Of a stretch of DNA of 27,612 bases, positions 1-27,612 are shown one piece after another; the stretch's first letter is position 1, and every line of letters starts with the position of its first letter. A program made the position numbers and the translations under genes. The notes under the pieces were generated by a model. It saw only the letters and a list, made by a program, of their open reading frames with translations, was not told the origin of the DNA and ran no database searches. The stretch lies in IMG/VR virus record IMGVR_UViG_3300032057_000005, positions 1 through 27,612 of that record. One strand, given 5' to 3'. The stretch is from a virus.

Positions 1-2
1 AG

Positions 3-116
3 GGGTGCGACTACCGCACGCTGGCCGACGAGCTCGGGATGAGCGAGGGTGCCGTGCGGGTGCGAGCGCATCGAGCGCTTGTGGCAGTGCGCTCGAGGCT
101 AGACGATGCCGAGTGA
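3..116 (+). CDS. C-terminal fragment of a sigma-70-family (region 4) protein, cut by the window edge
   Basis: The reading frame is open from the left edge and encodes about 37 residues ending in a TGA stop. The peptide contains YRTLADELGMSEGAVRVRAH followed by RALVAVRSRL, which is the helix-turn-helix of sigma region 4 as seen in ECF sigma factors, including the typical recognition-helix pattern SEGAVRVRAHRAL. Region 4 would contact the -35 element. Its position immediately before the terminase and structural genes fits a late-gene activator, but only the last domain is visible and a LuxR-like or other sigma-related regulator is not excluded. A second sigma-like gene lies at 26549-26980. Start and full length are outside the window. 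Confidence 0.7.
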   Translation, partial: GCDYRTLADELGMSEGAVRVRAHRALVAVRSRLDDAE

Positions 117-223
117 GCTTAACGTTCCACAGCTGGTGGTCGTTCGGCGTTCGGCGAACTGTTCCTCGAAGCCACTGTAACAAAACGCCCTAGAAACCCG
201 GAATATATATGGGAGGCACGAAA

Positions 224-248
224 GAGCCCCGGCAGAAGGCCGGGGCTC
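224..248 (+). promoter_or_regulatory. Leader hairpin upstream of the 272 ORF
   Basis: GAGCCCCGGC at 224-233 and GCCGGGGCTC at 239-248 form a perfect 10-bp stem with a 5-base loop. No T-run follows, so it is a poor intrinsic terminator. It sits 23 bases before a start codon with SD GGAGGTGA and just after an A/T-rich TATATAT at 204-210 that could be a -10 element, although no convincing -35 is visible. The 155-base stretch from 117 to 271 otherwise holds only a short GTTCGGC tandem repeat near 140-155. Confidence 0.55.
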
Positions 249-271
249 AGTCATTGCAAGGGAGGTGAGCC

Positions 272-451
272 ATGCTGCTCGTCAAAGTCGTGCGCATCGA
301 CCCCGGTCAGCTCGAGCCCAGGCCGGTCGTCGCTACGGCTGACCAGCGGGTGGCGAAGCAGGTCCTGGCCCTCATCCGGGAATCGCTGCGCCGAGAGGAG
401 GGTGACCATGAGTCCATGACAGAGTTCGACCGCCGTCAGATCGACGACTGA
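272..451 (+). CDS. Small protein of unknown function (59 aa)
   Basis: ATG at 272 follows GGAGGTGAGCC, a strong SD at good spacing. The product begins MLLVKVVRIDPGQLEPRPVV and is rich in charged residues, with a helical middle (RVAKQVLALIRESLRREEG). It is not recognised. The last part, MTEFDRRQIDD before the TGA at 449-451, reads naturally into the next ORF if the ribosome or the sequence shifts by -1 (DD-LTRSSGRTTVADQLGVSE). This suggests that the end of this ORF may belong to the N-terminus of the helix-turn-helix protein downstream, starting at ATG 416. No transmembrane segment or signal peptide is visible. Confidence 0.5.
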   Translation: MLLVKVVRIDPGQLEPRPVVATADQRVAKQVLALIRESLRREEGDHESMTEFDRRQIDD

Positions 452-474
452 CACGGTCGAGTGGTCGCACCACA

Positions 475-681
475 GTGGCGGATCAGCTCGGCGTGAGCGA
501 GAAAACGATTCGCCGGCGGGTTGCGAACGCTCTGCGCCTGCGTGAGCTGGCCAAGGCTGAGGACCGCACGCCAGCACAGCAGGCCAAGCGTCTACTCCGG
601 CTTGCTCTGGCGACAATGGTGAATAAAACCAGATATAATGAGTCCGAGCCCGAGATCGGCGCAGAGCCGCCTGGTTGCTGA
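475..681 (+). CDS. Small helix-turn-helix protein, possibly N-terminally frameshifted
   Basis: The frame is open from 412 to the TGA at 679-681. The conservative start used here is GTG 475, but it lacks a good SD. The sequence VADQLGVSEKTIRRRVANAL is a classical helix-turn-helix (helix ADQLG, turn VSE, recognition helix KTIRRRVANAL), so the product is a probable DNA-binding protein or a terminase-small-subunit-like HTH domain. The peptide upstream in this frame (LTRSSGRTT) continues the HTH domain and would join MTEFDRRQIDD of the overlapping ORF by a -1 shift at 448. A one-base deletion, a sequencing error or a programmed shift would all explain this. The stop codon lies in the loop of the hairpin at 662-693. 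Confidence 0.5.
   Translation: MADQLGVSEKTIRRRVANALRLRELAKAEDRTPAQQAKRLLRLALATMVNKTRYNESEPEIGAEPPGC
610..639 (+). promoter_or_regulatory. Candidate sigma-70-type promoter for the zinc-ribbon gene
   Basis: A perfect TATAAT lies at 634-639 within an A/T-rich patch that is unusual here. GCGACA at 610-615 matches TTGACA at four of six positions with an 18-base spacer. Transcription would begin near 646, read through the hairpin at 662-693 and reach the ATG at 709. It lies inside the end of the preceding ORF. Confidence 0.45.
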
Positions 682-693
682 TAGGCGGCTCTG
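662..693 (+). terminator. Hairpin with T-run; stop codon of the upstream ORF in its loop
   Basis: CAGAGCCGCCT (662-672) pairs with AGGCGGCTCTG (683-693), an 11-bp perfect stem, followed by TCTTTT at 694-699. This has the form of an intrinsic terminator. The 10-base loop holds the TGA stop (679-681) of the HTH ORF. The SD of the next gene begins straight after the T-run, so the element could also act as an attenuator for the transcript from the promoter at 610-639. Confidence 0.65.
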
Positions 694-708
694 TCTTTTG
701 GAGGCGCG

Positions 709-936
709 ATGAGGATCAGCTGCACGCGGTGCGGGGCGACGCTTTGCGAATACAGTTCGCACACGATCGTTGTTCGTCATCGAAAGCGCCTGATCGTGAC
801 AACTGTCGATTGCGTGCAGGCATTGCAATGTTGGCGTTGTGGCGCGGTTTTTGACGGCGAGCGGGTGCGGCAATTGATTGCAAACATTGAGGTTGCAAAT
901 GGCGAGGCGAAGACGAAAGGCAAACCCACGAGTTGA
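709..936 (+). CDS. Zinc-ribbon protein (Com-like), 75 aa
   Basis: ATG 709 follows TTGGAGGCGCG. The product has two CxxC knuckles: CTRC at residues 5-8 and CWRC at about residues 41-44, separated by a basic beta-rich stretch (HTIVVRHRKRLIVTT). This is the layout of a zinc ribbon and resembles the Mu Com family of small phage zinc-binding translational regulators, though the family assignment is only by pattern. The C-terminus is lysine-rich. The gene overlaps the start of the terminase small subunit gene by 38 bases, so the two are likely translationally coupled. It is the first gene after the candidate promoter and hairpin. Confidence 0.7.
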   Translation: MRISCTRCGATLCEYSSHTIVVRHRKRLIVTTVDCVQALQCWRCGAVFDGERVRQLIANIEVANGEAKTKGKPTS

Positions 937-1333
937 ACTGCGGCGCACGGAAATCGCCGAGTTGTTGGCCGAAGACCCCTGCATCCGCCTGCGCGAGATC
1001 GCAGAGCGGTTCGGTATCTCCATCTCCATGGCGCGCTACGACGTGAAGGCCATTCGGGAAGAGTGGGCGCAGCGCAGGCTCGCGGCGTATGAGTCGCGCT
1101 TGGTGGACGATTTCGTGAGGACCGACAAGGCGATCGCTGCCATCTGGCCGAGTGTCAAGGCGGGCAAGGGCTGGGCGATCGATCGGCTGTGTAGCCTCAT
1201 TCAGACGCGAATCAAACTGTTGGGCTTGGATACCCTGAAGCACGAGATCGATATCGGCGATCTGCTCGCGCAGTACCTTGCCCGACGCGAGAGGGACGAG
1301 CATGGTAGCGCTGCTCAAAGACAAAACGCTTGA
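899..1333 (+). CDS. Probable terminase small subunit (HTH DNA-binding)
   Basis: The start is taken as ATG 899 because it follows TTGAGGTTGCAA; a TTG at 878 would add seven residues. The 144-residue product opens with an arginine/lysine-rich tail (MARRRRKANPRVELRR) and then a winged-HTH-like segment at about residues 17-52 (AELLAEDPCIRLREIAERFG, ISISMARYDVKAIREEW). A helical region that could mediate oligomerisation follows, ending with a charged tail. Size, HTH and position directly upstream of the large terminase support a TerS role: recognising the packaging site and loading DNA on the motor. No specific TerS family is recognised. It overlaps the large-subunit gene by 32 bases. Confidence 0.72.
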   Translation: MARRRRKANPRVELRRTEIAELLAEDPCIRLREIAERFGISISMARYDVKAIREEWAQRRLAAYESRLVDDFVRTDKAIAAIWPSVKAGKGWAIDRLCSLIQTRIKLLGLDTLKHEIDIGDLLAQYLARRERDEHGSAAQRQNA

Positions 1334-2597
1334 CATCCTCACTGAGGCCGTCCGCGATGCGTGGGACCCGCTCACGTTCTGCCGACGCTGGCTCGGATGG
1401 GAGCCTCACGAGGGGCAACGTCGTTGGCTCACTGCCCCGTGGCGCGCGACCCACGTGCTCGTCACGGGCCGCCGCTGGGGGAAAAGCGAGGTCGCAGCGG
1501 TACAGGCGCTCTGGTACGCGCTCGCGCACTCGCGGACGAGGCAAGGGATCGTGTCGGTCACCCTCGACCAGGCCCGTCTTTCGTTCGACATCGTGACCAT
1601 GCTCGCCGAGGGCGAACCGCTCGTGCGGGCGCTCGTCCGCGACGTGCGGATGACCCCGTTCCCCACCGTCCGCTTCAAAACCGGTTCGGAGATCACGGTC
1701 AGGACAACCGCCCGCGAGGGCATTTACCTGCGCGGCCACAAATTTCATCGCGTGATCGTCGACGAGGCCGACTACCTACCGGAGAAGATCATCGATGAGG
1801 TCGTGCGCATGACGCTCGCCGACTACGCGGGCCAGCTCGTCCTGATCTCGACCCCGCGCGCGCGACGCGGGCTCGTTTACCGCGAGCTTATGCGCGGGCT
1901 CGCAGGCGACCCGCGTGTCTACGCACAGCAGGGGCCCACGTGGGAAAACCCAAACGTCGATCACGACTACATCCGTGCGCTCCGTGACCGCATGACCGAG
2001 TCTGCCTGGCGGCGCGAAGTCGAGGGCGAATACGTCGACGACGACGCGGTGGTGTTTCGCTGGGACGATATTCGCTTTGCCTACGAGCGTGCCGACTGGT
2101 CGCTACCCGAGCAGGCTGTCCCGGGTCGTCGCTACGTGCAGGGGGTCGACCTTGCGCGTGACGTGGACTGGACGGTGCACGTCGTGCTGGATACGACGAC
2201 CCGTCCGTACCGGCTCGTGCACTACGAGCGCTATCAGCGCACGCCCTACCCTGTCGTCGCAGCACGCATACGAGAGATCCACGAGCGCTACGACTGCCAC
2301 GAGACGCTCATCGACGCGACCGGGGTGGGTGCCGCCGTGCTTGACGAAGTCAGCGACGTCGCGCGTGGGCTCGTTCTCACGCAGCGCACGAAGCGCGACA
2401 TCATCGTGCGACTGCAACTTGCGCTCGAGAAACGCGAGATCGCGTTCCCGTTCGTCCGCGAGTTGGTCGACGAGCTTGCTGCCTATACCTGGGACGACGA
2501 GAAACTGACGACGGACTCCGTGATGGCTCTCGCACTCGCGCTCGCAGCAGTCGGCCCTGAGAGAGGTATCGAGTTCGCACCGAGTCTCTGGGGGTAA
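1302..2597 (+). CDS. terL: Terminase large subunit (packaging ATPase/nuclease)
   Basis: The start is ATG 1302, after GAGAGGGACGAGC; a TTG at 1278 in the same frame has no SD. The 431-residue product has the full terminase pattern. Walker A-like GRRWGKS is at residues 56-62, Walker B VIVDEAD at 151-157 with the catalytic glutamate, and coupling motif ISTPR at about 182-186. The RNase H-like nuclease has acidic residues at D283 (QGVDLARD), D338 (TLIDATGVG) and D405 (TTDSVMAL). It powers DNA translocation into the prohead at the portal and cuts the concatemer. Length and motif spacing are normal, and no truncation is seen. Confidence 0.95.
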   Translation: MVALLKDKTLDILTEAVRDAWDPLTFCRRWLGWEPHEGQRRWLTAPWRATHVLVTGRRWGKSEVAAVQALWYALAHSRTRQGIVSVTLDQARLSFDIVTMLAEGEPLVRALVRDVRMTPFPTVRFKTGSEITVRTTAREGIYLRGHKFHRVIVDEADYLPEKIIDEVVRMTLADYAGQLVLISTPRARRGLVYRELMRGLAGDPRVYAQQGPTWENPNVDHDYIRALRDRMTESAWRREVEGEYVDDDAVVFRWDDIRFAYERADWSLPEQAVPGRRYVQGVDLARDVDWTVHVVLDTTTRPYRLVHYERYQRTPYPVVAARIREIHERYDCHETLIDATGVGAAVLDEVSDVARGLVLTQRTKRDIIVRLQLALEKREIAFPFVRELVDELAAYTWDDEKLTTDSVMALALALAAVGPERGIEFAPSLWG

Positions 2598-2600
2598 GGC

Positions 2601-2930
2601 ATGAGTCGAGGTTGCACGACGTCACGCGAGACGCTCGCGATGCTGTTCGCAGTGCTCGCCAACCGCGGGCGGAGCGTCGTCGCCTACTACGAGCGCGAGG
2701 ACACGATCGGGCTCGTGCTCGCGACTGGTCACGTCGTCGAGGCCGAACGGCGTCGCGCGCTCGCAGACCCGCATCGTCTCGCCGACTGTCTCGCAGCCTA
2801 CCTCCCACGACGTGTGCCAGCGATCGACTACGACCCGATGAAAGTCCCCGAGGTCAGTCCGCGCACGGCAGAGTGGTGGCTGTTTCTGCGCTGGTGTCAG
2901 CGTGAGCGGAAACTGGAGGTGCGCTCATGA
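2601..2930 (+). CDS. Unknown phage protein (109 aa)
   Basis: ATG 2601 lies three bases after the terL stop, with GGGGGTAAGGC as SD. The product is a small soluble alpha/beta-looking protein: a helix (SRETLAMLFAVLANRG), a short beta segment (SVVAYYEREDTIGLVLATGHVV) and an arginine-rich helical part. It ends with WWLFLRWCQRERKLEV, a tryptophan-rich C-terminus. No known family is recognised. Its stop overlaps the endolysin start as ATGA (2927-2930), which implies translational coupling. Its position between terminase and endolysin suggests a packaging or lysis accessory role, but nothing in the sequence proves it. Confidence 0.75.
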   Translation: MSRGCTTSRETLAMLFAVLANRGRSVVAYYEREDTIGLVLATGHVVEAERRRALADPHRLADCLAAYLPRRVPAIDYDPMKVPEVSPRTAEWWLFLRWCQRERKLEVRS

Positions 2931-4222
2931 CCATCACTCGTGACACGCTCGTGGTCGGAGTCCTCCCGCGCATCACTGCGCAGCGCTTCGAGGCGATTCT
3001 GCACGAGGCGCGGTCTCCTGCTGCGCAGGAGGCGCGCGCGTGCTGGCAAGCAGTGGCGAGCGAGGGTGCGGACCCCTTGTTCGCTCTTGCAGTGTTTCGT
3101 CACGAGTCGCGTTTCGGCACTGCTGGCATCGTCCCGGAGCACGATCTCAAGAACCCCGGGGCGACGCGCTCGAGCAGGACCGGCGTGGGCGAAGCAGTGA
3201 ACGTGCCCGGGCGCGGGCAGTTCTGGCGCTACCCGTCGTGGGCGGAGGGCTTTCGCGACCTCGCTCGTCGTCTCGTCGATCCGAGCTTCACCTATCGCCA
3301 GCGCAAGGCGTGGTCGGTCGCAGACATCGTCCCGATCTGGGCGCCAGCGAGCGACGGGAACAACCCGGCAAGTTATATCGACGCGGTCGTGCAGTTCATG
3401 AACCGATACGCAGAGCCAGAGATTGCCGGCGTGGTCTATCGCATCTCCTGGATACCTGCTTCGAACGCGAATCGTCCTGCCTATCCGATGCGCCCGAGCT
3501 GGATCACTGTGCACGAGACCGCGAACGAGAACGCGGGCGCGAACGCCGAGATGCATCGTCGTTTCGTCCACAACGGGGGCGGGCAGGAGCGGGTCAGCTT
3601 TCACTACGTCGTGGACGATCGCGAGGTGATCCAGCTCTTGCCGCTCGTCGAGAACGGCTGGCATGCGGGTGACGGTGCAAACGGGACAGGAAATCGCGCT
3701 TCGATCGGGATCGAGCTCTGCGTCAATCGCGACGGCGACTGGGAGCGCACGCAGGAGCACGGTGCACGACTGATCGCAACGCTCTGTCGTGCGCTCGATA
3801 TCTCGCTCGAGAAAGTGGTCCCGCATCGGCACTGGAGTGGCAAGCAGTGTCCACGACGGATCCTCGCGCAGGGGTTCGAGCAATATCGTGAGCGTGTACG
3901 GCGGTATCTCGCTGGAGGTGCAGTCATGAGCAGCGATGTCATCCGGCTCGGGCCACATGGGAAACGGGTCGGCCACGGGTTTCTTTCGCTCTGGCGTCAG
4001 CTCGAGCAGGCTGACCAGACGCTGCCACTCAGAGCCCTCGGCTGGCCGCTCACGGACGAGTTCGAGTACGAGGGGAACGTGTATCAGGTGTTCGAGCGGG
4101 TAGTCCTCAAATGGGCGCGGACCGAGCAACGCCCGTGGGACGTCCACGTCGCGCCATTGCACGAGGCGTGGTCAGTCCGTCTCGTCGCAGCACTGAGAGG
4201 ACTCATGCCGGGAGGAGAGTAA
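2927..4222 (+). CDS. Bifunctional endolysin: lysozyme-like domain plus N-acetylmuramoyl-L-alanine amidase plus C-terminal binding domain
   Basis: The 431-residue product has three parts. Residues about 35-162 look like a lysozyme/glucosaminidase fold: FRHESRFG places a catalytic-type glutamate at E60, followed by NPGA, a WRYPSWAEGFRDLA segment and a final helix. Residues about 185-315 are an Amidase_2/PGRP-type zinc amidase: ITVHETAN (H196), FHYVVDD, GWHAGDG, SIGIELC and PHRHWSGKQCPR (H300 or H302, C308) supply the zinc ligands. Residues 334-431 form a separate domain with GWPLTDEFE and YQVFERVVLKW, resembling LGFP/FERAR-type repeats and probably wall-binding. No signal peptide is seen, so a holin is needed; one is at 10419-10838. 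Placement between terminase and portal is unusual. An internal start lies at 3926. Confidence 0.9.
   Translation: MTITRDTLVVGVLPRITAQRFEAILHEARSPAAQEARACWQAVASEGADPLFALAVFRHESRFGTAGIVPEHDLKNPGATRSSRTGVGEAVNVPGRGQFWRYPSWAEGFRDLARRLVDPSFTYRQRKAWSVADIVPIWAPASDGNNPASYIDAVVQFMNRYAEPEIAGVVYRISWIPASNANRPAYPMRPSWITVHETANENAGANAEMHRRFVHNGGGQERVSFHYVVDDREVIQLLPLVENGWHAGDGANGTGNRASIGIELCVNRDGDWERTQEHGARLIATLCRALDISLEKVVPHRHWSGKQCPRRILAQGFEQYRERVRRYLAGGAVMSSDVIRLGPHGKRVGHGFLSLWRQLEQADQTLPLRALGWPLTDEFEYEGNVYQVFERVVLKWARTEQRPWDVHVAPLHEAWSVRLVAALRGLMPGGE
3914..3928 (+). promoter_or_regulatory. Internal ribosome-binding site and ATG inside the endolysin gene
   Basis: GGAGGTG at 3914-3920 is followed after a 7-base gap from GGAGG by the in-frame ATG 3926, which is residue M334. 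The match is as good as those of the true gene starts around it, and it falls exactly at the linker between the amidase and the C-terminal domain. Initiation here would give a 98-residue free C-terminal domain (3926-4222). Several endolysins are known to make such a product and assemble it with the full-length enzyme. Confidence 0.55.
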
Positions 4223-4225
4223 CGC

Positions 4226-5554
4226 ATGGCGATCTGGCCGTATCCACCCCCGACCGATCTTGGGTTTGCTGAAGCGCTCGCCGCGCAAGAGATCGCGCAC
4301 GCGGCGACGATCGCGCGACGCTGGGAGTACTATCTCGGCAAACACCCGCGGCAGCTGCGAGTGCGTCAAGGGCAACCCGATGACAATGTAATCGTCAACT
4401 TGTGCCGTGCAATCGTGGATAAAGGCGTGAGCTTTCTGTTCGGCAGTGATGTCGATTTCGAGCTTGTCGAGGGTGAGGCGACCGATGCTGAGGCTTGGCT
4501 CGACGCGTGCTGGGCTGCGAACAAAAAGCTGACGCTGCTCCAGAAACTTGCCCTGAGCGGCGCGATCGCAGGTCATGCGTTCGTGAAGATCGTCGTCGAT
4601 CCCGCGCGCGCGTACCCGCGCCTCGTCGTGCTCGACCCTGCGACTGTCGTCGTGAACGTGGCGCACGACGACCACGAGCGGGTACTCGGATATCGCGTGC
4701 AGTTCCCGACCGTCGACCCCGAAACGGGACGCCCGGTCGTGCTTCGTCAGACGATCGTTCCTGATGGCACACGATGGGTGATCCGCGACGAGAAGGCGTA
4801 TTCGGGCGATCGCTGGACCACCGTCTCGGAAACGGTTTGGCCCTACGAGTTCGCCCCGATCGTCGGTTGTCAGAACTTGCCTAATCCGCACGACTATTGG
4901 GGAGTGTCAGATCTAGAAGACGACGTGCTGCGCCTGAACGATGCAATCAATTTTTTGCTCTCAAATCTCGTCCGGATCGTCCGTTACCATGCGCATCCCA
5001 AAACATGGGGACGAGGATTCAGGGCAGATCAGCTCGATCTCTCGGTCGACGAGACGATCGTTCTCCCGTCGCCTGACGCCGAGCTCCGCAATCTCGAGAT
5101 GCAGAGCGACCTCGGTTCATCGATTCAGCTGTATCTTCGTCTCCGCGAGGCGTTCCACGAGATCGTGCGCATACCCGAGGTCGCGACCGGGCGCGTCGAA
5201 GGAGTGGGGTCCCTCTCCGGTATCGCGCTGCAGATCCTGTATCAGCCGCTCATCGAGAAGACGGAGACCAAGCGACGGCTTTACGGTGATCTTCTCGTCG
5301 AGCTGAATCGCAGGTTGCTCGCGATCGCAGGGTTTGGCGACGATCTGATGACAACGCTGCACTGGCCTGAGCTCATTCCGGGCGACCCGGACGCCGAAGC
5401 GAAGACTTTGATTATGTGGCAGCAACTGGGAGTATCCCAGGACACCATTCTGCGACGGCTGGGTCTCGACCCTGAGCTCGAACGAGAAAAGCGCAATATG
5501 TCCACTGGTGAAGCTACTCTCCGTGCGCTCGACACGATCCTCGGTGAGGAGTGA
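4226..5554 (+). CDS. Portal protein (SPP1 gp6-like)
   Basis: ATG 4226 follows GGAGGAGAGTAACGC. The 442-residue product fits the SPP1-type portal family in length and order. An N-terminal helical region contains RRWEYYLGKHP, followed by VNLCRAIVDKGVSFLFG, the usual start of the portal body. A central beta-rich clip/wing region (PRLVVLDPATVVVNVAHDD) follows, then a long helical crown and stem with EVATGRVEGVGSLSGIALQ. The C-terminus is glutamate- and arginine-rich. It would form the dodecameric DNA entry ring on the head, contacted by TerL on the outside and by the connector proteins after packaging. The MuF-type gene follows directly, as in SPP1-like modules. Confidence 0.88.
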   Translation: MAIWPYPPPTDLGFAEALAAQEIAHAATIARRWEYYLGKHPRQLRVRQGQPDDNVIVNLCRAIVDKGVSFLFGSDVDFELVEGEATDAEAWLDACWAANKKLTLLQKLALSGAIAGHAFVKIVVDPARAYPRLVVLDPATVVVNVAHDDHERVLGYRVQFPTVDPETGRPVVLRQTIVPDGTRWVIRDEKAYSGDRWTTVSETVWPYEFAPIVGCQNLPNPHDYWGVSDLEDDVLRLNDAINFLLSNLVRIVRYHAHPKTWGRGFRADQLDLSVDETIVLPSPDAELRNLEMQSDLGSSIQLYLRLREAFHEIVRIPEVATGRVEGVGSLSGIALQILYQPLIEKTETKRRLYGDLLVELNRRLLAIAGFGDDLMTTLHWPELIPGDPDAEAKTLIMWQQLGVSQDTILRRLGLDPELEREKRNMSTGEATLRALDTILGEE

Positions 5555-5556
5555 GC

Positions 5557-7269
5557 ATGAGCGTCGATCTCGACACGCTCGCACGGCGCTATGCTCGTGG
5601 AGTCCGCGAGCTGGACGTGAACGTGCTGCGCGCAGTCCTCGCGGCGTACCGGGAGACCGAGCAGGTCATCGTCGCGGAGTTTGAGCGACTCGACAACCAG
5701 GTACGCACGCTCCGCGAGCAGGGGATTGACGTCGACGTCGAGACGCTCATGGAACTCGACGAGTATCGGCGCCTCGTCGATGTCGTGCGCACCGCGATCA
5801 CGCAGTACGCGAACACGGTCGATGCGATCGTGCAGGGCAATGCACCACAAGCACTGTCGCTCGCTGCGCAGCACGCCCGCGATGCCGGCATCGAGCTCGC
5901 GTTCCAGGCGCACCACCCTGAGGCGCTCATCGCCGCGACAGCCGCGCTCGACCCCGAGAGCCCGCTCCTCAATGTACTGCGCACACGTGCGAGCGAGGCA
6001 TTTGCAGCAGACGAGGCTGAGCGCGCGGTCGCGAACGCACGACGAGCGCTCCTGACCGCAGTCGCGGCCGGCTGGCATCCGACGACGGCTGCGAAGCTGC
6101 TGCGCGAGGCGCTCGCGACATCGGCGTATCGTGCTCAGCGGATCGCGCGAACGGAGATCCTGCGCGCCTATCGTGCGGGAACGCTCGAGCTCTATCGCCA
6201 ATCGAATGTCGTCAAGCGGTGGAGGTGGGTGGCATCCCTCTCACGCAGGACGTGCGGGGCGTGTCTGGCCATGCACGGGCGCGAGTTCGACGTCGAGCGC
6301 GCTGTCTACGATCACCCGAATGGCCGCTGTGTCGTCGTCCCGATTACGGATGCGACGACGGGTGAGCTGGCGCGCGACACGACGCCGGATGCATGGCGCT
6401 GGTTCTGGGAGCAGCCGTTCGAGGTGCGCGACGCGATGCTCGGGCCTGCACTCCACGAGGCGCTCAGGCGCGGGTTCGTTGCATACAATGCTCTCGCTGA
6501 GTTGCAACGGACACCCTTCGGGGTCAGCGTACGGGCCGTGCCGCTCAAACGCATGTGGGGATTGTCCGTGTCGGAGCTTCTTAAGCTTGCTCGCGAGCGA
6601 AACATGTTGCCACGTGAGCGCCGACTCCTGCTTGAGCGAGCGGACGCCATAGCCGGATACCTTGAGCGCGTGATCGGCATCGGCGTCATCCGTCGTCGGT
6701 CGGACCTCCACGGTCTCGGCTGGAATGGGGAGATCGTATGGCAGGACGGACCCTATATCGCGGCGTACGATCCGCGACGCCAAAGGATCCTCGTCTCGCC
6801 GCAGCGATTGCACGCCGACGAGCCCTACAGTGTGCACGTCCTCGTACACGAGCTCCTGCATGCAGCGTCGGCTACGGGACGACAGGGTTCTAGCATGGAC
6901 GCCATGGCTCAGGAGGAGGCGTGGGCCGAAGCGTATGCGCACGTTGTCGTGCGTCGCCTCGTGCGTGACTCGCCGGCATTTCGATGGGTTGAGCTGGCTG
7001 AAATCGAGAGGCGTTGGGAGAGACATCCGTATCACCGGCTTACTGTTATCATGGAGCAAGCACGCGAGCTCGTGCGCAAAGAACCAGAAGAGTTCTATCG
7101 GCAACTTGCTCCTGTGCACGGATCGCTGCGCTGGGATACGATCGAGGGGTGGATCGCTGAGCGTTACCAGGGGCAAGCGCGCGAGCGACGAAAGCGGGAG
7201 TTGCGGAAGCTCAAGGATGCGCTCGAACTGGAGTTTACGATCGTTCGCTATCTTGGGGGCGAAGGATGA
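5557..7269 (+). CDS. MuF-type minor head protein fused to an HExxH metalloprotease-like domain
   Basis: The start is ATG 5557, after GGTGAGGAGTGAGC; a GTG at 5551 overlaps the portal stop. The N-terminal part is helical. Residues about 180-265 form a Phage_Mu_F domain: YRAQRIARTEILRAYRAG, then a W-rich segment, RTCGACLAMHGREF and HPNGRCVVVP, with conserved cysteines. Such proteins are minor capsid components next to the portal. Residues about 370-470 form a second domain with HVLVHELLHAAS (HELLH at 431-435, bases 6847-6861) and EEAWAEAYAH about 20 residues later, which matches a zincin HExxH plus downstream glutamate ligand. The last 100 residues are basic and helical. The protease could be a toxin or effector as in MuF polymorphic toxins, a head-maturation protease, or a host-entry factor; no other prohead protease is visible nearby. 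Confidence 0.85.
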   Translation: MSVDLDTLARRYARGVRELDVNVLRAVLAAYRETEQVIVAEFERLDNQVRTLREQGIDVDVETLMELDEYRRLVDVVRTAITQYANTVDAIVQGNAPQALSLAAQHARDAGIELAFQAHHPEALIAATAALDPESPLLNVLRTRASEAFAADEAERAVANARRALLTAVAAGWHPTTAAKLLREALATSAYRAQRIARTEILRAYRAGTLELYRQSNVVKRWRWVASLSRRTCGACLAMHGREFDVERAVYDHPNGRCVVVPITDATTGELARDTTPDAWRWFWEQPFEVRDAMLGPALHEALRRGFVAYNALAELQRTPFGVSVRAVPLKRMWGLSVSELLKLARERNMLPRERRLLLERADAIAGYLERVIGIGVIRRRSDLHGLGWNGEIVWQDGPYIAAYDPRRQRILVSPQRLHADEPYSVHVLVHELLHAASATGRQGSSMDAMAQEEAWAEAYAHVVVRRLVRDSPAFRWVELAEIERRWERHPYHRLTVIMEQARELVRKEPEEFYRQLAPVHGSLRWDTIEGWIAERYQGQARERRKRELRKLKDALELEFTIVRYLGGEG

Positions 7270-7457
7270 AAGAACGAGAACGCGTCGTCGAGCTGATCCG
7301 TCATGCGCTGGCGACACGACGTCGCGAGGCGATCGAGCGTGCGCTCGCTGCTGCACAGACGTATCTCGAGCAGAACACACAAGACTGGCAGGTCGCTGCA
7401 GCGTGCGAGCCGCTCTACATCGTGTCTGCGAGTCTTGACGATTCGCGCGTGAACTGA
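7266..7457 (+). CDS. Small protein of unknown function (63 aa), coupled to the MuF-protease gene
   Basis: ATG 7266 overlaps the stop of the MuF gene as ATGA. No strong SD of its own is seen beyond GGGGGCGAAGG. The product is mainly helical and arginine/alanine-rich (ERVVELIRHALATRRREAIE, then LAAAQTYLEQNTQDW), ending with PLYIVSASLDDSRVN. It has no recognisable family. Genes placed directly after polymorphic-toxin-like MuF genes are sometimes immunity genes; that is a positional guess here, and a minor structural or chaperone role is equally possible. The -35 of the next promoter overlaps its end. Confidence 0.6.
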   Translation: MKERERVVELIRHALATRRREAIERALAAAQTYLEQNTQDWQVAAACEPLYIVSASLDDSRVN

Positions 7458-7463
7458 TACGAT
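7435..7463 (+). promoter_or_regulatory. Sigma-70-type promoter ahead of the capsid genes
   Basis: TTGACG (7435-7440), a 17-base spacer and TACGAT (7458-7463) match the bacterial consensus at five and four of six positions. Transcription would start near 7470, just before the hairpin at 7495-7536, and lead into the capsid block at 7553. Confidence 0.55.
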
Positions 7464-7494
7464 CGACATTGTACAGCCCGATCTGCGCGACGGT

Positions 7495-7544
7495 GACCCG
7501 TCGCCGAGGCAGCCTGCACGGCCCCGGTGACGGGTCGTCGTTTT
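7495..7544 (+). terminator. Hairpin plus TTTT between the portal block and the capsid block
   Basis: GACCCGTCGCCG (7495-7506) pairs with CGGTGACGGGTC (7525-7536) through 12 base pairs including one G-T pair, followed by GTCGTTTT (7537-7544). It is terminator-like. Because a promoter lies just upstream and a start codon at 7553 just downstream, it may end the upstream transcript, attenuate the new one, or shape its 5' end. Confidence 0.6.
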
Positions 7545-7552
7545 GGGGGGTC

Positions 7553-7897
7553 ATGATGGTACGCGTGTCCGAGCGGCCGTGGAGCGACATCGACAAACCA
7601 GCGGACTACGAGGACGCGGTGGACTACTGCGAGGCCTGCCTGATCAACCTGAACGAGGGGCCACGTGACGAGTGGGTGAAGGGGCTATGCAAGCTGCCCG
7701 TGTACGAACCCCGAAAAATGGGAAGGGCGCTCAACCGAAACGCGGTGATCGCAGCGGCCGCGGCACTGGCCGGGGCCCGGGGCGGAGTGGACGCACCACC
7801 CGAGGAAAAGCGCCGTGCCGCTAGAAAGCTGCTGCAACTCTACCGGGAACTGGAGATGGAACCACCGGAATCGCTGAAAGGGATCGCAGGAGGGTGA
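7553..7897 (+). CDS. Small phage protein upstream of scaffold (114 aa; resembles DUF6582-type domains)
   Basis: The start is ATG 7553 or the adjacent ATG 7556, after a run of six G; the same frame is open upstream to 7469 but that part overlaps the hairpin. The product begins VRVSERPWSDIDKPADYEDA and contains CKLPVYEP, then LNRNAVIAAAAALAGARGG, DAPPEEKRRAARKLLQLYRE and MEPPESL. This order (cysteine-flanked CKLPV, RNAV helix, helix of (A)ARKLLxLYRELxxEPPESL) resembles a small domain often found next to phage capsid-maturation genes; I assign it from memory of the pattern only. The gene ends four bases before the scaffold gene, so the two are co-expressed. Confidence 0.65.
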   Translation: MMVRVSERPWSDIDKPADYEDAVDYCEACLINLNEGPRDEWVKGLCKLPVYEPRKMGRALNRNAVIAAAAALAGARGGVDAPPEEKRRAARKLLQLYRELEMEPPESLKGIAGG

Positions 7898-7900
7898 TCG

Positions 7901-8503
7901 ATGGTCGAGCGCGAGGGCCTGGTGCCCGAAGCTGAGGCGACCCAGGAGGTCGCAAACGAGCAGCCTCAAGCCGCGGAGGCTGCGGCTCACGACGCCCAGG
8001 AGGCGGACGACGAGCGATTCGATGCGGTGTACGTGCGACGTCTGCGCGCAGAAGCTGCCGAGTATCGTCGCAAGCTACGCGAGCTCGAGCGCGAGCTCAA
8101 ACAGCGCGACGAGGAGAAGCTGTCCGAGACAGAGCGGATGCGCCAACGGGTTTCGGAGCTCGAGCGAGAGCTTACGCAGCGAGAGCTGCTTATTCGCGAG
8201 CACACGCTGCGCTACGAGACGATGCTCCGTGCACGCGAGCTCGGGATCATCGATCCTGACGCGGCGTACCGCCTGCTCGATCTCGCTGAGGTCGAGTACG
8301 ACGAGTCGGGGAGACCAGCGAATATCGAGCGACTGCTGCGCGAGCTCGTCCGCAGGCGGCCGTATTTGGTCGGCAACTCGGCTTCTGCGACGAACCCGAG
8401 TCGCACGACAATCTCGCTCGAGGAGGCTGTCAAGTCGGGTGACCTCGAGGCGATCAATCGCGCTTTCGAAGCAGCCCTGCGCGCGACACAGCAGACACGA
8501 TGA
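7901..8503 (+). CDS. Probable scaffolding protein
   Basis: ATG 7901 follows GGAGGGTGATCG. The 200-residue product has an acidic, alanine- and glutamine-rich N-terminus and then a long coiled coil at about residues 45-103 (YVRRLRAEAAEYRRKLRELE and following heptads). It ends with a globular helical part containing ARELGIIDPDAAYRLLDL. This is the layout of GP20-type phage scaffolds, which sit just before the major capsid gene and guide its assembly into a prohead before leaving. No protease cleavage motif or embedded protease domain is evident, so release may occur without proteolysis. Confidence 0.85.
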   Translation: MVEREGLVPEAEATQEVANEQPQAAEAAAHDAQEADDERFDAVYVRRLRAEAAEYRRKLRELERELKQRDEEKLSETERMRQRVSELERELTQRELLIREHTLRYETMLRARELGIIDPDAAYRLLDLAEVEYDESGRPANIERLLRELVRRRPYLVGNSASATNPSRTTISLEEAVKSGDLEAINRAFEAALRATQQTR

Positions 8504-8512
8504 CGGAGGTGA

Positions 8513-9400
8513 ATGATGGCTGGTCCGGGAACACCACTTTTGAGCGAACCGACGATCTGGAGTGCGCGACTCCTCGCGAATCTCGACAAGACCTACGTCT
8601 ACGTCGCCGCGCTCACCAACCGAAACTACGAGGGTGAGGTCCGAGCAGGCGGCACGGTCAAGGCCTTTTGGGTCAGTGACGTAAACGTGTCCGACTACAC
8701 CGGCGGCTGGTCGGACAGCGACTGGCAGCTGCTCTCGGACAACGAGGTCACGATCCAGATCGACCAGCAGAAGAAGATCCTCGTCAAGGTACCCGACGTC
8801 AGGGCGCAGTTTTCTATCCTGAATTTGATCGAGCAGGCGAGCCAGCGCATGGCGGTCGCGATCGGTGACGCGATCGACCAGTACGTCGCATCGAAGTTCA
8901 GCGAGATCGCGACGAGCAACCAGTACGGCACGGATGCGGCACCGATCACGGTCGGGCTCGGTGCAGGCGAGGTGCGACCGACCACCGCGCTCGTCCGCGT
9001 GCGCGAGATTCTCGTAAACGCACGCGCCCCGATGACGAACCCACGCGTGGTCGTGCCGACCTGGTTCGCCACGATGCTCCAACTCGAGCTGGGCGGCCGT
9101 GCCACGCAACTCGGCGACCAGACCGTGCAGCAGGGACTCGTGCGTCCTGGGTTCATCGGCACATTCGAGGGCATGCAGATCTACGTGTCGCCGAACGTGC
9201 CGAACACGGGCGGGCAGAAGTTCAAGGTCATTGCCGGCGACCCGATGATCACCTACGCCAGCGCGATCGAGAAGGTCGAGACGATGCGTCTCCAGAACGA
9301 CTTCGCGACTGGCGTCAAGGCCCTCTACGTCTACGGGGCGAAATTGCCGCGAGGTCAGTATCTCGCACTGGGCACCTTCAACCCGGGCAGCTACGCGTGA
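8513..9400 (+). CDS. Major capsid protein
   Basis: ATG 8513 and ATG 8516 follow GACGGAGGTGA; either may be used. The 295-residue product fits the P22-like coat group with an HK97 fold. An N-terminal WSARLLANLDKTYVYVAALT stretch comes first, followed by VNVSDYTGG and a beta-rich DNEVTIQIDQQKKILVKVPD segment. The long spine helix (NLIEQASQRMAVAIGDAIDQ) comes next, then VRVREILVNARAPMTNPRVV with VPTWFATML, and the C-terminal A-domain strands (IGTFEGMQIYVSPNVP, ALYVYGAKL). The position after the scaffold and before the connector genes agrees. It forms the icosahedral shell. The length is normal and the N-terminus shows no long propeptide. Confidence 0.88.
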   Translation: MMAGPGTPLLSEPTIWSARLLANLDKTYVYVAALTNRNYEGEVRAGGTVKAFWVSDVNVSDYTGGWSDSDWQLLSDNEVTIQIDQQKKILVKVPDVRAQFSILNLIEQASQRMAVAIGDAIDQYVASKFSEIATSNQYGTDAAPITVGLGAGEVRPTTALVRVREILVNARAPMTNPRVVVPTWFATMLQLELGGRATQLGDQTVQQGLVRPGFIGTFEGMQIYVSPNVPNTGGQKFKVIAGDPMITYASAIEKVETMRLQNDFATGVKALYVYGAKLPRGQYLALGTFNPGSYA

Positions 9401-9408
9401 GGTGAGTG

Positions 9409-9612
9409 ATGCCCTGGTTCCGACACCCAGTCAGCGGACAGGTCTTTGAGGCAGAGGGCGTGTGGGCGGAACTCGCGCGAGCGAACGGGTGCGTCGAGAT
9501 CGACGCACCCGTCCCGGAACCGCCCACGCAGGAGGTGCGCGATGCGGCCGACGATGCAGTATCTCGTGCGGGAAGTCCGACGTCTCATCGGCGACGACGG
9601 GCCCGCGAGTGA
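9409..9612 (+). CDS. Small protein after the capsid gene (67 aa)
   Basis: ATG 9409 follows GAGGTGAGTG. The product begins PWFRHPVSGQVFEAEGVWAE and contains CVEIDAPVPEPPTQE, a short proline-rich linker, then an arginine-rich tail that overlaps the next gene by 71 bases. The first 45 residues (a beta hairpin plus a short helix) resemble the small head-associated proteins often encoded after major capsid genes. The C-terminal tail is read in the shadow of the next gene and may not be conserved. Function is not known; a capsid decoration or head-completion role is a positional inference. Confidence 0.6.
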   Translation: MPWFRHPVSGQVFEAEGVWAELARANGCVEIDAPVPEPPTQEVRDAADDAVSRAGSPTSHRRRRARE

Positions 9613-10066
9613 GCGCGTGTGGACTGACGATGAGCTCGAGCAGTTCCTCGACGCCTATCGCGCTGTCGTCGTGCGCGCATCACTCCTGCCCTCGTACCCT
9701 GTCCCGACGCGGTTCTGGCGATCGCGCTATCAGCACTGGGAGCAGGGTGCACGACTCACGATCGGCAGCGCCGATGTCAACGTGGTCGTCGAGGATTCGC
9801 TCTACGGCGAGTGGGAGCTCGACGAGGAGACGTTCGGCCCCGTGTACGCGACTGGTCGCACCTATGACGTCTACGCTGCCGCCGCAGACGCGCTCGAGGC
9901 GTGGGCGGCGCGCGGGAAACTCGCCTACGACGTCACAGTCGATGGGCAGACGTTGCGGCGCTCGCAGGTCGGCGACAGACTCCTCGCCCTCGCGCAGTCG
10001 TACCGGCGACGCGCGCGGCCAAGGCAGGCACAGGTTACGCGCAGTGACATCGAGGTGCAGGCATGA
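9542..10066 (+). CDS. Head-tail connector (adaptor) protein
   Basis: ATG 9542 follows CAGGAGGTGCGCG. The 174-residue product begins MRPTMQYLVREVRRLIGDDG with WTDDELEQFLDAYR, the helical start typical of head-tail adaptors of the SPP1 gp15 / HK97 gp6 type. A beta-rich middle (RLTIGSADVNVVVEDSLYGE) and a helical end (YAAAADALEAWAARGKLAYD, and a final ALAQSYRRRARPR) follow. Adaptors dock under the portal and start the neck. Gene order (capsid, small protein, adaptor, head closure) supports this. Its stop overlaps the next gene start as ATGATG. Confidence 0.72.
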   Translation: MRPTMQYLVREVRRLIGDDGPASERVWTDDELEQFLDAYRAVVVRASLLPSYPVPTRFWRSRYQHWEQGARLTIGSADVNVVVEDSLYGEWELDEETFGPVYATGRTYDVYAAAADALEAWAARGKLAYDVTVDGQTLRRSQVGDRLLALAQSYRRRARPRQAQVTRSDIEVQA

Positions 10067-10422
10067 TGCTCAGCGCACAGGAACTGCAGCTTATCGCACG
10101 TGATCTCCTGCGCCTGCTACCAGAACGCGCGACGGTCGAGCGTGCGAGCGAGACGACCGACCGGTTCGGTGTTGTGCAGCACACGTACACGACTGTCGCG
10201 GCCGACGTCCCATGTCGCGTCGCGCCAGTCGAGACGGGCTACGACCCTGCGCGCGAGCAGATGAAGGTACGCGGCGACGTCACGCTCGTCCTGCCACGCG
10301 ATGTCGACGTGCGTGTGGGTGACATCGTTGCGCTCGGATCACGTCACTATCGCGTCGTCGAGATGAGTGAGCTCGGTACGGTCGGGTTTTTGCGACGAGT
10401 CGCAGCGGAGGCTGTACGATGA
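10063..10422 (+). CDS. Head-closure (stopper) protein
   Basis: ATG 10063 overlaps the connector stop and follows GAGGTGCAGGC. The 119-residue product is a small beta-barrel-type protein: LLPERATVERASETTDRFGV, ADVPCRVAPVET, DVTLVLPRDVDVRVGDIVAL and SRHYRVVEMSE. These segments match the head-closure/stopper family (SPP1 gp16-like, HK97 gp7-like) that seals the portal after packaging and forms the interface with the tail. The key pattern is the DVRVGDI turn followed by a YRVVEM strand. It is placed correctly after the adaptor. Its stop overlaps the holin start as ATGA. Confidence 0.72.
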   Translation: MMLSAQELQLIARDLLRLLPERATVERASETTDRFGVVQHTYTTVAADVPCRVAPVETGYDPAREQMKVRGDVTLVLPRDVDVRVGDIVALGSRHYRVVEMSELGTVGFLRRVAAEAVR

Positions 10423-10838
10423 ACGATCGTCACTGGTGGTCATTTGTGATCAGTACGATTACGGCAGCTAGCGCGCTACTTATGCGTATACCCATGGTCT
10501 TGCAAATACTGTTTGTGCTCATGTTTCTGGACTTGATACTCACAAGGTTTGTCGCAAGCAGCTGGCAAGAGCTTATGAAGCGTTTTACCAGAATGGTTGC
10601 CACGTGCGTGCTGCTAGCAGCACTCGGGGAAAGCGAACCAGTTCTTGGTTTTGCCGCCATGGAATACACGGCTGTGTTTTTCATCGTGAATGAGCTTATG
10701 GCGATTGCTGAAAAGGCTGCCCAACTGGGTGTACCTATACCGGAGCGCGTCAGACGCATGCTCGCTGCGCTGCGTGAGGAACGGAATGACCAGCCAGATC
10801 GTGCTAAAACTGAATCGAATACCGAAAATTCGCGCTGA
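10419..10838 (+). CDS. Holin (Phage_holin_4_1 / TcdE-like)
   Basis: ATG 10419 overlaps the preceding stop as ATGA. The 139-residue product has hydrophobic segments at about residues 6-22, 27-45, 58-70 and 77-93. Then comes FFIVNELMAIAEKAAQLGVP with IPERVRRMLAAL, the signature of the Phage_holin_4_1 family, where an (I/V)NE(G/L)(L/M)SI segment precedes LGVPIPEKL. A charged, soluble C-terminus follows. It would open the inner membrane so the endolysin (2927-4222) can reach the wall. Its codons are clearly richer in A and T than those of its neighbours, and it interrupts the usual connector/tail-completion order, both signs of later insertion. Confidence 0.85.
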   Translation: MNDRHWWSFVISTITAASALLMRIPMVLQILFVLMFLDLILTRFVASSWQELMKRFTRMVATCVLLAALGESEPVLGFAAMEYTAVFFIVNELMAIAEKAAQLGVPIPERVRRMLAALREERNDQPDRAKTESNTENSR

Positions 10839-11199
10839 GCTGGTGTCGGCTGTCTCGGTCATCATCGAGCGCGGTGCATACGCGATCGAGCGGCGCACGA
10901 AGGAGAACATGGCGCGACCCAAGAGCGGTCGTCAATATCGCCGAGGCTCGGTGGTTCACGTGGCGTCAGCGCCGGGCGAGTCGCCCGCGATCGACACGGG
11001 CACGCTCGCCAGCTCGATCAGGACGACTCGGCTCTCTGCGCTCAGATACGCCGTGCAAGCGAGCACGATCTATGCACGCATGCTGTACGAGGGCACGACT
11101 CGCATCGCACCCCGGCCGTATCTCGAGCCGGAGGCGCGCGAGCTCGTGCCGCATATCCGCGACGAGATCGCGCGAGCAGTACGGAGGACTGCGCGATGA
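10786..11199 (+). CDS. Tail completion / neck protein (HK97 gp10-like)
   Basis: The start is ATG 10786 after GTGAGGAACGGA, which overlaps the holin end by 53 bases. The 137-residue product contains VIIERGAYAIERRTKENMAR, GSVVHVASAPGESPAIDTGT, LASSIRTTRL, the strand YAVQASTIYARMLYEGTTRI and APRPYLEPEARELVPHIRDE. The motif order SPAxDTGxLxxSI, then YAxxxEyGTxxxxPRPFLxPA, is that of HK97 gp10 family tail-completion proteins. These sit at the head-tail interface. Its end overlaps the next gene as ATGA. Confidence 0.82.
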   Translation: MTSQIVLKLNRIPKIRAELVSAVSVIIERGAYAIERRTKENMARPKSGRQYRRGSVVHVASAPGESPAIDTGTLASSIRTTRLSALRYAVQASTIYARMLYEGTTRIAPRPYLEPEARELVPHIRDEIARAVRRTAR

Positions 11200-11597
11200 G
11201 TGCGCTCGAGCTCTATGCCGACGTGCGCGGGGCACTGATGGGAGACACCGTGCTCGACGCGCTCGTGACGGGCATCTATGCCGACGCTGCTCCCGAAAGC
11301 GCAGCCTACCCGTTCGTCGTGATCGAGCTCGCGCAAGTGTCCGAAGTTCCGTTTCTGGGTAATGGGTCGCCGATCGAGCGCGTCGTGGTCGTCACGCGCG
11401 TCGTCGATACCGACCTCGAGCGTATGTCGCGAGTACGAGGGCGCATCGACGACGTCATGGCATCCCTCGCAAGCGGTGAGGCAGGGCAGATGATCGCAGT
11501 AAGGAAGATCAGTCAGCGCGTCGATGCACAGGTTGGGCGTGGGACGATCGAACGCATAGACACAGCCGAGCACGAGTTTCTGCTTGTGCCGGCATGA
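11196..11597 (+). CDS. Tail terminator / completion protein (DUF3168, SPP1 gp17-like)
   Basis: ATG 11196 overlaps the previous stop as ATGA. The 133-residue product begins LELYADVRGALMGDTVLDAL with GIYADAAPESAAYPFVVIEL, then the strand ERVVVVTRVVDTDLERMSRV and a helix with RVRGRIDDVMASL, and ends with EHEFLLVPA. This is the typical order of the tail-to-head joining and terminator family (L.....I.D.APE....PYV). It would cap the tail tube during assembly. The position just before the tail tube gene fits exactly. Confidence 0.75.
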   Translation: MSALELYADVRGALMGDTVLDALVTGIYADAAPESAAYPFVVIELAQVSEVPFLGNGSPIERVVVVTRVVDTDLERMSRVRGRIDDVMASLASGEAGQMIAVRKISQRVDAQVGRGTIERIDTAEHEFLLVPA

Positions 11598-11625
11598 ACG
11601 ACACGAATAGGAGGTGAGGTGAACG

Positions 11626-12633
11626 ATGAGCGCACCAGCGAGTGCACTGAGGATCACCCAGTTCGGCGTCGAGACGACAGCCGGTGTGCCAGTCGCGGCC
11701 AACAAAGTCTTCTCGCTTCTGTCGGTCTCGCCCGGGGAGGAACGCACGGGGTACGACACGGTGAGACAGCTCGGCACGCTCGTTCCCGTGGACGTGACGG
11801 GCGGGTACCGCTGGTTCAGCGGCGATCTCGAGGGGCCGATTTCGACGACCGATATGCTCTATGTACTGAGCGCCGCATTCGGTCAGGTAACGGGCACGCA
11901 GATCATGGACGGCTCGACGGGCACGGGTGCGTATCGCTATCAGTGGACAATTTCGGGAAACGCGGTGCCGAACCCGAAGACGCTTACGCTCGAGGTCGGG
12001 CAGCCTGGCGTCACGCGCGTGCAAGCAGCGGGTTGCCAGGTGACGGGACTCGAGATCTCGATCTCGACGGGTGAAGCGACGGTCTCGGGAACCGTAGTCG
12101 GGCGAACCATGACGGTCGATACGACGATGACAGGCAGCCCCACCCGACTCGCCCGTGCTGCGATCGACCCACGCTTTGTCTATGTGCGCACGGCGGCGAC
12201 TGTCGCTGGTCTGGGCTCGGCGACGCCGCTCGGGCGGGCACGGGAAGTGTCTTTTTCGTTTGGCGAGCTCGTGCAAGCGGTCCCGTTTCTGGGCGCCGAT
12301 GCCGTGACGCTCGTGCCGACGGCAGACGACACGGAGTTCTCTCTCACGCTTGCGGCTGATGCAGAGGGGCGAGCTCGGTTCGCGGAGTACGACGCAGGAC
12401 AGCTCGTCTATGTGCGCGTGACGGCCCAGGGGCCAGTCATCTACTCAGCTGGCTCGACGACCGTGCGCCACGCACTGATCATCACCGTTCCCGTGCGATG
12501 GTCGGAGGCGAGCGAGCTTGCCGGTGATGACGAGGGGATCTGGACGTTCGAGTTGAGCGGCGCGATCGTCGAGGACGGCACACTGGGTGGGTTCGCGCAG
12601 ATCGAACTCGTGACGACGCTCGCCACGCTCTGA
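11626..12633 (+). CDS. Major tail (tube) protein
   Basis: ATG 11626 follows GGAGGTGAGGTGAACG. The 335-residue product begins ALRITQFGVETTAGVPVAAN, with GTLVPVDVTGGYRWFSGDLE, and continues as beta-rich segments typical of phage tail tube proteins (GVETTAGVPVAA, GPISTTDMLYVLSAAFG, TVSGTVVGRTM, EVSFSFGELVQAV, FTLAADAEGRARF). Tail tube proteins polymerise as stacked hexameric rings around the tape measure. The length is larger than minimal tubes (about 150-200 residues), which allows an extra Ig-like or beta domain in the second half. Genes on either side (tail terminator, tail chaperones) agree. Confidence 0.82.
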   Translation: MSAPASALRITQFGVETTAGVPVAANKVFSLLSVSPGEERTGYDTVRQLGTLVPVDVTGGYRWFSGDLEGPISTTDMLYVLSAAFGQVTGTQIMDGSTGTGAYRYQWTISGNAVPNPKTLTLEVGQPGVTRVQAAGCQVTGLEISISTGEATVSGTVVGRTMTVDTTMTGSPTRLARAAIDPRFVYVRTAATVAGLGSATPLGRAREVSFSFGELVQAVPFLGADAVTLVPTADDTEFSLTLAADAEGRARFAEYDAGQLVYVRVTAQGPVIYSAGSTTVRHALIITVPVRWSEASELAGDDEGIWTFELSGAIVEDGTLGGFAQIELVTTLATL

Positions 12634-12644
12634 AAGGGGGCTGT

Positions 12645-12968
12645 ATGCCTATCGTTCTCGGTGAACTACCGCTTCGCGAAACGACGCTCGATTTCGGTGA
12701 CGCAGGGACGCTCACGCTGCGCTATCGACCACCTGTCGGCGCAGACGTCGCTCGCGCGCTCGTCGTCGCGCAGAACCCAGACGAGCAACCAGCGCAAGCG
12801 TTCGACGTGCTCATCGACACGATTGTGAACCGTGTCGTCGAGTGGGACATCGTCGATGCGAGCGGGAACACACTTCCGATTTCGCGCGAGACGCTGATGC
12901 TTTTGCCGGTTGACTGGATTGTGCGCATTGCGAACGCGATTCAGGGAGAGGCGCGCGAGGGGGAATGA
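12645..12968 (+). CDS. Tail assembly chaperone (G-like)
   Basis: ATG 12645 follows AAAGGGGGCTGT. The 107-residue product has LGELPLRETTLDFGDAGTLT, the strand-rich start common in tail chaperones, then RPPVGADVARALVVAQNPDE with QAFDVLIDTIVNRVVEWDIV, and a helix with LLPVDWIVRIANAI. It lies between tail tube and tape measure, the normal site of the G/GT pair that coats the tape measure during tail assembly. It ends GAG GGG GAA TGA, and the next gene is in the -1 frame with ATG overlapping that stop. Either coupled re-initiation or a -1 frameshift on the five-G run (12959-12963) could link the two. Confidence 0.72.
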   Translation: MPIVLGELPLRETTLDFGDAGTLTLRYRPPVGADVARALVVAQNPDEQPAQAFDVLIDTIVNRVVEWDIVDASGNTLPISRETLMLLPVDWIVRIANAIQGEAREGE

Positions 12969-13180
12969 GTGCGTGCCGCGCGTGGGTGCTGTCAAAAGGG
13001 GCCCTCGGGCAACTCGCTCCGGAGTATGTCCTCATCCGCGCGGCACGATATCTCAACGTCGCACCCTGGGAGCTTGAGCGTGCGGATGGCAAATGGGTCC
13101 AGTGGGCACTGTTCTGCGAGCAGCTCGATCGCGAGCTAGAAGAACGAGCGATGAGGCGAGCACGCAAGAGGGCGCAGTGA
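12965..13180 (+). CDS. Second tail assembly chaperone (T-like)
   Basis: ATG 12965 overlaps the stop of the previous gene as ATGA. The 71-residue product is helical (LGQLAPEYVLIRAARYLNVA, then WELERADGKWVQWALFCEQL) and ends with a basic tail (EERAMRRARKRAQ). It corresponds to the T part of G/GT chaperones by position and size, in the -1 frame relative to the upstream gene. It could be translated only as a frameshifted extension (joining through GG then MSACRAW), or independently. The tape measure gene begins at 13182. Confidence 0.68.
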   Translation: MSACRAWVLSKGALGQLAPEYVLIRAARYLNVAPWELERADGKWVQWALFCEQLDRELEERAMRRARKRAQ

Positions 13181-13181
13181 C

Positions 13182-16100
13182 ATGCCGCTGAACGTCGCTG
13201 AGCTCCAGGTCACGATCGGGGCCGATGTCGCGGGGGCAGAAAAGGGCCTGCGCTCGGTCGAGGAGGGAGTCAAGCGCGTCTCGGGCATGGGTCGGCTCCT
13301 CGATGGCGTCTCGAGCGCGCTGCGCGGAGTCGTGCAGGGGTTCAGCCAGCTCGGTCTCGCTGCGATGGGTGTGCAGTCGCTCACGAATGCCCTTTCAGGG
13401 CTGACTCGTTCGCTCTTCGACACGAATGCCTCATATGAGATGGTGAGGGCCCAGCTTCAGGCATTCACGGGGAGTGGCGAGGAGGCGGCACGAATCTTTG
13501 CTGCCATCAAAGACGAGGCGGCTAAAACTCCCTTCGCATTCAGCGACATGGCGAAAGCCGCTGTCATGCTGATCCCGAGCGCGAAGGCCGCCGGCAAGGA
13601 ACTCAGTGAATTGATCAAAACCGCCGAGGTTCTCGCTGCACTCAATCCTGAACAAGGGCTAGTCGGTGCAGCATTCGCGCTCCGAGAAGCGCTGTCAGGC
13701 GACTTCATCTCGCTTGTTGAGCGCTTCAACCTGCCACGACAGTATATCAATCAACTCAAAGCCGAAGGCGTCCCGGCCATGGAGATCGTCAATCGAGTCC
13801 TGCAGGACATGGGCGCCTCGACCGAACTCGTCGGCCTCATGGCATCGACTGCTCGGGGGCGCTGGTCGACGTTCGTTGACGTCCTGTCGCAGGTCAAAGC
13901 CGCTGCGCTCGAAGCGCTTTTCCAGCAACTCTCGGGCACTCTTTCGGACATAACAGGATGGTTATCGGAGAACCAGCCGCGCTTCGAGGATTTCGCGGGG
14001 CTCGTGGGGCAAAAGCTCGCATCGGCGTTCATCACAGCGCGTGATGCTGTGATGACCCTCATCCAGGCACTGACCGGTAACTGGCAAGATGCTCCGGGCC
14101 AGATCCGCGAGGTTCACCGTATTTTCGGTGGGCTTGGGCTCACGATTCGAGCAATCGTCATCCCGGCTCTCCAGGCGGGGAGAGCCGCGCTGGACAGTTT
14201 CCTCTCGGGTTTCCGCGGTGAGGCCGGTGAGGGCTTCTTCGCCAAGCTCGGTGAAGGAGTCCGGAACACCGTCGTGGTCATCGAGACGAATTTGCCGAAA
14301 GCAAAACAACTGCTCGCTGATATCGCGAACACGATCAAGAACGAGGTCGTCCCGGCCTGGGACGAGTTCAAGGTGCGTGCTGAGCCGGTCATCAATGCGA
14401 TCTCATCCCGGCTACCAACGCTCGTGCCTGCCATTGCAGGAGTCGCAGCTGCGCTGGGAGGACTCTCGATCGCAGGAGCCGGGCTAAGTACCCTGCTCGG
14501 GCCACTCCTAGGTATTACAGGAGCACTAAGAGGGCTTACGGCGATCACCGGGATATTCGGCACGATCGTGGGCCTACTTGGTGGCCCGGTCACTGCGGCT
14601 ATCCTCGGCGTCGTCGCTGCGCTCGGCGTGGGGTACCTCGCTTGGAACCAGAACTGGTTCGGCATGCGAGATACCGTCTCACAATTCTGGACGCAGGTTC
14701 AGCCGACCATCGACGGGATCAAGAACGGGCTTATCAACGCTTGGAACCAGGCCACACCGATCCTCCAAACGGTTGCCGACGCATTCACCCGTATCTGGAA
14801 CGCGGTCGCACCGCTGGCCGGCGAGGCCATCCAGTCGCTCATATCGTTTGGCAAACAACTCGTCGCTGACTGGCGGGAATGGGCAAAAGAGGTCGCGCCA
14901 CTCGCTGCTCGAGCATTCGAGAACGTGAAGACGGCGGTCATGACGGTCATGGGAGTCATTCTCGCGGTCGTCCTGCCAGCCCTGAATGCGATTATCAACT
15001 TCTTCCGCCGCCACAGTGACGAACTGCGCACGATCGTGCAAAGTGCGTGGGGTGTCATCAAAGCGGTTATCACGCTTGTCATGAACACGATCCAGAACAT
15101 CATCACCATCGTGCTAGCGATCATTGCCGGCGACTGGCGCGCGGCATGGGAGGGGATGAAGCGCTTGGTCTCGGAGATCTGGTCCGGGATCAAGAGCATC
15201 GTCACGAACGTGCTAAATGGACTCAAAGCCGGCCTGTCGATTGGCCTCGATGCGCTGCGCGATATTGCGAGTGCGGCCTGGGACAAGCTGAAAGAACTAA
15301 CACAGCGAGCCTGGAACGCGCTCACAGCGACTATCTCCAACGCGATCGAGGATATCAAGACTGCGATCAGTAGCATCAAAGACAAAATTCTGAACGCGCT
15401 CGGCAGAGCAAAAGACTGGCTCGTCGAGACCGGGCGCGACCTGATCCAGGGGCTGATCGATGGAATCAGAAGCATGGCGCAGCGCGTGATCGACACGATC
15501 ACGGGCATCGTGACGGGCGCGATCGACAGCGCAAAGCGCCTGCTCGGCATCAAGTCGCCCTCCAAAGTGTTCTTCTCGATCGGTATCGATGTCGGCGAGG
15601 GCCTCGTGCGCGGTCTAGCGCGAGTCCGTGACGCGGTGAGCGAGGCTGCTGCTGGCGTCGGTGAAGCGACGGTCGCTGGTGTGACGCGCGAGCTTGAGCG
15701 CGCGCAGTCGGCAGTGAACCTCCTACGTGACTTTGCAAGTGCAGTCGAGCAGTATCTGGCTATTGCCGAGCGCTGGAGCGCTGTGCAGCGTGCTGGCAGG
15801 CGCGACTGGGTGGTGCTTTTTGATCTCGTCGAGCAGCTCGCGCGTGGGGGGATCGGTGCGATGGTGCGCGTCGCGCGCGAGGCAGGTGACGAAGCGCTTG
15901 AGCAGGCGTCGTCCGCGCTCGAGGCGACGCGCTCGGTCATCGATGTCGTGGACGCGCTCCTCGATCTCTCCGAGCGGCTCCGTCGCGGCCTGCCACGCGT
16001 GACGTTCGAGCCCATGTTCGACTGGCTCTCGACGTTCGCGAGTAGTGCGGTCACGTCGCTCGATACCGTCGCGCGCGTACTCGGAGCTGACGCGCTCGAG

Positions 16101-16748
16101 CGTGCACGTGCTGTCGCCGAGACGACGAAGGACGTCATTGAGCTCGCTGCGAGTGCGCTCGACATGGCTGTTCGTTGGGCCGAGACGGGCGCTCAGGCGC
16201 GGCGCGTGTGGGACGACGCTGCGTCTTGGTTCAGCGACGTCGCGGAGACAGTTCTGGAAACGTTTTCGACGCTCGCTCGAGCGTTCGGGGAGGACGCACT
16301 CGAGAGCGTCGACCGCGTGGCCCAGGTCGTGCACGGCGTCGTCGAGGCGATGAGCGACGCGCTCGAGGCGATCGCGCGTTTCACAGATATGACGGAGCAG
16401 GTGCAGGTAATAAACGATCTCATCGAATGGTTCGTAGCGTTCAGTGACCGCTTCGTGCGCTCCATGGCGGGTGCGGCGATCCAGCTTGGATCGGCGCTCG
16501 ACGACGCACGACGGGCGGCGAGCACGGTCAGCGATATCGTCCGCGCACTAGAGGATGCGCTGAAAGCGATCGCTGAGGCCGGTACAGGCATCGCCGCACC
16601 CGCGCTCGTACCAGAGCAAGCGCCTACGGTCGTGACGGAAACCCTCACGCAACCGCCAACCGTGAACGTAGACGTGCGTGTGTATCTGGACGAGCGTGAG
16701 CTCAAAGGGCTCGTCAAGCAGGTCATCATGGAGGTGCTGACACGATGA
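13182..16748 (+). CDS. Tape measure protein
   Basis: The 1188-residue product is by far the longest of the tail genes, starting at ATG 13182 after AAGAGGGCGCAGTGAC. It begins with a VAELQVTIGADVAGAEKGLR segment typical of tape measures, followed by MVRAQLQAFTGSGEEAARIF. A hydrophobic middle at about residues 400-500 (AIAGVAAALGGLSIAGAGLS and onwards) would insert into the host membrane. Long helical coiled regions follow. Near residue 785-810 GIKSPSKVFFSIGIDVGEGL is the conserved SPS motif. The C-terminal third consists of degenerate 68-residue repeats. It sets the tail length. The N- and C-termini interact with chaperones and the tail tip. The gene overlaps its downstream neighbour as ATGA. 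Confidence 0.93.
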   Translation: MPLNVAELQVTIGADVAGAEKGLRSVEEGVKRVSGMGRLLDGVSSALRGVVQGFSQLGLAAMGVQSLTNALSGLTRSLFDTNASYEMVRAQLQAFTGSGEEAARIFAAIKDEAAKTPFAFSDMAKAAVMLIPSAKAAGKELSELIKTAEVLAALNPEQGLVGAAFALREALSGDFISLVERFNLPRQYINQLKAEGVPAMEIVNRVLQDMGASTELVGLMASTARGRWSTFVDVLSQVKAAALEALFQQLSGTLSDITGWLSENQPRFEDFAGLVGQKLASAFITARDAVMTLIQALTGNWQDAPGQIREVHRIFGGLGLTIRAIVIPALQAGRAALDSFLSGFRGEAGEGFFAKLGEGVRNTVVVIETNLPKAKQLLADIANTIKNEVVPAWDEFKVRAEPVINAISSRLPTLVPAIAGVAAALGGLSIAGAGLSTLLGPLLGITGALRGLTAITGIFGTIVGLLGGPVTAAILGVVAALGVGYLAWNQNWFGMRDTVSQFWTQVQPTIDGIKNGLINAWNQATPILQTVADAFTRIWNAVAPLAGEAIQSLISFGKQLVADWREWAKEVAPLAARAFENVKTAVMTVMGVILAVVLPALNAIINFFRRHSDELRTIVQSAWGVIKAVITLVMNTIQNIITIVLAIIAGDWRAAWEGMKRLVSEIWSGIKSIVTNVLNGLKAGLSIGLDALRDIASAAWDKLKELTQRAWNALTATISNAIEDIKTAISSIKDKILNALGRAKDWLVETGRDLIQGLIDGIRSMAQRVIDTITGIVTGAIDSAKRLLGIKSPSKVFFSIGIDVGEGLVRGLARVRDAVSEAAAGVGEATVAGVTRELERAQSAVNLLRDFASAVEQYLAIAERWSAVQRAGRRDWVVLFDLVEQLARGGIGAMVRVAREAGDEALEQASSALEATRSVIDVVDALLDLSERLRRGLPRVTFEPMFDWLSTFASSAVTSLDTVARVLGADALERARAVAETTKDVIELAASALDMAVRWAETGAQARRVWDDAASWFSDVAETVLETFSTLARAFGEDALESVDRVAQVVHGVVEAMSDALEAIARFTDMTEQVQVINDLIEWFVAFSDRFVRSMAGAAIQLGSALDDARRAASTVSDIVRALEDALKAIAEAGTGIAAPALVPEQAPTVVTETLTQPPTVNVDVRVYLDERELKGLVKQVIMEVLTR
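15711..16590 (+). repeat. Degenerate tandem repeat (about 68 residues) in the tape measure C-terminal region
   Basis: Repeat units begin near 15711 (AVNLLRDFASAVE), 15915 (ALEATRSVIDVVD), 16110 (AVAETTKDVIELA), 16314 (RVAQVVHGVVEAM) and 16524 (TVSDIVRALEDAL), with unit lengths of 68, 65, 68 and 70 codons; the fifth unit is partial. Each unit begins with a helix rich in V/A, then a middle with WF or W(x)xxF at about residue 35-45, and ends with a segment like ARxxGxDALExA. The repeats are clear at protein level and faint at DNA level, so they are old. Confidence 0.7.
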
Positions 16749-19700
16749 GTGTGCGCCTCGGTTTGAGTCACAATGCGCAGACAGTTTGGTTTGCGAACGA
16801 CCCCTGGTTCGTCCCTGAGCGTGGACTGCGGGTCGACTACGGTGATGACGAGCTGCGTTTTGTGATTACGCTCGCAGCGAAAGGTTCGCCGACGTCGCTC
16901 GCCAGCGCGTTGCGCAGCCTGCGATCGCTCGTGCGCGCGATCGATCGCGGGGGTGGATTGCTCCTCATCGACGACGGCGTCGACGTCGCGTCGTACCCGA
17001 TCCGCGACGCACAACTGCAGGAGCTACCCGAGCGACTCGAGCTCTGGCCGTCAGGGTATGCACGTGTGACACTCGTGCTGCGCTGCGACGCAGAGTCAGT
17101 TTTGTCCACAGCCACCACCCTCCTCGAGCAGCACGTGACGCAGACCGGCGAACCGGTCGTCGTCGATCCGGGTGGTCCAGCCGTGCTCGGCCTGGGTGTC
17201 GCGCCATACGACAAGCCGATGCCGGCTGCGATCGAGGCATACGTCATGGACGGACAGTACACGTCAGATGACCTCGTCGTGCCGCTTGGTGAACCACAGT
17301 ACGATAATGGCACATACATCTATGACGGTGACTATACGCCGACAGCAACCGAGGTAGACATGTACGCTGAGGTCGCGAGCCCAGCTGCGTTGCCGACAAC
17401 GGCTATTACTGGGGCCCAAGCAGTTCCACCCTATCGGCGCCTCGCCGCGCTCATCGAACCACCAGCCACGCTCGTCGGCGACTGGCAAGCAGGTGACTGT
17501 TTCCTGATTAATGCCAAATCTGTGCGGCAGCCGGGCTGGATGCACGACGGTGGTTATATGCATGCTGTGCAGCTATCGAGCGCAACAACGTCAATGTTGT
17601 TGCCGCCAGCGAGTTTGGTCGTGGCACTACGTGGCGCGACGCTCCTTGGAGTCATGCAGCGCTATTTGCGGCAGATTGATTCGACGTGGCCCAGCAACGG
17701 GATATTGACGTGCTCGCTCACGGTCACGTTGCCGAGCCTGCCATCCGGACATCGGTATGTCGTGTATGGCATTACAAGCGGCACTTTTTTCGTCGATACA
17801 ATAACTCGGCATATTCGCATTTATGGATTCCCCAACGTGCAGGCTCAGGGTCTCGCGGAAACTGGGTACATGCTGCCCTGGTCATCCGGTCAAGCCGTCG
17901 AGATGACCGGCACGAGTAACTCTGTGACATTCAGCTGGCGAGTCGGGCTGGATACAAAAATTCCTGACGATTTCGCGGCAGTCGTTAAGTCCATCTACGT
18001 CGAGCTCGCCGTTTTTGCCGTGCCCGATAGCGCGTTTTCGACGATACCTCAAGGCGACTATCGTGTCGCAATTGTCAGCTACCGAGTTACGACTCCCGTG
18101 ACGGTCGTTCATTACGACCAGTTCGTGCGTGTACTAAGCGGCTACCGTCTACGTGTTGATTTTGATTCACGCAATGCTGCACTCACGCATAAAGTGTTTA
18201 TTCAGCGTGTTGGCACAACACAGTGGTATAGCACGAGTGCCAGCCCCCCAAGCGTGACATTGAGTGCGCCTGGCACAGCAGAGAACCTGCCAGCGGTTAG
18301 TGGGGGTGGGCTACGCGAAACAATCACTGTCACTACTCGTCCTAGTGGCGTGCAGTACCCCGTACAGGAGCGATCGACCGCGTATGTGACAGGTGGGAGA
18401 AAACTCGTTCCCGTTGGCCGCCTCAGTTTTCACGCACGAGAGCACTACGCGGTACGGTTAACCTCACGACAACCTGTGCGTCGGCTCTGGGCATTGCCGA
18501 GGCCTCGCGCAGCCGTCGCGGGAGCATACGTCCCTGCCAGCGCTCTGCTCGAGTCAGCTCGCGACCAAGGCCGGCAGGTCGTGCGTGTCATCAATAGCCT
18601 GCAGGCTCAGCAGGTAACTGTTGAGAACACTAGTTATACACGCCCCTGGTTTATGCTTTATACCGCAAGTAATTCGGCCAATACACAGTATGTTGTTGCG
18701 ACGCTTGAGGATGGGTCTGGTTTTGTGAGCCCAGCCATCACTGCGAGCCCTCTCATTGTGACGCATCCAGTTCTCAATATACCGTTGGTTGCGGTGTCTC
18801 TCTCCGCCAGCCGTGTGCCAATCGCGTATTATCATGAGTCGAGCAACCTGACGTCAGGTCGGACGATTAAGGCGATTGTCTATTTTTACAACGCGAGTAC
18901 GACAAATCGCACAGTAACTGTCTATTTGGAAGACAACCGAACTTCTGGCTGGCAGGAAACGTCAACGACAGTAACTGTGCCGGCACAGGGTTATACCTCG
19001 ACCTCATTGCAGCTTACGCTCAATACATCCGTGCAGGCACTCGCGGTCTCCCTGACTGGCTCGAGTGGGATTATCGTGTATGCGAACGTCGTCTGGGTGC
19101 AGGGTCCGTGGGCCGACATTCCACTTCGACAGTCGTACTACGATGACGACTGGGTTGTGTTTGAAAATGCGCGATATGCAGGACCTCGGTTGTTTGGTTG
19201 GAATGTTACGCAGAAGAACCTGCCAGCTCAGTATCCCTCGACATCTCATTGGGCAAGAACATTTTCGTATTCATTTACTAATAGTGATCCAATTAACACC
19301 TACTACTATACCGTTGTCAGCAACCGATATCTTCTGCGACAAGGGAAGACCTACCAGTGGGACTATAGTGCTTCTGCACCAAGCGGATATACAGTGTATG
19401 TGAGGCTCGGTATTCCAAGTAACTTTGTGTGGAATGGAGCCCCATATACACCGCTTAACGATACTGCTTGTGGTTTTATGATGACTATCGAGAAAAATAC
19501 GTCTAGTGGCGGTACTGTGACCGCTTCGTGGTCGAGCTTAAGACGTGCGGGCAGTGATACGCTTGCCACAATGGACACAGCCCCCCACAATGCCATTAGA
19601 CTTGGTTGGCCGCAGTCTGCCTCATCCTGGCTGATCGCGACACGAATCGTGTACCGGCACGATGTCGTGACGGGCAGGTTCATGCGAGTCACATTTGCCT

Positions 19701-20251
19701 CGGGTGACCCGCTCGACGTCGAGTTCTCTAATTCGGATATTCTGGCCAAGCGTGGCTCAACGACGCTCCTGACCCTTGTTCGCCCCTCCACGAGCCCAAC
19801 TACACTACGTCTCAGTTACGCCTCGGGGACGCTGTCCCTCTCAGTTGGACAGCCAGGCAGCTGGTCCAGTGTGTCAACGAGCGTGAGCCTGCCGGACATT
19901 CAGGATTCTGTCGAGCTCGACGGTTCTCAAACAGGCGGTGAGTGGGGTATACGCTGGCTTGGTCTCGTGGTTAACCCCTCGGCTGCGCTTCTCGCAGGCA
20001 CACCACCGCTGCTTAATTCAAATATTGGTGCCTATAATGTGTTTGTTAACGAGGCATCATACGCCTACTGGTGGGCAGACGAACCGTACTACGTGTATCG
20101 GCCTGGGAACCTCGTGCTTGGTGCGCAGCGCGGCGTGCTCGAGGTCTCGGGCAAGTGCACACTGGTCGTGTTTCCGATCTCGAGCATCGAGACGAGGGAC
20201 ATCGTCGATCGTGCGTTCGTTCTGGACGTGCTCGGGTACGAGAAACGATGA
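16745..20251 (+). CDS. Large tail-tip / receptor-binding protein (distal-tail-like N-terminus)
   Basis: ATG 16745 overlaps the tape measure stop as ATGA. The 1168-residue product lies where siphoviruses encode the distal tail protein. Its first about 190 residues (RLGLSHNAQTVWFANDPWFV, TLAAKGSPTSLASALRSLRS, ELPERLELWPSGYARVTLVL) suit a Dit-like or tail-tip adapter. The rest is a series of beta-sandwich-looking segments rich in S, T, Y and V with many possible carbohydrate-binding modules. The last about 60 residues return to high-GC coding. From about 17.5 to 20.05 kb the codons are clearly A/T-richer than in flanking genes. No catalytic motif is recognised. It is likely the receptor-binding protein, as no further tail fibre gene follows. 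Confidence 0.65.
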   Translation: MSVRLGLSHNAQTVWFANDPWFVPERGLRVDYGDDELRFVITLAAKGSPTSLASALRSLRSLVRAIDRGGGLLLIDDGVDVASYPIRDAQLQELPERLELWPSGYARVTLVLRCDAESVLSTATTLLEQHVTQTGEPVVVDPGGPAVLGLGVAPYDKPMPAAIEAYVMDGQYTSDDLVVPLGEPQYDNGTYIYDGDYTPTATEVDMYAEVASPAALPTTAITGAQAVPPYRRLAALIEPPATLVGDWQAGDCFLINAKSVRQPGWMHDGGYMHAVQLSSATTSMLLPPASLVVALRGATLLGVMQRYLRQIDSTWPSNGILTCSLTVTLPSLPSGHRYVVYGITSGTFFVDTITRHIRIYGFPNVQAQGLAETGYMLPWSSGQAVEMTGTSNSVTFSWRVGLDTKIPDDFAAVVKSIYVELAVFAVPDSAFSTIPQGDYRVAIVSYRVTTPVTVVHYDQFVRVLSGYRLRVDFDSRNAALTHKVFIQRVGTTQWYSTSASPPSVTLSAPGTAENLPAVSGGGLRETITVTTRPSGVQYPVQERSTAYVTGGRKLVPVGRLSFHAREHYAVRLTSRQPVRRLWALPRPRAAVAGAYVPASALLESARDQGRQVVRVINSLQAQQVTVENTSYTRPWFMLYTASNSANTQYVVATLEDGSGFVSPAITASPLIVTHPVLNIPLVAVSLSASRVPIAYYHESSNLTSGRTIKAIVYFYNASTTNRTVTVYLEDNRTSGWQETSTTVTVPAQGYTSTSLQLTLNTSVQALAVSLTGSSGIIVYANVVWVQGPWADIPLRQSYYDDDWVVFENARYAGPRLFGWNVTQKNLPAQYPSTSHWARTFSYSFTNSDPINTYYYTVVSNRYLLRQGKTYQWDYSASAPSGYTVYVRLGIPSNFVWNGAPYTPLNDTACGFMMTIEKNTSSGGTVTASWSSLRRAGSDTLATMDTAPHNAIRLGWPQSASSWLIATRIVYRHDVVTGRFMRVTFASGDPLDVEFSNSDILAKRGSTTLLTLVRPSTSPTTLRLSYASGTLSLSVGQPGSWSSVSTSVSLPDIQDSVELDGSQTGGEWGIRWLGLVVNPSAALLAGTPPLLNSNIGAYNVFVNEASYAYWWADEPYYVYRPGNLVLGAQRGVLEVSGKCTLVVFPISSIETRDIVDRAFVLDVLGYEKR

Positions 20252-20262
20252 CGAGGTGAGCG

Positions 20263-21333
20263 ATGCAGGTCGTCGTGTATGAACCTGCCAAAAGGTCGTT
20301 GGACGCTATCGAGCCGATTGCGAAGTGGGCGCTCGAGGTCGAAATGAAATCAGCCGAACTTGTCTGGTCTCGGCGTGGGTGCGATAGCCTGCGCGTCCAG
20401 CTCGTGCCGATCGACGTCCACTCCGACACCGACGTGCCCTGGCGCTACACACCGGTCCGCTGGGCGTCGCACGTCGTCGTGCTCGTGGACGGCGCGAACG
20501 TCTGGGAGGGTTTCGTCACCGAGCTCGAATGGGGTCGGGGCGGGCAGCTCGTTGGTTTCACCGCAGTCGGCTACGACCGCGTCGCGCACGACGTCGTCTC
20601 CTATTCGGGAACGTATGGAAATTTGCTCCCGATCGTTGTTGGCAACACGGCGCCGTTCCTCCGCGTTGTGGGTGCACCACCGCTCGAGGGCACGACGTCA
20701 GCTCAGTTCACTGTAGCCGACGCCTGTGAGTTCCTGCGCAGGCTGGCCACCGCCGATGGCGAGCTCGTCGATGTCTCTGCTGAGCCAGGCGGCATCCTCC
20801 GTATCGCGATGTGGGACACGAAACCGGTAAAGGTACTCAAAAGTGCACCGCTCGTCGTCCCGCCGGACGCGACCGTGACGTGGCCGCGCTACGAGGAGAT
20901 CGCCACCGAGGTTGTTGTGCAGGGCAGATCAGCGACCATGAACGCACTCGATACCGCACGTGCTGCCGACCTTGGTTTCGCGCGACGTGTCATTGTCGAT
21001 GTCACGCGCTCGAACGTGGCGAATCCGAGTGCGATCGCTTATCGACTCCTCTACGAGCGCTACGCGCCGATGCCGAGCGTGTCGTGGCAGGGGATCAGTC
21101 AGTGGGAGCGCTCGGACAACACGCTCGTCGGCGCGACCGCGATCACGGTCGGCGACGACGTCCTCGTGCCGGGGTACGGGCCGGTGCGGGTGACGAGGGT
21201 CGTGCACCGCTACCCCGGTCCGACGGTCGAGATCGAAGCCGGACGTCCTGCTACCCCCGACGCTGCGCTCGAGCGGCTGCGCCTGGCGGTCGAGGCGGCA
21301 ACGCTCGGTCGTGATGCGAACTCGTGGTGGTAA
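20263..21333 (+). CDS. Tail hub / baseplate protein (Tal-like)
   Basis: ATG 20263 follows GAGGTGAGCG. The 356-residue product begins MQVVVYEPAKRSLDAIEPIA and continues as beta-rich segments (SAELVWSRRGCDSLRVQLVP, HVVVLVDGANVWEGFVTELE, FTAVGYDRVAHDVVSYSGTY). This order resembles the phage hub (gp27/Tal N-terminal) fold, in which VWEGFVTELEW and the YDRVAHD block are typical. A later part has DDVLVPGYGPVRVTRVVHRY and PGPTVEIEAG, which is a common closing strand pattern. It would close the tail tube at the tip. It is the last gene of the plus-strand structural operon, followed by the terminator at 21364. Confidence 0.7.
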   Translation: MQVVVYEPAKRSLDAIEPIAKWALEVEMKSAELVWSRRGCDSLRVQLVPIDVHSDTDVPWRYTPVRWASHVVVLVDGANVWEGFVTELEWGRGGQLVGFTAVGYDRVAHDVVSYSGTYGNLLPIVVGNTAPFLRVVGAPPLEGTTSAQFTVADACEFLRRLATADGELVDVSAEPGGILRIAMWDTKPVKVLKSAPLVVPPDATVTWPRYEEIATEVVVQGRSATMNALDTARAADLGFARRVIVDVTRSNVANPSAIAYRLLYERYAPMPSVSWQGISQWERSDNTLVGATAITVGDDVLVPGYGPVRVTRVVHRYPGPTVEIEAGRPATPDAALERLRLAVEAATLGRDANSWW

Positions 21334-21363
21334 CAGTGGAAATGTCGCGTACGAACAAGAAAA

Positions 21364-21392
21364 GTGCCGACACTCGACCCGGGTGTCGGCAC
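21364..21392 (-). terminator. Terminator between converging operons
   Basis: GTGCCGACAC (21364-21373) pairs with GTGTCGGCAC (21383-21392), a perfect 10-bp stem with a 9-base loop. Read on the minus strand it is followed by TTTTCTT, so it is a good intrinsic terminator for the minus-strand genes ending at 21414. On the plus strand no T-run follows, so it may be a weaker stop for the structural operon. Confidence 0.8.
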
Positions 21393-21413
21393 CAATGGTA
21401 CGGACCGCTCGAG

Positions 21414-21722
21414 CTAGCGCACCCAGCGCGGTGCGCGGCGGGCGATCCAGCGCGCGAGCGCGGCCGAGATGGGGTAGAACCCGGAGATGTTCAACGCACC
21501 GCCGGCGCGGTGCACCGCCGCGATGAGCATACGCTCGGGCGGCTGCGGGTCGGCGACCTCGAATACGGCCCGATACTGACTGACCGAGACCTGTCGAACG
21601 AGCGCCGCCCGCATGTTGTACACAGACACGAACGGGATCGTCTCGTTCATATGCTCGGCTAGGTGCGCATAGGCTTGATCGGCTTCGATTCGAGCTCCGC
21701 AATATCCGCACGTCGTGAGCAT
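21414..21722 (-). CDS. Zinc-finger protein of unknown function (102 aa)
   Basis: ATG at 21722 (minus) follows GGACGGAGGCA, a strong SD. The product begins LTTCGYCGARIEADQAYAHL with AEHMNE, that is CxxC and a spaced HxxxH, which fits a C2H2-type zinc finger. The remainder, with TIPFVSVYNMRAALVRQVSV and ALARWIARRAPRW, looks like a small alpha/beta DNA- or protein-binding domain. It is the last gene of the minus-strand block and is followed at once by the terminator at 21364-21392. A hairpin at 21755-21780 stands just upstream of its SD. No specific family is recognised. Confidence 0.7.
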   Translation of the reverse strand: MLTTCGYCGARIEADQAYAHLAEHMNETIPFVSVYNMRAALVRQVSVSQYRAVFEVADPQPPERMLIAAVHRAGGALNISGFYPISAALARWIARRAPRWVR

Positions 21723-21754
21723 TGCCTCCGTCCTTTCTCGCGATCTTGACGACG

Positions 21755-21780
21755 AAGGGAACGACGACCGTCGCTCCCTT
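21755..21780 (-). promoter_or_regulatory. Leader hairpin upstream of the 21722 gene (minus)
   Basis: On the minus strand AAGGGAGCGACG and CGTCGTTCCCTT form a 12-bp stem with one G-U pair and a 2-base gap. It lies in the 67 bases between two minus-strand genes, ends 32 bases before the start codon at 21722, and has no T-run, so it is a leader or processing structure rather than a terminator. Confidence 0.55.
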
Positions 21781-21789
21781 CAATCATCG

Positions 21790-22053
21790 TCACGCATGGA
21801 GTCCGACTGCAGACACCGCGGCTGCCCATTCGAACAGCGCGCGCTCGTTGAGCTCTCCGAGGTGCCGCTCGATCGCGTGTTCATCCTCGTCGAAGTCCGC
21901 GTAAACCTTCATGCATCGACCGTAATCGGTGTAGACGATCGATGCGTTCGGGTAATACTCGAGGACGAGATCCACGAAGGTCTCGAGCCAACCTTCCAGG
22001 AACTCGCCGGTCTCCGAGTCGATCCAGCACTTGCGCGCGAGCTTGACGATCAT
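21790..22053 (-). CDS. Unknown acidic protein (87 aa)
   Basis: ATG at 22053 (minus) follows GGGGGGTTCGCG; longer N-terminal extensions in the same frame have no SD. The product begins MIVKLARKCWIDSETGEFLE, with GWLETFVDLVLEYYPNASIV, VYADFDEDEHAIERHLGELN and EWAAAVSAVGLHA. The central YYPNASIVYTDYGRCMKVYA block is beta-like with conserved-looking aromatic residues. No family is recognised. It is part of the minus-strand regulatory block; upstream of it lies an 88-base gap without a clear promoter (a weak TATTGT -10 lies on the minus strand near 22090). Confidence 0.68.
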   Translation of the reverse strand: MIVKLARKCWIDSETGEFLEGWLETFVDLVLEYYPNASIVYTDYGRCMKVYADFDEDEHAIERHLGELNERALFEWAAAVSAVGLHA

Positions 22054-22141
22054 CGCGAACCCCCCTTTGTTCCTCACTGACTCTCGTCGTAGAACAATAC
22101 AGAAGAACGTGCTCATTCTCTGGTGTGCGCTCGATCGGTCG

Positions 22142-22708
22142 TCACCACCGACTAGCCGCATCGAGCGACCGCACGTAGGCGATCATGGGCGTCACGGTCA
22201 CCCGACCGTCGCGCACGCTGACGCGCAGGATGCGTGGGGCACCGTATATGCGCCCCCACCTGACGATGTCGTACTCCTCGCCTTCGGCGGCGACGTAGAG
22301 GATCTCGTCGCCGCTTCCCATGCGCCCAGCAATTCCTTGGGCGCAGCGCCCGCGCGCGACGAGCCGCGGTGGCTCGACGGCCCGCATATTTTGGATCAGC
22401 ACGCGGTCTTCTCCCTTAGTCTCGATAAACTCGCGGATGACGTCGAGCTCGAGCGGCTCGACGAGATCCCACGAGCCGCGAAAGCCCGCAAAGTTGCGGA
22501 TCAGGACGACGGCCACCGCGCCCTCATGCGAGACCGAAATCTGGAGCGCTCTCCCGTCACGAATCACCGTGCCCGGAGGGACCGGTACCACCGTGCGCAC
22601 CCGGTTCCTCCCCTCTTCCCCGAGAACGAGATCGTTCTCGGAAGTAACGCGGATGCCGGCGGAAACGTGCTGTGGCGGCTGAACCTCGTAGGCGGAAACA
22701 AGACGCAT
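22142..22708 (-). CDS. Unknown beta-rich protein (188 aa)
   Basis: ATG at 22708 (minus) follows CAGGAAGGAGGACATC; a longer frame to 22816 lacks a plausible start. The product begins MRLVSAYEVQPPQHVSAGIR, with NDLVLGEEGRNRVRTVVPVP and PGTVIRDGRALQISVSHEGA, VAVVLIRNFAGFRGSWDLVE, LDVIREFIETKGEDRVLIQN and GSGDEILYVAAEGEEYDIVR. It is a soluble, beta-rich protein with an evenly charged surface and no motif I can name. It lies in the minus-strand block, 28 bases downstream of the next gene's stop, with which it is probably co-transcribed. Confidence 0.7.
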   Translation of the reverse strand: MRLVSAYEVQPPQHVSAGIRVTSENDLVLGEEGRNRVRTVVPVPPGTVIRDGRALQISVSHEGAVAVVLIRNFAGFRGSWDLVEPLELDVIREFIETKGEDRVLIQNMRAVEPPRLVARGRCAQGIAGRMGSGDEILYVAAEGEEYDIVRWGRIYGAPRILRVSVRDGRVTVTPMIAYVRSLDAASRW

Positions 22709-22736
22709 GATGTCCTCCTTCCTGCAGTTCCTCGTT

Positions 22737-23069
22737 TCATGGAGCAACGCACAACGCGGCTGCCCCGACCACTCGACCCTGATCGTCCCGGATAGGCTCT
22801 CCGGGACAAACCACATCGTTTCTGCCTTCCGCCCATGCCGCCTGCGCGACTAGGGCGGACGTGATGAGGATCACTCCTGGTTGGGGTTCGGGTAAATTCT
22901 CGATCCGCCCGAACCGCTTCGCGATCAGGGGGATTTCAACGCCCTCAATCGTGATCGTCCCGCACGCGGTGACCTCCTCGGCCACACGCGCGACGGTGCC
23001 GGACGGCGGGACAACAAGTCCGGCGATGCTCACAGCATGCGGTGTCAAATTAACCAACCTAGCCATCAT
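22737..23069 (-). CDS. Unknown phage-associated protein (NLTPHAV family), 110 aa
   Basis: The start is ATG at 23069 or, more likely from SD spacing (GGGGG), the second ATG at 23066 (minus). The product begins ARLVNLTPHAVSIAGLVVPP and SGTVARVAEEVTACGTITIE, then PLIAKRFGRIENLPEPQPGV and ILITSALVAQAAWAEGRNDV, ending PGEPIRDDQGRVVGAAALCV. The NLTPH motif followed by PSG and ARV recurs in small accessory proteins of phages and actinobacteria, and the last third (ILxTSALVAQAA and VVxPGEPIRD) supports that. The biochemical role is not known. It follows the XRE gene by 12 bases, so it is likely in the same transcript. Confidence 0.72.
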   Translation of the reverse strand: MMARLVNLTPHAVSIAGLVVPPSGTVARVAEEVTACGTITIEGVEIPLIAKRFGRIENLPEPQPGVILITSALVAQAAWAEGRNDVVCPGEPIRDDQGRVVGAAALCVAP

Positions 23070-23081
23070 ACCCCCTTCACG

Positions 23082-23318
23082 TCAGTTCTTTACCATCGCG
23101 GCATTCGTTTCTGGATCGCCTGGGAAAACGATCTGCCTCGGCTCGACCCCGAGAGCGGCGGCGATTTTCCGCCGCGTTGACGGCCGCGGCTGGTGGAGTC
23201 CTTTCTCGAGCAGGACTACGTGACGGTAGGACATGCGGCTTGCAGCCGCAAGCTCCCGAAGCGAGAGCGAGCGCAGAATGCGCCACTCGCGCATCGTTTT
23301 CCGCTCGTCCATGGTCAT
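23082..23318 (-). CDS. XRE-family transcriptional regulator (HTH_3)
   Basis: Starts at 23318 or 23312 on the minus strand (the SD GGAGGGTA lies close upstream). The 78-residue product is a single-domain repressor: RILRSLSLRELAAASRMSYR at residues 13-32 is the first helix pair, then HVVLLEKGLHQPRPSTRRKI with AAALGVEPRQIVF, the usual XRE pattern (LRELAxxxxMSxxxVxxLExGxxxPxxxTxxKIAxALGV). It is probably a phage repressor or middle-gene regulator, binding a palindrome as a dimer. The 16-bp perfect inverted repeat at 23330-23365 lies just upstream of its start and may be an operator or an RNA element. It appears to be second in an operon with the 272-residue gene upstream. Confidence 0.88.
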   Translation of the reverse strand: MTMDERKTMREWRILRSLSLRELAAASRMSYRHVVLLEKGLHQPRPSTRRKIAAALGVEPRQIVFPGDPETNAAMVKN

Positions 23319-23329
23319 TACCCTCCGGA

Positions 23330-23365
23330 CTGGTACTGCGGGTGCATCAGCACCCGCAGTACCAG
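23330..23365 (-). repeat. Perfect 16-bp inverted repeat spanning a stop codon, between two minus-strand genes
   Basis: CTGGTACTGCGGGTGC (23330-23345) and GCACCCGCAGTACCAG (23350-23365) are exact reverse complements with a 4-base centre (ATCA, or TGAT on the minus strand). The minus-strand centre holds the TGA stop of the 272-residue gene. It ends 11 bases before the XRE start codon. There is no T-run. It can be a strong RNA hairpin between two co-transcribed genes, or a DNA operator for the XRE protein. Confidence 0.8.
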
Positions 23366-24165
23366 GTGTAAGCGACGCGGATCCGCACCGGCAGCCCGGC
23401 GTCGATCGGCTTGGGCACCGCGGCGAGCGGTCCCTCGCCCGCCGCCTCGATCGCGCGCCGCGTGACCTCGTCGAGGATCCGCTCCGCCTCGGCCCGCGTC
23501 ATCCCGACGGGCGACTGGACCACATCCAGTCGCCCGCACTCCCAGCACCGCTTCACGATGAGGGCCGGCCGTTCATCCGGCTCACTCTCGGCAGCCGGGG
23601 CGGGCTGCTCGGGCTCGGCGGCCGGCCGCTCGAGCTCAGCGAGGATCGCCTCGAGCTCATCGACGCTCATTTCGTATCCGACGCCGATCCGAGCGTCGTA
23701 GCGGCGCCCGCGCCCGGCGATCGCCTTGAGCGCGGCCAGCCCGAGGCGGTCAATGCGAAGCTCAAGCTGCTTGGCGAGCTTGTTCTCGATGTGGTCAGGG
23801 ACATTCTTCGGCCGCTCAAGGCCGACTGGGTACACATAGACGTGGTCGGTGTCCATCCCGACCACGAGGTGAACCTTCTCAAACCGGGCCTCGCGATATC
23901 GCTCGGCTGCGGCGGCCTGCTCGGCCCGCATCTCGGCGAGAATCCGGTCGAGCTCGGCCTTGGCGGCGTCGACGGGCCGGACGCCGCCGATCTTGGTGGA
24001 GCCGATCTTCACTGACTCCGCGAACACGATGGCATCGCCGCCGTAGGTCCCGCGGAAGCTGCGACCCGAAATCGTTCCCTGGACGTCGAGGCTACCGAGG
24101 CGATTGATACCCTTGATCGTGAGATCGATCTCGTAGCCGCTCTTGCTGAACCGTACCTGCTGCAT
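23347..24165 (-). CDS. Unknown 272-residue protein with coiled region and Cys-rich end
   Basis: ATG at 24165 (minus) follows GGAGGAAGGAAGGAAGCC. The product begins MQQVRFSKSGYEIDLTIKGI, a beta-rich domain of about 65 residues (LGSLDVQGTISGRSFRGTYG), then a helical AKAELDRILAEMRAEQAAAA stretch and a second domain (FEKVHLVVGMDTDHVYVYPV). A proline/glutamate-rich linker (AEPEQPAPAAESEPDERPA) leads to a final domain with CWECG and, at the very end, WYCGC, suggesting a split zinc knuckle. No family is recognised. It has its own strong promoter at 24224-24252 and a leader hairpin, and is followed by the XRE gene. The last codons form one arm of the 16-bp inverted repeat. Confidence 0.75.
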   Translation of the reverse strand: MQQVRFSKSGYEIDLTIKGINRLGSLDVQGTISGRSFRGTYGGDAIVFAESVKIGSTKIGGVRPVDAAKAELDRILAEMRAEQAAAAERYREARFEKVHLVVGMDTDHVYVYPVGLERPKNVPDHIENKLAKQLELRIDRLGLAALKAIAGRGRRYDARIGVGYEMSVDELEAILAELERPAAEPEQPAPAAESEPDERPALIVKRCWECGRLDVVQSPVGMTRAEAERILDEVTRRAIEAAGEGPLAAVPKPIDAGLPVRIRVAYTWYCGC

Positions 24166-24193
24166 GGCTTCCTTCCTTCCTCCTTCTGTCTTC

Positions 24194-24214
24194 GGCCGGG
24201 GCCGTTCCCCAGCC
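24194..24214 (-). promoter_or_regulatory. Leader hairpin of the 272-residue gene
   Basis: On the minus strand GGCTGGGG and CCCCGGCC form an 8-bp stem (one G-U) with a 5-base loop. It begins a few bases after the predicted transcription start (near 24217) and is followed by a long purine-rich SD tract (GAAGGAGGAAGGAAGG) and the ATG at 24165. It is not a terminator, as no T-run is present. Confidence 0.6.
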
Positions 24215-24223
24215 CTCGATGAA

Positions 24224-24252
24224 AGTATATCGGAATCACTCCGCAATGTCAA
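24224..24252 (-). promoter_or_regulatory. Near-consensus sigma-70 promoter (minus) for the 272-residue gene and the repressor
   Basis: On the minus strand TTGACA (24252-24247), exactly 17 bases, then TATACT (24229-24224). The -35 is perfect and the -10 matches at five of six positions. It drives the 272-residue gene and, probably by read-through, the XRE gene and the unknown genes behind it. This is among the two best promoters in the window. Confidence 0.85.
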
Positions 24253-24293
24253 TAGGGGGGCGAGGCGGTTTCGAGAGGCGCTTTTCGAAAACG

Positions 24294-24327
24294 CCGTGGG
24301 GCGGCCGCTCGTCGCGCCGCCCCACGG
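24294..24327 (-). terminator. 12-bp perfect hairpin with TTTT on the minus strand
   Basis: CCGTGGGGCGGC (24294-24305) and GCCGCCCCACGG (24316-24327) are perfect complements with a 10-base loop. On the minus strand CGTTTTCG follows, so it terminates transcription from the RHH gene (24401-24604) or from the candidate promoter at 24358-24386. On the plus strand it is followed by GGAGGAAGGAGGATCCATG, so the same stem would be a leader hairpin for a tiny ORF. Confidence 0.65.
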
Positions 24328-24343
24328 GGAGGAAGGAGGATCC

Positions 24344-24364
24344 ATGTCCCGATATCGATTATAG
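24344..24364 (+). other. Six-codon ORF with a strong SD (possible leader peptide or remnant)
   Basis: GGAGGAAGGAGGA (24328-24340) precedes ATG 24344, then codes MSRYRL and a TAG stop. The same 13-base SD tract, with ATGTCC a few bases later, occurs before the SWIM gene (24963-24986). No plus-strand promoter is evident, so this may be a duplicated leader remnant or the antisense side of a minus-strand RNA. Confidence 0.25.
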
Positions 24365-24386
24365 CCCAATGGCGGAGGTACCGCAA
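24358..24386 (-). promoter_or_regulatory. Candidate minus-strand promoter for a short RNA
   Basis: On the minus strand TTGCGG (24386-24381), 17 bases, then a perfect TATAAT (24363-24358). The start would fall near 24351, and the hairpin and TTTT at 24327-24288 would end a transcript of roughly 60-65 bases with no long ORF. The -35 is weak (three of six). Confidence 0.4.
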
Positions 24387-24400
24387 CCGTACGCGGTCAT

Positions 24401-24604
24401 TCACGCTTGTTCGGTGCTCGACTCGTCGCCGTCTCGATCGTTTTCCTCATCGCGGATCCGTCGATAATATGCGCGCAAGTACGCGTCGATCCCCTGCTGC
24501 AGAAAATAGGTGATTTGCTGCTCGACGGTACGCACCTCCATTTTTGCGATCCGACGCAATTGCCTCATCTCGTCGTCACTGAGCTGAACCATCACCTTCG
24601 CCAT
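24401..24604 (-). CDS. Ribbon-helix-helix (CopG/Arc-like) DNA-binding protein
   Basis: ATG at 24604 (minus) follows GGGAGGACTGAACC. The 67-residue product starts with a short strand, MAKVMVQLSDDEMRQLRRIA, then two helices (KMEVRTVEQQITYFLQQGID and AYLRAYYRRIRDEEND). This is the ribbon-helix-helix layout, with the first strand VMVQLS contacting DNA and helix residues V and T at the turn. The tail is acidic. It may be a small regulator of neighbouring early genes or the antitoxin half of a pair, but no toxin partner is next to it. A GATAAT at 24649-24644 on the minus strand may be its -10. Confidence 0.78.
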   Translation of the reverse strand: MAKVMVQLSDDEMRQLRRIAKMEVRTVEQQITYFLQQGIDAYLRAYYRRIRDEENDRDGDESSTEQA

Positions 24605-24696
24605 GGTTCAGTCCTCCCGCTCGTTCACATTTCGCCCGAGTCGATTATCGCACATCGCGGCGGGCATGAGGATACGGGGGGCGGCTGCTCGAGCGC

Positions 24697-24714
24697 CGCG
24701 GCGGTGAAGCCGCG
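24697..24714 (+). promoter_or_regulatory. Leader hairpin before a candidate small ORF
   Basis: CGCGGC (24697-24702) and GCCGCG (24709-24714) form a 6-bp stem with a GGTGAA loop, directly followed by TGGAGGGTGAGCGTG. As the upstream gene is on the other strand, it cannot be that gene's terminator. Confidence 0.35.
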
Positions 24715-24726
24715 TGGAGGGTGAGC

Positions 24727-24864
24727 GTGCACTACCAGATGAGCGCCGGTTGGGGTGGCGGAGCGTTCCAGATGGCCAGCACTCGAGCGCCGGTCATCGG
24801 GCACAATGCGGCGGCGACAACAGCGTCGAGACGCGGAAAGGAGGGGCGGGGCAAATGCCTATAA
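24727..24864 (+). CDS. Candidate small protein (45 aa), weakly supported
   Basis: GTG 24727 follows TGGAGGGTGAGC. The product begins HYQMSAGWGGGAFQMASTRA and ends RRGKEGRGKCL, glycine- and arginine-rich, without a recognised domain. Its stop overlaps a second tiny ORF (24855). It stands in the 376-base stretch between the RHH gene (minus) and the SWIM gene (plus), which otherwise holds the SWIM promoter and leader. It may be a real small gene or chance coding in a GC-rich spacer; start-codon SD quality is the only support. Confidence 0.3.
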   Translation: MHYQMSAGWGGGAFQMASTRAPVIGHNAAATTASRRGKEGRGKCL

Positions 24865-24905
24865 CGGTGCTTATGCGCAGGAGGCGAACGCAGCAGTTCG
24901 GTTGA
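24855..24905 (+). CDS. Candidate 16-residue leader-type ORF, weakly supported
   Basis: ATG 24855 lies 12 bases after AAAGGAGGGG and encodes a 16-residue basic peptide (MPITVLMRRRRTQQFG). It overlaps the stop of the ORF at 24727 and its TGA is part of the TTGACA -35 of the SWIM promoter. It could be a translational regulator or chance. Confidence 0.2.
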   Translation: MPITVLMRRRRTQQFG

Positions 24906-24930
24906 CACAAGGTCACAGATTTGCTATCCT
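24902..24930 (+). promoter_or_regulatory. Consensus-like promoter for the SWIM-domain gene
   Basis: TTGACA (24902-24907), exactly 17 bases, then TATCCT (24925-24930): perfect -35 and four of six in the -10. Transcription would start near 24937, just before the leader hairpin. The gene at 24981 and, by ATGA overlap, the one behind it are under its control. Confidence 0.75.
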
Positions 24931-24939
24931 CAGAGCAGG

Positions 24940-24957
24940 CGAGGCAGTGGTGCCTCG
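24940..24957 (+). promoter_or_regulatory. Leader hairpin before the SWIM gene
   Basis: CGAGGCA (24940-24946) and TGCCTCG (24951-24957) form a 7-bp stem with a GTGG loop, starting about 3 bases after the predicted transcription start. The 13-base SD tract GGAGGAAGGAGGA follows at 24963-24975. It therefore folds at the very 5' end of the mRNA and cannot be a terminator of an upstream gene. Confidence 0.55.
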
Positions 24958-24980
24958 AGATTGGAGGAAGGAGGAACGGT

Positions 24981-25625
24981 ATGTCCAGTGCCCCCCGCTT
25001 CCCGGTTCCACTCGATTGGAGCGCTCGCGACTGGCAGGAGGCGCTTTTCGAGGCGCTCGACCAGCGTCTCCGTGCCAACTGGACCGCGAGCGGCGTCGTC
25101 GTCTGGTGCGACGATGACGACGCACGGTACCTGGTCGAGTGGGCCGACGGTGGCTTCACCTGCACCTGCGGCTTGTCGACCGTTTGCCCCCACCGCGCCC
25201 GTGCGTGGCTGGAGTTCGCTGGCTACGCGCGGCAAGTGTTGGAGATCGCCCGGGCCCACGGTTGTGCGGCTGCGGTGCGCTATGTCGTGTATTACGAGAC
25301 CGACGAGATCGACTCCTCGTTCGTCCGCCCCCTCCGCGACGTGAAACTCTGGAGGGATGGCGATGGAAATGCCCATGCCGACGTCCCGCACGAGCACCGG
25401 CACAGCTGGTCGTTCGAGTGGGGGTATTCCGGCAGCGGGCCGGCCGACCTGGCGTACTCAATTCTGGTCTACTTCTACGGGCCCGCCGTTGCCGAGGCCC
25501 TGTACCAGCGTTTCAAAGAAGATGTGATCGCGCGCATCCCGCGTAACGCGGATTCGTTGGTCCTCCCGGCCGAGTCGATCCGGTCGTGGGTGGAGCCGAT
25601 GGTGCGCCGGGAGGTGGCGTCATGA
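24981..25625 (+). CDS. SWIM zinc-finger protein (214 aa)
   Basis: ATG 24981 follows GGAGGAAGGAGGAACGGT. The product has a short N-terminal helical part (ARDWQEALFEALDQRLRANW), strands with VWCDDDDARYLVEWADGGFT, and then CTCGLSTVCPH: C61, C63, C69, H71 give the CxCx5CxH pattern of a SWIM zinc finger. SWIM domains bind DNA or proteins. The C-terminal half (LEIARAHGCAAAVRYVVYYE, then FEWGYSGSGPADLAYSILVY) is not recognised. It is expressed from its own promoter with the next gene overlapping its stop as ATGA. It is a probable early regulatory or DNA-metabolism accessory protein. Confidence 0.75.
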   Translation: MSSAPRFPVPLDWSARDWQEALFEALDQRLRANWTASGVVVWCDDDDARYLVEWADGGFTCTCGLSTVCPHRARAWLEFAGYARQVLEIARAHGCAAAVRYVVYYETDEIDSSFVRPLRDVKLWRDGDGNAHADVPHEHRHSWSFEWGYSGSGPADLAYSILVYFYGPAVAEALYQRFKEDVIARIPRNADSLVLPAESIRSWVEPMVRREVAS

Positions 25626-25903
25626 CGCGATTTTTGCGTCTGCGGACGGTGATCCTGAACCTCGACGCCATCGCCGTGATTCGCCCTGTGGGGCCGGACA
25701 CGGTGAGCGTCGTCACCACCCTGGGGTACACCGAGTACCTCGAGGGCGACGATGCGATCGACCTTCTGGCTTTCGTCCTGGACGGGGCGGCGAGGCCAGT
25801 CCCGTCGGGCGCGGATATCCAGTTGGCCCATGCCTGGCTTGCTCAGAGCCAGGCGCATGACGAATGCGAGCACGACGAGGAGTCGGTCGAGGGCGACGAG
25901 TGA
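25622..25903 (+). CDS. Small beta-domain protein, paralogue of the gene at 26311 (93 aa)
   Basis: ATG 25622 overlaps the SWIM stop as ATGA. The product begins MTRFLRLRTVILNLDAIAVI, then VSVVTTLGYTEYLEGDDAID, with an acidic, glutamate-rich tail. The pattern FLRLxxxILNLDAIAVI then VxxxxTxGyTEYLEGDDA is matched by the product of 26311-26547 (FIQLGQRIVNADRIEVITFN and TSGLMVYLEEDEA). They are a pair of related small proteins, probably a beta-sheet domain. The function is not known. The stop lies in the loop of the hairpin at 25888-25915. Confidence 0.7.
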   Translation: MTRFLRLRTVILNLDAIAVIRPVGPDTVSVVTTLGYTEYLEGDDAIDLLAFVLDGAARPVPSGADIQLAHAWLAQSQAHDECEHDEESVEGDE

Positions 25904-25915
25904 CCGTCGCCCTCG
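25888..25915 (+). promoter_or_regulatory. Hairpin with the upstream stop codon in its loop
   Basis: CGAGGGCGACG (25888-25898) and CGTCGCCCTCG (25905-25915) form an 11-bp stem with a 6-base loop (AGTGAC) that holds the TGA stop of the 25622 gene. The following CGGTTTGG is a poor T-run. The SD of the next gene (GGAGGTGC) follows at about 25931. Confidence 0.55.
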
Positions 25916-25947
25916 CGGTTTGGTTGCGCAGGAGGTGCGTGGTTGCA

Positions 25948-26286
25948 ATGAATGATGATTTTGTGCACCAGCTCAAGCGTGACCCTGACGGAACGTGGCA
26001 CGAACTACGCCGCCAAGCGTTCCCATTTGGCCGCCAGTTGATCGCGGTCGCGTTCGGGATGATCCTGCATGACCCGCGGCCGGAGCGGCGACGAGTGCTG
26101 GTCCAGGTTCCCGCACCAGCGCGCCGGATCGTCGTGCCGCGGCGCTACTGGGTGACGGACGACATCGAGGAGGTGCGTGTCGTCTGGAGTGTAGGAGCAG
26201 CCAGCGTTCCAGCCCGCGACGTTACCGTCCGCGACTGGTCGCAGACTCATGCCCTGCTCGAGTTGCCGCCACTGAATGCGTCGTGA
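25948..26286 (+). CDS. Unknown protein (112 aa)
   Basis: ATG 25948 is preceded by AGGAGGTGCGTGGTTGCA, a slightly long SD distance; GTG 25939 is an alternative. The product begins NDDFVHQLKRDPDGTWHELR, with RQAFPFGRQLIAVAFGMILH, then PAPARRIVVPRRYWVTDDIE and VRVVWSVGAASVPARDVTVR, ending THALLELPPLNAS. The second half is beta-rich. No family is recognised. It lies in the same transcript as its neighbours, between the two paralogous small genes. Confidence 0.68.
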   Translation: MNDDFVHQLKRDPDGTWHELRRQAFPFGRQLIAVAFGMILHDPRPERRRVLVQVPAPARRIVVPRRYWVTDDIEEVRVVWSVGAASVPARDVTVRDWSQTHALLELPPLNAS

Positions 26287-26310
26287 GGAAGCGAGCGAAA
26301 AGGGGGCACT

Positions 26311-26547
26311 ATGCCGTTCATTCAGCTCGGACAGCGGATCGTGAACGCCGACCGCATCGAGGTGATCACGTTTAACGACATTCTGGTGGATGTCAGAATG
26401 ACGAGCGGGCTGATGGTCTACCTGGAAGAAGACGAGGCCCGCGCGCTGTTCGGCGCGTTGGGTATCGATTTCGAATCCGCACGTGCTGTCGCCGCCGAAG
26501 CACGTGCCAAGCGTGCTGGGACAGACCAGGGCGAGCTGAGCGACTGA
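26311..26547 (+). CDS. Small beta-domain protein, paralogue of the gene at 25622 (78 aa)
   Basis: ATG 26311 follows AAAAGGGGGCACT. The product begins MPFIQLGQRIVNADRIEVIT, with FNDILVDVRMTSGLMVYLEE and a helical, acidic-basic C-terminus (DEARALFGALGIDFESARAV). It shares the order of short strands and the YLE(G/E)D(D/E)A motif with the gene at 25622, which suggests an old duplication around the unknown gene between them. The role is unknown. The stop is two bases before the sigma-factor ATG. Confidence 0.72.
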   Translation: MPFIQLGQRIVNADRIEVITFNDILVDVRMTSGLMVYLEEDEARALFGALGIDFESARAVAAEARAKRAGTDQGELSD

Positions 26548-26548
26548 G

Positions 26549-26980
26549 ATGGACGAGCGGCTCTACCGCGACCTTCTCGAGCACGCCCAACGCGCATCCT
26601 GGAGGTTGGCCGGACTTGTCGATCCCGAAGACGTCGTGCACGACGCATATTTGCGAGTGGTAAAGAGCGGGCGTGAGATCACGCCCGCTCTCTTGCATCG
26701 TGCGGTTAACTCCGTCATCGTGGACACGGTCCGTCGCGCCAGCCGCCGCCCAGCGTCGCTAGCGTTGGAGGAGTGGGCGCTAGACGAGCATGCGGACGTC
26801 GAGCGGGAGGCACTCACGGCGGTCATGGCGCAGGAGATCCTCGCAGCGCTGGGCGATCTCGCCTCGACGGCGATCGCGATCGCCGAGGGAGAGTCGTTGA
26901 ACGCGGTGGCTCGACTCGAGCGGCGCCCGAAGGCGACGTGGTGGAGAAGGCTGCGGGCTTTGCGCGAGGTCTATCGGTGA
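26549..26980 (+). CDS. ECF-like RNA polymerase sigma factor
   Basis: ATG 26549 lies next to the preceding stop, with GGGCGAGCTGAGCGACTGAG upstream. The 143-residue product has a region-2-like N-terminus (YRDLLEHAQRASWRLAGLVD, PEDVVHDAYLRVV at residues 26-38, which matches the region 2.2 polymerase-binding helix; then ALLHRAVNSVIVDTVRRASR, region 2.3/2.4). A linker follows, then a region-4 HTH at about residues 95-140 (GESLNAVARLERRPKATWWR). It would redirect host RNA polymerase to phage promoters. It lies in the early/middle block, while a region-4 fragment lies just before the late genes at the left edge. A palindrome sits in its coding sequence at 26664-26691. Confidence 0.8.
   Translation: MDERLYRDLLEHAQRASWRLAGLVDPEDVVHDAYLRVVKSGREITPALLHRAVNSVIVDTVRRASRRPASLALEEWALDEHADVEREALTAVMAQEILAALGDLASTAIAIAEGESLNAVARLERRPKATWWRRLRALREVYR
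26664..26691 (+). repeat. Intragenic perfect palindrome (13 bp arms) in the sigma-factor gene
   Basis: AGAGCGGGCGTGA (26664-26676) and TCACGCCCGCTCT (26679-26691) are exact reverse complements around a GA centre. It lies fully in coding sequence (VVKSGREITPALL), with no T-run behind it, so it is neither an ordinary terminator nor at a gene border. Confidence 0.65.
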
Positions 26981-26985
26981 GGGGA

Positions 26986-27612
26986 ATGGAGCCAAACGTG
27001 AGCACGCGAACGATATGGATTCACGGCGAGGAATACGTGCGGGTGCGCGACCGACTTCAGATGCTCCGGCGCGACCACCCGGGAGCACGAATCGAAACCG
27101 AACTCATCCAACTGGACCGCGAGAGTCACTTTGCGCTTTTCCGCGCTCGCATCGAGTTACCGAGCGGTGCACTTGCCACCGGCTGGGGAAGCGAAACGGG
27201 CGACGATTTTGGCGACTACATTGAGAAGGCGGAGACGAAGGCGCTCGGGCGCGCCCTGGTCGCACTCGGATACGGCTCGGACGCCAACGCAAGCGTTCAG
27301 GACGACAGCGCTCGAGTCGAAGCAGTGCTCGCCCAGTTGAGCGAGCGAGCCCGCGCGTACCTCGAGCACCTCTGCTCGAGCCAGCAGATCGACGTGCGCG
27401 ATCTCATGATCGCGCACCAGGTCCGCACGCCAAGCGAAGCGTCGTCCCTCATCACATTCCTCCGCGCCGCCGCGCGGCCGGTCCGCTCGGGGGACGACGT
27501 GCTGAACCAGCTTGCCGAGCTCGCAGATCGGCTCGGCATTCGCGTGCAAGAGATCGAGGATGAGCTGCGGAACCATCGCGGATTCGACGGCGACTGGGCG
27601 AAGTTGCGCCTC
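26986..27612 (+). CDS. Probable single-strand-annealing recombination protein (partial, runs off the right edge)
   Basis: The start is ATG 26986 after GGTGAGGGGA; GTG 26998 is an alternative. 209 codons are open to the window end. The product contains RDHPGARIETELIQLDRESH, FALFRARIELPSGALATGWG and DFGDYIEKAETKALGRALVA with LGYG. The pattern of a GARIETEL strand, ATGxGSE, then YIEKAETKALGRALxALGYG resembles Rad52/ERF-type single-strand annealing and recombination-mediator proteins of phages. It would anneal complementary single strands during phage DNA replication and repair. The linker QDDSARVEAVLAQLSERA and a helical C-terminus (LAELADRLGIRVQEIEDELR) follow. The family assignment is from pattern only. 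Confidence 0.65.
   Translation, partial: MEPNVSTRTIWIHGEEYVRVRDRLQMLRRDHPGARIETELIQLDRESHFALFRARIELPSGALATGWGSETGDDFGDYIEKAETKALGRALVALGYGSDANASVQDDSARVEAVLAQLSERARAYLEHLCSSQQIDVRDLMIAHQVRTPSEASSLITFLRAAARPVRSGDDVLNQLAELADRLGIRVQEIEDELRNHRGFDGDWAKLRL

What the first reader, a model, noticed from the sequence alone, without database searches (positions are those of the whole stretch)
5557..7269. MuF minor head protein fused to an HExxH metalloprotease-like domain
The sequence shows a Phage_Mu_F domain at about residues 180-265 and, about 170 residues later, HELLH with EEAWAEAYAH following, a zincin-like arrangement, then a basic helical tail. Established knowledge: temperate phages encode MuF proteins with C-terminal toxin domains, described as polymorphic toxins carried in the head. 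Inference: this could be an injected effector, a head-maturation protease (none else is visible near scaffold and capsid), or a peptidase used during entry. Protein delivery with DNA is the more exciting option.
Basis: partly seen in the sequence, partly recalled or inferred. Interest (0 to 1): 0.7.

Follow-up and report, generated by a model that had tools for sequence, protein, structure and literature searches.

The report
Phage head protein carrying a metalloprotease
A phage head protein that normally sits inside the capsid carries a metal-dependent protease domain at its end, most likely cargo injected with the phage DNA; this belongs to an already described class of phage-carried effectors, with a divergent protease and a paired small gene worth testing.

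Summary
Window 5557-7269 (+) encodes a 570-aa MuF-type minor head protein (PF04233, residues 162-259, above cut-off). Its C-terminal ~230 residues are a divergent gluzincin: HELLH (431-435), then invariant Glu453-Glu454 on the next helix, with the same catalytic residues in eight domains (down to 38% identity). An AlphaFold model (pLDDT 89, pTM 0.89) has the zincin core, and all 50 best structural alignments are gluzincins (Z up to 11.6). Best-supported role: a capsid-packaged, host-directed peptidase with a cognate small partner gene (63 aa, 7266-7457). That gene is in all seven zincin-bearing contigs that reach it and in none of three sister contigs whose MuF lacks the zincin. Protease and partner diverge fast (39-55% and 33-54% identity) while capsid and portal stay at 87-94%. 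Sister phages with related scaffold and coat have MuF without the zincin, so a head-maturation protease is unlikely, though not excluded. MuF-metallopeptidase fusions followed by a small ORF are already described (Jamet 2017; Iyer 2017). Departures: below the Pfam MPTase-PolyVal cut-off, a standalone copy in one relative, and no integrase found. Delivery, proteolysis, toxicity and immunity are untested inference.

The parts
5557..7269 (+). minor head protein, MuF type, with C-terminal gluzincin domain (570 aa)
6040..6333 (+). Phage_Mu_F domain, residues 162-259
   Evidence: PF04233 E 1.2e-12
6580..6966 (+). zincin core, residues 342-470: N-terminal helix, three short strands, HELLH helix, Glu helix
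   Evidence: AlphaFold model of 342-570, pLDDT 89.3; VIA-align to gluzincins
6847..6861 (+). HELLH, residues 431-435 (two predicted zinc ligands and general base)
   Evidence: invariant HExLH in 8 domains; position
6913..6924 (+). EEAW, residues 453-456; E453 or E454 is the predicted third zinc ligand (E454 at HExxH-X18-E)
   Evidence: E453, E454 and A455 invariant in 8 domains; spacing
7024..7032 (+). HPY, residues 490-492: invariant motif after the core, possible further catalytic or substrate-binding residues (inference)
   Evidence: invariant in 8 domains
6997..7266 (+). helical, basic C-terminal tail, residues 481-570
   Evidence: helices in model
7266..7457 (+). 63-aa ORF overlapping the muf stop codon (ATGA); candidate cognate partner (inhibitor or immunity protein)
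   Evidence: found in 7 contigs with the zincin and in none of 3 with a zincin-less MuF; no Pfam match
4226..5554 (+). portal protein (context: SPP1 gp7 is targeted to the procapsid by the portal)
   Evidence: phrog_64 5.3e-30
7901..8503 (+). scaffolding protein (context)
   Evidence: PF06810 5.8e-10
8513..9400 (+). major capsid protein (context)
   Evidence: phrog_267 2.4e-35; PF25209

Best explanation
The protein is a MuF minor head protein whose MuF part, by analogy with SPP1 gp7, is drawn into the procapsid by the portal and carries a C-terminal zinc peptidase of the gluzincin type as cargo. The peptidase enters the host with the DNA and cuts one or more host proteins (defence or regulatory). 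The 63-aa gene overlapping the stop codon makes a small helical protein that most likely holds the peptidase in check in the producing cell (inhibitor or immunity protein). Shown here: domain make-up, conserved catalytic set, modelled fold, purifying selection, co-occurrence of the small gene, fast divergence of the pair. Inferred: packaging, injection, proteolysis, the target, and the role of the small gene.
For: MuF domain above cut-off. Catalytic residues invariant down to 38% identity. Confident model with helix, three strands, HELLH helix and Glu helix, the core described for polyvalent-protein MPTases (PMC5512222). The 50 best VIA-align rows are all gluzincins (M1, LTA4H, thermolysin group, DPP III), Z up to 11.6, aligned over most of the domain. 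Top Foldseek hits are ArdC and proabylysin, not significant. dN/dS 0.16-0.18 in the zincin part for window-L004 and L002-L004. The small ORF is in all 7 zincin-bearing contigs that extend past muf and in 0 of 3 contigs with zincin-less MuF. Zincin core 39-55% and small ORF 33-54% identical while MCP is 92-94%, portal 87-88% and scaffold 77-84%: the pattern expected of a conflict effector and its partner. Related phages have MuF with a different C-terminal extension (L012) or none (L011, L013). Precedents: MuF toxins, 20% of 191 with a metallopeptidase domain, 89% followed by a small ORF (PMC5576092); Bxa and Apk2 MuF toxins with adjacent immunity genes (PMC11699363); SPP1 gp7 targeted to the procapsid interior by the portal and dispensable for assembly (PMC6316719).
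Against: No experiment shows packaging, injection, proteolysis or toxicity. Every contig found in which this capsid protein is seen (six) has the zincin, so no cargo swapping was seen at close range; the relatives without it have distant MuF parts (28-29% identity) and different coat proteins. The MuF N-terminal part also diverges fast in G002 (38%), so rapid change is not special to the zincin there. MuF toxins were described only from temperate phages, and no integrase was found here. The co-occurrence rests on few, related contigs.
Confidence: 0.52

Rival explanations
1. Self-processing protease: the zincin cuts its own fusion protein, or another virion protein, inside the capsid or after entry, releasing MuF or the tail for another job.
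For: Iyer et al. propose autoproteolysis for MPTase domains in polyvalent proteins, citing P1 DdrB processing (PMC5512222). The basic helical tail after the core could be a released product. L008 has a standalone copy of the domain.
Against: Linker and tail diverge and no conserved cleavage site was identified. A cognate small gene is not obviously needed for self-processing.
Confidence: 0.17
2. Head-maturation protease acting on scaffold or capsid proteins during assembly.
For: Gene lies between portal and scaffold. No S78 protease in the six records searched and no peptidase family among the other window proteins scanned. Every contig in which this capsid protein is seen has the zincin.
Against: L012 and L013 have a related scaffold (38% identity for L012) and P22-like coat proteins, with MuF but no zincin anywhere on the contig. 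The nearest MuF in a complete phage genome, Mae-JY09, is 361 aa and ends soon after the MuF domain. SPP1 procapsids need only portal, scaffold and MCP, and the scaffold simply leaves (PMC6316719). Zincin 39-55% identical against candidate substrates at 77-94%.
Confidence: 0.12
3. Entry peptidase acting on the cell envelope to help DNA pass.
For: SPP1 virions lacking gp7 are only about 25% infectious (PMC6316719), so MuF proteins support the start of infection.
Against: MuF proteins lie inside the head. The structural neighbours are protein and peptide hydrolases, not cell-wall peptidases. No transmembrane or cell-wall-binding part was noticed.
Confidence: 0.09
4. Catalytically inert zincin scaffold kept for DNA or portal binding.
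For: No activity is known; the tail is basic (sequence).
Against: All catalytic positions are invariant while the rest of the domain drops to 38% identity.
Confidence: 0.05

Closest known systems
MuF polymorphic toxins (Jamet et al. 2017, PMC5576092; Bxa and Apk2, PMC11699363)
   Same: N-terminal MuF domain, C-terminal enzymatic extension, small ORF immediately downstream; a metallopeptidase extension is among those reported.
   Different: The extension is a divergent gluzincin below Pfam cut-offs; no integrase found; no toxicity or immunity data; no cargo swap seen among the closest relatives.
MPTase-PolyVal zincins of phage and plasmid polyvalent proteins (PF18818; ArdC; Iyer et al. 2017, PMC5512222)
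   Same: Core of helix, three strands, HExxH helix and Glu helix; best but sub-threshold Pfam match in 4 of 7 members.
   Different: Scores 17.4 bits against the 27.5 cut-off; long helical C-terminal extension; HExxH-X18-E spacing in the window protein.
M1 aminopeptidases, LTA4 hydrolase and thermolysin (gluzincins)
   Same: Structural alignment Z 8.5-11.6 over about 175-200 residues; HExxH-X18-E in the window copy.
   Different: 8-16% identity; no GxMEN exopeptidase motif in the sequence; much smaller; virion context.
SPP1 gp7 and short MuF proteins such as that of Microcystis phage Mae-JY09 (PP395641)
   Same: Same gene position between portal and scaffold; 36% identity over residues 172-330.
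   Different: They end soon after the MuF domain (361 aa in Mae-JY09).

Membership tests
Phage_Mu_F / SPP1 gp7-type minor head protein | domain score above the curated cut-off | tested here: met
   PF04233 49 bits against 29.6; TIGR01641 50.1 against 39.65
Phage_Mu_F / SPP1 gp7-type minor head protein | gene between portal and scaffold/capsid | tested here: met
   portal 4226-5554, scaffold 7901-8503, MCP 8513-9400
MuF polymorphic toxin | C-terminal enzymatic extension after the MuF domain | tested here: met
   zincin domain 342-570
MuF polymorphic toxin | small ORF immediately downstream | tested here: met
   63-aa ORF overlapping the stop codon, conserved with the zincin
MuF polymorphic toxin | exchangeable C-terminal domains on related MuF parts | tested here: inconclusive
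   other extension in L012, none in L011/L013, but those MuF parts are distant and all 8 close relatives, window included, keep the zincin
MuF polymorphic toxin | carried by temperate phages | tested here: inconclusive
   no PF00589 or PF00239 match in the window or the sister contigs searched, including near-complete G002; contigs may be incomplete
MuF polymorphic toxin | toxic in the host and neutralised by the downstream protein | not testable with these tools
   needs expression experiments
Gluzincin peptidase | HExxH plus Glu on the following helix, conserved among homologues | tested here: met
   invariant in 8 domains
Gluzincin peptidase | zincin fold | tested here: met
   model pLDDT 89.3; 50 of 50 best VIA-align rows are gluzincins, Z to 11.6; Foldseek E-values not significant
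Gluzincin peptidase | zinc binding and proteolysis | not testable with these tools
   needs purified protein
MPTase-PolyVal (PF18818) | score above the curated cut-off | tested here: not met
   17.4 bits against 27.5
Peptidase M1 (PF01433) | score above the curated cut-off | tested here: not met
   P0004 matches at E 0.074 with 13.1 bits against 27.7; 1 of 7 domain members at E 0.013
Head-maturation protease | required with the related scaffold/coat pair | tested here: not met
   L012 and L013 have the pair and MuF without zincin; incomplete contigs could hide another protease
Head-maturation protease | processing of capsid or scaffold proteins | not testable with these tools
   needs virion mass spectrometry

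The most novel reading that the evidence does not exclude
A separate gluzincin family carried by the heads of small phages without a detectable integrase, injected to cut a host defence or regulatory protein, and restrained in the producing cell by a dedicated 63-68-aa inhibitor that co-diversifies with it. This would extend MuF cargo from temperate to non-integrating phages and give a new protease-inhibitor pair.
Probability: 0.2. Interest if true: 0.6.

Novelty: new member of a known kind. Interest (0 to 1): 0.38.

Why it matters
MuF fusions are among the few plausible routes by which siphophages carry enzymes into the host with their DNA. Metallopeptidase fusions were counted in 2017, but none of the papers read here reports an assay of one; the characterised MuF toxins named there are Apk2 and Bxa (PMC11699363). 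Here the catalytic set, a confident fold and a linked small gene give a compact, testable pair, and the near-constant capsid around it makes the fast divergence of the pair stand out.

Tried and rejected
Single-sequence AlphaFold of the whole protein was poor (pLDDT 43) and was not used; a seven-sequence domain alignment solved this. The first genome-contig scan found no relatives. The second found only archaeal proteins that look SprT-like, with a C-terminal zinc ribbon and about 31% identity around the HExxH motif; I take these as distant zincins, not orthologues. tblastn of the C-terminal domain in sequenced phages gave nothing significant, and plasmids matched only the MuF part. PDB sequence search gave no significant match. 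PHROG 'head maturation protease' (phrog_595) matches only the MuF region 139-274, so that label is not evidence for a protease. The Microbacterium phage Schubert annotation 'capsid maturation protease and MuF-like fusion' proved to be MuF plus ART-PolyVal. E458 was considered as the third ligand and dropped because it is not invariant. Absence of integrase matches was not taken as proof of a lytic lifestyle.

Full report
Observation. Window 5557-7269 (+) encodes a 570-aa protein with a MuF domain at residues 162-259 (PF04233, E 1.2e-12; TIGR01641). It lies between a portal gene (4226-5554) and a scaffold (7901-8503, PF06810) and major capsid gene (8513-9400, PF25209). HELLH is at 431-435. In shuffled copies of the protein HExxH appears in 3.9% and HExxH plus a suitably spaced Glu in 2.5%, so the motif alone proves little.

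Relatives. The full protein found one relative at 92% (L002) and its C-terminal part one more (L004, 80% over the domain, 88% over the protein). Going through the terminase and the zincin alignment gave further contigs: L008, L010, L023, L024 and the L009 record (G002). All carry a MuF-zincin. L008 also has a standalone 231-aa copy of the domain whose start codon overlaps the MuF stop codon. Across eight domains (the other seven 38-88% identical to the window's), H431, E432, L434, H435, A436, E453, E454, A455, H490, P491 and Y492 are invariant; E458 is not.

Fold. An AlphaFold model of residues 342-570 on a seven-sequence alignment has mean pLDDT 89.3 and pTM 0.89: long helix, three short strands, HELLH helix, Glu helix, then a helical tail. 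This is the core described for polyvalent-protein metallopeptidases. Foldseek ranks ArdC and proabylysin near the top without significance. VIA-align gives only gluzincins in its 50 best rows, Z 8.5-11.6 over about 175-200 residues. Pfam MPTase-PolyVal is the best family match but below its cut-off (17.4 against 27.5 bits; 4 of 7 members show it).

Selection and recombination. dN/dS in the zincin part is 0.16-0.18 for window-L004 and L002-L004. Nucleotide identity along the gene is mosaic: window and L002 are 99-100% identical over residues 241-450 but 69-96% elsewhere, while window and L004 are 98-99% identical over 481-540. This indicates recombination within the gene, with one switch close to the end of the zincin core.

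Which role. (a) Sister contigs L011-L013, with terminase 69-72% identical, carry MuF without the zincin (L011 370 aa, L013 363 aa) or with an unrelated extension (L012, 537 aa), and the zincin is absent from their whole records. L012 has a homologous scaffold (38%) and a weakly similar coat (24%); L012 and L013 coats are P22-like. L013's coat did not align with the window's by BLASTP, but both match PF25209. Thus this head type can do without the zincin. (b) SPP1, the model for this gene order, builds procapsids from portal, scaffold and MCP; its gp7 is dispensable, is drawn inside by the portal, and helps the start of infection (PMC6316719). (c) Between the window and L008, L024 and G002, the zincin core is 39-55% and the small ORF 33-54% identical, while MCP is 92-94%, portal 87-88% and scaffold 77-84%. 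A protease tied to near-constant substrates would not be expected to change this fast; a host-directed effector and its partner would. The MuF N-terminal part changes at intermediate or, in G002, equal speed. (d) The 63-aa ORF overlapping the muf stop codon is present in all seven zincin-bearing records that extend past muf and in none of the three records with zincin-less MuF. These records are related, so the count is not a set of independent events.

Comparison with the known. Jamet et al. describe MuF toxins: 13% of MuF proteins have a toxin domain, 20% of those 191 a metallopeptidase, and 89% are followed by a small ORF (PMC5576092). Iyer et al. describe zincins as the commonest domain of polyvalent proteins and MuF as one of their hubs (PMC5512222). 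Two MuF toxin types, Apk2 and Bxa, have tested immunity genes (PMC11699363). The present protein has the same anatomy, so it is a new member of a known kind, with a divergent peptidase. It departs in lifestyle evidence: no tyrosine or serine integrase was found in the window or in the sister contigs searched. G002 (26.8 kb) is close to complete, because its two ends lie in the same portal gene about 10 codons apart, judged by the window's portal sequence.

What is shown and what is not. Shown by computation: domains, conserved catalytic residues, modelled fold, purifying selection, mosaic recombination, co-occurrence and fast divergence of the small gene. Inferred: packaging by MuF, injection, proteolysis, host target, and inhibition by the small protein. 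The head-maturation and self-processing readings remain possible at lower weight.

Noticed in passing
L008 12967-13662: Standalone 231-aa copy of the zincin domain directly after the MuF-zincin gene (TGATG overlap) and before the small ORF; keeps HELLH and EEAW but not the last Glu of the window's motif.
   Followed up: partly
L029 2201-3346 (Microbacterium phage Schubert gene 4): Annotated 'capsid maturation protease and MuF-like fusion protein', but the C-terminus is an ADP-ribosyltransferase domain (PF18760, E 3e-12); the label looks wrong.
   Followed up: partly
L012 3811-5720: MuF protein with a different C-terminal extension of about 190 residues without Pfam match, followed by an overlapping 106-aa ORF; looks like another cargo-partner pair.
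   Followed up: partly
L013 8712-9462: After a short MuF, two extra ORFs (148 and 108 aa) without convincing family matches, possibly a detached cargo and partner.
   Followed up: partly
window 5557-7269: Recombination mosaic: 99-100% nucleotide identity to L002 over residues 241-450 only, and 98-99% to L004 over 481-540 only.
   Followed up: yes
window 2927-4222 and 10419-10838: Amidase endolysin lies between terminase and portal, and a holin-like gene (PF05105) among the head-tail joining genes; unusual spread of lysis genes. In L011-L013 the portal follows the terminase directly.
   Followed up: partly
L009 / L034 (record G002): 26.8-kb contig whose two ends lie about 10 codons apart in the same portal gene: probably a near-complete, circularly permuted genome.
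   Followed up: partly
window 26549-26980: 143-aa protein with a weak sigma-70 region 2 match (E 0.043, below cut-off), a possible phage sigma-like factor.
   Followed up: partly
window 16745-20251: 1168-aa protein with no Pfam match, between the tape measure gene and a 356-aa gene also without a match.
   Followed up: no
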